The notes beneath the pieces were generated by a model. It searched no databases. It was not told where the DNA came from and saw only the letters and a program-made list of their open reading frames with translations. A stretch of DNA of 64,000 nt from Paraflavitalea soli (GTDB taxonomy: Bacteria > Bacteroidota > Bacteroidia > Chitinophagales > Chitinophagaceae): assembly GCF_003555545.1 (NCBI RefSeq), contig NZ_CP032157.1, positions 7,258,546 to 7,322,545 of the forward strand. The letters are read 5' to 3'. Within the stretch, counting starts at the first letter, position 1. Every line of letters starts with the position of its first letter. Positions 1 to 64,000 of this stretch are shown here, piece by piece. The position numbers were made by a program, and so were the translations under genes.

Positions 1-570
1 CACTTCGAAACCAATTTTGCCTACAGCATTGCTTCTTATTCAAAAGGAGAAATATTCATGGAGCAGTTGGGATACATCGTTGGTGCAGATGTACGCGATA
101 AGATCTTACTGGAATACTATCGCCAGTGGCGTTTCAAACATCCCAATGTAAATGACCTGCTGCGGGTGGCAGAAAAAGTGAGTGACATGAAGCTGGACTG
201 GTACCGCGAGTATTTTGTAAATACCACCAAGACCATTGACTATGGTATTGACAGCCTGTGGGAAGAAGGTAACAAAACCAAGATCCGCGTGAAGCGCATT
301 GGTAAGATGCCAATGCCCCTGGATATACTGTTGGCATACAAAGATGGTACGAAAGAGATTGTCAACATTCCCATGTACCTGATGTTTGGCGCCAAGAAGC
401 AGGAAGATGTTGCCATCCCTTACTCAACCAGGGAGGCCTGGAAATGGACACATCCTACTTATGTGTTTGAAATAAACCATAGGTTGGCCGACCTGAAACT
501 GATGGAGATCGATCCATCGCAAAGGATGGCTGATGTGGAAAGGTCCAATAACAAACTGGAGATACCATAA
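1..570 (+). CDS. M1 family metallopeptidase, C-terminal part (5' end outside window)
   Basis: The frame is open from base 1, so this is the 3' end of a longer gene and the ATG at 58 is internal. The first residues read SYSKGEIFMEQLGYIVG, which matches the helix after the catalytic region in M1 (aminopeptidase N/leukotriene A4 hydrolase-like) peptidases, where a KG-F-L-LG pattern is usual. The zinc site HExxH-E lies upstream of the window and is not visible. What remains (190 codons) would be the end of the peptidase domain and the C-terminal beta/helical region. Such proteins in Bacteroidota are usually exported and remove N-terminal residues from peptides. It is followed by a repeated hairpin and a strong terminator, so it ends its transcription unit. 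The family call rests on this motif only. Confidence 0.75.
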   Translation, partial: HFETNFAYSIASYSKGEIFMEQLGYIVGADVRDKILLEYYRQWRFKHPNVNDLLRVAEKVSDMKLDWYREYFVNTTKTIDYGIDSLWEEGNKTKIRVKRIGKMPMPLDILLAYKDGTKEIVNIPMYLMFGAKKQEDVAIPYSTREAWKWTHPTYVFEINHRLADLKLMEIDPSQRMADVERSNNKLEIP

Positions 571-587
571 TAGGTTATATCTGTAAA

Positions 588-618
588 GGGAGGGTCGCCT
601 TTCAAAGGCGGCTTACCC
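588..618 (+). repeat. Dispersed intergenic hairpin, copy 1 of 3
   Basis: Two 15-base arms (588-602 and 604-618) pair with one A-A mismatch and three G-U wobbles. The core GGGTCGCC...GGCGGCT-ACC is shared with copies at 31359-31409 and 44877-44907. It lies 18 bp after the peptidase stop and before the terminator at 645. Confidence 0.7.
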
Positions 619-644
619 TGGTCTAAAGTAACCTCATCATACCG

Positions 645-680
645 AAGGTTGCCCGTCTCAGATGGGCAACCTTTTTGTTT
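645..680 (+). terminator. Rho-independent terminator of the M1 peptidase unit
   Basis: Arms AAGGTTGCCC (645-654) and GGGCAACCTT (664-673) form a 10 bp stem with a 9-base loop, followed by a T-rich tract (672-680). Confidence 0.85.
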
Positions 681-716
681 TAGTGCCTGAAATTTGGTAG
701 CTTATTTGAAATTTTA

Positions 717-1148
717 ATGATCATGGCAAAGGCGAATAAAACAACCGAGACGACCGCAAGCGTAACCGGCTTTCTCAATGGGGTAGCCGATGAGACCAGA
801 CGTAAGGATGGTTTCAGGATTGTGGAGATCATGCAGGCGCAAACAGGATTTGAACCTAAAATGTGGGGCCCTGCTATTGTAGGATTTGGCAGTTATCATT
901 ACAAGTATGAAAGCGGTCGCGAAGGCGATGCTCCATTGGTAGGCTTTTCTCCCCGCAAGGATGCATTTGCATTGTACCTGTCGGCCAATTTCGACAAAAG
1001 GGAAGAGCTCTTGTTGCAACTGGGAAAACACAAAGCAGCTAAAGGGTGTGTGTATATTAAGAAGCTGGCAGATGTAAAGGAAGAAGTGTTGAAGAAGATG
1101 ATCCTGCTTTCGTTTAAGCACGTAAAGAAGCTGTATCCATCAAAGTAA
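717..1148 (+). CDS. DUF1801 domain-containing protein (YdhG-like)
   Basis: A 143-residue cytoplasmic protein. The segment around residues 38-75, with MWGPAIVGFGSYHYKYESG and then a phenylalanine/tyrosine-rich stretch on regular secondary structure, is typical of the DUF1801 (YdhG) family, an alpha/beta fold of unknown biochemical role. It has no signal peptide or membrane segment. The ATG at 717 is followed by a second ATG at 723; either could be used, and there is no clear ribosome binding site. It stands alone: a terminator precedes it and about 400 bp without a gene follow. Function is not inferred beyond the family. Confidence 0.8.
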   Translation: MIMAKANKTTETTASVTGFLNGVADETRRKDGFRIVEIMQAQTGFEPKMWGPAIVGFGSYHYKYESGREGDAPLVGFSPRKDAFALYLSANFDKREELLLQLGKHKAAKGCVYIKKLADVKEEVLKKMILLSFKHVKKLYPSK

Positions 1149-1185
1149 AGGAAACGGGAAGAACAAAGTGCTTTTATGGACATTT

Positions 1186-1224
1186 ATATAAAAAGCCGCC
1201 TCCCGGTAAACGAAGAGACGGCTC
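1186..1224 (-). terminator. Rho-independent terminator of the candidate small RNA
   Basis: On the minus strand AGCCGTCTC (1223-1215) pairs with GAGGCGGCT (1202-1194), 9 bp with one G-U, followed by TTTTATATA. The plus-strand side has no T tract, so it does not serve the gene at 717. Confidence 0.75.
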
Positions 1225-1327
1225 TAATGATAAGGTGGGTTGGTTAATGTCTGTTGATCAGCCTAAGCGGAGAGACAGAAAAAATTTGGATAAGGTATAA
1301 TGGCTAACGTATCAGACTAGTGCGACC
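1186..1327 (-). ncRNA. Candidate small RNA (about 140 nt)
   Basis: The minus strand has a canonical promoter (TTG at 1364-1362, 20 bp, TACCTTTG at 1341-1334) and, about 105 bp further on, an intrinsic terminator at 1224-1186. Between the expected start near 1327 and the terminator there is no ATG at all on this strand, so a protein is unlikely. The region directly upstream of the promoter carries the same 25 bp element that precedes the response regulator gene at 1550-2197. The RNA could therefore be a target of that regulator. No known RNA family was recognised; 6S RNA was considered but no matching open-bubble structure was established. Confidence 0.55.
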
Positions 1328-1333
1328 CGGGAG

Positions 1334-1364
1334 CAAAGGTAGAAGTAGGGCGGGGGTATGGCAA
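1334..1364 (-). promoter_or_regulatory. Bacteroidota-type promoter of the candidate small RNA
   Basis: TTG (1364-1362) and TACCTTTG (1341-1334) are separated by exactly 20 bp, matching the -33/-7 consensus of the primary sigma factor of Bacteroidota. The -7 box is a perfect TAnnTTTG. Confidence 0.65.
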
Positions 1365-1387
1365 TACCACTTTGTGGTAGTTTTTAA
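1363..1387 (-). promoter_or_regulatory. 25 bp upstream element with palindrome, copy 1
   Basis: Identical over 25 bp to 2230-2254. It contains the palindrome TACCACAAAGTGGTA (1379-1365) and an A/T tract at its outer end. It abuts the -33 box of the small RNA promoter, the position expected for an activator site. Confidence 0.65.
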
Positions 1388-1549
1388 CCCACTGATCTGG
1401 TTATAGTCTTGATAAAAGTCAGGACTACTAACCTCGCAAAGTGCGCCCCTTATTGCATCCGGGGTAGTTATGTACCGCAGGGAAATATAAAACGGCCCCG
1501 GTAATCATGGCTATATTCATGACTGCCAAAGCCGCTTACATTTTATCTG

Positions 1550-2197
1550 TTAACGTCCAAAGTATTTGTTGATCGCTTCTACCCGGTTGTTCACGTGCAG
1601 CTTCTCGTAGATATGGTACACGTGTTTGCGAACCGTTTCCTGGCTGATGAAGAGACTGGCAGCTATCTCTTTGTACAACATGCCTTTAGCCAATAATTCA
1701 AGTATCTCTTTCTCGCGGTTCGACAGTACGCTGAGTGCGGAGGATTCTGCCGTTCCTTTTTCCAGAGGTTTATTGTGTTGAAAAGCAGTGACTACCTTAC
1801 GGGCGATCTGGCTGCTCATGGGAGCGCCTCCTTCCTGTAATTCCCTGATGGCTTCCAACAGTTTATGGGGAGCTGTTTTCTTCAGGATGTATCCACTGGC
1901 GCCGGCTGTCAATGCTTCAAATATCTTCTCATCATCTTCATACACCGTACACATCATAAAAAGGATCTCCGGGTACTCGGCTTTCAGGTGCCGCACACAA
2001 TCAATACCACTTTCTCCTTCCCCCAGGTTTATATCCATCAAGGCTATATCAGGTTTCAGCAAAGGGATCTGTTGCAAGGCTTCTTCCGCAGAACCAAAAC
2101 TTCCCAATAACTGGTACCCGTCAGACATAAGGACTATTTGTTCCAATGCCGAACGGATATCCTTATTGTCGTCAACTATGCAAATGCTAATATCCAT
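1550..2197 (-). CDS. NarL/FixJ (LuxR-type) response regulator
   Basis: 215 residues. The receiver domain (about 1-125) has the acidic pair D9/D10, the phosphoacceptor D55 in LMDINL, T84 and K106. A GerE/LuxR helix-turn-helix fills about 157-213 (LSNREKEILELLAKG and SQETVRKHVYHIYEKL). It is a DNA-binding transcription regulator switched by a histidine kinase. No kinase is adjacent; a HisKA_3-type kinase that would suit this class lies at 23650-26664, but the pairing is only a guess. The start ATG (2197) lies about 5 nt after a weak -7 box (GAACTTTG, 2209-2202), so the mRNA may be leaderless. The palindrome upstream, repeated at the nearby small RNA promoter, suggests self-regulation. Confidence 0.92.
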   Translation of the reverse strand: MDISICIVDDNKDIRSALEQIVLMSDGYQLLGSFGSAEEALQQIPLLKPDIALMDINLGEGESGIDCVRHLKAEYPEILFMMCTVYEDDEKIFEALTAGASGYILKKTAPHKLLEAIRELQEGGAPMSSQIARKVVTAFQHNKPLEKGTAESSALSVLSNREKEILELLAKGMLYKEIAASLFISQETVRKHVYHIYEKLHVNNRVEAINKYFGR

Positions 2198-2201
2198 AAC
2201 A

Positions 2202-2254
2202 CAAAGTTCAGGGTTTTGGTGAAACAGGGAATACCACTTTGTGGTAGTTTTTAA
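2202..2254 (-). promoter_or_regulatory. Response-regulator promoter with 25 bp element, copy 2
   Basis: The 25 bp element (2254-2230) with palindrome TACCACAAAGTGGTA (2246-2232) is followed after 22 bp by GAACTTTG (2209-2202). In the small RNA promoter the same gap is 23 bp. Here the -33 (TTC) and -7 (GA instead of TA) are poor, as expected of an activator-dependent promoter. Confidence 0.5.
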
Positions 2255-2355
2255 TACACACCTTACTGTATAAGCGACTACCGCAAGCTGTGCATAAATA
2301 TACCTAAATGGGTAATTGATTGTACACCCGCTTACTAAACGATCAGTAGACCTGC

Positions 2356-3006
2356 TTATGTGTTGGGAACGAAGAGGAGGTATTTTTCTTTGAAATAGGC
2401 TTCCCGGAATATTTCATACATCTCTAAAACGGTTGGTTTGCAACCGCTTTCAGATATTTCAGCAGCCAGATCACCACCTTTCAGGCATATTAAACCGGGA
2501 TTACGGTGTTGGGTGGCGGAAGGCTTTTTCAACAAAGGCCTGGACCATTGCCAAAGATGCTGCAAAGGAGCTACAGCCCGTGATACCACGAAGTCAAACT
2601 TGCGGTTCTTGATGTCTTCTATGCGGCTATGTTGGGCAGTTACATTGGTCAACCCCAATCCTTCACTCACCGCCTGTACTACTTTGATCTTTTTGCCGAT
2701 GCTATCCACCAGGTGAAAACGCACTTCGGGATAAAAGATGGCCAGGGGAATGCCGGGAAATCCGCCCCCGGTACCCAGGTCCACCACCTCGGTGCCCGGC
2801 GCCCATTCAAAGGCCGCAGCGATACTAAGGGAATGCAATACATGCTTCTCATACAAGCTCTCCATATCCTTGCGGGATATTACATTGATCTTGCTGTTCC
2901 AGTCTGTATATAAGGGTTCCAATGCAGCAAACTGTTCCAGTTGTGCAGGAGTAAAATCACCAAAATACTTAGTGATCAATGCCAGTTTTTCTTGGGCTTT
3001 TTCCAT
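2356..3006 (-). CDS. rsmG: 16S rRNA (guanine-527-N7)-methyltransferase RsmG
   Basis: 216 residues from the ATG at 3006, close to the usual 205-215 of RsmG (GidB). The SAM-binding motif VVDLGTGGGFPGIPLAI is at about 72-88, and the family signature NVISRKD and the HVLHSL segment precede it; the VVSRAVAPL motif is at about 140. It methylates G527 in helix 18 of 16S rRNA in the cytosol; loss gives low-level streptomycin resistance in other bacteria. An upstream in-frame start (3063) would add 19 residues unlike the family, so 3006 was chosen. The gene begins 31 bp inside the glycosyltransferase gene, so the two are very likely co-transcribed and translationally coupled. Confidence 0.95.
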   Translation of the reverse strand: MEKAQEKLALITKYFGDFTPAQLEQFAALEPLYTDWNSKINVISRKDMESLYEKHVLHSLSIAAAFEWAPGTEVVDLGTGGGFPGIPLAIFYPEVRFHLVDSIGKKIKVVQAVSEGLGLTNVTAQHSRIEDIKNRKFDFVVSRAVAPLQHLWQWSRPLLKKPSATQHRNPGLICLKGGDLAAEISESGCKPTVLEMYEIFREAYFKEKYLLFVPNT

Positions 3007-4106
3007 AATGCCGGGGCAAAGATGCAATAATAAATGAACATCCAGACATCCAATAGCCACCACCAGGCAAAAAGATCCTTTTCATTGAGCTTATTCATGG
3101 CCTTGTGGTAGATAATGGCCTGGGTGATGCTGCGTACCAGGAATATACCCAGACTGATACGCCAATCAAAGAATATGGCGCTGAGGATCAGTAAGGGATA
3201 AAATAGAAAATGAGTTAGAGAATACAAACCCAGCAGGAAACGGTGCGTTGGTTTATAGAACTTTCCGGTAGTAAAATGGCGGTTCTTCTGCCTCCACCAA
3301 TCGCCAAAGGTCTTCTTGGGAGTAGACAGCGTAATGGCATCCTGATCGATCATAATGCCTGTATTGCCCTTATTGGCCACCCTGTTGATGAACAGGTCAT
3401 CATCACCACTCAATACGTGGTTGATGGAAGAAAAACCCTTATTGGCAAAGAATAAACCTTTCTTGTACGACAGGTTGCGCCCCACGCCCATATAAGGCAT
3501 GCCGGCCAGCGCAAAGGAGAGGTATTGCAAAGCGGCATGAAAGGTCTCAAAACGAATGAGTTTATTGAGCAGACCGGGCAGCTTATGGTAGGCGCCATAG
3601 CCCAGTACCACCGCCGTTCCTTCTCCATACGCATCCTGCATTTTCTGTATCCAGTTTTCAGTAGCCGGCACACAATCGGCATCCGTAAGCAGGATGATCT
3701 CATGGTGCGCTTCCTTGATACCGATAGACAATGGATATTTTTTACCCGGGATGCCCTTGGCTTCCTGTTCCAGGTTTACAATATGCAGGTTCTTGAACGT
3801 CTTTTTGAACTCTTCCAGCAGGTAGCGGGTCTCATCCTGGCTGTTGTGGTTCACCACGATCACTTCATGGGTGGTAGGGTAGGTTTGAACCAATACCCCC
3901 GGGAGATTGCGGGCAAGATTGGCTGCCTCATCACGGGCGCAAATAATAACACTCACAGGGTGCTGCTGTGATTGTATCTTTTCGGAAGGCCTGTACCAGG
4001 CCAGCCGTTGAAAAATGATCCAGTAATAAAGTAATTGAATTAGGGCTACGACGCAAAACACATAAAACAATACCTGCCACCAGTCAATTAATGACAAAAA
4101 GGCCAT
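2976..4106 (-). CDS. Membrane-anchored family 2 glycosyltransferase
   Basis: 376 residues. A transmembrane helix at about 8-30 is followed by a GT-A domain beginning PVSVIICARDEAANL (about 50). The metal-binding DxD motif is TDADC, a GDDD acceptor/aspartate motif follows the VGRNLSY segment, and the QKNRH motif fits the Q/RxxRW box of processive-type GT2 enzymes. Three further hydrophobic segments close the protein (about 295-375). It would transfer a sugar from a nucleotide donor at the cytoplasmic membrane; the product cannot be read from sequence. It overlaps rsmG by 31 bp. The upstream 280 bp hold a pair of inverted 7 bp repeat arrays. Confidence 0.88.
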   Translation of the reverse strand: MAFLSLIDWWQVLFYVFCVVALIQLLYYWIIFQRLAWYRPSEKIQSQQHPVSVIICARDEAANLARNLPGVLVQTYPTTHEVIVVNHNSQDETRYLLEEFKKTFKNLHIVNLEQEAKGIPGKKYPLSIGIKEAHHEIILLTDADCVPATENWIQKMQDAYGEGTAVVLGYGAYHKLPGLLNKLIRFETFHAALQYLSFALAGMPYMGVGRNLSYKKGLFFANKGFSSINHVLSGDDDLFINRVANKGNTGIMIDQDAITLSTPKKTFGDWWRQKNRHFTTGKFYKPTHRFLLGLYSLTHFLFYPLLILSAIFFDWRISLGIFLVRSITQAIIYHKAMNKLNEKDLFAWWWLLDVWMFIYYCIFAPALWKKPKKNWH

Positions 4107-4199
4107 ACTTACAATTTAGGGTCAAATGCAAACAAAATACAAAAATAGGTGACAGACAGGTAGAAAGCCCGATAATCATTTCACAGGCTGTGAATAAGA

Positions 4200-4230
4200 G
4201 TTTCGGGTTTGGAGTTTAAAGTTTCGGGTT
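4200..4230. repeat. 7 bp degenerate tandem array (left arm of an inverted pair)
   Basis: Units GTTTCGG, GTTTGGA, GTTTAAA, GTTTCGG in exact 7 bp register. The complementary unit recurs in the opposite orientation at 4331-4361. Confidence 0.7.
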
Positions 4231-4330
4231 GCTGCCGCGTTTTCGGTTGCCGATTATTGGTTAAGGGAAGTGTAAAGGGGGCCTAAAAGCTAGCGAATGG
4301 TTGGTTTTATCATGATAATTGGAGTTAAGG

Positions 4331-4361
4331 AACCCGGAACCCCAAACCCGGAACCCGAAAC
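4331..4361. repeat. 7 bp degenerate tandem array (right arm of an inverted pair)
   Basis: Units AACCCGG, AACCCCA, AACCCGG, AACCCGA and a final AAC in exact register, ending 27 bp before the tgt start codon. Together with 4200-4230 it could form a long imperfect hairpin. Confidence 0.7.
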
Positions 4362-4388
4362 TTTCTTTGCATTATCTTGCGTCCCATT

Positions 4389-5528
4389 ATGGCTGTTTTG
4401 CAATTTGAACTCGAGGTAACCGACCAGGTGTCCAAAGCCCGTGCAGGGACCATCACCACCGATCACGGACAGATACAGACCCCTATTTTTATGCCCGTGG
4501 GTACCGCCGGCAGCGTAAAAGCAGTATCCCAGCAACAATTAAAGGAGGATGTACAGGCCCAGATCATCCTGGGCAATACCTATCATCTGTACCTGCGGCC
4601 GGGCCTCGACGTACTGGAACAGGCGGGTGGCCTGCACCGTTTTAATGCCTGGGACCGCCCAATACTCACCGATAGTGGTGGTTATCAGGTCTTTTCACTG
4701 GCTTCCAGCCGTAAGATAACAGAGGAAGGCGTACTGTTCCAATCCCATATTGATGGTTCCCGCCATCTTTTCACGCCCGAGAATGTGATGGACATTCAGC
4801 GTACCATCGGGGCCGATATCATCATGGCTTTTGATGAGTGCCCGCCATACCCCAGCGAATATGCATATGCCAAAAAGTCGATGGAGCTTACACACCGCTG
4901 GCTCGACCGTTGTTTCACCCAGTTCAACAATACACCCGATAAATATGGGTATACGCAAAACCTGTTTCCCATTATCCAGGGCAGTACGTTTGCCGACCTG
5001 CGTAAGGCTTCCAGTGAATACATCGCTTCTAAAAATGCAGCCGGTAATGCCATCGGTGGGCTCAGTGTGGGTGAACCAGACAATATGATGTATGAGTATA
5101 CCGAACTGTGTTGCGACCTGCTGCCTGTTCATAAACCCCGTTACCTCATGGGCGTGGGTACGCCCTGGAATATCCTGGAATGTATAGCCCTGGGGGTGGA
5201 TATGTTTGATTGCGTGATGCCTACGCGAAACGGGCGTAATGCCATGTTGTTCACTTCCAAAGGCGTCATCAACATCGACAACAAGAAATGGGAGAAAGAT
5301 AATAGTCCGCTTGATGACGGTATTGATTGTACTGTGAGCAACCTGTATTCCAAAGCCTACCTGCGTCATTTAATGAAAGCCAAGGAAATACTCGGTCTTA
5401 CCATTGCCAGCGTACACAACCTGGCCTTTTACCTATGGTTGGTCAAAGAAGCACGGAAACATATACAAGCTGGGGACTTCCTTAGCTGGAAGAATGAACA
5501 GGTACAAATACTTCAACAAAGACTTTGA
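4389..5528 (+). CDS. tgt: tRNA-guanine(34) transglycosylase (queuosine synthesis)
   Basis: 379 residues from the ATG at 4389; an in-frame TTG at 4377 is less likely. It exchanges G34 of GUN-anticodon tRNAs for the queuine precursor preQ1. The proton-donor aspartate D95 lies in PILTDSGGYQVFSL, and the nucleophile D274 in VDMFDCVMPTRNGRN. The C-terminal zinc site is atypical: where CxCxxC is usual there are I312, C314 and N317, with H343 retained. I believe loss of these cysteines is shared with other Bacteroidota enzymes. The gene ends in a strong terminator. In many Bacteroidota tgt is followed by an lptF/lptG permease gene; here an opposite-strand hydrolase sits between the two. Confidence 0.96.
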   Translation: MAVLQFELEVTDQVSKARAGTITTDHGQIQTPIFMPVGTAGSVKAVSQQQLKEDVQAQIILGNTYHLYLRPGLDVLEQAGGLHRFNAWDRPILTDSGGYQVFSLASSRKITEEGVLFQSHIDGSRHLFTPENVMDIQRTIGADIIMAFDECPPYPSEYAYAKKSMELTHRWLDRCFTQFNNTPDKYGYTQNLFPIIQGSTFADLRKASSEYIASKNAAGNAIGGLSVGEPDNMMYEYTELCCDLLPVHKPRYLMGVGTPWNILECIALGVDMFDCVMPTRNGRNAMLFTSKGVINIDNKKWEKDNSPLDDGIDCTVSNLYSKAYLRHLMKAKEILGLTIASVHNLAFYLWLVKEARKHIQAGDFLSWKNEQVQILQQRL

Positions 5529-5541
5529 TATAAGTAACAAT

Positions 5542-5573
5542 AAAAAGTCCCGCTTCAAGCGGGACTTTTTATA
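5542..5573. terminator. Bidirectional rho-independent terminator
   Basis: Arms AAAAAGTCCCGC (5543-5554) and GCGGGACTTTTT (5559-5570) with a 4-base loop, flanked by A and T tracts. It can end both tgt (+) and the hydrolase gene (-, stop at 5582). Confidence 0.9.
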
Positions 5574-5581
5574 TGTCGAGA

Positions 5582-6361
5582 TTATCTCTTTTGTGATAAT
5601 AACCATTTCAACAGGTCTGGTTCCTTGAATGCATTGTCCCAGCTGTTATGGCCTACCCCGGGATATTCGGTATACTTCACCCTGGCACGCGCTGCCTTCA
5701 GGGCGTTGACCATCAACCTTGAATTGGAGGGTAATACCGTATTGTCTTTATCTCCGTGAAATACCCATATCGGAAATTTACGGGCATATTCCTTCACCTT
5801 GGCAGGATCGCCGCCACCGCAAATGGGGAAAGCGGCTGCAAAGAAGCCGGGCTTGCGCCACAGCAGTTCAAAAGTGCCCATACCACCCATAGAAAGGCCA
5901 CCTACGTAGATCTTTTTACTATTGACCAGGGGAGCCAGTGAATCGAGCAGCTCGCTTACCAGCCCCAGGCTTTTGCCGATGGGCCGGTCGGAAGGGAAAT
6001 ACAACCCATTGAGGGAGTCCTTGCGGTTGGGATCGCGGTCGATCCTGGCCCAGAAATCGTTTTTAGGGCATTGGGGAAATACTACGATGGCTGGATATTG
6101 CTGCCGGTTGGCAGGATCGGTAAACAAGCCCGCCCCATGCACCAGCTGGGCTTCATTGTCGCTGCCTCTTTCGCCGGCTCCGTGCAGGAGCAGGATGAGG
6201 GGGTACTTTTGGGCAGGATTGTAATTTTCGGGATACAATATCCGGTAGCGTAAAGTATCGCTGTGGCGAATAAATTCTTTCTTTTCATACTGGCTGTTGT
6301 CCTGGGCCAGGGAAATGGCTGTTACATACAGCAGCAGCAAGGTTAAGGATGTTTTGAGCAT
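5582..6361 (-). CDS. Secreted alpha/beta hydrolase (prolyl-oligopeptidase/carboxylesterase type)
   Basis: 259 residues with a signal peptide (about 1-19, cleaved after SLA). The fold shows LILLLHGAGERGSDN (oxyanion region, 55-69), the nucleophile S157 in VGGLSMGGMG, D206 in HGDKDNTVLP and H238 in GVGHNSWD, giving a complete Ser-Asp-His triad. It is probably periplasmic and cleaves an ester or short peptide bond; related proteins are called phospholipase/carboxylesterase or PHB-depolymerase-like, and the substrate cannot be assigned. It is a single-gene unit convergent with tgt, sharing a terminator with it, and divergent from the lptF-like gene. Confidence 0.85.
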   Translation of the reverse strand: MLKTSLTLLLLYVTAISLAQDNSQYEKKEFIRHSDTLRYRILYPENYNPAQKYPLILLLHGAGERGSDNEAQLVHGAGLFTDPANRQQYPAIVVFPQCPKNDFWARIDRDPNRKDSLNGLYFPSDRPIGKSLGLVSELLDSLAPLVNSKKIYVGGLSMGGMGTFELLWRKPGFFAAAFPICGGGDPAKVKEYARKFPIWVFHGDKDNTVLPSNSRLMVNALKAARARVKYTEYPGVGHNSWDNAFKEPDLLKWLLSQKR

Positions 6362-6465
6362 AGAACTAAAGATACAAATTTTAGTACCTGGGCCCCATAG
6401 TCTTAATTATGTTATAAGATTGTGCATTTTAAGCGGCAGCACCCGGGAGCTCAATATTTTTGCCC

Positions 6466-6473
6466 TACATTTG
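6466..6473 (+). promoter_or_regulatory. Possible -7 box for the LptF/LptG gene
   Basis: TACATTTG is an exact TAnnTTTG match 33 bp before the ATG at 6506. No convincing -33 box is seen 19-21 bp upstream. Confidence 0.35.
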
Positions 6474-6505
6474 CCAGCATTCTGGCAGGGCATGTTCGCA
6501 CTATT

Positions 6506-7606
6506 ATGAAAATACTCGATTGGTACATATTAAAGAAATTCCTTACTACTACCTTGTTCATTGCATTGATCTTTTCCCTGATCTCGGTAGTGATCGATAC
6601 CAGTGAGAAAGCCGATGATTTTGTGAAATCCGGCCTTTCCACCTACCAGATCATCATGAAATATTATATCGGGTTTGTACCCTTTATCTTATCCATGATC
6701 TTTCCGCTGATGGTATTCATTGCAGTGATCTTCTTCACCTCCAAAATGGCTGGCCGTTCTGAGATCGTGGCCATCCTGGCCGGAGGGGTTCGTTTCAATC
6801 GTCTGCTGCGTCCTTACATGATCGGCGCTTTCTTATTGGGCGGTTTCTTCTGGTATGCTACCCAATACCTGCTTCCCAAGGCCAATGTGATCTATGGTAA
6901 TTTTCAGGCTACTTATATTGATAGTAAAAGTTCTTACGAACAGGGAGAGTACGGCAAGCGGTCCCGCAATTACTATATCCGCATTGATACCAACACCTTT
7001 GCAGGTTTGCGCAATTACGATACCACTACAAAATCAGCCAGCAATGGTTTTTTCCTGGACCGTATGAAAGGCACACAGGTGGTCTATAACCTGCGGGCAG
7101 AGACCGTACGGTGGGATACCGCCAAAAAGACCTGGAAACTGGAAAATGCCGTGGAAAGGAAAATTGACGGATTGACCGAAACAGTCAGGGCCATACCTTC
7201 TATGGATATTAAGCTCAATGTGAAGCCCAATGAGATCAAGCCCGATAAATACCTGAAAGATAAAATGACCACACCCGAACTGAAGCGTTTTATCAAAGCG
7301 GAAGAAGTGAGGGGTACGGAAGGGCTCAATGATTTTAAAGTGGCCCGCTATCGGCGCGATGCCACGCCCGTATCAGTAGTGATCCTTACATTAATTGGAG
7401 CTTCTGTAGCATGCCGTAAAACACGCGGCGGCAGTGGGCTGCATATGGCCACCGGTATTATCACCGCTGCTATTTTCGTGGTCATGGACAAGTTTTCCCT
7501 TACTTTCTCTACCAAAGGCAGTTTCCCTCCCTTGCTGGCAGCCTGGATGCCCAACCTCATCTTTGGTACCATCGCCATCTGGCTATACCGTACAGCACCT
7601 AAATAA
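6506..7606 (+). CDS. LptF/LptG family LPS export permease
   Basis: 366 residues from the ATG at 6506. An in-frame start at 6422 would add a 28-residue hydrophilic tail before the conserved MKILDWYILKKF opening, so it was rejected. There are three N-terminal membrane segments (about 12-35, 50-85, 100-120), a periplasmic beta-jellyroll region (about 120-280) and three C-terminal segments (about 290-362), the YjgP/YjgQ arrangement. The protein is one half of the inner-membrane LptB2FG transporter that extracts lipopolysaccharide and feeds it to LptC/LptA. Sequence alone does not settle LptF versus LptG; Bacteroidota usually encode the partner elsewhere. Confidence 0.88.
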   Translation: MKILDWYILKKFLTTTLFIALIFSLISVVIDTSEKADDFVKSGLSTYQIIMKYYIGFVPFILSMIFPLMVFIAVIFFTSKMAGRSEIVAILAGGVRFNRLLRPYMIGAFLLGGFFWYATQYLLPKANVIYGNFQATYIDSKSSYEQGEYGKRSRNYYIRIDTNTFAGLRNYDTTTKSASNGFFLDRMKGTQVVYNLRAETVRWDTAKKTWKLENAVERKIDGLTETVRAIPSMDIKLNVKPNEIKPDKYLKDKMTTPELKRFIKAEEVRGTEGLNDFKVARYRRDATPVSVVILTLIGASVACRKTRGGSGLHMATGIITAAIFVVMDKFSLTFSTKGSFPPLLAAWMPNLIFGTIAIWLYRTAPK

Positions 7607-7677
7607 GGCCTGGGGTTTATATCTCACTAGTGCTTGCCCCGCAACACCTGCGACAGCAGGAAGCAACCCTTTCTCGT

Positions 7678-7709
7678 TGCCTTACTGCCTCGATGCCTTG
7701 TTGCCTTAT
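7678..7709. repeat. 8 bp degenerate tandem array TGCCTnnn
   Basis: Units TGCCTTAC, TGCCTCGA, TGCCTTGT, TGCCTTAT in exact register. The same unit recurs at 20386-20409 and 20457-20488. It lies in the 326 bp gap before the citrate synthase gene. Confidence 0.75.
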
Positions 7710-7839
7710 ACTGTTGGAATGCTGAAATAATCAAGGGATTAGTAAGAGATTAGAATAAAATAAATTATTGTTTAGTTTTATTAAAAGCCTATTAATTTAA
7801 AAGGTTTCTTACTATTTCCGTCAACCCCATTGAATTAAT

Positions 7840-7872
7840 TTTGTTCTATTGAACGAGTTTGGTTTAACTTTA
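7840..7872 (+). promoter_or_regulatory. Probable promoter of the citrate synthase gene
   Basis: TTTG (7840-7843), 21 bp, then TAACTTTA (7865-7872), one mismatch to TAnnTTTG. The start would be about 50 nt before the ATG at 7933. The surrounding 100 bp are very A/T-rich. Confidence 0.4.
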
Positions 7873-7932
7873 GCGGCCAAGGAATCAATACCTGTAAATA
7901 CTTCGTTTTTATATATATAATCTTGTTGCATC

Positions 7933-9258
7933 ATGGGCATTCTCAAAGAAAGGTTTAAAGCAAAAGCAGATATCGCAGCAGTGGAAATCAAAGACCTGCT
8001 GAAAGAACATGGCTCCAAAAAGATCGGTGAAGTACAATTGTCACAGGTGTACCAGGGTATGCGGGGTATTACCGGCCTCGTGAGCGAAACCTCCTTATTG
8101 GATTCACAGGAAGGTATCCGTTTCCGCGGCTATTCCATTCCCGAATTGCAGGACAAGTTGCCCAAGGCCAAAGGCGGCAGCGAGCCATTACCGGAAGGTC
8201 TTTTTTACCTGATGCTTATTGGAGAACTGCCTACCGAAGAAGATGTAGCGCACATCAGTTCTATCTGGCAAAGACGTTCACACGTGCCCAACCACGTATT
8301 TGATGCTATTGACGCCCTGCCCGTTACAGCCCATCCCATGACCATGTTTGTAACAGGTATTATGGCCCTTCAAACAGAAAGCAATTTTGCCAAACGTTAT
8401 GCCGAAGGGATCAATAAGAAAGATTATTGGGAACCTGTATTTGATGATGCGATGGACCTGATAGCCCGGTTACCACGGGTGGCCGCCTATATCTATCGCC
8501 GGAAATATAAAAATAACCAGCATATCCACCCCAATGGATTGCTCGACTGGGCAGGCAACCTGGCCCATATGCTGGGTTTTGAAGATGAAAGCTTTAAAGA
8601 ACTGATGCGCTTATACATGACCATTCATGCCGATCATGAAGGAGGCAATGTATCTGCCCATACTACCCACCTGGTAGGCTCAGCCCTCAGCGATCCTTAC
8701 CTCAGCCTGGCTGCAGGTATGAATGGACTGGCAGGTCCTTTGCACGGCCTCGCCAACCAGGAAGTGATCAAGTGGATCTATGAAATGAGGGAGCAATTAA
8801 AAACTGAAAAGCCTTCTAAAGAACAAATAGGGGAATATGTAAAGAAAACATTGGGTGAAGGAAAAGTAGTACCTGGCTATGGCCACGCCGTATTGCGCAA
8901 GACCGATCCCCGCTTTACTGCTCAAATGGAGTTTGGTAAGAAACATATGGCCGATGATCCATTGGTACAAACCGTATGGAATATCTATGAAGAAGTACCA
9001 CCCATTTTGCAGTCATTAGGCAAGATCAAAAATCCATGGCCCAATGTCGATGCACACAGCGGTGCCCTGCTGGTACATTACGGCATGGTGGAATACGAAT
9101 TCTATACCGTGCTGTTCGGCGTAAGCCGAGCCTTGGGTGTACTGGCCAGCCTTATCTGGGACCGTGCACTGGCATTCCCCATTGAAAGGCCCAAGTCGGT
9201 AACCACAGCCCTCGTGAAAAGGTGGCTGAATGGTGAAGATGAGATCTGGGGTGATTAA
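7933..9258 (+). CDS. Citrate synthase, mitochondrial (eukaryotic) type
   Basis: 441 residues. It condenses acetyl-CoA and oxaloacetate to citrate, the first step of the TCA cycle, in the cytosol. Catalytic residues are H271 ([11 protein letters not shown]), H318 ([16 protein letters not shown]) and D373 ([11 protein letters not shown]). Whole stretches match animal mitochondrial citrate synthase as I remember it: [65 protein letters not shown] and ERPKS. This is the dimeric si-type enzyme rather than the hexameric GltA common in proteobacteria. The protein lacks a targeting sequence. It has its own probable promoter and a strong terminator. Confidence 0.96.
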   Translation: [441 protein letters not shown]

Positions 9259-9282
9259 GAATTAATTGTCAGCCTGAGCAAT

Positions 9283-9306
9283 GTCACCCTGAGCTTGTCG
9301 AAGGGG
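9283..9306 (+). repeat. Dispersed CTGAGCTTGTCGAAG repeat, copy 1
   Basis: Contains CTGAGCTTGTCGAAG within GTCACCC...GGGG. Related copies lie at 44846-44858 and 46951-46965. I recall this word as a widespread short intergenic repeat in many bacterial genomes. Confidence 0.55.
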
Positions 9307-9355
9307 CTGTAAGGCAACTTTACTGTACAGATCCAGGCACATCAACATACTATTT

Positions 9356-9390
9356 AAAACGGCTATCTCTTTATGGATAGCCGTTTTTTT
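9356..9390 (+). terminator. Rho-independent terminator of the citrate synthase gene
   Basis: AAAACGGCTATC (9356-9367) pairs with GATAGCCGTTTT (9376-9387) with an 8-base loop, followed by further T residues. The A tract on the other side may also serve the LytTR gene reading leftward (stop 9405). Confidence 0.9.
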
Positions 9391-9404
9391 ATGCGGTGGG
9401 TTTT

Positions 9405-9761
9405 TCAGCAGGCGTTCGTACTCCAATGATGGAGAAACTCCGGTTTGCGGCGTTTGGAAACATCGATCAGCTCTCCGTTGTGCAGCTCGATTTTGCCACC
9501 TTCTCCATCAATATAGCGCAGGATGAATTTTTTATTGACCAGGTGTGTACGATGAGGTCTGATGAAATCATTGGCCGCCAGGTCTTCCTCAAATCTTTTG
9601 AGCACTTTGGCTACCACCAGCTTTTTACCGTTGGTGAAAAACAGCTTGCTGTAATTGCTGATGGCTTGTATGCGGATGATGGAGCCAATGTCTAAGACGG
9701 CGATCCCGGAGTTGCCGGGCAGCAAAATAAGGCTGCTGCCGGTTATTGTTTTTTCAGGCAT
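9405..9761 (-). CDS. LytTR DNA-binding domain protein
   Basis: 118 residues, almost entirely one LytTR domain (about 18-110): IIRIQAISNYSKLFFTNGKKLVVAKVLKRFEEDL, then FIRPHRTHLVNKKFI and ELIDVSKRRK, all signature positions of the AgrA/LytR DNA-binding fold. There is no receiver domain, so its activity is not set by phosphorylation. Its ATG overlaps the end of the small membrane protein gene by 8 bp, so both are made from one mRNA with coupled translation. Two perfect TTTGTCCCC direct repeats upstream of the operon have spacing suited to LytTR proteins, which bind paired direct repeats on one DNA face, and may be its own operator. Confidence 0.88.
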   Translation of the reverse strand: MPEKTITGSSLILLPGNSGIAVLDIGSIIRIQAISNYSKLFFTNGKKLVVAKVLKRFEEDLAANDFIRPHRTHLVNKKFILRYIDGEGGKIELHNGELIDVSKRRKPEFLHHWSTNAC

Positions 9762-9975
9762 ATATAAAGGTGTTTACCAGCGATGATTGAACCGTTTGCC
9801 GATGGCTGTTTTCTTTTAACTGCTCTTCTATGCGTTGGATTCGCTGGTGGAAGATCCACCAGATCAGCCCGGCCAGTGCCAGGCAAACCAGGATCACTGC
9901 CAGATAATTACGGGATATCCAATGCTTGTCAACTGCCATGCAGCTTTTAAAAGCAATATCGGTTGGGGCAGTCAT
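9754..9975 (-). CDS. Small single-span membrane protein upstream of LytTR
   Basis: 73 residues from the ATG at 9975 (61 from the ATG at 9939). It has one transmembrane helix (NYLAVILVCLALAGLIWWIF) followed by a charged, probably coiled-coil tail (QRIQRIEEQLKENSHRQ). The reading frame stays open to 10035, but that part is encoded by the CCCC-rich direct repeats and is unlikely to be translated. No family is recognised. LytTR regulators are often encoded beside small membrane proteins that restrain them, and the 8 bp overlap with the LytTR gene supports such a partnership; this role is inferred from context only. Confidence 0.6.
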   Translation of the reverse strand: MTAPTDIAFKSCMAVDKHWISRNYLAVILVCLALAGLIWWIFHQRIQRIEEQLKENSHRQTVQSSLVNTFIYA

Positions 9976-10016
9976 TATTTCAGTAACCCAGGGGGGGATA
10001 AAGTAGGGACAGGGGA

Positions 10017-10036
10017 GGGGACAAATGGGGGACAAA
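10017..10036 (-). promoter_or_regulatory. Paired TTTGTCCCC direct repeats, 11 bp apart
   Basis: On the minus strand TTTGTCCCC occurs at 10036-10028 and 10025-10017, with a weaker TGTCCC at 10011-10006. The 11 bp step is about one helical turn. They lie 40-60 bp upstream of the small membrane protein/LytTR operon. Confidence 0.5.
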
Positions 10037-10037
10037 C

Positions 10038-10086
10038 AGTCTGGGAGTCAGTAAGTCCGGAAGTTGGTAAAGTCCGAAAGTCGGTC
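10038..10086. repeat. 8 bp degenerate tandem array AGTCnGnn
   Basis: Six units: AGTCTGGG, AGTCAGTA, AGTCCGGA, AGTTGGTA (plus one A), AGTCCGAA, AGTCGGTC. It lies between the TPR regulator and the LytTR operon. Confidence 0.65.
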
Positions 10087-10125
10087 GCGGCGCTGTTTTC
10101 TTCCGGTCTTTCCGCCTTTCTGACT

Positions 10126-11850
10126 TTATATCAGGTTAACCAATTCATCAAGAGAACCTTCTTCAGGAAGATTAACCTTCTTGCGCAATCGCTGCCGCGC
10201 CTTTTTGATGGCATCATAACTTACGCCCAGCATAGCCGCCATATCCTTGGGCGGTAATTGTAATTTGGTGAGGGCGATTAAGCGGGTGTCCGCAGCACTG
10301 AGGTCGGGCATTTTTTCGCGAAGGCGTATAAAGAACCCCGGGTATACTTTCTCATAAAGATCGCGGAAAGTTCTCCAGTCTTCCTCTGTCAGGATGGTGG
10401 CATTGAGCAGTTGGTGAAGGTTTTCCATCCGCTCTTTGTTTTCCTGCAGGCCATGCTGTTGTAGTTGCTCCAGTTCCTGCCTGAACTGTTCGATCAGCTC
10501 ATTCTTTTCTTTGAGCTTATTCGTATAACCTGTCAATTCCTGTTGGGCAAAGGCCAGTTGCTGCCGGTCTTTCTCGCGGGCCATGGCCGACAATTGTAAT
10601 TCCTTGTTGCGCTTCAATCGTTGCCGGTTTACCCACAGCAGCCCAATAATGCAGGTCAGCAGCAGCACGATCAATAAGCTGTTCCTGATAAATACTTCCT
10701 GCCGGCGCTGGTATTCCAGTTCATTGATCGCCTTGAGGTGTTGCTCCGTTTCCACTTTCAGCTTGGCCTGGTTGAGTGTTCGGTTGCCACGTATCACCGC
10801 CAGACTGTCTTTGTACAACAACAGCGAATCGGCATATTGCAATGCCAGCGCATCATTCCCTTTGTATTGGTGGTACCGGTACAGGTTTTCATACCAGTTC
10901 TTGTATAGTACAGCGCCTCCCCATTGGTATACATAGGGGCGGGCCAGGTCGAGGTACCTTTGGGCTTCACTGACTTTCCCCTGCCGGAGATAAATGGTAA
11001 CCAGCACCATGGCAGCATTGATAGCGCTGCCCCATTCCCTTGCTTTCATGCTGCCTTCATAATCTTCGAGCAGTAAGGGCAGGGCCAGCATATCTTTCCC
11101 CTGGAGGTGATAGGTATACCCGAGGTTGCCATAGGAGAGCGACATGTAAAACGAATCTTTCACCGCAGCAGCGGAAGCGTGCGACCTGTTGAAATAATAG
11201 ATCGCCGAATCATATTGTTTCAACTGCTGATAACACAAGGCAATGCTGTTCTCTACTGCGGTAAAATAGAAAACATTATTCCAGTAAGCTGGCACGGCCA
11301 GAGCTTCTTTATAATGCTTGATGGCCTGTTCATATTCTCCAAAGCGGTAATAGCATTCAGCCAGTCCACCGGCATAGCGCCTGGTATAGGGGTAATTGTT
11401 GATCCCTTTTGCTTCAAACAGGTGACGGGCCTTTTGCATGTATTCAAAGGCCGGACCAAACTTTTCCAATACAAAATAGTAATCCCCGGTATAGTACCAG
11501 CATTCTGCCGCTACCATGGGCCACCCTTTTTGCCGGGCCGTTTCTTCTGCCCGCAGCATGATGTCAACACTTGTAGGCAGGCCGCGGTATTGCGTGGACA
11601 GGTAGACCTGTTGTATGAGCCATGCCTGTTGCATGGGCAATTCCAGGTCTTTGTTGCGATAATATTGCTCGGCAGCCTGCAATTGATTAACGACGGAGGC
11701 GCTATCCTGCGTGAGTAAGCTCTTTTTGTACCAGGCCCATATGGTTTTCACCTGTTCGTCTTTGGAGAGCGAAGATGAAATGGCTGGCTGGGCATGGGCC
11801 ACAGATAAGGAGCATACAAACAGCCATAACAGCAGCGACTTTCGAGCCAA
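10126..11850 (-). CDS. Membrane-bound TPR regulator with C-terminal helix-turn-helix
   Basis: 574 residues. A signal peptide (1-20, ending AHAQ) is followed by five to six tetratricopeptide repeats in the periplasm (about 85-340), one transmembrane helix (FIRNSLLIVLLLTCIIGLLW, about 390-410), a cytoplasmic coiled coil (about 415-480) and a C-terminal LuxR-like helix-turn-helix (LPPKDMAAMLGVSYDAIKKARQRLRKK, about 532-558). This layout is a Bacteroidota one-component regulator that senses outside the membrane and binds DNA inside. The start is TTG at 11850: an in-frame TAA lies two codons upstream and the signal peptide begins here. Its neighbours on the same strand, 150 bp on, are the small membrane protein and LytTR genes, possible targets. 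Confidence 0.85.
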   Translation of the reverse strand: MARKSLLLWLFVCSLSVAHAQPAISSSLSKDEQVKTIWAWYKKSLLTQDSASVVNQLQAAEQYYRNKDLELPMQQAWLIQQVYLSTQYRGLPTSVDIMLRAEETARQKGWPMVAAECWYYTGDYYFVLEKFGPAFEYMQKARHLFEAKGINNYPYTRRYAGGLAECYYRFGEYEQAIKHYKEALAVPAYWNNVFYFTAVENSIALCYQQLKQYDSAIYYFNRSHASAAAVKDSFYMSLSYGNLGYTYHLQGKDMLALPLLLEDYEGSMKAREWGSAINAAMVLVTIYLRQGKVSEAQRYLDLARPYVYQWGGAVLYKNWYENLYRYHQYKGNDALALQYADSLLLYKDSLAVIRGNRTLNQAKLKVETEQHLKAINELEYQRRQEVFIRNSLLIVLLLTCIIGLLWVNRQRLKRNKELQLSAMAREKDRQQLAFAQQELTGYTNKLKEKNELIEQFRQELEQLQQHGLQENKERMENLHQLLNATILTEEDWRTFRDLYEKVYPGFFIRLREKMPDLSAADTRLIALTKLQLPPKDMAAMLGVSYDAIKKARQRLRKKVNLPEEGSLDELVNLI

Positions 11851-11905
11851 GGCTTAGTAGTTAGTTGGTTACTGTACGAAAATAGCGGAAAATCAGACAC
11901 GCCCC

Positions 11906-14900
11906 TTACCCCAGTATCTTCTCCAGCGCCAGTATCTTCTCCAGCGGAGGCCTATGGGTAAAAATGCCGGAATCACTATTGGCTCTTACCCCCCTTACAA
12001 AGAGATAGATCACTCCACCAAACTGTGTATCGTAATCGAAGTGCCGCAGGCGGCTTTCCAGGTACTTCTTAACAGCCAGGGTATAGATCAGGTATTGTAA
12101 ATGGTAGTTGTTCTCATTCATCGTTTTGACCAGCGCCGCCGGTGAATACTGGTCCGGATCATTGCCCAGGTAGTTGGACTTCCAATCAAGTATATAATAA
12201 CGGCCTCCGTGTTCAAAGAACAAGTCGATCTTTCCATTCATCATGCCTTCCAGTTCATTACCCGGCAATCCATGCAGGCTCCTGATCAATATACTGAATT
12301 GATCATCGGACAGCGCGTGTAGTGCTTCCGGGGGAAAGGAGGGTACCGGAAAGTCAAATTCAAATTCTGTCATCCGCTTTTGCCAGGCTACATCAGCCAA
12401 CGTAAAAGGTTCTCCTGCTCCACCAATATTGGTGTACAATACTTGGTGCAACATTTCATGCAGCATCGGTAGGTATACATCCTCCTGTCCGGGAACATAC
12501 CGGCGGATGGCTTCCTCCAGCCAGCTATTCCACCGGCTGTCATCGCCGAAATGGATGTTCTCAAAAATAAAATGCAGGAAATTACCCGTCTTGGCGCCAC
12601 GCTGCAACAGGTGAAAGATAAAATTGTCATACGCCTCCGCAAGCGGGAAGGAGCGGGGAGGCGCCTGGTGCTCCGGTTTGGCAGCCAGCATCGTATAACT
12701 CATCTTTCGCCAGTTTTCCTCCTGCAAAGAAAACCGTATGGGATGCATCACCGCAGGTGTTCTGGCATCAGCCGCCTGCCGGTAAGGACGGACAGGCGCC
12801 GCAGGTCCTTCATTCCTGAACACCATCAGCGGACTATCTGTATTGGGTAGTGCATTTAAAAAGGTGGCCAGCGTAGAAGCTTTGTAATACAGGTTCCTGA
12901 AAATATAACAGACATATACCGCGCGGGTGATGGCCACATACAGTAAACGCCTGTTTTCCTGTTCCGCCTGCTGCTGTTGCCAAACCAGTTGTTCTTCCGT
13001 TAACCGGCTTCTTTCTATGCCTATATAATCACCGCTGGCGGGGTCACGGAAGCTGACGAATTCCTGCGTTTTATTCTCTGTAAAATCAAGAAAAGGAGCC
13101 AGCACAATATTGTATTCCAGCCCCTTGCTCTTGTGAATGGTCACGATCTTCACCGCTTCTTCATCACTCTCCATACGCTGCGTATATTCATCACCCTCGG
13201 CCAACATGCCATCAATACCCCGCTGTAACCAGGAAAGCAATTCCGGTATCGAAAGATTCTTACGGCTCTCTGCCTGGTGCACCAACTCCATCAACTGGTA
13301 TAGGTTGGTGATAATGCGCTCGCCATTCTCCGATTGTAAAGTCAGTAATACCTGCTTCACGTTGAAGTCGGCTACAAAATCCATCAGCGCTGTGTAAATG
13401 CCATCCTGCTGCCAGCGGTTCTTATACCGGGTAAACAATTCCAGCACAGCCCCATCATCCAGCAAAAGGATCTGCGCCCTATCAAAGCCTGTAAAAGGTG
13501 ATAGTAAGGCCCGGTTAATAGAAGAACGGTCGGGGCGGGCAATGGCTTCCATCAGGTACAACAGGTAATTGGCCTCTTCCGATTGCAACACCTTGGAATC
13601 GTCAATCGTTACCGAAGGAATACCCAGCCTGGTGAGCGCCGACTTCACTTCACGGCCCTGCTTACCCGTACGCACCAGGATACCGATATCGGAGGGAATG
13701 ACCTGGCGTTGTTCACCTTTTTTGTTGATCTGGTAGCGGGTATCCTGCAACAGCAAGGCCACCTGTGTGGCAACTGCTTCCAGCAGTAGACTGGTTTTAG
13801 GCAGGGAGAAGATAGTAAAGGCAGGGAGGGTTACACCCGCTTGCTGCAAGTCGCCCTTGGTATTCGGTACCGGGCTGTCTACCGGTATATAATGAATGGC
13901 ATTATCCTGTTGCTCAAAGAAGAATGTGTCGAAGCCATCTTCCGGCAAAAAGAATTGATTCATGCCCGCGATCATCTGTACCGAGGAACGGTAATTGTGG
14001 TTCATACCATACAGATGTTTCACCGTATCCCTTGCCTTGAAATAGGTAAATATATCAGCCTTGCGCCAGGCATAGATACTTTGCTTGGGATCGCCAATAT
14101 AAAAGAGGATCGTATCCGTTCCAAACGCGTGGTCAAAGATCTCAAATTGCTGCCGGTCAGTATCCTGAAACTCATCAATGAATACCGCCTTGTATTTCCG
14201 GCGCAATACCGCCGTCAGTTTGCTGCTATTTCTTGCAGTGAGTGCATAGTGCAGGTTATGGATCAGGTCATCATAGCCCAGTACATTATTCCGTTCTTTG
14301 AACTGCCCTATACCTTTTCCTGCTTCCTGTATGGCAAGATAGTATAGCTGGTGGTAGATCAACTGAATGGCCGATTCCCTTGCTTCAGCAGCTGCATCAT
14401 ACCGGGCAATGTGCTGCAGCAGGTCAGGGAAAAGCTTCACCACATACCCCGTGCTCTTTTTGCTCCGTACGGCTTCTGCAAAAGCAGTTGGCGAAGAGAG
14501 GCTGGGCAACAATCCCTTTTTGGCATAAGCATTACTTTCACAAAGGTTCCTTAACAACCCCTCATTGTCTGTTATATAGCCGTAGAGCGCTTCTTCTGCT
14601 GCTGTCACCTGTTCATGCAGCGCCGCCAATTGCTGCTGCCAGGCTTCCTGCTTAGCCCTGGTAATCGTGTAGAGCGTATTATCCTGGAAGCCAGGGTATA
14701 TTTTGCCACTTAAATGATTTTCCAACACCTCCCTGATATGCTGCTGAAGGTCTTCATGCCAAAGCTGCAGCAGCAGGCCCGCGGGTAAAGTGGTGATGTT
14801 CCTGCGCCAGAATTTATTGAGCTCTTCTTCTATGACCGGAGAGAGATCAGGTACCATTTCAGCGCCAAACAGCTGGAAGGTTTCAAAGGCAAATTCATTG

Positions 14901-15301
14901 AGCGCCTGTTGACAAAAACTATGAATGGTCAATACCGATGTTTCGTCGAGGAACAAGACCGCATCGGTCAGTTGCTGTTTCACCACTGCCGCACCGCGCA
15001 GGTCAATAGCCTGTTGTACCAGCTGAGTAATATTGTCGTCTGTAATGGGCGCGCCACCGGCATACTTATGGGCACTGCGGATAAAAAGGCGCACCCGCTC
15101 TTCCAACTCTGCCACTGCAGCCTTGGTAAAGGTGACCATCAATATTTCTTTAATGGACAATTTCTTTTCCAACACCAGCCGCAATACCAGGATGGCAATA
15201 GAATAGGTTTTACCCGTACCGGCACTGGCTTCAATGAGGTTACTCTCTTCCAGTGGCACGGTAGAGGCATCGAAATCCTGATATTGCTTAGACATACTCA
15301 T
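11906..15301 (-). CDS. recB: Exodeoxyribonuclease V subunit RecB (helicase-nuclease)
   Basis: 1131 residues (E. coli RecB about 1180). The superfamily 1A helicase core has Walker A ASAGTGKT (25-32), the Ia region MVTFTKAAVAELEERVR, Walker B DEFQDTD (376-382), GDPKQSIYAWR and the late motif VKIVTIHKSKGLEYNIV. The C-terminal RecB-family nuclease retains D1039 and K1041 in ILDWKSNYLG followed by the QLxxY-like LQYLIYTLA. The enzyme is the 3'-5' motor and the nuclease of RecBCD, which resects double-strand breaks for recombination and degrades foreign DNA. It starts 12 bp after recC. A second ATG lies at 15295. The last 12 residues are a repeated LEKIL unit. Confidence 0.96.
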   Translation of the reverse strand: MSMSKQYQDFDASTVPLEESNLIEASAGTGKTYSIAILVLRLVLEKKLSIKEILMVTFTKAAVAELEERVRLFIRSAHKYAGGAPITDDNITQLVQQAIDLRGAAVVKQQLTDAVLFLDETSVLTIHSFCQQALNEFAFETFQLFGAEMVPDLSPVIEEELNKFWRRNITTLPAGLLLQLWHEDLQQHIREVLENHLSGKIYPGFQDNTLYTITRAKQEAWQQQLAALHEQVTAAEEALYGYITDNEGLLRNLCESNAYAKKGLLPSLSSPTAFAEAVRSKKSTGYVVKLFPDLLQHIARYDAAAEARESAIQLIYHQLYYLAIQEAGKGIGQFKERNNVLGYDDLIHNLHYALTARNSSKLTAVLRRKYKAVFIDEFQDTDRQQFEIFDHAFGTDTILFYIGDPKQSIYAWRKADIFTYFKARDTVKHLYGMNHNYRSSVQMIAGMNQFFLPEDGFDTFFFEQQDNAIHYIPVDSPVPNTKGDLQQAGVTLPAFTIFSLPKTSLLLEAVATQVALLLQDTRYQINKKGEQRQVIPSDIGILVRTGKQGREVKSALTRLGIPSVTIDDSKVLQSEEANYLLYLMEAIARPDRSSINRALLSPFTGFDRAQILLLDDGAVLELFTRYKNRWQQDGIYTALMDFVADFNVKQVLLTLQSENGERIITNLYQLMELVHQAESRKNLSIPELLSWLQRGIDGMLAEGDEYTQRMESDEEAVKIVTIHKSKGLEYNIVLAPFLDFTENKTQEFVSFRDPASGDYIGIERSRLTEEQLVWQQQQAEQENRRLLYVAITRAVYVCYIFRNLYYKASTLATFLNALPNTDSPLMVFRNEGPAAPVRPYRQAADARTPAVMHPIRFSLQEENWRKMSYTMLAAKPEHQAPPRSFPLAEAYDNFIFHLLQRGAKTGNFLHFIFENIHFGDDSRWNSWLEEAIRRYVPGQEDVYLPMLHEMLHQVLYTNIGGAGEPFTLADVAWQKRMTEFEFDFPVPSFPPEALHALSDDQFSILIRSLHGLPGNELEGMMNGKIDLFFEHGGRYYILDWKSNYLGNDPDQYSPAALVKTMNENNYHLQYLIYTLAVKKYLESRLRHFDYDTQFGGVIYLFVRGVRANSDSGIFTHRPPLEKILALEKILG
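11911..11946. repeat. 18 bp exact tandem duplication at the recB 3' end
   Basis: CCAGTATCTTCTCCAGCG occurs at 11911-11928 and 11929-11946. It encodes the terminal LEKILA and LEKILG. Confidence 0.9.
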
Positions 15302-15313
15302 GTGGGCATCCTG

Positions 15314-18300
15314 TTAATCATAATAGCCGGGAAATATTTCGTCCAATGGAACCAGGATATGGGCGGCTACCGCCTTGTATTGTTCCAATACTACTTCCCT
15401 GTCATAAAATCCTTTCTTATACTCAGGCACAATATAAGGGTCGTCACTCATGTCGAGTTTCTTTGCTACCAGCTTGCTGAATTTTTCATAATCCAGTTCC
15501 GCTACCTGTCCGGGCTTTATATCAAAGTCCGGATAAAAAGGTGTAAGCGCCGCAAAGCCGGCCTTGTAAATAGCGATCAATGCCGTAAGCCTTTGAATGG
15601 CGGCCGCCTTACTGAGTGGAATAGCTGCATAAGCGGCTTCCTTTTTAGCGCCGGAAATAAAATGGGCGCCGGTAAGTTCACCGGCCGCGATGCCGGCCAG
15701 GTAACGGATATAGGTTTCTGCCAGGTATTTGGTTTCATGCCGCGACCAGGATACCTGCACCAGCTTTTTATCAAATACATCCTGGATCGTTCCCTTCAAT
15801 ACACTATCGCCAATAGGAACTACCACTGTTACCGATTGTGGTTCCGCCAATTGGGTACAGGCATCATACATAGCACGTACCTGCATGACCACATCTTCCA
15901 CCTGCTTCACCGCCACCAGGGCCATATTTTTCAAAGGCAGCTTGCCCGTCATCGCCAGTTTACGCCGCATGGTATTGGTATCCCTGGTGGTGAGCAGCCT
16001 GTTCTTTAACTCCCATTGTTGCAGTTTGTCAAGGCTGAACAATTCCGTATCACCCAGCAATACTTGTTCATCACCATAATAAATACCCAGCACTTTATTA
16101 TAATAGACCTTGAACGGGTTTTTGAAAAAACGAACCAGATCGTCCAGCATGATCTCTTCAAAGTTCAACGGGTCTGTTGGTTTGTTGGCTTGAATGACCT
16201 TTTTTCCTGTTGCGCCCACCGTGTCCAGGTAGCTGTACAGCCGCTTATTGCCCAGGGCATATTGATGGCTGAAGCTCTGCAGTGGTTGCAGGGTAACCAG
16301 CTGCGGTCTTACAGTTTCTGGTGCTTCGGCCCCCGCCTCAATATAATCCAGCAGCTCATCGATAAGGGCCGAAGGAGGCAGCGTGCTATTGTCTTTCGCA
16401 TTTTGCCCCCGGTAACTGATGTACAGGTATTCCCGGGCCGATTGAACGGTTTCCAGGAACAGGTGTTTATCATTCTCTTTTACATTCCGGTCACCCCTTT
16501 GCCGTTGCCTGGTGATGAGGTTAAAACTGGCTGGTTGTTCCCGGCGTGGAAACTTATCGTAATCAAGCCCCATCAACGCTACTACTTTAAAAGGAATGCT
16601 TCGCATGGGGATCAGCGAACAGAAAGTGATACCGCCATTGGCAAATAAACCGCTGCGTGTAGTGCCGGAAAGTATTTGCAGGAAATTATGTCCAAACACC
16701 TCAAAGGAGATATCCTCCGTCATGTATTCATACAACAGGTTATAATCCGCCAGGTGTTTCATCAGCGTATGATAATCTTCGTCTGTGTCTTCTGCCGGTT
16801 CCAACACCAGGTTGTGTAACAGGTACTCCACATATTCCACCCAGCCTGCAATTGCACGCGGGGTTCTTCGCTGCCGTATCGTATCCATCAGTATGTCGGC
16901 AAAGTGACAGAAGCGGATGATCTCCAGCGCTTCACTGCCTTCCAGCATATCCAGCGGGTAGAAAGAATCAGCCCCATCGGAATACACCATTTCCCCACTC
17001 ATGCAAATACCAAACATAATACGCTTGATACCATATTCCCAGCTCACCAGGTGCGTGTCATCTTCCGTTCTTCCCGTGAGGCCAAAGCGGATATTAGCCG
17101 CATCTACCACCTGCCGGATGCGTGTCACATCCGTGATGTCAAAACGTTTGCGGATAAGGGAGGAGTCGAGCAATTGCAATACTGCCTCAGCTTTGAAGTT
17201 TTCTTCATTCAGTAACAATATCGAGCGAAGCGCCGTAAAGATATTGTCGCTCTCATTATAACTTTCATCGGCAATAACGTACCTTATTTTATAGGGGGCA
17301 TTGTTAAATACCGCTTTGATATAGGGCGCGTAGCTGTCAATATCACTCACCATCACAACGATGTCGCGCGGCGAAAGCGTTTCTTTTCTTTTATCGACCA
17401 GGTATACCAGGTAATTGTACAGCGACTCCACTTCACGCGCTATCGTATAGCAGGCATTGATCTGAATGGAGCCGTCACTGATATCAGCTGCTGTAAACTG
17501 GTGACGGCTGGTGGTGGCGGCATTAAAAATATCGTCTTGTATTTTGTGCAGCAGGCTATCCGGAACCGGCGGCACGATCCCGACATCTTCATAGGCATTC
17601 AGAAATTCATCATGCTGGAAGAACAAAGCAAATGAATCCTGTATTACACGCCCCCAACTGGTAAGGAGGGTATTGCCAATGATGCTGTCTTCCGCATTTT
17701 TATAACCTTTCTGCCGCCATCCCGCCAGTTGTTTTTCGCTGCGGTCCTCAAACCAGTATACCAGCGGCGAGGGATTGATAAAATAGAAATGAACATCAAC
17801 AATGGCCGACAGCTCAAAAAGGATCTGTACGTGGTATGCCGTGATGATCGACAGGCCAAACAACTGTACACGGGGCAGGCGGGCCTTCAGCTGCGCCTGG
17901 GTAGCAGGTTGCTTCAGTTTCTCCAATATCAGCGTGCTCACCATTGTTTTGTCCGGCAATGCATTGCCTGCCTCTTTCTTAGCCCTGGTCCATAGGTACT
18001 GCTGCCAGGTATGGTCCGCATCATCCTGGCTGGCCCCTTCATTCCATTGCCTGATGATCTCCGGCCGGTACACCTGGTATTGATCAAAAAGATCGCCCAC
18101 TTTTTCTGCCAGTGCTATACGTCGCGTATCTGCTTCCTGGCCTGCGTGCTGGAAATAATCAGCGATGGAGGGAAAGCGGCTGCTGAATTCTTTTTCTCCC
18201 AGTAGTTTGAATAATAACCAGCTGAGGTTGGTGGCCGATAGCATTTCTGTATATTTTCCTCCCAGCAGGTAATATAGCTGATGCACCAGCTCATTCGGTT

Positions 18301-18490
18301 TCATAAAACGACAATTGGCCGTAATGCCCAACCGGTGTGCTATTTGCAGCTTCAGCCAGTTGTTCATGCCATCCGTTTGCGTAACGATATAGTGTGGATC
18401 AAATACACTGTCACCTGCTTCCTGCAGGTTGTCGGCCAGTCCGGTGGCCAGGCTATCCAGTGAATTGGAAACTTTTAGATACAATGCCAT
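15314..18490 (-). CDS. recC: Exodeoxyribonuclease V subunit RecC
   Basis: 1058 residues (E. coli RecC 1122). The opening LYLKVSNSLDSLATGLADNL and then TDGMNNWLKLQIAHRLGITANCRFMKPNELV is the RecC N-terminal signature (inactive helicase-like domain; VQSxGMxxWLxxxLAxxxGI..F..P). FCSLIPMRSIPFKVVALMGLDYDKFPRREQ is the conserved GALVPMRSIPFRVVCLLGMNDGVYPR region. The C-terminal part is the degenerate nuclease-like fold. RecC holds the RecB and RecD motors together, splits the duplex and reads the Chi site. It lies 16 bp after recD and 12 bp before recB. Whether its Chi-reading pocket matches the enterobacterial one cannot be judged here. Confidence 0.94.
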   Translation of the reverse strand: MALYLKVSNSLDSLATGLADNLQEAGDSVFDPHYIVTQTDGMNNWLKLQIAHRLGITANCRFMKPNELVHQLYYLLGGKYTEMLSATNLSWLLFKLLGEKEFSSRFPSIADYFQHAGQEADTRRIALAEKVGDLFDQYQVYRPEIIRQWNEGASQDDADHTWQQYLWTRAKKEAGNALPDKTMVSTLILEKLKQPATQAQLKARLPRVQLFGLSIITAYHVQILFELSAIVDVHFYFINPSPLVYWFEDRSEKQLAGWRQKGYKNAEDSIIGNTLLTSWGRVIQDSFALFFQHDEFLNAYEDVGIVPPVPDSLLHKIQDDIFNAATTSRHQFTAADISDGSIQINACYTIAREVESLYNYLVYLVDKRKETLSPRDIVVMVSDIDSYAPYIKAVFNNAPYKIRYVIADESYNESDNIFTALRSILLLNEENFKAEAVLQLLDSSLIRKRFDITDVTRIRQVVDAANIRFGLTGRTEDDTHLVSWEYGIKRIMFGICMSGEMVYSDGADSFYPLDMLEGSEALEIIRFCHFADILMDTIRQRRTPRAIAGWVEYVEYLLHNLVLEPAEDTDEDYHTLMKHLADYNLLYEYMTEDISFEVFGHNFLQILSGTTRSGLFANGGITFCSLIPMRSIPFKVVALMGLDYDKFPRREQPASFNLITRQRQRGDRNVKENDKHLFLETVQSAREYLYISYRGQNAKDNSTLPPSALIDELLDYIEAGAEAPETVRPQLVTLQPLQSFSHQYALGNKRLYSYLDTVGATGKKVIQANKPTDPLNFEEIMLDDLVRFFKNPFKVYYNKVLGIYYGDEQVLLGDTELFSLDKLQQWELKNRLLTTRDTNTMRRKLAMTGKLPLKNMALVAVKQVEDVVMQVRAMYDACTQLAEPQSVTVVVPIGDSVLKGTIQDVFDKKLVQVSWSRHETKYLAETYIRYLAGIAAGELTGAHFISGAKKEAAYAAIPLSKAAAIQRLTALIAIYKAGFAALTPFYPDFDIKPGQVAELDYEKFSKLVAKKLDMSDDPYIVPEYKKGFYDREVVLEQYKAVAAHILVPLDEIFPGYYD

Positions 18491-18506
18491 GCTTGCCTCG
18501 TAGTGA

Positions 18507-20327
18507 TTAAGAAATAAGCGTTGATGATCCCGGTTGAAAGCGCGCTGCTATACCCGAAGCTCTTTCTACTACCCGTTGGGCAGCTTCCAGTATCGTCTCG
18601 CCCGATCCTTGCAGGTATACCCGTTTCCGGGCCCGCGTCACCGCCGTATACAACAGCTCCCGCGTAAGTAAAGGCGAATTGGCTATTGGCGGCAATATCA
18701 CCAGCACCTCATCAAATTCTGAGCCCTGACTCTTATGAATGGTCATGGCAAACACCGTTTCGGCTTCACTCAGATAACCAGGCATGATCGACCTGAGCGT
18801 TCCTGTACTGTCTTCAAACCAGGCCATCAATACGCCTTGTTTATTGGCACGGATAATACCTGTATCTCCATTGAACAGTCCGTGTTCATAATAATTACGC
18901 GTCAATATAATAGGACGGTTCTCGTAAAAAGGAACCGTATGCTGAATGAGCTTTTTGCTGTCGAGCCATTTTTCGATCCTGCTGTTGATCGCATACAATC
19001 CCTGTTCCCCTTCCCTTACTGCGCAAAGCACACGCAGGGCATTCATCTTTTTAAGGGCCGAAGAGATGTCTTTCTCGGTGATGAAAGCGGCATAGCCTGC
19101 TATAAACTTTTCAAACAGGTCATTCGAATACAATGGGTCAATAACCACCTGCTCATCCCTGGAAGGCGGCAGAAATTGTTGTAAGGCCGCAGCATCATTA
19201 CCGATCACTGCCTTGCTGAAGGAGCCGATGCCCGTATGTCCTGTAAAGCGATGGCTGCGCCGCAATTCTACCAGGTGCTGGAATAAGGGATGCTCATGTT
19301 GATGGCTGATATGGCTCTCAGGCAGCCGATAACGGTCATCCTCAATAAACTCATTGATCAGCGCAAGCCTTTCTGCCGAAAATTGATTGAGGATAGGTTG
19401 GGCCAGACAGAGATCACCAAATAAGCTGCCCGCTTCTACCGAAGCCAGCTGATCCTTATCGCCCAGCATGATCAGCCGGGTTCCGGGCGCAATAGCATCC
19501 AGCAATTTGGCAAACAAAGCCACGTCGATCATCGAACATTCATCTACGATCACTACATCATAACTCAGTGGATTTTGCTGGTTGTGCCGGAAGTAATGTG
19601 TACCTGCCACTGGTTTAAGCAAACGGTGAATCGTAGAGGGATGCAATGCCTGGAATTTTTCCAGTATCGGAGCTTCCAGTGGCAACGTTGTCTGCCGCAG
19701 ACTTTCTGCCATGCGGGCAGCTGCCTTACCCGTGGGTGCTGCCAGGGCCACCTTCAAAGCCGGGTTCGTGGTATATAGTAAGGATAATATTTTGGCTACT
19801 GTAGTCGTCTTGCCGGTACCGGGACCGCCTGTAATGATCGTGAAATTGTGGAGGATGCCTGTAATGGCCGCCGCCAATGGCCAGTCGGCCAGGTCTTCAG
19901 ACGCTCCCGCAGATCCGTTGCCGGGGTTGCTAAACAATCGGCTGATGAATGCTTTGTGTTGCCGCAGCAATGCCAGCCGTTGCGGTAGTTGCGCTTGTTC
20001 CTCTGCCAGGAACTGCCGGATACGTTGCAGGAATCCCGTTTCATACCGGAAATACCGTTGCAGGTATAGCCTGTTTTGATACAACACAAAAGGTTGTCGA
20101 TCGTCCCCGTTTTTGCCCACGAGTGGGAGGGTTTCCAGCGATTGGCTGCCGCCTGGTAGAAGATGGTAATAAGCTGGTAGGTCATCAGCGCTGGCAGTCA
20201 ACTGATCCAGGTGCAGACAGATATGCCCTTCACTGAGTTTTTTAGATAGGAGATAAGCATAAGGCTTCAATGCCGGTATCCCAAAATATTCGGCAAACTG
20301 TTGGTGAACATCATTGAGCGCATGCAT
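18507..20327 (-). CDS. recD: Exodeoxyribonuclease V subunit RecD
   Basis: 606 residues, nearly the length of E. coli RecD (608). Superfamily 1B helicase: Walker A GGPGTGKT (167-174), APTGKAAARMAESL (198-210), Walker B VDECSMID (261-268), GDKDQLASVEAG and, near the end, TIHKSQGSEFDEVLVILP with the YTAVTRARK motif. It is the fast 5'-3' motor of RecBCD. It is the first gene of a recD-recC-recB operon, the reverse of the E. coli recB-recD order and without ptrA. The N-terminal domain is the short RecD type, not the long RecD2 form. A weak -7 like TAACTTGC lies just before the start. Confidence 0.95.
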   Translation of the reverse strand: MHALNDVHQQFAEYFGIPALKPYAYLLSKKLSEGHICLHLDQLTASADDLPAYYHLLPGGSQSLETLPLVGKNGDDRQPFVLYQNRLYLQRYFRYETGFLQRIRQFLAEEQAQLPQRLALLRQHKAFISRLFSNPGNGSAGASEDLADWPLAAAITGILHNFTIITGGPGTGKTTTVAKILSLLYTTNPALKVALAAPTGKAAARMAESLRQTTLPLEAPILEKFQALHPSTIHRLLKPVAGTHYFRHNQQNPLSYDVVIVDECSMIDVALFAKLLDAIAPGTRLIMLGDKDQLASVEAGSLFGDLCLAQPILNQFSAERLALINEFIEDDRYRLPESHISHQHEHPLFQHLVELRRSHRFTGHTGIGSFSKAVIGNDAAALQQFLPPSRDEQVVIDPLYSNDLFEKFIAGYAAFITEKDISSALKKMNALRVLCAVREGEQGLYAINSRIEKWLDSKKLIQHTVPFYENRPIILTRNYYEHGLFNGDTGIIRANKQGVLMAWFEDSTGTLRSIMPGYLSEAETVFAMTIHKSQGSEFDEVLVILPPIANSPLLTRELLYTAVTRARKRVYLQGSGETILEAAQRVVERASGIAARFQPGSSTLIS

Positions 20328-20385
20328 GGCCGCAAGTTAGCGCATTACCCGAATAATTAATACTTCGTTCCCATGGTAGCGCCGA

Positions 20386-20488
20386 TGCCTTTATGACTCG
20401 TTGCCTTCCGCTCGCGGCTCACAGCTCGTGGCTCGTAGCTTGCCTTTCCCCCTCATTGCCTTTATGCCTTTTTGCCTCGATGCCTTTT
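20386..20488. repeat. Composite 8 bp/7 bp tandem array
   Basis: 20386-20409: TGCCTTTA, TGACTCGT, TGCCTTCC. 20410-20444: five 7 bp units GCTCGCG, GCTCACA, GCTCGTG, GCTCGTA, GCTTGCC. 20457-20488: TGCCTTTA, TGCCTTTT, TGCCTCGA, TGCCTTTT. The array covers the last codons of the reductase gene that ends at 20391. Confidence 0.75.
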
Positions 20489-21050
20489 CATAATACAGTA
20501 TCACCACACCCGAACTGAAAGCCTTTGTTCTCAAAAGCTTCAATGGGTAGCGATCCTGCATGTCCCGGAAAAGCGGAATACCATTGCCCAGGGTTACGGG
20601 GTGTACCCACAACACGATCTCATCCACCAGGCCCAAATGCATTAAGCGCGATACAATACTCCCGCTGCCCAGTATGATCATATCCATGCCTGGCTGTTCT
20701 TTCAGCGCCATCACGGCTTTCCCAATATCTTTTTTCACCAGCCTGGTATTTCTCCATTCCACCGTACGCAGCGATTTGGAGAATACGATCTTGGCGTAGT
20801 TATTCATCATATTCGCATAGGAACATTCCTGTCTTCCGTAAGCGGTATTGTTGGCTTCATAAGGCCAGTAACTGGCCATCGCCTGGTAGGTGACCCGCCC
20901 CAGCAATATGCTGTCCACCATACACAACTGCTCGAAGGCGAAACTGGCCATTTCTTCATTCCAATGTGGAAAATGCCAGTCAAGCTCTCCGCGGGGGCCG
21001 GCCATAAAGCCGTCAAGGGTTACATTTATTGATACAATTATTTTACGCAT
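20391..21050 (-). CDS. Dihydrofolate reductase family protein (RibD C-terminal type)
   Basis: 219 residues. MRKIIVSINVTLDGFMAGPRGELDWH is the typical opening of the RibD-C/DHFR-like family, followed by DSILLGRVTYQAMASYWP and LGSGSIVSRLMHLGLVDEIVLWVHPVTLGNGIPLF. These are small NADPH-dependent reductases of uncertain substrate; true folate reductase activity is not implied. The family ends around LYYEKA (residue about 191). The remaining 27 residues are translated from the 7/8 bp repeat array, so the gene seems to have lost its original stop. It is divergent from the GlxA-type regulator, a common pairing, and a -7 box TACATTTG lies 20 bp upstream. Confidence 0.85.
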   Translation of the reverse strand: MRKIIVSINVTLDGFMAGPRGELDWHFPHWNEEMASFAFEQLCMVDSILLGRVTYQAMASYWPYEANNTAYGRQECSYANMMNNYAKIVFSKSLRTVEWRNTRLVKKDIGKAVMALKEQPGMDMIILGSGSIVSRLMHLGLVDEIVLWVHPVTLGNGIPLFRDMQDRYPLKLLRTKAFSSGVVILYYEKASRQKGIKAMRGKGKLRATSCEPRAEGNES

Positions 21051-21069
21051 CTGGCATCTATTGGATGAA

Positions 21070-21077
21070 CAAATGTA
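21070..21077 (-). promoter_or_regulatory. Possible -7 box of the DHFR-like gene
   Basis: TACATTTG on the minus strand, an exact TAnnTTTG, 20 bp before the start codon; no good -33 box. Confidence 0.4.
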
Positions 21078-21292
21078 CTTCCGTACAACGGTGCTGATAG
21101 CGTGTGGTTGCGACTAATAGAGGGTTTGTTGCGACATGAAAAGATGACCAGCCCGGGAAAACGCCTGTCTTGTAGCCTGTGTCTCTGCAGGTTGTTGGTT
21201 ATCAATGCTTTTACGATCCCTGGATCGTACAGTCGGCGCCCGAAAAGGAGACAATTCATTCTAAGCTTATTATTGATTGTACACAAAAATCG

Positions 21293-21324
21293 TTTGAATG
21301 TGTAACCATATTATTATACTTTTG
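21293..21324 (+). promoter_or_regulatory. Canonical promoter of the GlxA-type regulator gene
   Basis: TTTG (21293-21296), exactly 20 bp, TACTTTTG (21317-21324). The transcript would have a leader of about 135 nt before the ATG at 21466. The rest of the 415 bp gap between the divergent genes shows nothing else recognisable. Confidence 0.7.
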
Positions 21325-21465
21325 GCTCCACAGAGCTGATAAATTTACTCCCCCTTTCGATGTTTCAAATGGCATTACTAAACTGCCCAGGTCCATGTAT
21401 TGGCCCAAAACGATCGGTATTGGTAACTGGAACGTTCGGCCCCCAAAAAATAATAAAAAGCGCAG

Positions 21466-22446
21466 ATGAAACACATATCCATCCTGGTGCCTGAAGAGGC
21501 TGTCCTGACAAGTATCACCGACCCCCGCATGTTATTTGCCGCGGTCAACGACTTTTTGAAAAGAGCCGGCAAAGAACCCATGTTTAAAGTGGAACTGGTG
21601 GGCCTTTCAAAAGAAGTGCAATTGTACCAGGGCTCCTTTACTGTACATACCGATGTACTGTTGCAGGACGTCAAAAAAACTGACCTGATCTTTATTCCGG
21701 CTATCGGCGGTGATCTGCAGGTAGCCATCGAAAAGAATAAAGAGTTTTATCCCTGGATCATTCGCCAGAAAGCCCAGGGCGCCGAAGTGGCCAGCCTTTG
21801 CATAGGCGCTTTCCTCCTGGCCTCTACCGGTCTGCTCGAAGGAAGAAAATGCTCTACCCACTGGGTCTATGCCAATGAGTTCCGGAATATGTTTCCCGGG
21901 ATCACCCTCGTAGATGATAAGATCATTACAGAAGAAGAAGGCCTTTATTCCAGTGGAGGCGCCAATTCTTACTGGAACCTCCTGATATACCTGGTCGAGA
22001 AAAAAGTAGGGCGTGAAATGGCCATCCTTACCTCTAAGTTCTTTGCCATAGAAATAGACCGGAAAAGCCAGTCCCCTTTTATTATGTTCAATGGACAGAA
22101 GCGCCATGAAGATGAACCCATCAAACTGGCCCAGGAATTCATTGAAAAGAATGTGACTGAAAAAATATCCGTAGAAGAACTGGCCGTAAAGTTTGCGATC
22201 GGCCGCCGCCATTTTGAAAGACGTTTTAAAAAGGCCACCAACAATACCCCCGTTGAATACATTCAACGAGTAAAGATCGAAGCAGCCAAAAAACACCTGG
22301 AAAGCAGCCGGAAAAATGTCAATGAAGTGATGTATGAAGTAGGGTATTCCGATACCAAGGCCTTCCGCACCGTGTTTAAGAAGATCACCGGCCTTTCGCC
22401 CATTGACTACAAGAATAAATACAATAAGGAAGCTGTAGTGGCCTAA
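21466..22446 (+). CDS. GlxA-family transcription regulator (DJ-1/PfpI plus AraC)
   Basis: 326 residues. Residues 1-185 form a DJ-1/PfpI-like domain with the nucleophile-elbow cysteine C112 in VASLCIGAFLLASTGLL and the STHW motif typical of GlxA-type sensors. Residues about 220-320 are an AraC domain with two helix-turn-helix units (ISVEELAVKFAIGRRHFERRFKKATNNTP and NVNEVMYEVGYSDTKAFRTVFKKITGLSP). It is expected to bind DNA and respond to a small molecule through the N-terminal domain; the effector is unknown. It is divergent from the DHFR-like reductase, a likely target. Its stop overlaps that of the convergent cyclase gene by 4 bp. Confidence 0.92.
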   Translation: MKHISILVPEEAVLTSITDPRMLFAAVNDFLKRAGKEPMFKVELVGLSKEVQLYQGSFTVHTDVLLQDVKKTDLIFIPAIGGDLQVAIEKNKEFYPWIIRQKAQGAEVASLCIGAFLLASTGLLEGRKCSTHWVYANEFRNMFPGITLVDDKIITEEEGLYSSGGANSYWNLLIYLVEKKVGREMAILTSKFFAIEIDRKSQSPFIMFNGQKRHEDEPIKLAQEFIEKNVTEKISVEELAVKFAIGRRHFERRFKKATNNTPVEYIQRVKIEAAKKHLESSRKNVNEVMYEVGYSDTKAFRTVFKKITGLSPIDYKNKYNKEAVVA

Positions 22447-23531
22447 GCTGGTGTTAATGCTACCAGCATAACCTCTTTCTCTTTGCCTTTGAGTTTAATG
22501 GCGCCTAATGAACGGGTGATATAATTCCTCAGTGAATACAATTCCGAGAGCAGGTCCGAGGAGGCGATCACCTCTTCGTTCAGTTCGCCGCATTTGTCCA
22601 GTATGCGGGAGGTTGTGTTCAGCACATCCCCCGAATAGGTAATATCCCTTTTGATAATGCCTACCTCGCCGGCGATCACCCTGCCGCAATGCATGCCTGC
22701 TTTAAACGAAGGCACCAGCCCATAGCGGTGGAGGTATTTATCCCGTAGCTGTTGGATACGCAGCTTCATATCGAAGAAGCAGCGGATACATTGCAGGTTT
22801 TCTTTGCCATCCTCGTAATTCCAGGCGATCACTACCTCATCGCCTACATATTGATAAATATTCCCCTTGTTTTCCAGTATCGGCGCAGTGATGTCTGCAA
22901 AAAAGTCTTTCAGCAAAGCATGGTAATTTTCATTGCCCAATTGCTCAGCCATCGTAGTAGAGGCGTTCAGATCCAGGAACATGAATATCCTATTCTCTTC
23001 CTTCGGTGTATTGTACCGCCCCATGATGATATTCCAGAAATCGCCCTGGCCAAATTTGCTGTTTACCTGTAACAACAGTTGTGTAACCCCTACAACAAAT
23101 CCCCAGAATATAGCTGCCTTGATATGCGAACTGTCCTTCAGGAATTTTTGAAAAGCTGCCCAGGATACCGGGTCTGTAAGCGGCCGGCCCGTACGTATCG
23201 GCACCAGTATCACACCCATCAGTACAGAAATAAAAGCAACTATGAGCAATAAGGAAATACACACTATGAGGATCGTATATCCATAAGGCTTGTCCTGGTA
23301 TCTTACATTCACATAAAACACCAGCAGGCTCCCACCGATCAATGCACCAATCAATCCGGCACCCACATTCCGTACTGCTGAGACCGTAAAAGAATATTTA
23401 TCCGAAAGTCCGAGGGTGTTATCCGTAAGCAATACCAGCAGGTCATACACAGTCATCAGCAGCCCCATCAGCATCCAGGCTACAATGATCACCGCCAGTT
23501 GTTTAAATTTTAGTTGAGTTCCCCTGTTCAC
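22443..23531 (-). CDS. Membrane class III adenylate/guanylate cyclase
   Basis: 362 residues. Four transmembrane helices (about 10-30, 55-75, 85-112, 135-155) precede a class III catalytic domain (about 180-355). The two metal-binding aspartates are D187 (FMFLDLNAST) and D231 (QYVGDEVVIAW); the transition-state asparagine and arginine are in SGDVLNTTSRI. These are the residues needed for activity, so it probably makes a cyclic nucleotide. ATP or GTP preference was not resolved. The start is GTG at 23531, preceded by AAAAGG, a plausible ribosome binding site; the next in-frame ATG would cut the first membrane helix. It is convergent with the GlxA-type gene with a 4 bp overlap. Confidence 0.9.
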   Translation of the reverse strand: MNRGTQLKFKQLAVIIVAWMLMGLLMTVYDLLVLLTDNTLGLSDKYSFTVSAVRNVGAGLIGALIGGSLLVFYVNVRYQDKPYGYTILIVCISLLLIVAFISVLMGVILVPIRTGRPLTDPVSWAAFQKFLKDSSHIKAAIFWGFVVGVTQLLLQVNSKFGQGDFWNIIMGRYNTPKEENRIFMFLDLNASTTMAEQLGNENYHALLKDFFADITAPILENKGNIYQYVGDEVVIAWNYEDGKENLQCIRCFFDMKLRIQQLRDKYLHRYGLVPSFKAGMHCGRVIAGEVGIIKRDITYSGDVLNTTSRILDKCGELNEEVIASSDLLSELYSLRNYITRSLGAIKLKGKEKEVMLVALTPA

Positions 23532-23649
23532 AACCTTTTCTGTTTAGATAGTGAAGTTACAGCCTATAGCACAAATAGATCACGGGTAAATAGGGCCTCC
23601 AAAGGGGCGCTTGCGACTTTTATTCAGGCAAGGGTATCAAGACTGGCCC

Positions 23650-26600
23650 TTAGGCAACCCTCATTTTTTGTAGCAGGATAGAAGTACCCTGGCCAGGGCT
23701 GCTGGTGATCGTAATATGATAATGGATCTGCCCGGCCCGCCGTTGCATATTCTTTAAGCCGTTTCCTTCATTCTCTTTTTTCAGGTCAAAGCCTTTTCCA
23801 TCGTCTGTCACCAGGAAGACCGGTTTCCCTCTTTTAAGAGAACAGCTGATTGTGATGGATTGAGCTTCCGAATATTTAACCGCATTGTTCACCGATTCCT
23901 TCAGCATCATATACAGATTCCTCTTTTCCTCCTGGCCAAGCTTGTAGCCTTTGGCGTCATCAGCTACAATCTCTTTATAAATTATATTATTGGCTTCACT
24001 AAGCGGCGCCGCAAATGGGTAGATCCGAGCAAAGAGGTTTTCGATACTGTCACGGCTGTCATCCAATACCCATATCAAATCCCTGATGCTTACAATAGCC
24101 TCCTGGGCGCTTTCTTTTATTTTATAAAGATATCCCTCCCGCTGTTTTTCCATCAATGCCAGGTTCGTATACACTTTAATGCTATTCATAGTGCTTCCCA
24201 GGTCATCGTGCAAGTCACTGGCCAGCTTTGACCGGATCTCATTCTCCTTCCTGAGCTGGGCGATGCGAAGCCGGTAAACCGTATAAATTATGCTGAGGCC
24301 TGTTAATAATAACAATAATTTGAACCACCAGGTCTCATACCAGGTAGGCAGGAAATCAAGCGTCAATAGTTTTATCTCAGAGTGCACGCCATCTTCATTG
24401 CTGGCCCGTAGCTGCACATGGTAAGTGCCAGGACCCATCCCAATAAGCGGAAGGGAGCTGGCGTTGCCAATATTGATCCAGTCAGTATGTTGCTCATTGA
24501 TCTTGTAGTCAATGCTTACCTTTTCCGGATCACTGAAATTAAGGCCCGCCAGGTAGATGGTAGTTTGTACAGCATCGCTGCCGATCTCCAGCGACTGTAA
24601 AGTAATATCACTCGTGTCAAGCACCTTGTCTTTGGTGCGCACCTGGATATGATCAATATAAAGGATAGGAGGAGTAAGGTTGATGGAAAAAGCCGTAGGG
24701 TCAATGATCGTAAATCCATTTACGCCCCCCGTATAGATTTTGCCATCTTTCATCAGGCCGGCCACTTCTTCAAATCCATTTGAATGCAAGCCATTATTTG
24801 TATAGTAGGTTTTTACATGATAATCAGTCAGGTCAACCACCGATAACCCATTATTACTGGTTACTACAAGTTGCTGGTTGTTCACATTGAATAGTTGATA
24901 AACGCCGTCGTTGGATAAATGGCTTGCTGTATTGATCACCCTTTTAATATGAAGGGAAGAGTCCAATTGTATAATACCCGAACCATAAGAGGCGATCCAG
25001 TAATGCCCCCTGGCTTCGCACATATCAAAAAACAACTTGTAGTGCTGCCCCGTCCCTTTTTCAGGCAATGTGAGGCTGTCTCCTTTTGTAAAGTCGGGCG
25101 AGAGGATGCTGATCACATTGTCCGAGAGTACCCAGGTCCTGCCTTTCTGGTCGTGGTAGATATTGTTGACGATGCTGGAGGCCAGCGGGCTGTTTGCATC
25201 ACTTTGTTCTATTTTGCGCACCGTCTTTTGATGGGTATTCCACAATAGTATGCCATTACTGCTTTCTGTACCCAATACCACCAGCGAATCGCCCAGGAAC
25301 AGGTGACTGTTTACCGGCAATGCAGCATAGGGCTTAAACTCCGGGTATATGGTTGCAATGGGGGTTATGGAACCATGCTGATAAATAAACATACCATCGC
25401 GCCTGGCTACATGAATACGTCCTTGCCTGTCCTGGAAAATATGATGGTATAGGTCCTCTTTCAGCGGTTTTGTATACTGCCTGCCCGTATTATCAATGCT
25501 TACAAGACCATTGCGTAGCCCGGCGAGGATACTTTTATCATCCGACACATAAATAGATCTTACATGTTCCAGTTTGATATTGGTTTGCTTGTCGTAGTTG
25601 AATGACCGGAAGGGCGAGGGATAATGTGGTATAAAAGCCAGCCCTTCCTGACAGCCAAGCCAGGTATTGTTTTCCTTGTCCTGGTATACACATTGAACCG
25701 CCTCCAGCCAATCGGCTTCCCATGTTCTGGCAGGTTCTTCCAGCGTTGTATAATTCGTCAGTAATGCATCAAACTGATACAGTTTGCCTTCTCCCGATAA
25801 AAAAATGCCCCCTTGTTTGTTGATAGAAATGCAATCGATGCTGCCTGTATTTAAGGCAGGGATACTGCTGCAGGGAGCATTGTTAATGGTTATTGCATAG
25901 GAAGAGGAGTAATTTATCTTTCTCAATCCCTGGTTGGTGGCAAACAATATTTCCCCGGCTTTAGGGGTAGCGTATCCGTAAAACCGTATGTCACGGCTTT
26001 TGGCATGGTCATTAAAAGAAGAGAGTGGGATGCTTTTGATGATCATTCGACTATCCGGCGAATAGATCAATATACCATAGCCGCTGCAGGCCGCCCAAAG
26101 ATTGCCATAGGCATCTTTGACAAGCGAACGCACCTCAAAATCATTGGCAGCGATAGCCGGCCTGGGCAAGGGCAGCGCTTTTTCATAAACACCTTTACTC
26201 GTATTAAACACCTTTACTCCCGTGGAGGTGCCGATCCAGAGCAGTTCTTTATCTTTCAACAGGCTGATATTCCAGTCTTCCATACCGGCGTCCGGTATCA
26301 CAGCCGTTTGGACCACCGCTCCCGTGATGGTGCTGATGGCATTGATGCCCACTTCCGCAGGAAGCACCCATAATAAATTCTTCGTCGTATCTTCTACCAT
26401 CTCCCGTACATCTACGCCACATATCTTATTTTTGGGAGCAGCACTTTTTGCGTAACTTAAAAAAGTTCTTCCATCAAAGCGGCTGATCCCGTCTTGTGTA
26501 CCCACCCATATAAAACCTTTTGAATCCTGGAGAACTTTGCGCACATTGTAACTCGGCAGCCCATCCTTTTGCGTATACTTTAATAAGTGAGTAGTGGCTA

Positions 26601-26664
26601 TCCGCTGAGCAAAGCAGAAACAATTTAATAATAAGAAAATAACGACCGCCAAAACTGACTTCAT
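23650..26664 (-). CDS. Sensor histidine kinase with beta-propeller input (HisKA_3 type)
   Basis: 1004 residues. A signal peptide (1-19, ending CFAQ) is followed by two-component-regulator propeller repeats (recurring WVGTQDGISRFD-like units) over about 25-680, a Y_Y_Y domain (about 710-770), one transmembrane helix (WWFKLLLLLTGLSIIYTVYRL, about 778-798) and a HisKA_3/HATPase kinase. The phosphoacceptor is H819 in SDLHDDLGST; the N box ESVNNAVKYS is at about 923-932, with DDGKGFD and GNGLKNM as G boxes. It senses a periplasmic ligand, usually a glycan or envelope signal, and phosphorylates a LuxR-type response regulator, but none is adjacent. Its start codon directly abuts that of the C11 peptidase on the other strand. 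Confidence 0.93.
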   Translation of the reverse strand: MKSVLAVVIFLLLNCFCFAQRIATTHLLKYTQKDGLPSYNVRKVLQDSKGFIWVGTQDGISRFDGRTFLSYAKSAAPKNKICGVDVREMVEDTTKNLLWVLPAEVGINAISTITGAVVQTAVIPDAGMEDWNISLLKDKELLWIGTSTGVKVFNTSKGVYEKALPLPRPAIAANDFEVRSLVKDAYGNLWAACSGYGILIYSPDSRMIIKSIPLSSFNDHAKSRDIRFYGYATPKAGEILFATNQGLRKINYSSSYAITINNAPCSSIPALNTGSIDCISINKQGGIFLSGEGKLYQFDALLTNYTTLEEPARTWEADWLEAVQCVYQDKENNTWLGCQEGLAFIPHYPSPFRSFNYDKQTNIKLEHVRSIYVSDDKSILAGLRNGLVSIDNTGRQYTKPLKEDLYHHIFQDRQGRIHVARRDGMFIYQHGSITPIATIYPEFKPYAALPVNSHLFLGDSLVVLGTESSNGILLWNTHQKTVRKIEQSDANSPLASSIVNNIYHDQKGRTWVLSDNVISILSPDFTKGDSLTLPEKGTGQHYKLFFDMCEARGHYWIASYGSGIIQLDSSLHIKRVINTASHLSNDGVYQLFNVNNQQLVVTSNNGLSVVDLTDYHVKTYYTNNGLHSNGFEEVAGLMKDGKIYTGGVNGFTIIDPTAFSINLTPPILYIDHIQVRTKDKVLDTSDITLQSLEIGSDAVQTTIYLAGLNFSDPEKVSIDYKINEQHTDWINIGNASSLPLIGMGPGTYHVQLRASNEDGVHSEIKLLTLDFLPTWYETWWFKLLLLLTGLSIIYTVYRLRIAQLRKENEIRSKLASDLHDDLGSTMNSIKVYTNLALMEKQREGYLYKIKESAQEAIVSIRDLIWVLDDSRDSIENLFARIYPFAAPLSEANNIIYKEIVADDAKGYKLGQEEKRNLYMMLKESVNNAVKYSEAQSITISCSLKRGKPVFLVTDDGKGFDLKKENEGNGLKNMQRRAGQIHYHITITSSPGQGTSILLQKMRVA

Positions 26665-28335
26665 ATGGATAAGAAATGGGTTATTGTATTCCTAATTTAT
26701 GCAGATTTCAGGACAAAAGAGTCGTTTTCCATGAGCGAAGAAATGAGAGTGGAGATCAATGATATGCTTAGGTCTGTCATTAAGGTGCCTATAAATCCCG
26801 ATAGAGCGAGGCTTTTTGTAATATTCAATGGTATTAAATACTTCTTCCCTGCAACAGGCAAGGCGCCCAGAACAGAGACCCGGTTCATTATGTATGAAAT
26901 GGTAAAGTGCCAACATAAACGTGGCAATTGTTTTGGAAGATGTGAGGTCAATAGAGCGGATGTGACAACCTTGCAGGATAGCAATAAACTAAGCCATATA
27001 TTAAGCTACATTGAAGTAATGGACGATGAAGAGGTCTTTTTCGTTACCTGGGATCATGGCAATGCCTTTGGCATTTTCAGGGAAGAGCCTCATCCCTTGC
27101 CTCAGATAAGAAAGCCAATTAACGATTCGCAGGAGTTGCAACGATTTCCCTACTTAAGGCTCTTTTGGGAAAGAGCGATGGAAGTGGAGGATATGGAAGC
27201 GCATCAATTCAAAAGTGAACCCGGCTATGCTTTTTTTACTGTTCAGGCTGGGCACGACCTGTTTGCCGTCTCAGCAAAAAAAGAAATAGCTGAATCTGTT
27301 ATCCCTCTTCTGACCAGCGACAAATCCAGGAACTTTTTCCGGATCGAAAAGGGTAGAAAAAAGCTAGTTTTTGACACCAGTGCCGCTGAGCCCACATTGT
27401 CTGAAATAGGCTTTCAGGAATCTGAAGTCACCGAATTACTGCACAACCATGAACTGGCCGATGCTTTTCGCGACTGGCTGGGTGACCGTAAAGTAGGGGT
27501 TTTGCTGATGATGAATTGCTGGATGATGAACTTGCATACCATGTATGCTATGAAAGATCGGGTACAATGCCTGGTGGCGCCCCAGGGAGATATTGCCAAT
27601 CCGGGGTATAATTACCGCGAAATTTTGAGCTTTATTTATTATTCGGAAACCCCGGTTACTGCACGCGGCCTGGCAGAAGAATGTATAAGAACTAGTGAAA
27701 ATGCATTTGCTAAAAGAAGGGCAAGAATATTAAATCCTCAAAACCCAAAGACGATCGATTCCTGGAAGATCATTGCGGTTGACTTACAGACTATCGATGT
27801 ACAAGGAAAGAAAGTGTTCGACCAGCAATTGCAAAGCCTCCAACAACTCGTGACGGCAATTATTGAGGCTGTCAGCCAAAACCCGACCCCTGAATTAAAA
27901 TATATGCTTAAATATGTAAGGTCTGTCTGCTTTGATTTTACCAATAATAGAACCATTATGGTTGATTTCCTGAATTGGTGCATGAGCGTTAAATCAGCCG
28001 ATCACTTCTTTCTGCCTGATCATTCCCAGGTTTTCGGAAGTTTGGATTCAATGATTATTGAACTCAGGAATTACATCCTGGGGGTTAACGGAAAACAATC
28101 TTTGCAAATTAAAGCTACTAAAGGTATAGCTGTATATTCCTTTCCCGATCCGCTGCTTCCTGTTGCAGTCATCAATCTACCCCCTACAGGATATAGCTTA
28201 TTCTTTCCCCAATATGCCTTTGCGGATAAGCCTAACCTGATCGACAATGTAAGGTCCGATCGGTTGCTAAATGGTCCTTTAGAGAGCTGGAAAGAATTTC
28301 TGAAAAAAGTGATAGATAAAGAAATTACTTTTTAG
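26665..28335 (+). CDS. Clostripain-like (C11) cysteine peptidase, cytoplasmic
   Basis: 556 residues. The opening KKWVIVFLIYADF fits the first beta strand of the C11 caspase-like fold, not a signal peptide, so it looks cytoplasmic. The catalytic dyad is H131 in VFFVTWDHGNAFG and C285 in VGVLLMMNCWMMNLHTMYAM, in the order and spacing of clostripain/PmC11, where DACLM is usual at the cysteine. The segment YNYREILSFI after it fits the family. C11 enzymes cut after Arg or Lys and many self-activate. The ATG at 26665 forms CATATG with the kinase start on the other strand, leaving no intergenic DNA; a later ATG (26731) would remove the first strand. It overlaps the convergent 154-residue gene by 11 bp. 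Confidence 0.8.
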   Translation: MDKKWVIVFLIYADFRTKESFSMSEEMRVEINDMLRSVIKVPINPDRARLFVIFNGIKYFFPATGKAPRTETRFIMYEMVKCQHKRGNCFGRCEVNRADVTTLQDSNKLSHILSYIEVMDDEEVFFVTWDHGNAFGIFREEPHPLPQIRKPINDSQELQRFPYLRLFWERAMEVEDMEAHQFKSEPGYAFFTVQAGHDLFAVSAKKEIAESVIPLLTSDKSRNFFRIEKGRKKLVFDTSAAEPTLSEIGFQESEVTELLHNHELADAFRDWLGDRKVGVLLMMNCWMMNLHTMYAMKDRVQCLVAPQGDIANPGYNYREILSFIYYSETPVTARGLAEECIRTSENAFAKRRARILNPQNPKTIDSWKIIAVDLQTIDVQGKKVFDQQLQSLQQLVTAIIEAVSQNPTPELKYMLKYVRSVCFDFTNNRTIMVDFLNWCMSVKSADHFFLPDHSQVFGSLDSMIIELRNYILGVNGKQSLQIKATKGIAVYSFPDPLLPVAVINLPPTGYSLFFPQYAFADKPNLIDNVRSDRLLNGPLESWKEFLKKVIDKEITF

Positions 28336-28789
28336 CTTTTGCCTTTCCTTTTTTGGGTGCCGCATATAGTGCACTTTTCTTGGGAGCGCTTTTTCTCAAC
28401 GGAGTAGGCTGGCTCAGGAAATTACTGCCATGGTTACCCTTTTCCCCGTCTGTTTTGGCTACAATATCATTGCTGGAAGACTTCAGAACAATATCTGGAT
28501 CTGCAGGTGCAGGATTAGGAACCAACGTAAGGAAAATATCTTTCACCTTACCATCTTTGAAGTTTTCAGTCGAATCCATATTGAATACACCGCAGCTATC
28601 AAACTTGATGGGATCATTATCCACCGTGCCTACCTGCAGGTCTGTTGTGGTGTTCGATAGCTTACCATTAATGGTAATACTAACCGTGCCATCCTTCTTG
28701 ATCTTGATTTTTGTTTTGGAGGCATCAAACACAATTTTTGCCCCTTCGTTGATGGCAAACTCTTTTTTGGATAGTACGACTTTTCCCAT
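28325..28789 (-). CDS. Uncharacterised beta-rich protein with lysine-rich tail
   Basis: 154 residues; family not recognised. Residues 1-105 alternate hydrophobic and polar residues (KIVFDASKTKIKIKKDGT, SITINGKLS), suggesting a small beta domain that opens with MGKVVLSKKEFAINEGAKI. Residues about 110-154 are probably disordered and end in a basic run (PKKSALYAAPKKGKAKAKK). There is no signal peptide or membrane segment. It is convergent with the C11 peptidase gene and overlaps it by 11 bp. A basic, flexible tail would be a natural target for an Arg/Lys-specific peptidase, but substrate status is pure conjecture from the neighbourhood. Confidence 0.6.
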   Translation of the reverse strand: MGKVVLSKKEFAINEGAKIVFDASKTKIKIKKDGTVSITINGKLSNTTTDLQVGTVDNDPIKFDSCGVFNMDSTENFKDGKVKDIFLTLVPNPAPADPDIVLKSSSNDIVAKTDGEKGNHGSNFLSQPTPLRKSAPKKSALYAAPKKGKAKAKK

Positions 28790-28885
28790 ATTATGTATTT
28801 AATGTGTAATAAGTGCTGGTTTAATTGATTCAATGCATCCAAAGATAACGAGTGCGCCGATATGGTTGAATGTGTAAAGCACCGG

Positions 28886-28909
28886 AAAAAAAAAGGTGTT
28901 TTCACCTTT
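28886..28909 (-). terminator. Rho-independent terminator downstream of the MFS gene
   Basis: Minus strand: AAAGGTG (28909-28903), loop AAAA, CACCTTT (28898-28892), then a further run of T. It lies about 200 bp beyond the MFS stop. Confidence 0.7.
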
Positions 28910-28940
28910 ACCTCTCCCGCCGGCTCACCCATTTCTGTGA

Positions 28941-29115
28941 ATGGCTAATTCGCAGTTTACTCTCCCACCTTCCCGCCCCACCTTTACAGGATTGCCTGCT
29001 TGCAATAAAGATGATAACACTTCTTCCGGGGATTATACCGAATTATTCAAAAACACCATCTGGACGGGAGAGTACAAGGACAGTACCTGCCTCTCCAAAC
29101 CCTACAGCATCTTGA
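28941..29115 (+). pseudogene. Remnant of a small lipoprotein gene
   Basis: The frame reads GLPACNKDDNTSSGDYTELFKNTIWTGEYK and then KPYSI, the usual look of the start of a Bacteroidota lipoprotein (LxAC lipobox followed by Asn/Lys/Asp and a TELFKNTIWTGEY-type opening). It has no hydrophobic signal in frame, though the neighbouring frame upstream is leucine-rich (LIRSLLSHLP), and it is cut off where the MFS gene begins (stop at 29116). It is best read as a 5' fragment left after frameshift and deletion. The protein family is not identified. Confidence 0.45.
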
Positions 29116-30339
29116 TTATTGCAGCCGGCGGCTCCACCAGGTTATGCCAATAGCCAGCACCACAAACAAGGCGCCTACCCAGGGAGTAGCACCCAATCCC
29201 AGGGGCGATGCTACGATCAACCCACCAGCATAAGCACCCAAAGCAATGCCGATATTAAAGGAAGCAATATTAAAGGCCGAGGCTACATCCTCCGTACCTG
29301 GTAAATGCTTTTCGGCTGTTTGCACAATGTATAATTGCAGACCCGGCACATTGGTGAAAGAAAGTGCGCCCATGATAAACAAGGTGATCAAACCTGCAAC
29401 TGTGTAATGTACTGTAAAGGTAAACAACAGCAGTACCGCAGCCTGTGCCACAAACATCCACAGCAATGCTTTCAGCGGATGCTTGTTGGCTACCTTACCG
29501 CCAACAATATTTCCAATGGCGATAGCCACACCATACAACAGCAATACCATGTTCACCACCGATTCTGACAGGCCCGTTATCTCCTGCAGGATAGGAGAGA
29601 GGTAGGTAAAAGCCACAAAAGTACCGCCGTAACCTAATGCCGTCATTAGAAAGCCAAGCACCAGACGTTTATTGGTGATCACCTTCAGTTGTGTTTTCAG
29701 CGACGCTGCTTTTTCATTGGCAAGGTTGTTGGGTACCAATATCCAACTGGCTATCAGACCAATCAAGCCCAACACCGCCACGCCAATAAAAGTAGCCCGC
29801 CAGCCAAATTGTTGCCCGATGTAGGTACCAAAGGGTACGCCCGTTACAATGGCTACCGTGAGGCCGGCAAACATAATAGCGATGGCCGATGCTCTCTTTT
29901 CAGCCGGTACCAAGGCTGCAGCAATGGTAGAGCCGATGGAAAAGAATACCCCATGCGCAAATCCCGTAATGATGCGCGCTATCACCAGCGAAACAAAGCC
30001 CGGCGCCAGCGAAGCCAACCCGTTACCTACAACAAACAACGCCATGAGCGAGATCAACAATTGCTTCCTGGGCACACGGCTGGTTAGGGCAGTGAGTATG
30101 GGTGCACCGATAGCCACGCCAATGGCATACAGGCTTACCAGCAAACCAGCTGAAGGAATGGAAATGTGAAGGTCTTTGGCCATCGTAGGCAACAGACCCA
30201 CGATCACAAACTCAGTAGTGCCAATGCCAAAGGCGCTGATCGTTAATGCCCACAACGCGGCAGGAAGTGATTTCCTGCCGCTGGTTGGCACGCTTGATGC
30301 AGTAGCAGATAATTCAATAGATTTTGTAACTGTGTTCAT
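29116..30339 (-). CDS. MFS exporter (DHA1, AraJ/YdhP-like)
   Basis: 407 residues with twelve predicted membrane helices. ALTISAFGIGTTEFVIVGLLPTMAKDL in the first helix is the signature of the arabinose-polymer/purine-ribonucleoside exporter branch (AraJ, YdhP, NepI). The GxLaDrxGRk-type loop is replaced here by LTSRVPRKQLL, and motif C is IVTGVPFGTYIGQQFGWR. It is a proton-driven exporter in the inner membrane, of unknown substrate (drug, sugar or nucleoside). It is divergent from a LysR regulator with 92 bp between the genes, which carry a perfect palindrome, so the regulator probably controls it. A terminator lies at 28886-28909. Confidence 0.9.
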   Translation of the reverse strand: MNTVTKSIELSATASSVPTSGRKSLPAALWALTISAFGIGTTEFVIVGLLPTMAKDLHISIPSAGLLVSLYAIGVAIGAPILTALTSRVPRKQLLISLMALFVVGNGLASLAPGFVSLVIARIITGFAHGVFFSIGSTIAAALVPAEKRASAIAIMFAGLTVAIVTGVPFGTYIGQQFGWRATFIGVAVLGLIGLIASWILVPNNLANEKAASLKTQLKVITNKRLVLGFLMTALGYGGTFVAFTYLSPILQEITGLSESVVNMVLLLYGVAIAIGNIVGGKVANKHPLKALLWMFVAQAAVLLLFTFTVHYTVAGLITLFIMGALSFTNVPGLQLYIVQTAEKHLPGTEDVASAFNIASFNIGIALGAYAGGLIVASPLGLGATPWVGALFVVLAIGITWWSRRLQ

Positions 30340-30379
30340 ATATTTTTCAATTAACAGGGCAAAATTCCCACTAATTGAT

Positions 30380-30394
30380 CTATTATCATAATAG
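30380..30394. promoter_or_regulatory. Perfect palindrome in the MFS/LysR intergenic region
   Basis: CTATTAT-C-ATAATAG has 7 bp perfect arms. It lies 10 bp before the LysR -7 box and is a likely LysR operator. GTATCA (30411) and TGATAC (30433) form a second, wider inverted pair. Confidence 0.5.
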
Positions 30395-30403
30395 CTTAAA
30401 TTA

Positions 30404-30411
30404 TACCTTTG
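30404..30411 (+). promoter_or_regulatory. -7 box of the LysR gene
   Basis: TACCTTTG, exact TAnnTTTG, 20 bp before the ATG at 30432. A TTG at 30375-30377 is 26 bp upstream, longer than usual. Confidence 0.5.
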
Positions 30412-30431
30412 TATCAGAAAAATGATAGTAT

Positions 30432-31349
30432 ATGATACTTAATCTTGAATGGCTCCGGACCTTTAAGGCGATCTATGAGAAGGAAACACTTACAGGCGCC
30501 GCACAGGCCCTGTATATTTCCCAGCCCGGTGTAAGCCTGCACCTCAACTCATTGGAAGCCTATACAGGGTACAAGCTATTTGACCGCTCCGCCAAAAAGA
30601 TGATCCCTACCGAGAGAGGAAAAGTGCTGTATAATTTTGTGCTGGAGCCCATTAGTAAACTGGAAACGGCTGAAGAACTTTTCTACAGGAGTACCAAGGC
30701 TGACAGAGCCACCATCAGCATCGGCATGTGTTTTGAAACATTCCAGTTCACCCTCGAGAAGCATATTTCTTCCCTGCCCTTCAATGTCATCATCAAGTTT
30801 GGAGACTATCCTCAAATGATACATGACCTCGACAAAGGTTTGCTCGACCTCATCATTACACCACACAAAGACGATCAGAAAAAACTGGAGTACCAGCCTT
30901 TCTCCAAAGAAAGGATTGTATTGGTCTGTGGTTCCAAGACCAATCTGAAGTCATTAACCCCGTTGCTAAAAGAAAATAATACCAGGCAGGTGGAAAGCTG
31001 GCTGAAGCAACAGTTATGGTACAGTACCGCTGCCGATATGGGCCACCTCAAAAACTTCTGGCAACTGAACTTTAAAAGCAACCTCGATTTCAAGCCCAAC
31101 TATATTGTGCCCAATATCAGTTCCATCGTGCGTTGCTTAAGTGGGGGCCAGGGATTTTCTGTCATCCCCGACTTCTTATGCCGGGAGGAGATCAATTCCG
31201 GTAAAGTAAAACTGGTGTGGGAAGGGAATCATGTCGTGGAGAATACCCTCTACTTCGGCACGAGGAAGAAGACCATGTATGAAAAAGAGATCAACATGGT
31301 AAAGGATATATTCATAACACAAGAACTATTACCCGCAACCGGGAGGTAG
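30432..31349 (+). CDS. LysR family transcription regulator
   Basis: 305 residues. The N-terminal winged helix-turn-helix is classic: LEWLRTFKAIYEKETLTGAAQALYISQPGVSLHLNSLEAYTGYKLFDRSAKKMIPTERGK is spread over residues 4-65. A periplasmic-binding-like effector domain follows (about 92-295), with the two lobes around TISIGMCFE and IVLVCGSKTN. It should bind the intergenic palindrome at 30380-30394 and control the divergent MFS exporter, and probably itself; the inducer is unknown. A dispersed hairpin element begins 10 bp after its stop and may end the transcript. Confidence 0.93.
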   Translation: MILNLEWLRTFKAIYEKETLTGAAQALYISQPGVSLHLNSLEAYTGYKLFDRSAKKMIPTERGKVLYNFVLEPISKLETAEELFYRSTKADRATISIGMCFETFQFTLEKHISSLPFNVIIKFGDYPQMIHDLDKGLLDLIITPHKDDQKKLEYQPFSKERIVLVCGSKTNLKSLTPLLKENNTRQVESWLKQQLWYSTAADMGHLKNFWQLNFKSNLDFKPNYIVPNISSIVRCLSGGQGFSVIPDFLCREEINSGKVKLVWEGNHVVENTLYFGTRKKTMYEKEINMVKDIFITQELLPATGR

Positions 31350-31358
31350 TTACTTCCT

Positions 31359-31409
31359 AAAGTGGAAATGGTGGGTCGCCTTCCAAAGGCGGCTCACCAT
31401 TTCCACTTT
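31359..31409 (+). repeat. Dispersed intergenic hairpin, copy 2 of 3 (extended stem)
   Basis: Outer arms AAAGTGGAAATGGTG (31359-31373) and CACCATTTCCACTTT (31395-31409) pair perfectly over 15 bp. They continue into the shared GGTCGCCTT/AAGGCGGCT core with G-U pairs. It starts 10 bp after the LysR stop. Confidence 0.8.
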
Positions 31410-31474
31410 CATGGCTATACTTTCTTTGTTGTCATTTCGGATCTTTCTTGTCATCGAACGAAACCCTTCCTTTT

Positions 31475-31522
31475 GTCATTTCGAACGAAGCGAAGCGGAG
31501 TGAGAAATCCCGCAGTGCGGGA
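31475..31522 (+). repeat. Dispersed GTCATTTCGAACGAAGC-type repeat with hairpin
   Basis: GTCATTTCGAACGAAGCGAA is followed by GGAGTGAGAAATCCC and the hairpin TCCCGC-AGT-GCGGGA (31508-31522). The hairpin recurs as TCCCGC-CCA-GCGGGA at 44830-44844. I recall such words as common intergenic repeats in Bacteroidota. Confidence 0.5.
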
Positions 31523-31548
31523 CAAGTACTGCTATCGAAGCAAACGAT

Positions 31549-31576
31549 TGCCGATTCTCGACTGCCGACTGCCGAT
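31549..31576. repeat. 7 bp tandem array TGCCGAY
   Basis: TGCCGAT, TCTCGAC, TGCCGAC, TGCCGAT, directly touching the stop codon of the PQQ dehydrogenase gene. The preceding TCGAAGCAAACG is also shared with the array at 38733-38760. Confidence 0.7.
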
Positions 31577-33547
31577 TCACGGTTTCTCCAGCGCAAACGC
31601 CACCACATAATCACCCATCTTCGTGGAAAATTTTCCATGACCGCCCGCCGCCATCACGATGTATTGTTTGCCATCCAGTTCATACGTCATCGGTGTGGCT
31701 TGTCCACCGGCAGGCAGCAGGTATTTCCAAAGCTCTGCACCCGTATGCGAATCAAAAGCGCGTAGATGACCATCACGCGAAGCCGCTACAAAGATCAGGT
31801 TGCCGCTTGTTACAATGGCGCCTCCGAAATTGAGCGAACCCCATTTTTCTGCACCAGGATATTTTTGGGGGTCCAGCATATAACCCAGCGGCACCTCCCA
31901 TTTTTTGAGACCACTGTTCAGGTCGATGGCAACCAGCGTACCCCAGGGGGGAGTTGTCTGCATCATCACCCCTTTCTCATCTACCTGGAAGAGATAATCC
32001 CGGTTCATCACATAAGGTGTTCCCCGCTGCATACCCATTTCTCCCCGTACTACGGCGCTTCCTTTGCCTTCCAGCTCTGCTTGCCTTTCACGCGGTACCA
32101 TGCGTATAATGGCGGGCAGTATGTTAATATTCGTGATCAGTAACCGTTCTTTCGGGTCCACGCACATACCACCCCAGTGAATGCCGCCTGCATTGCCTGG
32201 TGTCATCACCGATCCTTCATAGGAGGGCGGCGTGAAAATGCCCTTGTTCCTGAGTTGAGCGATCCTTTTCTTAGCGCCTTCCTTTGCTTCTTCAGTAGGG
32301 CCCCAGGCATCCTTTTCACCTACGCTTTGGATGCCCAATGGTGCAGGCAATACCGGGAATGGTTGTGTGGGCCAGGCTTCTTCTCCGGGAATATCAGAAG
32401 CTGGTACTCGTCTTTCTTCCACAGGGAATAAGGGTATGCCTGTCGTGCGGTCCAGGATAAATATATGTCCCATCTTCGTACCCACTATTACCGCGGGTAC
32501 CTTCTTTCCTGCTTTCATAATATCTGTAAGCACCGGTTGTGCGGCAATGTCATAGTCCCACAGGTCATGGTGCACCACCTGGTAATACCATACCAGCTTA
32601 CCCGTGGAGGCGCGCAAGGCGACAATCGAATTGCCATATAGATTTTGTCCCAGGCGCTCACCGCCATAGTAATCAGGACTAGGGCTGCTCGTAGGCACAA
32701 ACACCATGTCACGTGCAGCATCCACCGAAAGCGTGGCCCACGCATTGGCTGCGCCTGTTTTGTGTGCCTTCGGTCCATTCCAGGTATACCAGGCTTTATT
32801 CGTAGAATCGCGCGGTATCGGGTCCCATCCCCATTTCAAAGCACCGGTGATCACATCATAGGCACGCACCGTGCCGGGAGGATAATCAAATCGCTGGTTA
32901 TCTCCCATGGCCGATCCTACGATGATCGTATTGCCTATAATTGCAGGTGGAGAGGTGACACTGATGGTGCCGCCCATGCCCTTGTTGAGGTCAACCGTGC
33001 CCCGGTCACCAAACGAGCTGATCGGTTTGCCTGTTTTGGCATCCAGTGCGATCAGGCGGCCATCGATCGTGGCCACGAAGATCCTGCTGGCTCCTTTGCC
33101 CTTGTCGCTGCCACCTGCAGGCCAGGCCGAAACGCCCCGTGAGGTGACCTCGGAGTAGCCCGTGTGCAGGTTGATCGCAGGGTCATATACCCATTGCTCT
33201 TTGCCGGTGGCCGCATCTACCGCAAATACCCTGGCAGCCGGTGTGCTGAAATAAAGCGTGCGGCCGATCATGATCGGCGTGGCTTCAAAAGCCGCTTTCT
33301 TCATCGCTTCCGTTCCTTCATACAGGCCCAGCTCGCCCGTTTGATAGGTCCAGGCTACTTTCAGCGAAGCGACATTCTTGTCATTCACCTGGTTTAACGG
33401 TGAATACCGCATGCCGCCGGCGTCATTGCCGTAGGCAGGCCATTCCCCGGCAGGGTGGACAGCTGCGGCTTTTCGCGGAGCCTGTCCATAAGAATAAGGG
33501 TTGCTGGCCAGCAGGAGAGAGGCGCAGACAAGAGCTTTTATGGTCAT
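31577..33547 (-). CDS. PQQ-dependent dehydrogenase (glucose dehydrogenase-like quinoprotein)
   Basis: 656 residues from the ATG at 33547. An upstream TTG start at 33565 would precede the transcript, since the -7 box TAGGTTTG is at 33570-33563. A signal peptide (about 1-22) leads to an eight-bladed quinoprotein propeller with repeated W-motif blades (AVDAATGKEQW, ALDAKTGKPISSFG, AFDSHTGAELW). HHDLWDYDIAAQPVL is the glucose/alcohol dehydrogenase signature near the PQQ site. It should oxidise a sugar or alcohol in the periplasm and pass electrons to quinone or cytochrome. No membrane anchor or cytochrome c domain is present, and no PQQ synthesis genes are seen in the window. Confidence 0.9.
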   Translation of the reverse strand: MTIKALVCASLLLASNPYSYGQAPRKAAAVHPAGEWPAYGNDAGGMRYSPLNQVNDKNVASLKVAWTYQTGELGLYEGTEAMKKAAFEATPIMIGRTLYFSTPAARVFAVDAATGKEQWVYDPAINLHTGYSEVTSRGVSAWPAGGSDKGKGASRIFVATIDGRLIALDAKTGKPISSFGDRGTVDLNKGMGGTISVTSPPAIIGNTIIVGSAMGDNQRFDYPPGTVRAYDVITGALKWGWDPIPRDSTNKAWYTWNGPKAHKTGAANAWATLSVDAARDMVFVPTSSPSPDYYGGERLGQNLYGNSIVALRASTGKLVWYYQVVHHDLWDYDIAAQPVLTDIMKAGKKVPAVIVGTKMGHIFILDRTTGIPLFPVEERRVPASDIPGEEAWPTQPFPVLPAPLGIQSVGEKDAWGPTEEAKEGAKKRIAQLRNKGIFTPPSYEGSVMTPGNAGGIHWGGMCVDPKERLLITNINILPAIIRMVPRERQAELEGKGSAVVRGEMGMQRGTPYVMNRDYLFQVDEKGVMMQTTPPWGTLVAIDLNSGLKKWEVPLGYMLDPQKYPGAEKWGSLNFGGAIVTSGNLIFVAASRDGHLRAFDSHTGAELWKYLLPAGGQATPMTYELDGKQYIVMAAGGHGKFSTKMGDYVVAFALEKP

Positions 33548-33562
33548 AAAAAATGATTTTCC

Positions 33563-33570
33563 CAAACCTA
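33563..33570 (-). promoter_or_regulatory. -7 box of the PQQ dehydrogenase gene
   Basis: TAGGTTTG on the minus strand is an exact TAnnTTTG; TTTA lies 20 bp upstream in the -33 position. It fixes the start codon at 33547 with a very short leader. Confidence 0.5.
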
Positions 33571-33692
33571 CTTCTAAGCCTCGCCCCGGCTAAATTTCTT
33601 TGACCAATAGACAGTTTAAGAAGGGGAATGGATCAGTCTTATGCCAACTATCAGCTCCGGCCAGGCTTTTTATTCTCAAATCCAATAATATG

Positions 33693-33725
33693 TTTGAAAA
33701 TACGTTAATATATTAGTTAAATTTA
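33693..33725 (+). promoter_or_regulatory. Possible promoter of the acyltransferase gene
   Basis: TTTG (33693-33696), 21 bp, TAAATTTA (33718-33725; one mismatch to TAnnTTTG), about 30 bp before the GTG start. Confidence 0.35.
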
Positions 33726-33754
33726 TACTGCCAACACCGGCATATCCAATATAC

Positions 33755-35029
33755 GTGAAAAGCTTAAGGACTAAATTGCCTTATGACACTGCTAATGAGG
33801 TAGTTGTCAACGATTGGTTCCCTTCCTTAAATGGATTGAGGGCCATCAGTATCACCTTGGTTATTCTACACCACCTAGGCAAGACTACCAATATTTTCCA
33901 AAGCATCTCTACCCACAAATGGCTAATGCCCTTCCTCCGGTTTATCCAGGATGGCCAACTGGGCGTCAACATATTTTTCGTCATCTCGGGTTTTTTGATC
34001 ACTTCCCTATTACTAAAAGAAGAAGAGAGAACTCATACCGTTTCCATGAAGCAATTCTTTCTGAAGAGAGTATTGCGCATCTTCCCGGCTTATTATTTCA
34101 TGTTATTCGTATACGTAGGGATGAATGCCGTTGGGTTGATCCATGTAAGCGCCCCGTCCTTTTTAACCGCTTTTACTTTTACCAAGCAATTCAATTGGAG
34201 CCTCGATTGGTTTACAGCCCACGGCTGGTCACTCAGCATTGAAGAGATCTTTTACCTATGCTGGCCAGCCATTTTTATTAGGGGCCATAAGTTCAGGAAA
34301 CTGGCTGTATGGGCCCTCATTGTTTTCGTTCCTGTATGCAGGGTTTTTGTACACTTCTATCCCATTAGCTGGATGAGCGAACTGTCCCTCTTTTGGCGTA
34401 TCGATGCCATCGCCACCGGTTGCTTGCTGGCATTGTATAGGAACAGGATACTTGTTTTACTCAGTGCTCACTGGAAACTGCTGTTTTGGTGTTCCATCTT
34501 CGCCTTGCTGGGACTAAGGTATTTTCAATCCCTGGCCGGCCTCGTGCAGGCAGGATTTATCTTTATTCCACTAGGTCTCACCGATGGCACTATTGCCAAT
34601 GCTTTGATAGGCATTATACTCATGTATTCCGTTTTCGGTCCTCACAAATATTGGTTCAGTTTCCTTAACCTGAAATGGGTAAGTTTCATAGGGACCATAT
34701 CATTCAGCATCTATTTGTGGCAGCAGCTGTTTATCAGCGGTATCGATTGGTGGATAGCACAATTCCCCCAAAACCTGGTGGCTGTTGCAGCAATGGCCTT
34801 ATTCTCTTTTTATATGATTGAAACCCCTTTCCTCCGGCTCAAGTCAAAACTGGCTACAACTGATCAATACAGTGTACGTCGCCGGTTGGCGATACTACTG
34901 GGAAGTTTAATACCTCATAGAGCGCAAAAGTTGGCCACAACACCTGTAAAGCCAAAAAGGAAACACAATATGTTGTACTTCCTTTCTTTCGGATGGGTAT
35001 GGACCATCTTCCACATTTTTAAGGATTGA
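33755..35029 (+). CDS. Acyltransferase 3 family membrane protein (OafA/YrhL-like)
   Basis: 424 residues and about ten membrane helices. FPSLNGLRAISITLVILHHLG carries the catalytic histidine region of the acyltransferase 3 fold; DGQLGVNIFFVISGFLITSLLLKEEE, then FFLKRVLRIFPAYYFML, are its other signature segments. It moves acyl groups across the cytoplasmic membrane onto an extracytoplasmic sugar or lipid, for example O-acetylation of a polysaccharide. The start is GTG at 33755; no in-frame ATG occurs before residue 58, which would remove the first helix. It overlaps the convergent monooxygenase gene by 11 bp. No polysaccharide cluster surrounds it. Confidence 0.88.
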   Translation: MKSLRTKLPYDTANEVVVNDWFPSLNGLRAISITLVILHHLGKTTNIFQSISTHKWLMPFLRFIQDGQLGVNIFFVISGFLITSLLLKEEERTHTVSMKQFFLKRVLRIFPAYYFMLFVYVGMNAVGLIHVSAPSFLTAFTFTKQFNWSLDWFTAHGWSLSIEEIFYLCWPAIFIRGHKFRKLAVWALIVFVPVCRVFVHFYPISWMSELSLFWRIDAIATGCLLALYRNRILVLLSAHWKLLFWCSIFALLGLRYFQSLAGLVQAGFIFIPLGLTDGTIANALIGIILMYSVFGPHKYWFSFLNLKWVSFIGTISFSIYLWQQLFISGIDWWIAQFPQNLVAVAAMALFSFYMIETPFLRLKSKLATTDQYSVRRRLAILLGSLIPHRAQKLATTPVKPKRKHNMLYFLSFGWVWTIFHIFKD

Positions 35030-36593
35030 CCCCTGCGTTACCAACAAACCAGCGGCCTATGGCCTGTTGAAGTTCATTGCGATCCGGCTCTTTCTCCGTA
35101 GCCCAGGCGATCATTCCATCAGGGCGGATCAATACAGCACGCAAACCCAGTTTTTCTTTCACTCCCATTGCTGTTGCACCCGAAACATACTTCAGTTGAT
35201 CACTGTATGCATCCGCTAAAGCGTTGAGCGATGCATGCTTGTCGAAGTCGAGCAGTATGCCCAGCCCATCCTGCATTAAATCGCCAATGGTTGTGCCATC
35301 TTCCAACTCAAAGTTGGGAACACTATAGCCTGTCAAAGGGTGTTCCGTACCAAGATCGTAATGAGTGAAAATGCCCCATACCCGCCCTGCCATATAGGTG
35401 GCGCCATCCCGCGTTTGCATCAGGTCCCGGAAGATGGCGTTCAGTGCACGGCCCGCTGCGTCCGGTTGCATGATGGCTACCTGCGCGCGCGACCAATCCA
35501 GCACCTGGGCGCCAATGGGATGCCGTTCAGTATAGTAACTGTCCAGCAAGCCTTCCGGCGCTTTCTGTTGAATGGTGGCGGCAAGCTTCCAGCCGAGGTT
35601 CATCGCATCGCCCAGGCCAAGGTTTAGCCCCTGGCCTCCTAGTGGTGAATGAATATGTGCCGCATCACCCGCTAAAAGTACCCGTCCCTTGCGGTAGCTG
35701 GTGGCCTGCCTGGCCCGGTCAGTCCAGGTAGTGGCGATATGCAGCGCGCTGATCGTAACATCCGTGTCCGATATGCGGCGCAACACCGCTTGCACATACT
35801 CCAGCGTCACTGCCTCTCCCGAATCATGAAATGCCCCGCCATCAAAATCCTGGATCGCCAGGTAGCCTGGTTGCGATTGCAGGTACATGCCCCTTGCTGT
35901 CACGTTACGCCCGGGTTTAAGTTTCTCCGGATCGGCTATGTCCGCTTTAACCGAGTAACCCGTAAATGCCGGTTCCGTACCGGCAAATTCAAAACCGCCT
36001 GTCTTGCGAACAACACTACGGCTTCCATCACAACCCACCAGCCATTTACCAGTAAAAGATAAGGTGCCTGCCTGAACAGTTACCTCGTCCTCCGTTTGAT
36101 GAAATCCGGTAATAGCAAGCCCGCGCCTGATCTCAACACCCAACGCTGCTGCGCGGTGCGTCAATACCGTTTCCAGCTCCTGCATCTCAGAGATCAAACT
36201 GGTTGCCGTAGAGCTGGGCAGGCGGTACTTCCATTGAGTGGTGTCAATATCACCATCGTGGAAGGGTATGCCGGCAAAGTGCCCTGCCTGGCGACGAGGC
36301 CCTTGTACTGCGTTGGCATGTGGATTTTTAAGACGTTTATGTAGCTCAAGTTCTCCGAGCAATCCACGGCGGTAAAGCGCTTCAATAGTAGGTGCGGAGA
36401 GTCCCCGTATACCAAACGGAACCTGCTTTAAAATGGACTGAGGATGGTCTGCCTTCTCCAATACCAGGACCGAACAGTTGGCCAGTGCCAGTTCACCCGC
36501 GAGGAACAGACCTACAGGTCCTCCGCCGGAAATGATGACATCATATGTCGATTGATTAGGTACAGATTGTTTGCTTTCAAGAGTAGCGTTCAT
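35019..36593 (-). CDS. FAD-dependent aromatic monooxygenase (PHBH/Rox-like)
   Basis: 524 residues from the ATG at 36593; the frame extends to a GTG at 36611. The N-terminal Rossmann motif is VIISGGGPVGLFLAGELA, the DG motif is VGCDGSRSVVRKTGGF, and GRVLLAGDAAHIHSPLGGQGLNLGLGDAMNLGWKLA is the FAD ribityl-binding GD motif. A thioredoxin-like C-terminal domain follows (about 410-524), as in phenol hydroxylase-type and rifampicin monooxygenase-type enzymes. It would hydroxylate an aromatic compound with NADPH and oxygen; antibiotic inactivation is possible but cannot be shown. The AraC-type gene lies 41 bp upstream on the same strand and probably regulates it. Confidence 0.88.
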   Translation of the reverse strand: MNATLESKQSVPNQSTYDVIISGGGPVGLFLAGELALANCSVLVLEKADHPQSILKQVPFGIRGLSAPTIEALYRRGLLGELELHKRLKNPHANAVQGPRRQAGHFAGIPFHDGDIDTTQWKYRLPSSTATSLISEMQELETVLTHRAAALGVEIRRGLAITGFHQTEDEVTVQAGTLSFTGKWLVGCDGSRSVVRKTGGFEFAGTEPAFTGYSVKADIADPEKLKPGRNVTARGMYLQSQPGYLAIQDFDGGAFHDSGEAVTLEYVQAVLRRISDTDVTISALHIATTWTDRARQATSYRKGRVLLAGDAAHIHSPLGGQGLNLGLGDAMNLGWKLAATIQQKAPEGLLDSYYTERHPIGAQVLDWSRAQVAIMQPDAAGRALNAIFRDLMQTRDGATYMAGRVWGIFTHYDLGTEHPLTGYSVPNFELEDGTTIGDLMQDGLGILLDFDKHASLNALADAYSDQLKYVSGATAMGVKEKLGLRAVLIRPDGMIAWATEKEPDRNELQQAIGRWFVGNAGVNP

Positions 36594-36633
36594 ACAGAAT
36601 AGTTGAAACACAAAATTCTGCTATGCCCTGTTG

Positions 36634-37482
36634 TCAGGCTTGTACAAACGCGACAAAATCCTTGCTTACTGCCTGCTTCCCTTTCCTGGCCTTTCGGGCA
36701 AAGGCCCCTGGTGTAGTGCCACTGTAGCGTTTGAATTCCCTGCTCAGGTGAGATTGATCTGTATAGCCCAGCTCCAGTGCCAGGCCGGCAAGGTTGGTAT
36801 CCGGATAGTGCCATAGCCTGTTTCGCACCTGTTCAAAGCGCATCAGCGCAGATACATCTTTCACCGTATGACCAGATGATCTTTTAAAATTCCTTTCCAG
36901 TGTACGCACTGTAGCGTGTGCCGCGGCGGCTACCCCGCTCACCGGCAGCGTGCCATTGGCTTTTTGCATGGCAACCCCTGCTTTGAATAACATACTGTCC
37001 ATCGCGATTCGTGAACGGGTTTCCAGGAAATACGCCTTTACCTGCGCCAGCGCTTCTGCTATTTTACCCACCTTCATCCAATTGTCCAGCGTGGAATGAA
37101 GCTGCGTAATAGGATGTTCAAATACATGTACGCCCACTTTGCCAGACGGTAGTCCGAGCAGATCAAACACCGTCCAGGGAAAGCACCGGATACCAATGAT
37201 CTCCAAACGGTTTTTGGCATAAAAAACAACAGGCTGATTGAGCAGCCCCATCATAAAGGGTGATGGCAATGCCTGCAGCTTTCCATTGTGCGGAATGTTG
37301 TCAGCCTGAGCCTGGTCGAAGGCGATGTAGCAGCCACTGCCGAAATGGAAAATAATTTCAGCGTACCCATCAGGCACTACTTCAAAACTGGTGACTGTTT
37401 CTCCGAAGTCCCTGTTGTTGTACCAAAAGCACTTGATCGTGTCCCGTAGTGCTTCAGGAGGTTCAAATTCCTGGTGCTGCAT
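36634..37482 (-). CDS. AraC family transcription regulator
   Basis: 282 residues. The N-terminal part (about 5-150) resembles the DUF6597-type sensor domain common in Bacteroidota AraC proteins (EALRDTIKCFWYNN, EVVPDGYAEIIFHFG, GIRCFPWTVFDLLG). The AraC DNA-binding domain is at about 170-270, with HATVRTLERNFKRSSGHTVKDV and LAGLALELGYTDQSHLSREFKRYSGTTPGAF. The monooxygenase gene follows 41 bp downstream on the same strand, so one mRNA is likely and the regulator probably controls its own operon. Codons around 37307-37325 happen to contain a word close to the CTGAGC-TGTCGAAG dispersed repeat. Confidence 0.92.
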   Translation of the reverse strand: MQHQEFEPPEALRDTIKCFWYNNRDFGETVTSFEVVPDGYAEIIFHFGSGCYIAFDQAQADNIPHNGKLQALPSPFMMGLLNQPVVFYAKNRLEIIGIRCFPWTVFDLLGLPSGKVGVHVFEHPITQLHSTLDNWMKVGKIAEALAQVKAYFLETRSRIAMDSMLFKAGVAMQKANGTLPVSGVAAAAHATVRTLERNFKRSSGHTVKDVSALMRFEQVRNRLWHYPDTNLAGLALELGYTDQSHLSREFKRYSGTTPGAFARKARKGKQAVSKDFVAFVQA

Positions 37483-37536
37483 ATCGAAAGGTACATATTT
37501 GCAGATTGCCCCCTCCTTACTGTTCGTTTAGGGCAA

Positions 37537-37566
37537 TAAAAAAAGCCGGACCTTTTGATCCGGCTT
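37537..37566 (-). terminator. Terminator of the tRNA-Ala gene
   Basis: Minus strand: AGCCGGATC (37565-37557), loop AAAA, GGTCCGGCT (37552-37544), 9 bp with one G-U, then a run of seven T. Confidence 0.85.
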
Positions 37567-37568
37567 CG

Positions 37569-37642
37569 TGGAGGATATCGGGGTCGAACCGATGACCTCT
37601 AACATGCCATGCTAGCGCTCTAGCCAACTGAGCTAATCCCCC
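37569..37642 (-). tRNA. tRNA-Ala (anticodon GGC)
   Basis: 74 nt cloverleaf: acceptor GGGGGAT/ATCCTCC (one G-U), D arm GCTC/GAGC, anticodon stem CTAGC/GTTAG around loop ATGGCAT, TPsiC loop TTCGACC closed by ATCGG/CCGAT, discriminator A. The anticodon GGC reads alanine GCC/GCU codons. CCA is not encoded. It has its own promoter and terminator. Confidence 0.96.
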
Positions 37643-37685
37643 TTCTTTTACCGAAATAAACCAGGTGGTTTTGATTTTCGGACGG

Positions 37686-37717
37686 CAAAGATAACAGCCC
37701 AGCCATTTGCCTCCAAA
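37686..37717 (-). promoter_or_regulatory. Canonical promoter of tRNA-Ala
   Basis: TTTG (37717-37714), exactly 20 bp, TATCTTTG (37693-37686). Start expected near 37680, about 38 nt before the mature 5' end. Confidence 0.75.
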
Positions 37718-37889
37718 TAAAAATAGCGGAGTTTCAACCCGAAAACCCGCTTTTTACCTTAAATTACATACAACCACAAAAAGTGCTATGATTTATAGTA
37801 AGCAGTTGGTTATCAAATCCTCACATGTTTTGGGCAGCTCAACTCCTTCCTTTGCCCAAAACAGCCGCCGCCAGGCCAGGTAATGACCC

Positions 37890-37944
37890 TTATCGAGACC
37901 TTTCCGAGACCTTATCGGGACCTTATCGAGACTTTGTCGAGACC
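37890..37944. repeat. 11 bp tandem array TTATCGAGACC
   Basis: Five units: TTATCGAGACC, TTTCCGAGACC, TTATCGGGACC, TTATCGAGAC, TTTGTCGAGACC (11, 11, 11, 10, 12 bp). It lies 180 bp upstream of the ECF sigma start. No start codon and frame fit it as coding sequence. Confidence 0.8.
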
Positions 37945-37960
37945 CTCCTCCCAGTCAGCC

Positions 37961-38004
37961 CCGTACATCCTCCGTGTACCATCCGTGTCAAGTCCCTGTC
38001 CAGG
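37961..38004. repeat. 11 bp degenerate tandem array CCGTGTnnnnT
   Basis: CCGTACATCCT, CCGTGTACCAT, CCGTGTCAAGT, CCCTGTCCAGG in exact 11 bp register. It follows the neighbouring array after 16 bp, with a different unit. Confidence 0.65.
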
Positions 38005-38122
38005 CCCTCTTTTGCTTATTCAACAGGTTGTGCAGGGCTACAGACCGGGAATTTGGCATTCATCGAAAATCTTTCCTAATTTCAGCTTCCTTTTATCGAT
38101 CCTATTTCAACGATTGCAACGC

Positions 38123-38704
38123 ATGAATGAGGAAACAAACTTAATGCAGGAGGTGTCGGCTGGTAATGAAAAAGCATTCAAACAACTATTTGAATTGCAT
38201 TACCACAAACTATTCAACTATCTCCTGCGCGTTACCAAATCAAAAGAAATAGCCGAAGAGATCGCCATCGATATTTTTGTCAAACTCTGGATCGGCAGGG
38301 AACTTATACAAGACATCCGCCACCTCGATGCTTTCCTGCAGAAAGTGGCCCACAACAAAGCCCTCGACTTTTTCAAAGTGGCCGCCCGCGATGCCCGCAT
38401 GCACAAATTGATCCGCAAGGAAATGGAATCCACCCGAGAGCAGGAAGCCGATTATAAACTCCTCGACAGCGAATACCAGCACCTCGTTACCCAGGCCATC
38501 GACCAGCTATCCCCCCAGCGTAAAATGGTCTTTACCATGAGCAGGGTAGAAGGCCTTACCCACGATGAAATAGCCCAACGCCTCCAGCTCTCCCGCAATA
38601 CCGTAAGAAATACCATCGCCGAATCCCTCAAGTCCATCCGTCACTTCCTCCAGCTCCACGACCTCTCCGGCGTCGTCATCCTCGGTATTCTGATAAACAA
38701 CTAA
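38123..38704 (+). CDS. ECF RNA polymerase sigma factor (Bacteroidota SusCD-linked type)
   Basis: 194 residues from the ATG at 38123. The frame is open to 37883, but the added 80 residues come from the 11 bp arrays and resemble nothing. Region 2 is at about 18-85 (AFKQLFELHYHKLFNYLLRVT and AEEIAIDIFVKLW), and region 4 at about 128-180 (LSPQRKMVFTMSRVEGLTHDEIAQRLQLSRNTVRNTIAESLKSI). It is held by the FecR protein encoded 125 bp downstream and released when the SusC receptor binds its ligand, then transcribes the uptake genes. The 125 bp to fecR contain a 7 bp repeat array. Confidence 0.94.
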   Translation: MNEETNLMQEVSAGNEKAFKQLFELHYHKLFNYLLRVTKSKEIAEEIAIDIFVKLWIGRELIQDIRHLDAFLQKVAHNKALDFFKVAARDARMHKLIRKEMESTREQEADYKLLDSEYQHLVTQAIDQLSPQRKMVFTMSRVEGLTHDEIAQRLQLSRNTVRNTIAESLKSIRHFLQLHDLSGVVILGILINN

Positions 38705-38732
38705 TAGCGAAACCCTGTCGAAGCAAGCGCAT

Positions 38733-38760
38733 TGCCGACTGCCGATTGCCGACTGCCGAA
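38733..38760. repeat. 7 bp tandem array TGCCGAY, second locus
   Basis: TGCCGAC, TGCCGAT, TGCCGAC, TGCCGAA in exact register. With the preceding TCGAAGCAAGCG it resembles 31535-31576, so a longer unit appears dispersed. Confidence 0.7.
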
Positions 38761-38829
38761 ATTTATTTTCCCCCTCAATAGTACTACCCCCTTCCGGCTG
38801 TCGTCTTATATGGTTAACAACGATGCCAT

Positions 38830-39855
38830 ATGTCTTCAAACCCCATCCGGTTAAAATACCTCTTTAAAAAATACCTGGACAATACCTGCTCCAAACAGGA
38901 CCTCGAAGAATTCTGGCAGCTCATGTCAGAGCTTTCTGAGAACGACCTCGTACTCCAGGAATTACAGGAGCAATGGCAAAAAGAAGACAATGCACGGCCC
39001 ATTGGCCATGACGAGCTCGACACCGTATTTGAGCGGGTACAACAAAAGATCGGTAAATATGAAGCCAAAGCCGGCTACACCACCAAGGTACGCCCCATAG
39101 GCAATAGAAGAATGTACATCACCATCGCCGCTTCGCTCTTACTCTCCATAGCCCTGGGATGGTGGTATTTCAGCAATACCGCCACGGAGAAAACGAAGCC
39201 TTCTGTATTAGCCAAAGAAAATCCCTTGCGGATCATCAGCCTGCCCGATGGCACTATTGTTACTTTAAATCATGATAGCCACCTCGATTATCCTGCTGCC
39301 TTTGGCGATTCTTCCCGTGAAGTATCCCTTACCGGCGAAGCCTATTTCGATGTAGCGCACGATGCTGCCAAACCTTTCCTGGTGCATACCGGCGCCTTTG
39401 TCACCAGGGTATTGGGCACCGCCTTCAATATACGGGCCTACAGTAAAGACAGCCTCGTTGCCATTACCGTAGAGCGCGGAAAAGTACAGGTACAGCGGCA
39501 GGACAATAAACAATCCCTCAGCATCCTGCTACCCGGTGATCAGCTGGTCATCGATAAACAAGCCGGCACACCGCACCTGGCCAAAGCAGATATGAAGCTT
39601 GTTACCCAATGGAAAAACAATGATCTCCTCTTTGATAATATCCGGTTCGAAGACGCAGCTGCCATCCTGGGCAGGCACTTCAATATTACTTTTAGGTTCC
39701 GCAATGATGACTTGCGCAATTGTCGCTTCACCGTCGATTTTACCGGTAAATCATTAGAGGAAATACGCTATGTGTTGGGACAGCTTACCAGGTCAACATG
39801 GACCAGCGAAGGCAATGAGGTCATATGGCTGGAAGGAAAAGGATGTAAGGATTAA
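38830..39855 (+). CDS. FecR-type anti-sigma factor
   Basis: 341 residues. A cytoplasmic N-terminal segment (1-90) binds the sigma factor. One transmembrane helix (about 95-113) leads to the periplasmic FecR domain (about 130-235: SLPDGTIVTLNHDSHLDYP, VSLTGEAYFDVAHDAAKPFLVHT, VTRVLGTAFNIRAY). A DUF4974 domain closes the protein (about 265-335: LLFDNIRFEDAAAILGRHFNITFRF), folding like the STN domain of its receptor. It passes the ligand signal from SusC to the sigma factor. It lies between the sigma and SusC genes, the usual order. Confidence 0.95.
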   Translation: MSSNPIRLKYLFKKYLDNTCSKQDLEEFWQLMSELSENDLVLQELQEQWQKEDNARPIGHDELDTVFERVQQKIGKYEAKAGYTTKVRPIGNRRMYITIAASLLLSIALGWWYFSNTATEKTKPSVLAKENPLRIISLPDGTIVTLNHDSHLDYPAAFGDSSREVSLTGEAYFDVAHDAAKPFLVHTGAFVTRVLGTAFNIRAYSKDSLVAITVERGKVQVQRQDNKQSLSILLPGDQLVIDKQAGTPHLAKADMKLVTQWKNNDLLFDNIRFEDAAAILGRHFNITFRFRNDDLRNCRFTVDFTGKSLEEIRYVLGQLTRSTWTSEGNEVIWLEGKGCKD

Positions 39856-39877
39856 TACTACAACTATGTATAAAAAT

Positions 39878-39906
39878 GGCTACCCTAAGTGGAAGTTAGA
39901 GTAGCC
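39878..39906 (+). promoter_or_regulatory. Hairpin in the SusC leader
   Basis: GGCTACCCTAA (39878-39888) pairs with TTAGAGTAGCC (39896-39906), 11 positions with one C-A mismatch and a 7-base loop. There is no T tract, so it is not an intrinsic terminator. It ends 41 bp before the SusC start. Confidence 0.5.
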
Positions 39907-39947
39907 GGGTCTTAAATATTGCGTAACATTTAAAACTTATTAAAGGT

Positions 39948-42900
39948 ATGAGATTTCTTGCCAGGAATGGGAGTTTTTGTGTCCATCCCCCAATCACAGT
40001 TTCACAAAAATGGCTGTTCATTATGAAACTAAACTGCCTCATTATTACATCCCTGCTTTGTACCGCCAACCTGTTGGTAGCCAGTCCGGGTAAAGCACAA
40101 ATTCTGAAAGAGACCAAAGTGTCTGTTGGCCTTCGCGAAGAATCACTCAGGAGCGCATTTACCCAGATCGAAAAACAAACCAACTTCCGGTTTGCTTTTG
40201 TGGAATCGCAGGTATCTCCCTATAAAAAGGTCACCTTGCCCCTGCGTAGCCGTTCCCTGCTTACTACGCTCGAATTGTTATTCGATAATACCCTGCTTGA
40301 ATACGCCGTAAAGAACAATACCATCGTTGTCATTGAAAAACAACAGGGCGATACCGCAGCAAATTATTCCAACCCCGCTGCCAATTGGCAATTTGATAGG
40401 ACCATCAAAAATGCCGACATCAGGGTCAATGGTATTGTGACCGACAGTAAAAATCAACCCCTCGCCGGTGTTACCATTGCTCAGAAGGGAACCGATAAAG
40501 GCGTTACCAGTGCTGCCGACGGATCATTCAGCATCTATGTTCCCGAAGATGCCATCCTCGTATTCAGCTATATAGGTTATAAAGCCCACGAGGAATCCGT
40601 TAATAAAAGAACCTCTCTTTCTATTCAACTACAGGAAGAAGTGCGCAACCTCAATGAAGTAGTGGTAGTGGGCTATGGTACCGTCAGGAGAAAAGACCTC
40701 ACCGGATCTGTGGCCCAGGTAAGCGGAAAAGAAGTGAACACTTTTCCTACTACCAATATCATGCAGGCCCTGCAGGGAAGGGCATCCGGCGTACAGGTGC
40801 TGCAAAACAATGGTTCACCCGGTGGTGCTATCAGTGTACGCATAAGAGGAACTAATTCCATCTATGGAACCAATGAACCCCTGTATGTGGTAGATGGTTT
40901 TCCTGTTAACGGCAATCCTACCTTTTTGCAAAATGCCGATATTGAATCCATCGATATCCTCAAGGATGCCTCCGCGGTGGCCATCTATGGCGCCAGGGGA
41001 TCCAATGGTGTAGTGATGATCACGACCAAAATGGGTAAGAAAGGTGGCCGCACTTATGTGGATTATGAAGCGGGCTATACCGTGCAAATGCCCACCAAAA
41101 AATTAAAGCTCATGAATGCGCAGCAATATGCGCAGTTCTACAATGAGCAGGCTGTCAATGATGGCGTAGCTCCATTCTTTACAACCCAGCAGATAGAGGA
41201 CTTTGGCAAAACACCCGGTACAGATTGGCAGAAAGAAGTGATGCACAATGCCCCCATCTATTCTACCAACCTGAGCGTGAGCGGCGGCAATGAAAAAACA
41301 CAGTTTGCTTTCTCTGCCGGTGCCTTTCAGCAGGATGGTATCATACGCAACAGCGACTTCGACCGTTACTCCCTGCGTACCAACCTCACCCACGAGATCA
41401 GTAAAATGTTCAGTGTAACTTCCAACCTGGCCTTAACGAAGATCAACAGCAACCGCCAGAACTCTGGCCGCAGCAATCGTGGCGCCGACCTCATTTCAGG
41501 TATGCTCAGCGCGCCGCCTACCCTCAGCCCCTATACAGACAACGGCGCCTACAGGCGGCTCAATACAGCGTACCCTTTCATTTCCAACGCCATCAACAAC
41601 CCCCTTACAACCATCTACAATGTAACCGATAAAATTGATGCCGATCGTATCCTCGCCAATGTAGGCTTCACCATCAAACCTTTCAAAGGGGTTACGGTCA
41701 AAATATCAGGTGGTGTAGAACGCTCAACCGACAGGGAAGACTATTATGCAAAGATTGATACCGTTACCAATTATACCGGCTATGCCAGGGTCAACAACAG
41801 CCAGCGTACCAGCTACCTCAACGAGAATGTAGCTACCTGGACCGCTAAATACGGCGTGCATGGCATTACCGTAACCGGCGGTTTCACCTACCAGAATAAT
41901 ATTTATAAAACGCAAAATGGCGAAGGTACCGGGTTCATCAGCGATGTAACCCAAACCTATAACCTGGCCCTCGCAGAGTCACCCGGCATTCCCGGCTCTT
42001 ACTATGAAAAATGGGTCATGCTTTCCTACCTGGGTAGGGTCAACTACTCCCTGCTCGATAAATACCTGCTCACCCTCAGCTTTCGGGCAGATGGCTCTTC
42101 ACGATTCACAGAAAAATGGGGCAACTTTCCTTCAGCAGCACTCGCCTGGCGCGTGTCTGATGAGAAATTCTTTGAACCGGTGAAGTTTGTCAATGATCTC
42201 AAACTGCGTGTTAGTTACGGTTCCGTGGGCAATCCTTCTATCAACCCCTATGCCACCTTAAACCAGCTCTTTGGCAGCAAAACCATCTTTGGTGATGCCT
42301 TGTACAACACACTCGCGCCCGGCACCACCCTGCCCGGTAAACTCAAATGGGAAACTACCGACCAGTTTGATATAGGTCTCGATGCCGCCTTGCTCGAAAA
42401 CCGCATCAGGTTCACCTTCGATTATTATAAGAAAACCACCCGTGATCTCCTCAACAGGGTACAGCTTCCCGCCTCCATGGGATACAACGATGTACTCCGC
42501 AACGTAGGCAAAGTGGAGAATAAAGGTGTTGAATTCGGTATAGATGCCACAGTACTGCAAGGCCCCCTGCAATGGAATGTATCCGCCAACTTTTCCCGTA
42601 GCCGCAACAAAGTAGTGAAGCTTTATGGCGGACAGGATATCCTGGGCACCAGCTTGTATACCGGCAATATCAATGATGTGGTCAACCTCCTGCGCGAAGG
42701 ACAGCCCATGGGTATCTTCTACGGCTATAAAGAAATTGGTTATAACGATAAAGGGATTCCTGTTTTTGAGGACATCGACAAAAGCGGTGGCGTAAGTGCC
42801 GGCGATAAGACTTATATCGGCAATCCCAATCCCGATTTTATTTATGGCTTCAACTCCAATCTTTCCTGGAAAGGATTTGAGTTGTCCCTCTTTATCCAGG

Positions 42901-43328
42901 GATCACAGGGCAATGATCTGGTCAACCTCAATAAGGCTGCCACACTCGATCTGGGTATGGGACTCAACCTGCCTGCCGAAGTGTTTACCGATCATTGGAC
43001 ACCCACCAACACCCAAGCTAAATATCCTAAGATCACCCGCAACCTGCCCGGCAATATGAGCAGCCGGTTTGTGGAAGATGGTTCTTACCTGCGGTTCAAA
43101 AACATACAACTTGCCTATAACCTCAGTGGTAGCAGCATCCGCGCCAAATGGCTGAGGAATGCCCAGTTCTATGTAAGCGCCCAGAATATGATCACCATTA
43201 CCAGTTACTCCTGGTACGATCCGGAGATGAATGTATTCGGCGGGGCCAACTCCTTTACCCAGGGGGTAGATTACTTTTCTTATCCGACAGCCAAATCCAT
43301 CACCTTTGGTGTGCGTTGTTCATTCTGA
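39948..43328 (+). CDS. SusC/RagA TonB-dependent receptor with STN signalling domain
   Basis: 1126 residues. The long N-terminal leader before the hydrophobic core (MKLNCLIITSLLCTANLL, 26-43) is common in this family, so the ATG at 39948 was kept; 40023 is the alternative. Order: STN domain (about 60-128, VSVGLREESLRSAFTQIEKQTNFRFAFVESQV), carboxypeptidase-regulatory-like beta domain (about 155-240, VNGIVTDSKNQPLAGVTI), the NEVVVVGYGT motif, TonB plug (about 255-370, with LYVVDGFPV and SIDILKDASAVAIYGARGSNGV) and a 22-strand barrel. It imports a ligand captured with SusD and signals through FecR to the ECF sigma factor. The substrate is unknown: no glycoside hydrolase is present. Confidence 0.95.
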   Translation: MRFLARNGSFCVHPPITVSQKWLFIMKLNCLIITSLLCTANLLVASPGKAQILKETKVSVGLREESLRSAFTQIEKQTNFRFAFVESQVSPYKKVTLPLRSRSLLTTLELLFDNTLLEYAVKNNTIVVIEKQQGDTAANYSNPAANWQFDRTIKNADIRVNGIVTDSKNQPLAGVTIAQKGTDKGVTSAADGSFSIYVPEDAILVFSYIGYKAHEESVNKRTSLSIQLQEEVRNLNEVVVVGYGTVRRKDLTGSVAQVSGKEVNTFPTTNIMQALQGRASGVQVLQNNGSPGGAISVRIRGTNSIYGTNEPLYVVDGFPVNGNPTFLQNADIESIDILKDASAVAIYGARGSNGVVMITTKMGKKGGRTYVDYEAGYTVQMPTKKLKLMNAQQYAQFYNEQAVNDGVAPFFTTQQIEDFGKTPGTDWQKEVMHNAPIYSTNLSVSGGNEKTQFAFSAGAFQQDGIIRNSDFDRYSLRTNLTHEISKMFSVTSNLALTKINSNRQNSGRSNRGADLISGMLSAPPTLSPYTDNGAYRRLNTAYPFISNAINNPLTTIYNVTDKIDADRILANVGFTIKPFKGVTVKISGGVERSTDREDYYAKIDTVTNYTGYARVNNSQRTSYLNENVATWTAKYGVHGITVTGGFTYQNNIYKTQNGEGTGFISDVTQTYNLALAESPGIPGSYYEKWVMLSYLGRVNYSLLDKYLLTLSFRADGSSRFTEKWGNFPSAALAWRVSDEKFFEPVKFVNDLKLRVSYGSVGNPSINPYATLNQLFGSKTIFGDALYNTLAPGTTLPGKLKWETTDQFDIGLDAALLENRIRFTFDYYKKTTRDLLNRVQLPASMGYNDVLRNVGKVENKGVEFGIDATVLQGPLQWNVSANFSRSRNKVVKLYGGQDILGTSLYTGNINDVVNLLREGQPMGIFYGYKEIGYNDKGIPVFEDIDKSGGVSAGDKTYIGNPNPDFIYGFNSNLSWKGFELSLFIQGSQGNDLVNLNKAATLDLGMGLNLPAEVFTDHWTPTNTQAKYPKITRNLPGNMSSRFVEDGSYLRFKNIQLAYNLSGSSIRAKWLRNAQFYVSAQNMITITSYSWYDPEMNVFGGANSFTQGVDYFSYPTAKSITFGVRCSF

Positions 43329-43359
43329 TCCTATTAACTAAACGATTACAACTCCTTAT

Positions 43360-44814
43360 ATGAAACGCTTTTTTCTATTCATAACAATAATTGCCTTGCT
43401 GGGCTCCTGTTCAAAGGACCTCCAGGAAGATCCCTATTCCATAGCAGAAGAAACTTTTTACAATACTCCCGCCGAAGTGGCCGCCGGCGTTAATGCCATC
43501 TATAGTCCATGGCGTAGTGTAAGTAGCATTGCCGGTCTGTACACCATACAGCTCGAATGTTATGCAGACTATATGTATGGCCGCGGCAGCCATGCGCCCC
43601 TGAATGATTATGCCGGGCTCGATAATACCAACGTGACCCGCGTAGGCGATATGTGGCGCAATTTCTACCAGTCCATCCGCAATGCCAACATCATTATCAA
43701 AAGAACACCCGAAGGAAAACAAATATCGCCCGCCGATGTTGCGAAATTTGTAGCAGAAGCAAAATTCCTGCGCGCCCTCAACTATTTCCATATGGTGCGC
43801 AACTGGGGAGGCGTTCCCATCCGTACAGAAGCGAATATGTTGGAAGTGGAGGTGAAACGCAATACCGCTGCCGAAGTATATGCCCTCATCGTAGCCGATC
43901 TGCTGGAAGCAGAGGCCAACCTGCCCGATGTACCCAGGCTCGTAGGAGCGCCTTCCAAATGGGCTGCCAAAACCGTACTGGCCGATGTATACATGAACCT
44001 GAATAAGTGGACCGAAGCCAGGGACAAAGCCAATGAGGTCATCAACGCCGGAAAATATTCACTCGTAAACATCACTGTAGCCGATGACTTTGAAAGGGTC
44101 TTTGGTGCCGAAGTGGTGACTACTTCCGAAGAGATCTTTTACCTCAAGTTCTCCCGCCTCGGCTCCAACCAGGGATTTCATTATGTCATGTATGCCCACT
44201 ACCCTGGCTCAGGTTATTTCCCGCCCGGTGGGTTCTATACCAATTACAGCGATGCAGAAGCCATTCCCATCATGAAAAACTGGGACAGGAATGATCTGCG
44301 CTATATTTACAACTGGTATCCCAAGACATTCGGCCTGGGTGCCAATACTATTTTGAACCGTAAGTTCAGGGACACCAAAGCCGCCAGCGCCAGCAATGCC
44401 GGCAACGATTACCCGATGTATCGGTATGCCGACCTGCTCTTGTTCTATGCAGAAGCAGCCAATAGGGCCAATAACGGGCCTACCGCCGATGCGATGGAAA
44501 AACTGAACATGGTCCATCGTCGCGCTTATGGTGTCAACCCCCTGGTGGCCAATCCGTCCATCGACTTTAAACTGGCCGATTACAATACCATGCAATCCTT
44601 CCTCGACCTCGTAGTGCGGGAGCGTATGTATGAGACCTGTTATGAAGGAAAAAGATGGCTCGATCTGAAGCGCCTCGGCATCGTAAAACAAGTGATACTT
44701 GCTGCCAAAGGAAAAACAGTAGCCGACAAACACCTCCTCTGGCCCATACCCAACATCGAAACAAACTATAATAAAGCCATTGATCCCCAGAAAGACCAAA
44801 ACCCTGGGTATTGA
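43360..44814 (+). CDS. SusD/RagB family substrate-binding lipoprotein
   Basis: 484 residues. It has a lipoprotein signal with lipobox LLGSC (C17), so it is a surface lipoprotein that caps the SusC barrel. N-terminal SusD-like segment: DPYSIAEETFYNTPAEVAAGVNAIYSPWR; TPR core around FVAEAKFLRALNYFHMVRNWGGVPI; the C-terminal RagB part has FYAEAANRANNG, then RERMYETCYEGKRWLDLKRLG and LLWPIPNIETNYN, all family signatures. It starts 31 bp after SusC, so the two are co-translated. A dispersed hairpin lies 62 bp after the stop, possibly separating it from the oxidoreductase gene. Confidence 0.96.
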   Translation: MKRFFLFITIIALLGSCSKDLQEDPYSIAEETFYNTPAEVAAGVNAIYSPWRSVSSIAGLYTIQLECYADYMYGRGSHAPLNDYAGLDNTNVTRVGDMWRNFYQSIRNANIIIKRTPEGKQISPADVAKFVAEAKFLRALNYFHMVRNWGGVPIRTEANMLEVEVKRNTAAEVYALIVADLLEAEANLPDVPRLVGAPSKWAAKTVLADVYMNLNKWTEARDKANEVINAGKYSLVNITVADDFERVFGAEVVTTSEEIFYLKFSRLGSNQGFHYVMYAHYPGSGYFPPGGFYTNYSDAEAIPIMKNWDRNDLRYIYNWYPKTFGLGANTILNRKFRDTKAASASNAGNDYPMYRYADLLLFYAEAANRANNGPTADAMEKLNMVHRRAYGVNPLVANPSIDFKLADYNTMQSFLDLVVRERMYETCYEGKRWLDLKRLGIVKQVILAAKGKTVADKHLLWPIPNIETNYNKAIDPQKDQNPGY

Positions 44815-44845
44815 TATTGTCAGAGTTTATCCCGCCCAGCGGGAC

Positions 44846-44858
44846 GAGCTTGTCGAAG
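44846..44858 (+). repeat. Dispersed GAGCTTGTCGAAG repeat, copy 2
   Basis: GAGCTTGTCGAAG, directly preceded by the small hairpin TCCCGC-CCA-GCGGGA (44830-44844). Confidence 0.5.
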
Positions 44859-44876
44859 CCGGCTAAAGAAGTCAAA

Positions 44877-44907
44877 GGGTGGGTCGCCCTCATAGGGCGG
44901 CTCACCC
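44877..44907 (+). repeat. Dispersed intergenic hairpin, copy 3 of 3
   Basis: GGGTGGGTCGCCCT (44877-44890) pairs with AGGGCGGCTCACCC (44894-44907) over all 14 positions, with two G-U wobbles and a 3-base loop. Confidence 0.8.
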
Positions 44908-44940
44908 GATCTAACGAGCACGAACATTCAAAGAACACGT

Positions 44941-46929
44941 ATGCTGATCAAAAAAATTACAACCATCATTTGCAGCTGCATCGCCCTTGGCGCCGCTGCA
45001 CAAACCACACAGTCCGTCGACATCTGCATCTATGGTGGCTCCTCCGCTGGCGTGATCGCAGCTTATACCGCCAAAAAATCTGGTAAATCGGTCCTCCTCA
45101 TCGAACCCGGCAAACGTCTCGGTGGTTTAAGTTCCGGTGGGCTGGGCTACACTGATATCGGCAACAAATATGCCGTTACCGGCCTGGCCCTCGATTTCTA
45201 CCGGCGAATCGGCCGCCATTACGGCAAGTTTGAATCCTGGATATTTGAACCCAGCGTGGCCGAACAAACATTTGCCTGGTATATCAAAGCTGCCAATGTA
45301 GAGGTACTCTACAATGCTGCCCTCTTTGAGGTGAAAAAAGAGCAGGGATATATTCGCGAAATAGAAGTCAATGATCCCTTGTCGCCCAAGCCCCAAACTG
45401 CCAGGAAGATAAAAGCCAAAATGTTCATCGATTGTTCTTATGAGGGCGACCTCCTGGCAAAAGCAGGCGTAAGCTATACCGTAGGCCGTGAGGCCAATAG
45501 CCAGTACAACGAAACCTACAATGGCGTACAGCTAAGGGAGAAACACCAGTTTCCCGATGGCATCGATCCATACAAGGTGCCCGGTAAACCAGAGAGCGGA
45601 TTGATATGGGGCGTCAGCAATGCCACCCTCGATCCACAGGGGCAGGGCGATAAAAAAGTACAGGCCTACAATTTCCGTATATGCCTGACCAGCAATCCCG
45701 GCAACCTCATCCCCATCACCCAGCCCGACAACTACGATCCTGCCAGGTATGAGTTGTTATTACGCCTGTTGGCAAAGAAGCCCGTGGGTGATCTCTGGGG
45801 TTTCCTCAAGTTCGACCTTATGCCCAATCAAAAAACAGATATCAACAACAACAACGCTTTCTCTACCGACATGATCGGTATGAACTATGATTATCCCGAA
45901 GCAGATTATGCTACGCGTAAAAAGATCACCGATCAGCATACCGATTACATCAAAGGGTTGTTGTACTTCATTGGCCATGACCCCCGCATGCCCGAACACC
46001 TGCGCAACCTGATGTTGAAATGGGGCTATCCTAAAGATGAGTACACAGAGTCCGGCAATTGGTCCCCACAAATGTATGTGCGCGAAGCACGCCGTATGGT
46101 AGGCCAGTATGTAATGACCCAGGCCAATTGCGAAGGGAAGGAAGTAGTGAAGGATGGCGTCGGTATGGCCGCCTATACCATGGACTCACACAATTGCCAG
46201 CGCCTGGTCGTTAATGGCATGGTGAAGAATGAAGGAGATGTGCAGATAGGCGGTTTTGGACCTTATCCCATTGCTTACCGTTGTATCATTCCTAAAACGG
46301 AGGATTGTAAGAATCTACTGGTGCCCGTTTGTTTGTCCGCTACACACATTGCTTATGGCTCTATTCGCATGGAGCCGGTATTCATGGTGCTGGGCCAGTC
46401 TGCTGCCGTAGCCGCTGCCATGGCCATTGATGCAAAGAAACCTGTGCAGGAAGTGAACATTGCCAAACTGCAGGCGGCAATAAAAAACAATCCCCTGGCC
46501 AATGGATCAATACCAGAGATCATTGTTGATAACGACGACAAGGAAAAGGTGCGGACAACAGGCCAATGGACATCACAGAAAGGAGGTTATGGACCATCAC
46601 ACCTGCTGGCACAACAATCAGACAAAGAAAAGAGATCCGTCACTTTTACACCTGTTATTACCCGCGGCGGTAAGTATGATGTATATGTGTACCTGCCCAA
46701 AACTGCCAATATGGCCAAAGAAATAGTGCTCCAGGTATTTGATGGCAACAAGAAGAACCCTGCGTCTGTTCATCCTGCTTCCATTCAGGTAGCAGGTCAA
46801 ACCTCCGGCGAGTGGGTAAGCATTGGGTCTTACCAGTTGCCTGCCGGTAAAAAGTCATATGTAGAGATTGCTGCCGATGGCCCCGGCGGAACAGTAGTAG
46901 CCGATGCAGTGCTCCTGATTCCCCGTTAA
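44941..46929 (+). CDS. Secreted FAD-dependent oxidoreductase with C-terminal golvesin-like domain
   Basis: 662 residues. A signal peptide (about 1-21) is followed by a FAD_oxidored domain (about 26-520): VDICIYGGSSAGVIAAYTAKKSGKSVLLIEPGKRLGG is spread across the dinucleotide fold, with FIDCSYEGDLLAKAGVSYTVGRE and CLSATHIAYGSIRMEPVFMVLGQSAAVAAAMA in the expected places. The C-terminal 120 residues (from about 540: YGPSHLLAQQSDKEKRSVTF, YDVYVYLPKTANMAKE) form a beta domain like that of golvesin/xanthan-lyase-named proteins, possibly carbohydrate-binding. It probably oxidises an exported or surface substrate related to what the preceding SusCD pair imports. The 126 bp before it hold three repeat elements, so shared transcription is uncertain. 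Confidence 0.85.
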   Translation: MLIKKITTIICSCIALGAAAQTTQSVDICIYGGSSAGVIAAYTAKKSGKSVLLIEPGKRLGGLSSGGLGYTDIGNKYAVTGLALDFYRRIGRHYGKFESWIFEPSVAEQTFAWYIKAANVEVLYNAALFEVKKEQGYIREIEVNDPLSPKPQTARKIKAKMFIDCSYEGDLLAKAGVSYTVGREANSQYNETYNGVQLREKHQFPDGIDPYKVPGKPESGLIWGVSNATLDPQGQGDKKVQAYNFRICLTSNPGNLIPITQPDNYDPARYELLLRLLAKKPVGDLWGFLKFDLMPNQKTDINNNNAFSTDMIGMNYDYPEADYATRKKITDQHTDYIKGLLYFIGHDPRMPEHLRNLMLKWGYPKDEYTESGNWSPQMYVREARRMVGQYVMTQANCEGKEVVKDGVGMAAYTMDSHNCQRLVVNGMVKNEGDVQIGGFGPYPIAYRCIIPKTEDCKNLLVPVCLSATHIAYGSIRMEPVFMVLGQSAAVAAAMAIDAKKPVQEVNIAKLQAAIKNNPLANGSIPEIIVDNDDKEKVRTTGQWTSQKGGYGPSHLLAQQSDKEKRSVTFTPVITRGGKYDVYVYLPKTANMAKEIVLQVFDGNKKNPASVHPASIQVAGQTSGEWVSIGSYQLPAGKKSYVEIAADGPGGTVVADAVLLIPR

Positions 46930-46950
46930 AGTAACCTGTCACTTATCAGG

Positions 46951-46965
46951 CTGAGCTTGTCGAAG
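46951..46965 (+). repeat. Dispersed CTGAGCTTGTCGAAG repeat, copy 3
   Basis: Same 15-base word and orientation as 9289-9303, 22 bp after the oxidoreductase stop. Confidence 0.55.
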
Positions 46966-47079
46966 CTACCCGACAATCCACTGCGATTGATCAAACAATA
47001 ACGCTATAACAGAAAGGGACTGCTGGATGCAGTCCTTTTCTTTAGAAAGTATTTACTTTACAGGCTTACCCAATAGCTC

Positions 47080-47754
47080 ATGTCAGTATCGCTTCGCTTA
47101 CAACACCTGGAAAGACCTGCTTATAGCATCGACCTGTTTGTACCAGACCCACAGGAAGTGCAGGATAACTATCTCCGGCAGAAAGAAGAACAGGCGGATA
47201 CCCCCTTTCCCCACTGGACCAAATTATGGCCTGCCGGCCTGGCCATGGCCGACTTTATCCATGCACATCCGGAAATAGTACAGGATAAAAAAGTGCTGGA
47301 GCTGGCTGCCGGACTGGGATTGCCTTCGATGATAGCTGCCAGCTATGCCCAATCAGTTTATTGTACCGACTATCTGCAGGAGTCCGTTACTACGATGGAT
47401 AGATCAGCCCGGCATTTACAGCTCTCTAATATTACCTGTGCTGTGATCGATTGGAACTACCTGCCCCATGATCTTACTGCTGATGTATTGCTGCTGAGTG
47501 ATATCAATTATGATCCTGGCCAGTTTGACCAGCTATACCTGGTATTGCAACGATTTATTCAACAAGGCGCCCTCATTTTATTAACTACTCCCCAGCGGCT
47601 GATGTCCAAACCTTTTATCGAAAGACTGCTCCCTTTTTGCAGCAGCCAATATGAAATACCCGTTACTCATTTGCAGCAACACACGCCGGTCAGTCTGCTG
47701 ATGCTCACTGCTTCCACCTGGAACCTCGGAAAGATCGGATCTGTCTATAAATAA
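47080..47754 (+). CDS. Class I SAM-dependent methyltransferase (METTL21/NNMT-like)
   Basis: 224 residues. TKLWPAGLAMADFI followed by the SAM-binding motif I VLELAAGLGLPSMIAA (about 71-86) and VYCTDYLQESV is the arrangement of the methyltransferase 16 group, which holds eukaryotic lysine methyltransferases and bacterial relatives. SDINYDPGQFDQL sits in the motif IV position (normally D-x-x-Y). It is cytoplasmic. The substrate (protein, nicotinamide-like base or other) is not known. It is a lone gene between the uptake locus and a degenerate region. Confidence 0.8.
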   Translation: MSVSLRLQHLERPAYSIDLFVPDPQEVQDNYLRQKEEQADTPFPHWTKLWPAGLAMADFIHAHPEIVQDKKVLELAAGLGLPSMIAASYAQSVYCTDYLQESVTTMDRSARHLQLSNITCAVIDWNYLPHDLTADVLLLSDINYDPGQFDQLYLVLQRFIQQGALILLTTPQRLMSKPFIERLLPFCSSQYEIPVTHLQQHTPVSLLMLTASTWNLGKIGSVYK

Positions 47755-47778
47755 CAGGCATTGGTCGATCAGATAATC

Positions 47779-48036
47779 TCTTTTCGGATGATTATTATTT
47801 TCTCGCAGGAGGCTCCCTATTTGATTCGAAGTATAAGCCCGCCAATGGCAAAAAGTACAATATTGCTGGCAGGCCCCGTAAACAGTAGTTAGTGATGGCG
47901 GCAAGGCGCTTAATGCATAATCCGTTTCCAGATCCGCCGGCATCTTTTCCAATTGCCAGCCTTGTATCCTGGGCATAGCCCATAGTCGAACAAATGATCA
48001 CTAGTGCGATCGTGTAAAAACAAATGACCTTCTCAT
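47779..48036 (-). pseudogene. Remnant of a small secreted protein gene
   Basis: On the minus strand one frame reads KVICFYTIALVIICSTMGYAQ, a clear signal peptide, but its ATG (48036) is one base out of frame. A second frame continues EKMPADLETDYALSALPPSL, which resembles a conserved stretch I recall from Chitinophagaceae proteins. A third frame then holds GPASNIVLFAIGGLIL. Successive frame changes within 250 bp indicate a decayed gene. Nothing else was recognised in 47755-48238 except a few TGTATTCT words at about 48200-48240. Confidence 0.45.
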
Positions 48037-48238
48037 TGCTTAAAGTTCGATGTAGGTGGTGTATTTTGACTGGTTTTCAGTACAGTGAAGTACGCATTCT
48101 GAACGCAGGAAAGCTGCCTCCAACCTTACTGCTTTCCCTAACTGACGCAAGTTCGCAGCCCAGCCTCGTGCGGCAGGGTACTTGTGCCCTCGAAGCAAAC
48201 GTGTATTCTTCTGTATTCTATCTCCTGTATTCTTGTAT

Positions 48239-50158
48239 TTACCGCTTCCACCTAAGCTGTACCCCGCCCATGAACCAACTGCCCGGCATGGGCGTGCCCA
48301 ATAGGTCGCTGTACTGCCGGTCAAACATGTTGTCTACCTGCGCATAGACCGCCAGCATGTTGTGGAAGAAACCATATTGCACTTTTGCATTCATAAGGAA
48401 ATAATCCCGCGAAAGCGCCGCATTGATGGCGGCTGCCTGTTGTTCCTGCCGTTGTTTGTACAGCCCCGTCACACTCACCAGCAGGTCGCCGTATTCGTAG
48501 ATCAGCGAGAAGTTGGTGAGGAACTTAGCATGCGAAGAGATATAAAAAGAAGGCGTGCTATCACTGCTGCTGCTCGACAGCCATACAAGTCCTGCTCCGG
48601 CCGTCAGTTTGTGCCCCTGGCCAAAGTCGTGAATATACTGTGCATCTGTTTCAAAACCCGTGGTATTTACCTCCGCAACGTTTTTGGCGAGGGCATAGGT
48701 GCCGGTGGGAGACAGGTTGGTTTTGCGTGGCATATCCGCATAGGCCGTCGTGCTATAATCGATCAGCCGCTGGTGAAAACGCTGGAAGAAGGTGGCCGAT
48801 ACTTTTAGTTTTTCTTTCCGGAACCAGTCGCCCCCTACTTCATAACTCAGCGATCGCTCAGCCCGCAGGTCAGGATTGCCTACCCGGCCACTCGTTACCA
48901 ACGCTTTGTTGTAATTGTTGTAGCGCTCCGTGAAATCCGCATCCCGGATCGTTTTGCCCACACTGCCCCGCAATTGCCAGTCGCCCGCCTGCTGCGAGAG
49001 GTCAAGCTGTGGCACCAACTCGGCAGTAATGTTCTCAAAGTATACCCACTGCAGCGAAGGCCGCATCGTAAATCCTTCCCAAAGCTTTTGCGTTAAAGAA
49101 ACGAAAGGTGATACCTGGTAAAGGTTATGATGGCCACGATCGTTGGACGCGATCTTCTTTTCCAGGAAATTAACACCACCCGCCAGGTTGCTGTGTTTGC
49201 TGAAACGGTATCCATACAACAATCTCCACTGGAACAACTTGGATACACTGCTGTTGGCTGCCGATAATTTGTTGAAAGCATATCCGTCCGTTACCGATTT
49301 GAAAGCCCCATCCACCGAAAAGCTGGCCCTGTTCTTTTCATAACCAATATGCACCTGGTGCCAGCGTGAGGTTACTTTTTCACCCGCCGTATCCGACAGG
49401 AAAGTGGTATAATAATTCTGCGCCGCAAAGTCCCGCGTATCATAGGCAAACCGGTAAGCGATACGCCATGATGGGCTGAGCCAGTAGTTGGCCGATACAG
49501 AAGCTGTGGTATTGTTGAAATAACCCGTAGTGCCCCGTTGTTGCACCCCATCCGCCTGGTTCCTGAGCACGCCACCTGCCAGGTGCAGCCTGTTGTTGCT
49601 GTACACCACCCCGGCATCTGCGCCCCACAAGCCATATTGCCCCGCCTTGGCGCCGGCTGTTACCTTCGTGCTCTTTTGCCCCATCCGCGCTGCAAAGGTT
49701 TTGGTGACAATATAGACCACTCCGCCCACCGCATCCGCTCCATAGATCGCCGAAGAAGCCCCTTTCAATACTTCAATGCGTTCGATCTCTGCAGGAGCGA
49801 TGGGTATATAACTATTGAAGTGCCCCGTATTGGGATCGTTGAGCCGCATGCCATCGAGGATCACGAGCACCTGTTGGAAGGTGCCGCCACGCAACACAAT
49901 GTCACTTTGTGAGCCCATGGGGCCGCGGGCCTGTATCTCTACGCCGGGTACATACCGCAGCAGGTCGTCGAGCGAATGTACCGGCAGCTTATTAAATCGA
50001 TCGCCGGGGATGATCGTGATGTTGCGGCCCGTTTCCGAAGCGCGTTGCTGACTTAAGGAAGCCGACACGGTTACGGGGTTGAGCGTGCTATCCTGGGCCT
50101 GTGCCATCAGGCCACCCAGGCTCCAGCTTATGATTAACAGGAGGGTCTTTTTTTGCAT
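48239..50158 (-). CDS. TonB-dependent receptor, BtuB-like
   Basis: 639 residues from the ATG at 50158; the frame extends to 50227, but those residues are not signal-like and a -7 box lies at 50172-50165. A signal peptide (MQKKTLLLIISWSLGGLMAQAQ) precedes the TonB box region LNPVTVSAS, the plug (about 45-150: LDDLLRYVPGVEIQARGPMGSQSDIVLRGG, VLVILDGMRLNDPNTGHFNSYIP, IERIEVLKGASSAIYGADAVGGVVYIVTK) and a 22-strand barrel ending in WKR. The plug closely follows the vitamin B12 receptor BtuB, but no cobalamin riboswitch or B12 genes are nearby, so the ligand is open. It is divergent from the outer-membrane gene at 50732. Confidence 0.9.
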   Translation of the reverse strand: MQKKTLLLIISWSLGGLMAQAQDSTLNPVTVSASLSQQRASETGRNITIIPGDRFNKLPVHSLDDLLRYVPGVEIQARGPMGSQSDIVLRGGTFQQVLVILDGMRLNDPNTGHFNSYIPIAPAEIERIEVLKGASSAIYGADAVGGVVYIVTKTFAARMGQKSTKVTAGAKAGQYGLWGADAGVVYSNNRLHLAGGVLRNQADGVQQRGTTGYFNNTTASVSANYWLSPSWRIAYRFAYDTRDFAAQNYYTTFLSDTAGEKVTSRWHQVHIGYEKNRASFSVDGAFKSVTDGYAFNKLSAANSSVSKLFQWRLLYGYRFSKHSNLAGGVNFLEKKIASNDRGHHNLYQVSPFVSLTQKLWEGFTMRPSLQWVYFENITAELVPQLDLSQQAGDWQLRGSVGKTIRDADFTERYNNYNKALVTSGRVGNPDLRAERSLSYEVGGDWFRKEKLKVSATFFQRFHQRLIDYSTTAYADMPRKTNLSPTGTYALAKNVAEVNTTGFETDAQYIHDFGQGHKLTAGAGLVWLSSSSSDSTPSFYISSHAKFLTNFSLIYEYGDLLVSVTGLYKQRQEQQAAAINAALSRDYFLMNAKVQYGFFHNMLAVYAQVDNMFDRQYSDLLGTPMPGSWFMGGVQLRWKR

Positions 50159-50164
50159 AACGCG

Positions 50165-50201
50165 CAAAAGTAGGAACTTTAAACCAGCTACATATGCTGG
50201 T
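50165..50201 (-). promoter_or_regulatory. -7 box and inverted repeat of the BtuB-like gene
   Basis: TACTTTTG (50172-50165) is an exact TAnnTTTG, seven bases before the start codon, implying an almost leaderless mRNA. ACCAGC...GCTGGT (50183-50201) is an inverted repeat between the -7 and the expected -33, a likely operator. No TTTG is found 20 bp upstream. Confidence 0.45.
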
Positions 50202-50289
50202 ATTGCCGGAGGCAATTTGCCTTTCACGCGCTTCAGCGCCTAAGCTATATATCCGCCGGAAGATGGAGTGTGTTGGACTACTGATTCAC

Positions 50290-50465
50290 TGATGTTTCCC
50301 TGATCATTCCCTGGTGTTTCCCTGGTCATTCCCTGATCAATCCCTGATCAAGTCGTGGTCAACCTGTGGTCAACTCCTGCCTTATTCCTGCCTAAGCCCC
50401 GGGTAAGTCCTGCCCAAACGGTGATCAACGCCGCATCAGGACCTGATCAGGCCCTGGTCCCTTCC
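50290..50465. repeat. 11 bp degenerate tandem array, 16 units in exact register
   Basis: The 176 bp divide without any insertion or deletion into sixteen 11-mers, beginning TGATGTTTCCC, TGATCATTCCC, TGGTGTTTCCC, TGGTCATTCCC, TGATCAATCCC and ending TGATCAACGCC, GCATCAGGACC, TGATCAGGCCC, TGGTCCCTTCC. The rough consensus is TGRTCAnnYCC. It lies between the divergent BtuB-like and outer-membrane barrel genes (starts 50158 and 50732). It is not coding: no matching start codon and no frame with a plausible protein. Confidence 0.85.
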
Positions 50466-50731
50466 AATTATCCCCGTATGCCAACTGTTATATACCCTGT
50501 TTTTGCCCGCTTCATAACGTCGCCAAACAGCCGGTAAGTCAAATTATACCGGACACGACCGGACATTTTGGACACCTTACGCCACTATGCGACAGCGCCA
50601 CTTGGAAACCACCTTTCCGCCATTGTATCATTGTATCGATGGCCAGGCATGACAGCAAATTCTCATACTGGCCTTGCACTTTAGATTTTCTTTCAAATTG
50701 GAATTTAATATGCACCCATAATTGACCATCC

Positions 50732-53143
50732 ATGCAGCAAAAGTTTTTTCTATATATTTCTTTACTATTGATCACCACCTTGGTACAGGCGCAATCCGTT
50801 AAAGTAACCTTGTCCGGATCAGTGAAAGATGCAAACAGTAAAGCCGCTTTGGCTTTTGTCAATATCACCCTCAAAGCAGCGAAGGACAGCGCTTTTGTGG
50901 CAGGTACCATTTCCCGTGAGGACGGCCGGTTTCAGTTGCCCGATATCGCCAGCGGCAATTACCAGTTGCTTATTTCTTATGTAGGGTATACCTCCAAAGC
51001 GCAGCCCGTATTGATCGGGCAGTTAACCAACTTCCTCGACCTGGGTGTCATAGAGCTGAAACCAGAAGCCAGATCAATGGATGAAGTGACCGTAACCGCT
51101 GCCCAGAACGCCGTCTCCGCCAAAATGGATAAAAAGACCTTCAACCTGGCCGACAACATCAGTCAGTCAGGCGGCTCAGCCCTGGAAGCCATGAAAAACC
51201 TGCCCGGCATCACCACCAGTCAGGATGGCAAAGTACAATTGCGGGGCAGCGACAAAGTGATGATCTTAATAGATGGTAAGCAGACCGCCTTGACCGGCTT
51301 TGGCGGCCAGACGGGTCTCGACAATATACCTGCTTCGGCCATTGAAAAAATAGAGATCATCAACAACCCTTCTTCGAAATATGATGCGAATGGTAATGCA
51401 GGCATCATCAATATCATTTACAAAAAAGAAAAGAAAGAAGGTTTCAATGGCAAAGTGGGTCTTACCGGGGGATTAGGAGCACTCTGGATCAAAAAAGAAA
51501 ACTACCCCACCATTCGCCCCCAATACCAGGCAACCCCCAAGATCAACCCTTCCCTCTCCCTCAACTACCGGAAAAATAAAGTGAACCTCTTCTTCCAGGG
51601 AGATGACCTGTACACAAAGACCCTGAACAAAAATGAGTTCGTGGACAGGTTCTATGACGATGGCTCAGTAGTGAAGCAACAAACAAAAAGAAACAGGACC
51701 ACCAATTTCCTGACCCTGAGAACAGGCGTGGATTGGTTTGTAAACAGCAACAATACCATCACCGTTGCCGGCCTGTACGGCACCGAAAAGATACTGGACC
51801 GGGGCGATGAACCTTTCTTCAATAAGGACCTGGTAAAAAGAGAACGCCTCTGGCAGTTCCTGGAAGATGAATTGAAAACAACCGCCACCGCCACGGCAAG
51901 CTGGCAGCACAAATTCAAACAGCCCGGCAGGCTCCTCAATGTAGGGCTCAACTATACCTTCCACCGGGAGGATGAAAAATACAATTTCACCAATATCCAG
52001 CCCAATTATACCGGCCTCGATTCTTTCAAGCTACTGTCGGATGAGCATGTGGCCGACGTTAATGTGGATTATGTGCAACCGCTCAAGCATGGCCGTTTTG
52101 AAACCGGCCTCAAGTTCAGGAGAAGGTGGATACCCGTCAATATGCAGTTTAAGCCGGGTGTGCACTCCGCTATAGATTCTACTGCAGGCGGTCAGGCCGA
52201 TTATGCCGAAACCATACCGGCTGTCTATGGCAACTATATCTATGAAAGCAGCCGCTTTGAAATAGAAGCTGGTCTACGCGTAGAATATGTGCACCTCAAC
52301 TATGAGGTAAACCCCAACCACCCCGTCTACAAAAGCGACGGATACAATTATATGCAGCCCTTCCCCAACCTGCGCCTGGCCTACAAGATCGATGATAACA
52401 ATAAGCTGTCCCTGTTCTTCAACCGCCGGGTAGACAGGCCCAATGAAGTGGATATCCGCATCTTTCCCAAGTACGATGATGCCGAGATCATTAAAGTGGG
52501 CAACCCCGCCCTTCGTCCACAGTTTACCAACACCGTGGAGCTGGGTTACAAAACCAATTGGCACAATGGTTACCTGTTCTCATCCGTTTACCACAAACGG
52601 ATGGAAGCTACCATCATCCGTATTGGTAGTATTGTACCAGGCAGTACCATCATCTATAATATTTTCCAGAATGCAGGCAAGAGCTATAATACAGGTGTAG
52701 AACTGATGCTTTCCCAAAATGCTGCCAAATGGGCCACTTTCAGCCTCAACCTGAATGGCTATGAGAATGTGATCGATGCCTTTACTGTAGTGAATAAATA
52801 CCCCGTAGAGAATATGTATACAGCAGGCAGGGAAAACATTTTTTCCGGCAACGCTAAGTTCAACGCCTTGTTCCACCTGCCCAATAAAGTAGAAGCCCAG
52901 TTGGCCGTCGTATACCAGGCGCCCGACCTCGTGCCCCAGGGTAAGACCTTCTCCCGCTTTTCTATGGATGCGGGCGTTAAGAAAGCCATCCAACAGGGCC
53001 GGGGAGAAGTGTTTGTCAACGCGACCGATATCGCCAATACCTTACGGGTAAAGCGGGAGGTCAGGGGCAATGGCTTCCGGTATGTAAGCACCGATTATTA
53101 TGAAACCCAGGTGATCCGGCTGGGCTACAGCTATAAGTTCTAG
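50732..53143 (+). CDS. Outer-membrane beta-barrel protein with carboxypeptidase-like domain
   Basis: 803 residues. A signal peptide (1-20, ending VQAQ) is followed by a CarboxypepD_reg-like beta domain (about 24-110: LSGSVKDANSKAALAFVNITL, DGRFQLPDIASGNYQLLISYVGY), a TonB-plug-like domain (about 115-225: GSALEAMKNLPGITTSQDGKVQLRGSDKVMILIDGKQTAL, IEKIEIINNPSSKYDANGNAGIINI) and an OMP_b-brl_3 barrel ending LGYSYKF, with a terminal aromatic as expected. It is the TonB-receptor-like family common in Bacteroidota, usually without a SusD partner; ligand unknown. It is divergent from the BtuB-like receptor, with the 11 bp array between. Confidence 0.9.
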   Translation: MQQKFFLYISLLLITTLVQAQSVKVTLSGSVKDANSKAALAFVNITLKAAKDSAFVAGTISREDGRFQLPDIASGNYQLLISYVGYTSKAQPVLIGQLTNFLDLGVIELKPEARSMDEVTVTAAQNAVSAKMDKKTFNLADNISQSGGSALEAMKNLPGITTSQDGKVQLRGSDKVMILIDGKQTALTGFGGQTGLDNIPASAIEKIEIINNPSSKYDANGNAGIINIIYKKEKKEGFNGKVGLTGGLGALWIKKENYPTIRPQYQATPKINPSLSLNYRKNKVNLFFQGDDLYTKTLNKNEFVDRFYDDGSVVKQQTKRNRTTNFLTLRTGVDWFVNSNNTITVAGLYGTEKILDRGDEPFFNKDLVKRERLWQFLEDELKTTATATASWQHKFKQPGRLLNVGLNYTFHREDEKYNFTNIQPNYTGLDSFKLLSDEHVADVNVDYVQPLKHGRFETGLKFRRRWIPVNMQFKPGVHSAIDSTAGGQADYAETIPAVYGNYIYESSRFEIEAGLRVEYVHLNYEVNPNHPVYKSDGYNYMQPFPNLRLAYKIDDNNKLSLFFNRRVDRPNEVDIRIFPKYDDAEIIKVGNPALRPQFTNTVELGYKTNWHNGYLFSSVYHKRMEATIIRIGSIVPGSTIIYNIFQNAGKSYNTGVELMLSQNAAKWATFSLNLNGYENVIDAFTVVNKYPVENMYTAGRENIFSGNAKFNALFHLPNKVEAQLAVVYQAPDLVPQGKTFSRFSMDAGVKKAIQQGRGEVFVNATDIANTLRVKREVRGNGFRYVSTDYYETQVIRLGYSYKF

Positions 53144-53284
53144 CTTTTTAGATCATGAATACCTTTATTAGAACGGAATGACCAATCTTCGATTTTTTGC
53201 GGAATAAATTACGCAATTTCCCCTCCTGGCAGCCCCAGCTTGGCTAATTGGTTGGTTAGGCATTTTATTTTTAGGTATAAGCGT

Positions 53285-53446
53285 ATGGATACGCTCAATA
53301 CAATACCTTCTTCATTACTCTACCGGTGCTTTTGTGCCTGTGCAGGTTTTATACTGGTATCGAGCGATTATACCATTAACCTCATTGGCCTGTATCCCAT
53401 GATAGACAGTGCCATTGGTTATTTCAAAAGCCTCTTCAGGGGGTAA
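53285..53446 (+). CDS. Possible 53-residue hypothetical protein
   Basis: ATG at 53285, 53 residues with a mildly hydrophobic middle (CFCACAGFILVSSDYTINLIGLYPMIDSAIGYF). It is not recognised. It sits in the 336 bp between the barrel gene and the next small gene; the rest of that gap shows nothing. It may be a chance frame. Confidence 0.25.
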   Translation: MDTLNTIPSSLLYRCFCACAGFILVSSDYTINLIGLYPMIDSAIGYFKSLFRG

Positions 53447-53479
53447 TTAGACTCGCTGGAAGATATAAAATGGATATGT

Positions 53480-53722
53480 ATGAACGATGCCTCTTTTAAT
53501 ATAGCTTTCGAATACGACGGAATACAATATAACGGATGGGTAAGTCCTGCTGAAATACAAAATAAATCGGGAAAGCCATGTTCCTTCCACGTAGTACTCA
53601 ACGATACAATGTTCGGTAACCTCGCTTACCACGATGATCAATGGAGCGTAGATGAACAGCGCCCGGCCGCAATGGTGGAAATAATTGGTCGTATCATTCA
53701 ATCCAACCAGTCAAAAAGCTGA
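53480..53722 (+). CDS. Conserved small hypothetical protein
   Basis: 80 residues: FNIAFEYDGIQYNGWVSPAEIQNKSGKPCSFHVVLNDTMFGNLAYHDDQWSVDEQRP. It has a balanced composition with regular beta-strand pattern, no signal peptide and no cysteine motif. I recall similar small proteins (Y-G-W-V, SFHVVLND-FGNL, W-VDEQRP) in other Chitinophagaceae, which supports a real gene of unknown function. It is followed 19 bp later by the receiver protein, so the two may share an mRNA. Confidence 0.65.
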   Translation: MNDASFNIAFEYDGIQYNGWVSPAEIQNKSGKPCSFHVVLNDTMFGNLAYHDDQWSVDEQRPAAMVEIIGRIIQSNQSKS

Positions 53723-53741
53723 TTGACCATAAATTTTTTAA

Positions 53742-54179
53742 ATGAATACACTACAACACGTCATAATCGCCGATGATGATGCAGATGACCGTATGCTATT
53801 CCGGGATATTGTAAAAGACCTCGGACTTAAACTCTCCCTTCATACCGTCAATGATGGGGTAGAACTAATGGAGTACCTGCATTCCGCCACCCAAATGCCG
53901 GAAGCCTTATTCCTGGATATCAATATGCCCAAAAAAGACGGGTTAACTTGTCTTCGTGAGATCAAAGCCGATCCCGCTTTGTGTGCCCTGCCCGTCATCA
54001 TATTTTCCAACTCCGAAAATATGGTCCTTGTCGAAATGATGCTGAACGAAGGCGCTGCCTATTTCGTAAGGAAGCAGCCAGGCTACAATAAAATGCTCAA
54101 ACTCCTCAACAGGTTGTTTTCCCTGGATAAGCAATTGCTTGTCCAGCAAAAGGGCCTTCATGAGTTTGTGATCAACTAA
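53742..54179 (+). CDS. Single-domain response regulator (receiver only)
   Basis: 145 residues, one receiver domain and no output domain. Acidic residues D11-D13 (IIADDDADDR), phosphoacceptor D59 (ALFLDINMPKKDG), S89 (VIIFSNS) and K111 at the end of AYFVRKQP are all present, so it should accept phosphate. It belongs to the CheY/Rcp1-like group common in Bacteroidota (TLxHVIIADDDxDD opening), which relay signals in phosphorelays. No kinase is adjacent. Confidence 0.92.
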   Translation: MNTLQHVIIADDDADDRMLFRDIVKDLGLKLSLHTVNDGVELMEYLHSATQMPEALFLDINMPKKDGLTCLREIKADPALCALPVIIFSNSENMVLVEMMLNEGAAYFVRKQPGYNKMLKLLNRLFSLDKQLLVQQKGLHEFVIN

Positions 54180-54263
54180 CTGCAGAATGGTGTTGGGGTA
54201 AGCAATCCCCATGATATTACCGGTATAAGGATTGCAGGACGTTTATGTATAAAACCATATGTT

Positions 54264-54446
54264 ATGTCAGACAATAAGCAAAACATCGGTAAACAAGACG
54301 ATATCCGCGTAGATGCCAACGATCCTTCAGAAGTAGAATACCTGCACCGGCAATTTCCGGACAAAACCCATGAAGAAATTAAGAAAGCCATTCAGGCGGC
54401 AGGACCTATGCGGGCCAATATTGTTGCTTACTTACAACGGAAATAA
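54264..54446 (+). CDS. DUF3606 domain-containing protein
   Basis: 60 residues covering the whole DUF3606 family length: DIRVDANDPSEVEYLHRQFPDKTHEEIKKAIQAAGPMRANIVAYLQRK. The domain is a small helical unit of unknown role, frequent in stress-linked gene groups of Bacteroidota and proteobacteria. It is soluble. The next gene starts 13 bp later, so this is the first of three very small genes in one direction. Confidence 0.85.
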   Translation: MSDNKQNIGKQDDIRVDANDPSEVEYLHRQFPDKTHEEIKKAIQAAGPMRANIVAYLQRK

Positions 54447-54459
54447 GTGATCCGATAAT

Positions 54460-54657
54460 ATGCCATCTACAGTGATCGCTCATATCGAATATGATCCTGT
54501 ACAGGAATTGCTGAAAATAGCCTTCAGGTCAGGCAGCATTTACGAATACCAACAAGTGCCGGAAACCGTGTATGCAGCAATGAAGCAGTACAGGGAGAAA
54601 GGCGTCTACCTCAATAAGTTTATCAAAGGAAAGTATACTTTCAAAAAACTGGCCTGA
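54460..54657 (+). CDS. KTSC domain-containing protein
   Basis: 65 residues: VIAHIEYDPVQELLKIAFRSGSIYEYQQVPETVYAAMKQYREKGVYLNKFIKGKYTFKKL follows the KTSC domain pattern (IxYD-x-L-V-F-SG-YEY-VP-Y, then GxYxNKxIKGKY). KTSC domains occur alone or fused to nucleases and helicases, and their function is not established. It is cytoplasmic, 13 bp after the DUF3606 gene. Confidence 0.85.
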   Translation: MPSTVIAHIEYDPVQELLKIAFRSGSIYEYQQVPETVYAAMKQYREKGVYLNKFIKGKYTFKKLA

Positions 54658-54673
54658 CACGCAAAGCATAGTG

Positions 54674-54934
54674 ATGGATACAATGCAGCTTATAGGCATA
54701 GGAGCCAGTATAGGTACCGGTATATCTTTATTCCCGCAGCTTATAAAGGTTGCCCGGGAAAAGAAAGCCGAAAGTGTTTCACTGCCTATGCTGAGTGTGC
54801 TTTTTGCCGGATTGGTATTGTGGGTCATTTACGGCATCATGAAGGAAGACTGGATCATCATTATTTCCAATGCAGTATCGATGATCCTCAACGCCTGCAC
54901 AGCAGTCCTCAGCATAAAGTATAAGCAAAAGTAG
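54674..54934 (+). CDS. SemiSWEET family sugar transporter
   Basis: 86 residues from the ATG at 54674 (a GTG lies one codon earlier). Three membrane helices: about 5-25, 37-57 and 63-83. The PQ-loop motif is in SLFPQLIKVAREKKAESVSLPML, the conserved first-helix signature of SemiSWEETs, which dimerise to form a facilitative sugar pore in the cytoplasmic membrane. It is 16 bp after the KTSC gene, probably one transcription unit with it. Confidence 0.9.
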   Translation: MDTMQLIGIGASIGTGISLFPQLIKVAREKKAESVSLPMLSVLFAGLVLWVIYGIMKEDWIIIISNAVSMILNACTAVLSIKYKQK

Positions 54935-55213
54935 AACGATCTTTAAAATATACACAACAGTCCAGTTCTATTGTGTGTTGAGCCCATTCTTCCATGGAAC
55001 GAACTTCCTGCAGCGCTTTTATGATAAAGTCAAAAAAGACCTAAAATAATCCCTCGTAAAGTTTGCAGTTCGGGAAATAGTTTATAATCTTGCTCTTTCA
55101 TTCCCACCATAATCATTAGTTTCTTTTAGCATCATTTTCCAACCAAATCGGGTATTGCCTTAGCGGCAATGGTCAGGACTTTCTTGTATTTACATTTCAC
55201 ATAACACCAGCTT

Positions 55214-56638
55214 ATGAGAGCATTATTTGTATGCCTGCTTATTATGAGTATGCATAGCGGAAGGCTTATGGCCCAATCCGACATAACCACTGGCATGCTA
55301 CCCGTGAACCCCACGCGTATGATGAGCGGGTTGTATGAAAGAACCGCCCGGGCAGACCGCCAGTTGCGCGACAAAAGTTTGCAATACCTCCAACGCTTAA
55401 AAACTAAGGAACAACGGCTTTATAAACGACTCTACAAAAAAGATACAGCCGCAGCGAGGCAACTATTCTCCGATATTGAAGAACGATACTACCTGTATGG
55501 TCAACAATTGACGACCGATGCACCGCCTATCCATGCCCTGCGACAACAATATGTTCCCAACCTGGATTCAGTAAATGTGGCGCTCCGTTTTTTGCAGGAC
55601 CATCTGTTGTCAGGCAACACTGCCCTGGCAGGCCAATTACAAGCTGGTATGGCAGGGTTTCAGCAACAGGTCAGTCAAACCTCCGCGCTACAAGCGCTGC
55701 TTGCAGGGAGAAGTGAACTACTACAAACGCAATTACGATCTTTTGGCCTGTTGAAAGAGCTCCGGAAATTCCGCCAGGAACTTACTTATTACAAGATCAC
55801 GGTAGCCCGGTACCGCAGCTATCTGAACCAGCCGGATAAACTGGTCAGCAAACTATTGAGTGCTCTTTCGGCCCAACCCATTTTTAAGCAATTCTTTCAA
55901 AGGTATTCTGCGCTGGCCGCCCTGTTGCCTCCTTCACCAGATGCCAACCCGCTGTTGAATCCCGGTGGCGGATTGCAGGTGCGCAGCCTGGTGATGAACA
56001 GCCTACAGCAAACTGTGGGTAGCGGCCCTAATGTGAATGAGCTTTTTCAACAACAGATGGGTTCGGCCTATAGTCAGTTGCAAACGATAAAGGATAAGCT
56101 GGCGGCATTTAAAAAAGACAAGACATTGAATGATCTGGATGAACATGTGCCCAACCGCCAAAAGACCAGGAGCGTTTTGCAGCGGCTGGAACTGGGCACC
56201 AACTTTCAAAGTACGCGGGCCAATGCCTGGTTTCCTACGACTACGGATATTGGTTTGTCGGTTGGCTACCGGCTCAACGATAAAAGCCTTGTTGGGTTGG
56301 GCGGCAGCTATAAAGCCGGTTGGGGAAAAGACATACGGCATATTGCGCTCTCACACCAGGGATTTGGGTTGCGCAGTTTTTTAAGCTATAAGATAAAAGG
56401 CAGCTTCCATGCTACGGGAGGTCTTGAATACAACTATCAAAAGCCCTTCGGCAACTTCCGCGACCTGCCTGGTATGAACGACTGGCAAAAAAGCGGGCTG
56501 GTGGGCATCAGCAAGGTGATTGCGCTGCGGCACAAGCTGCTTACAAAGACACAGCTACAATTGCTGTATGATCTGCTGGCAAAGGACCGCGATGGGACGC
56601 AGCGGTTTATTTTTCGCATCGGCTACAATTTTAAATAA
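55214..56638 (+). CDS. Secreted/outer-membrane protein of the Rhs locus
   Basis: 474 residues with a signal peptide (1-20, ending LMAQ). Residues about 35-320 are helical and glutamine/lysine-rich, probably coiled coil (DRQLRDKSLQYLQRLKTKEQRLYKRLYKKD). Residues about 330-474 show alternating strands (IGLSVGYRLNDKSLVGLGGSYKAGWG, GLEYNYQKPFG) ending in RIGYNFK, a terminal phenylalanine-lysine like that of outer-membrane barrels. Family not recognised by name; I recall such proteins directly before Rhs genes in Bacteroidota. It lies 6 bp before the first YD-repeat gene, so it may export, anchor or display the Rhs proteins. Confidence 0.7.
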   Translation: MRALFVCLLIMSMHSGRLMAQSDITTGMLPVNPTRMMSGLYERTARADRQLRDKSLQYLQRLKTKEQRLYKRLYKKDTAAARQLFSDIEERYYLYGQQLTTDAPPIHALRQQYVPNLDSVNVALRFLQDHLLSGNTALAGQLQAGMAGFQQQVSQTSALQALLAGRSELLQTQLRSFGLLKELRKFRQELTYYKITVARYRSYLNQPDKLVSKLLSALSAQPIFKQFFQRYSALAALLPPSPDANPLLNPGGGLQVRSLVMNSLQQTVGSGPNVNELFQQQMGSAYSQLQTIKDKLAAFKKDKTLNDLDEHVPNRQKTRSVLQRLELGTNFQSTRANAWFPTTTDIGLSVGYRLNDKSLVGLGGSYKAGWGKDIRHIALSHQGFGLRSFLSYKIKGSFHATGGLEYNYQKPFGNFRDLPGMNDWQKSGLVGISKVIALRHKLLTKTQLQLLYDLLAKDRDGTQRFIFRIGYNFK

Positions 56639-56644
56639 TACCAT

Positions 56645-59600
56645 ATGCCATTTCGTTCGTTACCCTTTTGGGTACTGCTCATTGCAGTACGCGGCTTTTC
56701 TCAGGTGCCTGAATCACCCCAGGCGCCGCCCTCTCCCAATGCCTTTGCATTTGACCAGGTAAAGAAGGTGCCTGTATATCATTTTACAGGACTGCCTACG
56801 TTGCAGATACCGCTGAGTCAAACCACGTACAAGACTACCACCGTAAATATGGGCCTGAGTTATAATGCCAGCGGATTCAAACCCGATCAGCATGCATCGT
56901 GGGTGGGAACGGGCTGGTCGCTGCAAGTAGGCGGCGCCATCACCCGGCAGGTGAATGGGCTGCCGGATGAATATGCCTATACGATGTTCAACCAGGTGAT
57001 CCCCGGCCAATCGACCACCTATAACCTGGGCTGGCTCAAAAGAGACGTGAGTACCCCTTATACTTATGGACTGAATTTTTTAATGAACGGAGCGGGTCAC
57101 TGGGTGGATAAGAAGTTTCAGGCGGGGCTTCCGCACGAGTTCGTTAAATATCCCTGGCCTTTACCTTACCGGGGCAGTTATATGGGAGCCAGTTGTGTGA
57201 CCACAGACAGGTGGTATAATTTTAGTTTGCTGGTCAATGAAGTGGACCCCTACTACCCGGGCACCAGGGATGTACAGCGGGACGAATTCTCCTTCAACGT
57301 ATTTGGCTATTCGGGTAAATTTTACTTCAAGGACAGCAATGATATTGTAGTCGTATCGGATAAGAAATTCAGGGTGCAACGGGTGGCTCCTGAGATTCCT
57401 ATACCAGCTACCTTGCTACAGCCCAATGCCGATCCGCAGGCAGGTGCTACCTGTCCGCAATGGCTGCTGGGTATGTCGCCCTATAGCTCCAGCAACTACT
57501 ATCCCAAAACGCTGGCGGGATTTACCCTGCAGGCAGAGGACGGAACGCTGTTTACCTTTGGCAATTATGAACCTGGTCAGGATGCTATCGAATTTTCCAT
57601 CGGCGAAAACTATAAGCTGGGAACGGCAGGCTTTGGGCAGCAGAACTACACTGACTTCTGGATAGCCAATGCCTGGTATCTGACGACTGTACGATTTCCC
57701 GATGGGCGCTTGCTGTACCTCGACTACCAGCGCGATGAATATATCCGCACTATTTACAACAGTGAAATGACACTGGATGTGCAGCAGAACAGTCAGAGCC
57801 CGGGATGCGGCAATGCCAGTTCCGTAGCACCCATACCCGGCCAGATCACTGCCAGCAAGATCATATCGCCGGTATACCTCAAAAGGGTATTTGGTGACGT
57901 GGCGGAGTTCAACTTCACGTACAGCAACACCAACGAAAGTAATTTACTAACGGCCAATGCCGTGCAAAACTTCAAATGGAAAAAGCTGGATACGGTGGAA
58001 GTGAAGGATATGACGGGTATGCATTATAAATGGGCTTTTTCGTATGAACCATTAGCGAACTGGTCCCAGCGGTTGTTTTTGAATAAAGTAGAACGATTTG
58101 ATCCTGCCAACGTTTCCACAGGAGAACGGTACCTGTTTGAATACAATAACCACCTCACGCTTCCGGATTATAATGCCGGGGCCAATGACCACTGGGGCTT
58201 TTGGAATGGTACTGCCTCCGCTTCTGTAATGGGCAAGACCAATGGCCTGTTGGATACCCTGCGCAGTCCTTCTTTCACGCATACCCTGGCAGGGGTTTTA
58301 AAAAAGGTGATCTATCCCACAGGAGGCTATCGGGAATTTACCTATGAACAAAATAACTATCGCAAGAAAGTAAAAATGGAAAGGATGCTGGGAGTGGACA
58401 GTCTTGCTGCCAACTTTACCACGGGCGGTTTGCGGATTGCCAGCATCAGGACAGTCGATACAGTGACCGGGCAAGGCAATACGACACGTTATTTTTATGT
58501 ATCGGATTACAACCCTGCATTGACCTTCCTGCAAAACGCCGCACTGCCTTCCAGCGGAGTACGCAACAGTAATAGTTATGTATACCACTGGCAGGATGTG
58601 ATCGGACAGTTTTATGCGCCCTTCCCTACCTGCCTGCAAAACCTGAAGTTTAAAATATCTTCCAATCAACCCATGAATGCGCTGCTGGATGATTACCATG
58701 TGGGCTATAGTACCGTGGTGGAAGTGCGGCAGGACTCAGCCTATACGGTAAGGCGCTTTACCAACCATGACAACGGGCATGCGGATGACAGCCTGGTATC
58801 CAGCATAAATCCCTTTGCCTCCCCTTACCGGCGGTATTCTTCCCGCGCGCTGGAAAGAGGCAGGATCAGCTTTGAAGGCCAATATACCAGGACGGGTAAG
58901 CTGATCCAAAGCACAGAAACGGAATACACCATTGTGCCTGCCTACAGTGGCGGGCCAGCCAAAACTTTCCTGGATGCCTGGACGCTCAACATCATGGATG
59001 CTAATAATGGCAACGGCAGTGTATCGGCCTGGGAAGTAATACCGGTGAGTTATATTTTTTCGGATCAATACAAGGAATACACGTATGGATATTTGCCCGC
59101 CCGGGTGACCAACAAACTGTACCAGGACAATGGGGCGCAATCCATTACTACGGTGCAGGAAATGGAATACAACAGCCCTTCGCACTGGCAGGCGACAACG
59201 TTAAAAAACATGAACAGTAATGGTAAGGTTGCCCAGCAGGTAATCAAATATCCTGCGGACTATCCGTCAACCTTTGTCACCGACAGGTTGGTGAGTGCTT
59301 ATTGGTTAACAACCCCTATAGAAAAAATAAACCTGTTTAAAGATTCGGCTACCGGGCCCTTAAAAGTAAGGGGGGCTTTGTTGAGTGAGTTTGCACTCAA
59401 TCCCTTTAGTTCCGGCAACGCGTCTGTGCCGATGAATACGTACAGCTTACAGGTGGAAAGCCCCTTCCTGTATACTGCCATGACGAACACGGTACCGGTG
59501 ACCTACAGTTATCCGACCACTTCCGCCTGGACCAAAGACGCCCGCTACCGGCTCGATAAACATGTAAAGAAATATGATTCGCTCTTTAATGTATTGGAAG

Positions 59601-60286
59601 CGCATACGTCAGATGGTCAAAAGACCTGGGTGTATATGGGCTACCGGGGACTTAAAACGCTTGGCCTGCAAAGCGTAAGTACGGGCTCTTTCTGGAACCC
59701 GGCTTTTACCAGTTTTGAAACGCTCAGCGTAAGGGCTGCTTACGATTATGGGACTGTACAGATCATTCCCGATAATCCCTCCTGGATATTGATAGGCAAC
59801 CGCGACACAACGGTGGCCTTTACGGGTAAAAACTCGTTTGTGGGCAGGGTAAGGTATAACGGCACTTACATTACAGGTCGCATTCTGCTGGCCGCCCGGG
59901 CCAGTGGGGCCACGCCTACGCTGGAACGCTATGATCAGGGCAGCGGCACTTATATTCCCCTTACTACTGTCACGCCTACGCTGCTTGGGCAAAAAGACGG
60001 CTGGAAGATATGGCAATACAGCTACGGCAATGCAGGCATTCAGCTTGTGATCAATACCAATGGCAACCAGATAGACGAACTACGGATGGGAGCCAACTAT
60101 ACAGGTGACCTTACACATTTTTCCACGGTGACGTATGTGGGTAACCGCATGACGGAGAAGACAGACGCCCGCTATATGCGTATCCGGTTTGAGTACGACA
60201 AGATCGGCCGGCTGGCCAGGGTACGCGATGACAACGGCAAAATACTGGAGCAATACGAATACAAGTTCCGGATGCCCACCAATTGA
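56645..60286 (+). CDS. YD-repeat (Rhs-like) secreted protein, first of two
   Basis: 1213 residues with a signal peptide (1-19, ending GFSQ). The N-terminal part (about 35-400) is beta-rich and resembles the SpvB/TcB-like start of Bacteroidota Rhs proteins (VYHFTGLPTLQIPLSQTTYKTTTVNMGLSYNASGFKPDQHASWVGTGWSL spans its repeats). Scattered YD-type repeats follow, and the end reads IRFEYDKIGRLARVRDDNGKILEQYEYKF. No RHS core, DPxG motif or toxin domain closes it, so it is probably a shell or partner subunit of the next protein. It lies 6 bp after the preceding gene and 20 bp before the next, one operon. Confidence 0.8.
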   Translation: MPFRSLPFWVLLIAVRGFSQVPESPQAPPSPNAFAFDQVKKVPVYHFTGLPTLQIPLSQTTYKTTTVNMGLSYNASGFKPDQHASWVGTGWSLQVGGAITRQVNGLPDEYAYTMFNQVIPGQSTTYNLGWLKRDVSTPYTYGLNFLMNGAGHWVDKKFQAGLPHEFVKYPWPLPYRGSYMGASCVTTDRWYNFSLLVNEVDPYYPGTRDVQRDEFSFNVFGYSGKFYFKDSNDIVVVSDKKFRVQRVAPEIPIPATLLQPNADPQAGATCPQWLLGMSPYSSSNYYPKTLAGFTLQAEDGTLFTFGNYEPGQDAIEFSIGENYKLGTAGFGQQNYTDFWIANAWYLTTVRFPDGRLLYLDYQRDEYIRTIYNSEMTLDVQQNSQSPGCGNASSVAPIPGQITASKIISPVYLKRVFGDVAEFNFTYSNTNESNLLTANAVQNFKWKKLDTVEVKDMTGMHYKWAFSYEPLANWSQRLFLNKVERFDPANVSTGERYLFEYNNHLTLPDYNAGANDHWGFWNGTASASVMGKTNGLLDTLRSPSFTHTLAGVLKKVIYPTGGYREFTYEQNNYRKKVKMERMLGVDSLAANFTTGGLRIASIRTVDTVTGQGNTTRYFYVSDYNPALTFLQNAALPSSGVRNSNSYVYHWQDVIGQFYAPFPTCLQNLKFKISSNQPMNALLDDYHVGYSTVVEVRQDSAYTVRRFTNHDNGHADDSLVSSINPFASPYRRYSSRALERGRISFEGQYTRTGKLIQSTETEYTIVPAYSGGPAKTFLDAWTLNIMDANNGNGSVSAWEVIPVSYIFSDQYKEYTYGYLPARVTNKLYQDNGAQSITTVQEMEYNSPSHWQATTLKNMNSNGKVAQQVIKYPADYPSTFVTDRLVSAYWLTTPIEKINLFKDSATGPLKVRGALLSEFALNPFSSGNASVPMNTYSLQVESPFLYTAMTNTVPVTYSYPTTSAWTKDARYRLDKHVKKYDSLFNVLEAHTSDGQKTWVYMGYRGLKTLGLQSVSTGSFWNPAFTSFETLSVRAAYDYGTVQIIPDNPSWILIGNRDTTVAFTGKNSFVGRVRYNGTYITGRILLAARASGATPTLERYDQGSGTYIPLTTVTPTLLGQKDGWKIWQYSYGNAGIQLVINTNGNQIDELRMGANYTGDLTHFSTVTYVGNRMTEKTDARYMRIRFEYDKIGRLARVRDDNGKILEQYEYKFRMPTN

Positions 60287-60306
60287 TCCACTTCAAAACT
60301 TACTCC

Positions 60307-63300
60307 ATGCGCTATACAAGCAACTTCATTATAATGATCGGTCTTGCCTTGACGACTGGCCGGGCCAGTGGCCAGCAATCCACGCCCAACCCATACGGGG
60401 CTGCGCCGGTCAACTATGTTCGTACCTGGCAGGCCAAGGCGCCTATTGGTAATCCGGACAGCATTATCGCTGCCGGTTTACGGGAAGTAAAACAAACCAC
60501 GGTGTACGTAGATGGCCTTGGCCGCAACCTGCAAACGGTGGTAAAGAAAGGATCATTGCCTTATAACGATACGGCACGTGACCTTGTGAAAGGCCAGGTA
60601 TATGATGCGCAGGGGCGGCACAGCATCGACTACCTGTTGTTTGCCGCCAACAATACGGGCGGCAATACTTCGGTGAGTAACGGCGGATTCAAGCGCAATC
60701 CCTTTGCGCAGGAAGTGAGTTGTTACAACCAGCGGCTGGCGGGGCAGCCGGGTGAAACGAATGTGGGCGGCGGATCGCTGAACTGGGCTTATAACCAAAC
60801 GCTCTATGATGGCTCACCTTTGGACAGGACCACGCAATCACTGCCTGCTGGCATGAGCTGGGTGGGCAGCGGCAGGGGTATCCGCTCCAACTATTGGGTG
60901 AATACGGTTGCAGACAGTGTGCGGGCGTGGCAGGTGACGGATGTGGCCAATGACTGGGGTACTTACAACAGCACGGGCATGTATGCTGCGGGTATGTTGT
61001 ACAAGAACCTGACCACCGATGAGCAAGGCAAACAAACGATCGAATTCAAAGACAAGGCAGGCAGACTGGTACTGCGTAAAATGCAAACGACTGCCACGGC
61101 AGATGCGGGTACGGGCAGCGGTCACCAGGGATGGGCCTGCACTTATTATGTGTATGATGACCTGGATAATCTGCGGCTGGTAGTGCAGCCGGTGGGAGTG
61201 GAATTGCTGGCTGCAAACAGTTGGAATACGGCGGCGCTTTCCGGTGCCATCCTGGCGGAGCAATGCTACCGGTACGAATACAATTACCGGAAAATGATGA
61301 TCCGCAAAAAGGATCCCGGTGTTGGTGAGGTATGGCTGGTGTATGACGGGCGCGACCGGCTGGTACTGGTGCAGGATGCCAACTTACGAAGCGGCAGTCC
61401 TGCCAAATGGTTGTATACCTTGTATGATGAACTCAACCGGCCTGTTTCTACGGGGCTGTGGAATAACAATCAATTGATGACATACCATAAAGCAGCTGCG
61501 GAAAACAGCAGCAGCTACCCTAACCTTACGGGGGCCACGTATGAAGAACTGACGGTAACGCATTATGATGACTACGCGGGCCTGCCGGCCGGCTTTGCGG
61601 CTACCATGAGCAGCAGTAATATCAACAGCAATACGATCAATACCAATTATAATACCAGTCCGGAATATGCAGAACCGTTGACGCAAACGGTGAACCCCAG
61701 CGGCATGATCACCTGGACGAAGGTAAAAGTGCTGGGCACGGGGCAATACCTCTATGCCGTGAATTATTATGATGATAAGGCGCGGCTGATACAGGAGCAG
61801 GTGAGCAATGTCAGCGGCGCCATCAGCACCACTTCACGCCAATACAATTTTGCAGGGCAGGTGATCCGCACGGTGCAATTGCATAATAAAGATTATCCCA
61901 ATAGCATCCTGACGAACGTGTATAGCAAGCACAGTTATGATGACCTGGGCAGGATCATCAGTATTGGTCAAAAGATCAATATATCTTCCGGCCCTTATAA
62001 AACAATTGCTGAATATGGCTATGATGAACTGGGGCAACTGAAGGTGAAGAAAATGGGTACCCACCCGGTGACGGGCCAGGCGCTGGAAACACAGGATTAT
62101 GTATACAATGTGCGGGGCTGGCTGGTGGGCGCGAACCGGGGCTTTGCCACAGACACCAGTAATCAATCGCGTTATTTTGGATACGATATTGGGTATGACA
62201 ATGAAGGCCCGGCTATTTATGGTGCGGCGCATACGTTTGCCACCAAACGGTATGACGGAGGTATCGGCAGGGTGCTGTGGAAATCGGCGGGTGACCAAAA
62301 GATCAGGAAGTATGAAGCCAGTTATGACAACCTCAATCAACTGACGGGCGCCGCTTTTTACCAGTATAAGGGATCGGGTTTCACGCAGAGCGAACTGGAT
62401 TTTAGTGTAAGCGGTATCAGTTATGATGCCAATGGCAATCTTCAAAAAATGCTGCAAAAGGGCTGGAAGCCTGGCGGCACGGTATTGCTGGACAGTCTGC
62501 TGTACACCTATTACCCCCATAGCAACCGGCTCAGGAGTGTGCTGGATGGGGTAAATGATACCGCCACGCAATTGGGCGACTTCCGGTCTTCCACCAGTTA
62601 TATGGCGGCACTGGGCGGCACGAAAACAACCACCGCCACAGATTACCTATACGATGCCAACGGCAATATGAGCAAAGACCTGAATAAGGACCTGGGCTTT
62701 ATCCGGTATAACCATCTCAACCTGCCTGCGTATATCGCCTTACCGGGTAAGGGCACAATCAGCTACCTGTACGATGCCAGAGGGACCAAACTTCAAAAAA
62801 CAGTAGTAGATTCTACCGTGAGCCCGGTGCTCACCAGCACCACTTATTATGTTGACAATTTTGTGTATGAAAGCAGGGAACATGCGGTGGCGCAGCCGGA
62901 TGATGAGGTGCAGACGCAACAATTCTTTACCCACGCAGAAGGCCGTACCCGCTTTAAAGGCATTGATGGTTACAAGTACGATTATTTTGTGACCGACCAT
63001 CTGAATAATGTGCGGATGGTGCTTTCGGAAGAGCTGACCACCGATCCTTATCCCACGCTAACCCTGGAAGGAGCAGTAGGATCACCAGCAATAACAGCGC
63101 AGAATACTTATTGGGAAAATAAGACAGGCGCTTCCATCAATGTGGCTGCGGTGCGGAGCAGCAGGCCGGGGGCTTTTGGAGATACGAGTACGAACGGGCA
63201 ACAGGTGATGCTTGTACGTAAATCGACGGGCGCTATCGGCGCGGCCAAGCTGCTGAAGGTAATGAAAGGTGATCGCTGCCACATTTACCTGGAGTATTTC

Positions 63301-64000
63301 TATACCGCAGCCAATACCAATAATACCGGGGCTTCGGGTATTACTTCTTTGCTTACTTCATTTGCAAGCGCGCTAAGCGCCAGTCCGGGGGTGACGGACC
63401 TGCTGAAACCCGGCGCTGCTACCCTGTCCACTGCACTTGGTGGTAATGCCGCTTTGAGCGGCCTGCTGAATAGTGCGCCCAATACGAGCGGCAGCAACCA
63501 GGCGCCGAAAGCATATTTAAACGTACTCTTTTTCGATGAGCAGCTTCGGTTCGACCAGGCCGCCAGTCGGGTGTACCCCGTAGCCTATACGCCCAATACC
63601 AAGGGCGTTTTTGACAAGCGGCTGGCCAATGCCATCGAGGTGGGCAGGAACGGGTATGTGTACATCTATTTCAGCAATGAAAGTGATGAGCTGGTTTATT
63701 TCGATAATTTCATGCTCACCCACGAACATTCCCCGCTGCTGGAAGAAAACCACTATTATCCTTTTGGCCTGTCTATCGCCGCCCTCAGCAGCAAGAGCAT
63801 TGGCAAAACACCTAACCGGTATGGTTACAATGGCAAGGAGAAACAATCGCGGGAACTGGGCCGCAAAGGCGGGCTGGAATGGTATGATTACGGCTCGCGA
63901 ATGTATGATCCCCAAACGGGCCGCTGGCCCAGCCCGGACCCCAGCGCTTCTTCCTACAACTGGCTATCACCTTATAACTATGGTTTCAACAACCCTTTGC
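60307..64000 (+). CDS. RHS repeat protein with DUF6443-type N terminus (3' end outside window)
   Basis: The frame is open from the ATG at 60307 to the window end (1231 codons) without a stop. A signal peptide (about 1-22) leads to VNYVRTWQAKAPIGNPDSIIAAGLREVKQTTVYVDGLGRNLQTVVKKGS, the DUF6443 opening of Bacteroidota Rhs proteins, read across several strands. YD repeats run through the middle (YVYDDLDNLRLVVQP, YDDLGRIISI, YDANGNLQKML, YLYDANGNMSKDLNK). The conserved core begins HYYPFGLSIAAL and reaches YDYGSRMYDPQTGRWPSPDP, then YNYGFNNPL, just where variable C-terminal toxin domains normally start. That domain and any immunity gene lie beyond the window. Confidence 0.88.
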   Translation, partial: MRYTSNFIIMIGLALTTGRASGQQSTPNPYGAAPVNYVRTWQAKAPIGNPDSIIAAGLREVKQTTVYVDGLGRNLQTVVKKGSLPYNDTARDLVKGQVYDAQGRHSIDYLLFAANNTGGNTSVSNGGFKRNPFAQEVSCYNQRLAGQPGETNVGGGSLNWAYNQTLYDGSPLDRTTQSLPAGMSWVGSGRGIRSNYWVNTVADSVRAWQVTDVANDWGTYNSTGMYAAGMLYKNLTTDEQGKQTIEFKDKAGRLVLRKMQTTATADAGTGSGHQGWACTYYVYDDLDNLRLVVQPVGVELLAANSWNTAALSGAILAEQCYRYEYNYRKMMIRKKDPGVGEVWLVYDGRDRLVLVQDANLRSGSPAKWLYTLYDELNRPVSTGLWNNNQLMTYHKAAAENSSSYPNLTGATYEELTVTHYDDYAGLPAGFAATMSSSNINSNTINTNYNTSPEYAEPLTQTVNPSGMITWTKVKVLGTGQYLYAVNYYDDKARLIQEQVSNVSGAISTTSRQYNFAGQVIRTVQLHNKDYPNSILTNVYSKHSYDDLGRIISIGQKINISSGPYKTIAEYGYDELGQLKVKKMGTHPVTGQALETQDYVYNVRGWLVGANRGFATDTSNQSRYFGYDIGYDNEGPAIYGAAHTFATKRYDGGIGRVLWKSAGDQKIRKYEASYDNLNQLTGAAFYQYKGSGFTQSELDFSVSGISYDANGNLQKMLQKGWKPGGTVLLDSLLYTYYPHSNRLRSVLDGVNDTATQLGDFRSSTSYMAALGGTKTTTATDYLYDANGNMSKDLNKDLGFIRYNHLNLPAYIALPGKGTISYLYDARGTKLQKTVVDSTVSPVLTSTTYYVDNFVYESREHAVAQPDDEVQTQQFFTHAEGRTRFKGIDGYKYDYFVTDHLNNVRMVLSEELTTDPYPTLTLEGAVGSPAITAQNTYWENKTGASINVAAVRSSRPGAFGDTSTNGQQVMLVRKSTGAIGAAKLLKVMKGDRCHIYLEYFYTAANTNNTGASGITSLLTSFASALSASPGVTDLLKPGAATLSTALGGNAALSGLLNSAPNTSGSNQAPKAYLNVLFFDEQLRFDQAASRVYPVAYTPNTKGVFDKRLANAIEVGRNGYVYIYFSNESDELVYFDNFMLTHEHSPLLEENHYYPFGLSIAALSSKSIGKTPNRYGYNGKEKQSRELGRKGGLEWYDYGSRMYDPQTGRWPSPDPSASSYNWLSPYNYGFNNPL

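What the first reader, a model, noticed from the sequence alone, without database searches (positions are those of the whole stretch)
50290..50465. Sixteen degenerate 11 bp units in perfect register between two divergent outer-membrane genes
The 176 bp split into sixteen 11-mers with no indel, rough consensus TGRTCAnnYCC. Unit sequences drift from one end to the other while the period does not. An 11 bp step is close to one DNA turn, so every unit faces the same side. Two explanations are possible: an extended binding array for one protein controlling both the BtuB-like and the barrel gene, or a minisatellite kept by slippage and drift. I know of no described element of this form.
Basis: partly seen in the sequence, partly recalled or inferred. 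Interest (0 to 1): 0.7.

Follow-up and report, generated by a model that had tools for sequence, protein, structure and literature searches.

The report
Dispersed 11-bp phased repeat arrays
A bacterium carries, scattered between its genes, short DNA blocks built of units exactly 11 letters long (about one turn of the helix); the units differ from block family to block family while the 11-letter step does not, and copies of one insertion sequence sit beside such blocks.

Summary
In detail: 50290-50465 is a strict 11-bp array (lag-11 identity 0.648; shuffles 0.260 +/- 0.035, maximum 0.382 of 2000). It is not private to these two genes: arrays of the same family lie at two other loci of this genome and in a sister species, and btuB upstream regions of the four nearest relatives show none. 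A sample of 2.46 Mb (29% of the genome) holds 28 noncoding period-11 arrays plus the window's second array at 37886; at that setting periods 9, 10, 12 and 13 give none. They form about a dozen sequence families, most with about five units. In the best-sampled family the 15 copies held, from five genomes, each have exactly five units with abrupt ends. Host gaps show no gene-orientation bias in 28 arrays. All eight copies of one IS3-like element have an 11-bp-periodic right flank. Best reading: dispersed intergenic elements whose period is under constraint, most likely as one-protomer-per-turn protein platforms. Dispersal and register are shown; the protein is inferred. Searches of an open-access library listed no report of such a class.

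The parts
50286..50465 (+). Family A array: about 16 units of 11 bp, consensus TGRTCAnnYCC
   Evidence: same family at G000:C1:8086594-8086739 (75%), at 1695252-1695325 and 1693760-1693783 (either side of an IS), and at places in G003
37886..37945 (+). Family B array: five units of 11 bp (TTATCGAGACC) with leading ACCC and closing C
37946..38010 (+). Weaker second 11-bp-periodic stretch following family B (CCGTGTACCAT CCGTGTCAAGT ...)
   Evidence: lag-11 identity 0.70 over 33 bp, 22 bp past the core
48239..50158 (-). Flanking gene: BtuB-like TonB-dependent receptor (context only)
50732..53143 (+). Flanking gene: outer-membrane beta-barrel receptor, PF14905 (context only)

Best explanation
The array is one member of a set of dispersed intergenic repeat elements whose common feature is an exact 11-bp step. 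Several families have clearly been copied to new places as whole blocks. SHOWN: dispersal, several sequence families, strict register, fixed unit number in the copies held of the best-sampled family, no gene-orientation preference in a small sample, an IS sitting next to arrays of different sequence. INFERRED: the register is kept because a protein binds head to tail, one protomer per helical turn on one face, so that an indel breaks the site while base changes are tolerated. What the bound platform does (nucleoid anchoring, local silencing, or the element's own spread) is open; specific control of the two outer-membrane genes here is the least likely use.
For: Noncoding arrays by period (44-bp setting, 2.46 Mb): 11: 28, 7: 45, 8: 10; 9, 10, 12, 13: none; 18: 6 and 20: 5. 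None at lags 5-30 in five shuffled passes. Copies align as blocks: families B, C, D, E, F, G, I, J over 52-286 bp, gaps lying outside the arrays. Family A copies in CAU 1676 share unit order (0.881 and 0.780 identity; 0 of 300 unit permutations reach either), the window and 8086594 marginally (0.676; 6 of 300 reach it). Family B: 15 copies from G000-G004 have five units at 8-11 of 11 matches and neighbouring 11-mers at 0-5; one is at the tRNA-sigma gap of G002, syntenic on both sides, and one beside the same tRNA in G004, with heavily gapped flanks. Shared deviations within copies: 43 against 14.5 expected, at most 30 in 2000 permutations. Lag-11 excess, and no other lag of 9-13, runs about 60 bp past 24 cores. 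Host gaps ++9, -+7, +-6, --6 of 28 against 8.4, 8.2, 4.8, 6.6 from gap lengths. Proteins that bind 11-bp-spaced direct repeats: StbA (two sets of five 9-bp repeats spaced by 2 nt, PMC3098194, passages) and CarH (three or four tandem 11-bp repeats, one face, PMC9304148, passages).
Against: No motif is shared by 15 family representatives (2.84 bits against 3.09 +/- 0.11 in column-permuted controls), so one sequence-specific protein does not explain them. No binder gene was identified. Unit order of family A is not detectable between species (44 and 74 of 300 permutations reach the observed value). The within-array covariation rests on a few copies: without L258, L261 and L221 it is 9 against 5.0 (p 0.057), without two more it is gone. 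The 15 family B copies were collected with an ungapped five-unit consensus, which would miss copies with indels; 11 of them had first been fetched by gapped search, whose further hits I did not read. 214 kb of CAU 1676 held no array, although searches find families A and B there. G001 lacks the array at the tRNA-sigma gap.
Confidence: 0.48

Rival explanations
1. Selfish non-autonomous mobile element (MITE- or REPIN-like) in which the 11-bp units are transposase or HUH-endonuclease recognition iterons; no host function.
For: Block dispersal into unrelated intergenic places; no gene-orientation bias; 8 of 28 arrays have an inverted unit 13-38 bp away at p<=0.05, about 2.8 expected from 56 flanks; two Y1_Tnp matches in the genome; BrickBuilt of P. 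gingivalis is a MITE with 23-bp tandem units (PMC4596501, abstract and first part of one section).
Against: No terminal inverted repeats or target duplications seen in the alignments; family B is kept at the tRNA-sigma site in G002 and beside the same tRNA in G004; the Y1_Tnp surroundings could not be read.
Confidence: 0.27
2. Ordinary minisatellite made by replication slippage, with drift.
For: Units are more alike within an array than between families; the gapped alignment of the window with 8086594 has one 11-bp gap; unit order of family A is not detectable between species; period-7 arrays in the same genome look like this.
Against: Unit number of period-11 arrays peaks at five (15 of 29) while period-7 arrays fall off from four (diverged arrays of under four units are partly missed); family B has five units in the 15 copies held; families share block order within a genome.
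Confidence: 0.14
3. Extended operator for one regulator of the btuB-like and the barrel gene.
For: Position between divergent genes; CarH-type operators are tandem 11-bp repeats.
Against: Same family elsewhere in other contexts; no array upstream of btuB in L039-L042; no orientation bias.
Confidence: 0.05
4. Rho-utilisation arrays (C residues every 11-13 nt, recalled; the prediction paper PMC6407284 was seen only in a search listing).
For: Family B has a CC at nearly each 11-nt step and some copies start soon after a stop codon (read by eye); every array has one strand with more C than G.
Against: The excess is small in many (A 1.43 and 1.13, D 1.10-1.25, K 1.06); convergent gaps are 6 of 28 against 4.8 expected, tandem gaps 15 against 15.0. 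Strand relative to gene 3' ends was not tallied.
Confidence: 0.04

Closest known systems
BrickBuilt and MITE464/PgRS of Porphyromonas gingivalis (PMC4596501, abstract and first part of one section)
   Same: Bacteroidota; dispersed element with internal gapless tandem units, BrickBuilt always intergenic
   Different: 23- or 41-bp units, one unit sequence per element type, leader and tail with terminal inverted repeats; here 11 bp, many sequence families, no terminal repeats found
stbDRs of plasmid R388, bound by StbA (PMC3098194, passages); parC of plasmid R1 bound by ParR (recalled)
   Same: Direct repeats with an 11-bp step in sets of five
   Different: A plasmid locus beside its own gene and one motif; here chromosomal, dispersed, many motifs, no partner gene identified
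CarH operators (PMC9304148, passages)
   Same: Tandem 11-bp direct repeats read on one face of DNA, degenerate units tolerated
   Different: Three or four repeats at carotenoid promoters with nnnnTnnACAn; not the consensus of families A or B
REP sequences and the ISs that target them (PMC1525189, abstract)
   Same: Extragenic dispersed repeats that serve as landing places for particular ISs
   Different: REPs are palindromic; these are direct repeats, only a minority with an inverted partner
Heptamer arrays of cyanobacteria (recalled)
   Same: Constant unit length with differing unit sequence
   Different: 7 bp, not 11

Membership tests
MITE / BrickBuilt-like | Several copies, intergenic, short, non-coding | tested here: met
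MITE / BrickBuilt-like | Terminal inverted repeats shared with an IS, target duplication | tested here: inconclusive
   None seen in the pairwise alignments or family B flanks, by eye; no near-identical strains were available
Slipping minisatellite | Unit number varies between copies and strains | tested here: inconclusive
   Family B: five units in the 15 copies held, which argues against; family A: one 11-bp gap between two copies; strains not available
StbA/ParR-type centromere | Direct repeats with an 11-bp step in sets of five | tested here: met
   a second adjoining array in some elements
StbA/ParR-type centromere | Plasmid or single locus beside the gene of the binding protein | tested here: not met
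   Many chromosomal loci; window array flanked by receptor genes; no match of the window array in the plasmid collection
CarH operator | TnnACA in the 11-bp units, at carotenoid promoters | tested here: not met
   TnnACA is not present in each unit of families A or B (by eye; some third units of B fit on the minus strand); the two genes beside the window array are receptors
REP/BIME | Palindromic unit | tested here: not met
   Inverted partner at p<=0.05 on at least one flank in 8 of 28 arrays only; family A units do contain TGATCA, itself a palindrome
Rho-dependent terminator | C-rich, G-poor transcript 3' of genes | tested here: inconclusive
   Composition weakly in favour for some, gap types neutral; strand relative to gene ends not tallied
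Known RNA family | Rfam match at gathering score | tested here: not met
   One tRNA is the only match in the window

The most novel reading that the evidence does not exclude
A class of bacterial interspersed elements defined by geometry, not sequence: blocks of about five (or about fifteen) head-to-tail 11-bp units, many sequence families in one genome, with the step and the count kept while the unit sequence changes in concert, read by a protein that measures helical phase and used as landing places by an IS3-like element.
Probability: 0.28. Interest if true: 0.78.

Novelty: new variant of a known kind. Interest (0 to 1): 0.56.

Why it matters
Bacterial repeats are usually classed by sequence. 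Here the property held constant is the helical step and, in the best-sampled family, the count of units in copies from five genomes, while the letters change. That makes a concrete question testable: which chromosomal protein, if any, reads a one-face 11-bp ladder, and does it organise the nucleoid or serve the repeat's own spread. The IS that sits beside arrays of different sequence suggests a transposase that recognises geometry or a bound protein rather than a motif.

Tried and rejected
A shared motif across 15 family representatives was sought by an expectation-maximisation fit and not found above column-permuted controls. A Rho-site reading was weighed by composition and gap type and set low, not excluded. 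Promoter patterns TTG-N16-23-TAnnTT(T/C) were sought in 50101-50800 on both strands: none. Replication-strand polarity was not tested: GC skew of the sampled stretches gave no clean origin and terminus. The plasmid and phage collections gave no match for the window array. Rfam gave only a tRNA. REP-associated transposases: two Y1_Tnp matches, surroundings not readable. A 33-bp subterminal spacing in the IS was guessed and turned out 31-32 bp. The random-site figure (67 of 20000) came from all DNA because a filter did not act; the noncoding figure is that, and its threshold (0.41) was set after seeing the IS flanks. An earlier claim of mine that family A keeps its unit order everywhere was tested and narrowed; for that I lowered the best explanation from 0.50 to 0.48 and the novel case from 0.30 to 0.28, and raised slippage from 0.12 to 0.14.

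Full report
OBSERVATION. The 176 bp at 50290-50465 give sixteen 11-mers without indel; lag-11 identity is 0.648 against 0.260 +/- 0.035 in 2000 dinucleotide shuffles (maximum 0.382), and lags 22 and 33 are 0.578 and 0.559. The best segment is 50286-50459, 15.8 units, 71% identical to its consensus. The window holds a second such array at 37886-37945, between a tRNA (37569-37642, minus) and a sigma-70-family gene (38123, plus).

HOST. The genome is one contig of 8.44 Mb. The btuB-like protein is closest to Paraflavitalea pollutisoli (84%) and Paraflavitalea sp. CAU 1676 (83%). G003, told as same genus, gives the same places as the genome of the CAU 1676 locus, G060, so the window lies in that genus.

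NOT PRIVATE TO THESE GENES. The window array has relatives at G000:C1:8086594-8086739 (75% over 146 bp, ungapped), and at 1695252-1695325 and 1693760-1693783, on either side of an IS. Among 59 genomes, the own one included, 2 had a match, the own one and G003. A G003 copy used as query found three places in that genome and none in G001, G002, G004 or in the genomes of L039, L041, L042 and L104. Upstream of btuB in L039-L042, the four nearest relatives, the DNA is unrelated and no array is seen; L039 has an array of another sequence some 2.4 kb away.

GENOME-WIDE. 121 stretches totalling 2.46 Mb (29% of the genome, window included) were scanned at lags 4-40. At the 44-bp setting period 11 gave 28 noncoding arrays and one flagged coding, which is the window's 37886 array; codon-scored gene calling puts it between genes. 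Periods 9, 10, 12 and 13 gave no noncoding array, period 7 gave 45, period 8 ten, periods 18 and 20 six and five, the rest of the larger counts being multiples of 7, 8 and 11; at the 66-bp setting period 9 gave one. Shuffled noncoding DNA gave none at lags 5-30 in five passes (2.06 Mb sample, 66-bp setting). Averaged over all noncoding DNA of 462 kb the lag-11 value is only slightly raised (0.270; lags 10 and 12 are 0.263 and 0.265; lag 7 is 0.276), so the signal sits in discrete arrays. Elsewhere: P. pollutisoli 4 in 214 kb, CAU 1676 0 in 214 kb, the other loci apart from Dyadobacter (mostly Chitinophagaceae) 2 in 716 kb, Dyadobacter 0 in 312 kb.

FAMILIES. The arrays fall into about a dozen sequence families, many seen more than once: A TGRTCAnnYCC, B TTATCGAGACC, C CTCTATAACTG, D GTCCGTCTTTG, E GTAGGCCATGC, F ACCTTATAGCG, G GTTTACTTTCG, I GACTACCCTAC, J TTCAGCATACC and others. 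Grouping is mine, from the alignments, where pairs match over 52-286 bp. B, C and F resemble one another, but a fit of one motif to 15 representatives does no better than column-permuted controls (2.84 against 3.09 +/- 0.11 bits). What all share is the step. Unit order of family A was tested against unit permutation: it is clear within CAU 1676 (L119-L213 0.881, L119-L120 0.780; 0 of 300 permutations reach either), marginal between the window and 8086594 (0.676; 6 of 300), and not detectable between species (window-L119 44 of 300, L023-L119 74 of 300).

COUNT AND REGISTER. By lag-score segments 15 of 29 period-11 arrays have five units and seven have four, while period-7 arrays decline from four upward. 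Strongly diverged arrays of fewer than four units would be missed, and copies of one family are not independent, so this alone is not decisive. Family B is better: of 26 places that fit a five-unit consensus at 34 or more of 60 letters, the top 15 (47 or more, the next being 40 and of another family) come from G000-G004. Each has five units at 8-11 matches of 11, and the two 11-mers before and three after score 0-5. The scan was ungapped and would miss copies with indels; 11 of the 15 had been fetched by gapped search, and that search listed more hits that I did not read. At the tRNA-sigma gap the array is present in G000 and G002 (syntenic on both sides) and beside the same tRNA in G004; G001 is syntenic without a recognisable array, and the G003 alignment did not reach the gap. 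In G002 all five units carry CCGGA where the window copy has CGAGA in four and CGGGA in one. Shared deviations within copies are 43 against 14.5 expected (at most 30 in 2000 permutations), but this rests on L258, L261 and L221. A gapped alignment of the window with 8086594 has one 11-bp gap; distant family A pairs give gaps of mixed length that I do not interpret.

SURROUNDINGS. Lag-11 identity stays at 0.32-0.37 for about 60 bp beyond 24 array cores and then falls to background, while lags 9, 10, 12 and 13 stay flat; several elements therefore carry a second, weaker array. Inverted units 13-38 bp away are found for 8 of 28 arrays at p<=0.05, about 2.8 expected. Of 28 arrays with both neighbours known, host gaps are ++9, -+7, +-6, --6; gap lengths predict 8.4, 8.2, 4.8, 6.6.

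AN INSERTION SEQUENCE BESIDE THEM. A 1440-bp element with a 124-aa and a 303-aa frame, the second with rve domains (IS3-like by this layout, recalled), has eight full copies at 93-100% identity. In 8 of 8 the 77 bp right of it have lag 11 as the highest of lags 9-13, at 0.41-0.71; on the left this holds in 2 of 8. Random noncoding stretches reach the same in 341 of 20000, with a threshold chosen after seeing the flanks. The eight stand for about four contexts: family J five times, family A, the array at L202, and a weak one at L209 that I would not have called alone. In CAU 1676 a relative of the right end lies about 20-25 bp from a family A array; the flanks of the other matches in G002, G003 and G004 could not be read. 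Other ISs were not examined as controls.

EXPLANATION. Block dispersal, an unbroken step and a constant count point to constraint on geometry. Known 11-bp-spaced direct repeats are protein platforms: stbDRs of R388, two sets of five (PMC3098194, passages), and CarH operators (PMC9304148, passages); R1 parC is recalled. I therefore favour a binding platform (0.48) over a purely selfish element (0.27). Neither the protein nor a mobilising enzyme has been found, and many motifs in one genome speak against one sequence-specific binder.

NOVELTY. Six searches of an open-access library listed no report of 11-bp interspersed arrays in this group; I judged by titles and abstract openings, and subscription papers are not covered. 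A survey seen in passages notes tandem repeats of 6-11 bp over-represented in intergenic DNA of a few other prokaryotes (PMC4060949). I rate it a new variant of a known kind: interspersed elements with internal tandem repeats (BrickBuilt, PMC4596501), with step and perhaps count, not sequence, as the conserved property.

Noticed in passing
window 38714-38761: A period-7 array (TGCCGAC type) with dispersed matches in G000, G002 and G004; period-7 arrays also occur in other Chitinophagaceae and Dyadobacter loci, some with an inverted partner by eye.
   Followed up: partly
L003 51-1491 and L202-L209: IS with an IS3-like two-frame layout, eight full copies, each with an 11-bp-periodic right flank; its right end has TGTAA(A/G)G repeats 31-32 bp apart.
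   Followed up: partly
L023 6573-7126: Family A and family E arrays lie next to each other; an E-like five-unit array also lies near the family A copy in L003.
   Followed up: no
L178 12504-12571, L019 2635-2713: Family J arrays share a conserved head GATGCTATTAGCATAC, with the IS in L019 and without it in L178.
   Followed up: no
window 10038-10147 and 7664-7773: Period-8 repeats: lag-8 identity 0.51 and 0.48 over 110 bp.
   Followed up: no
L217 17041-17106: Some units of this E-like array contain TCTACA, which fits the CarH half-site TnnACA; not examined further.
   Followed up: no
L276 around 1309 (minus): A second 11-bp-periodic stretch (CTAGCCAGACC-like) about 250 bp from a family B copy.
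   Followed up: no
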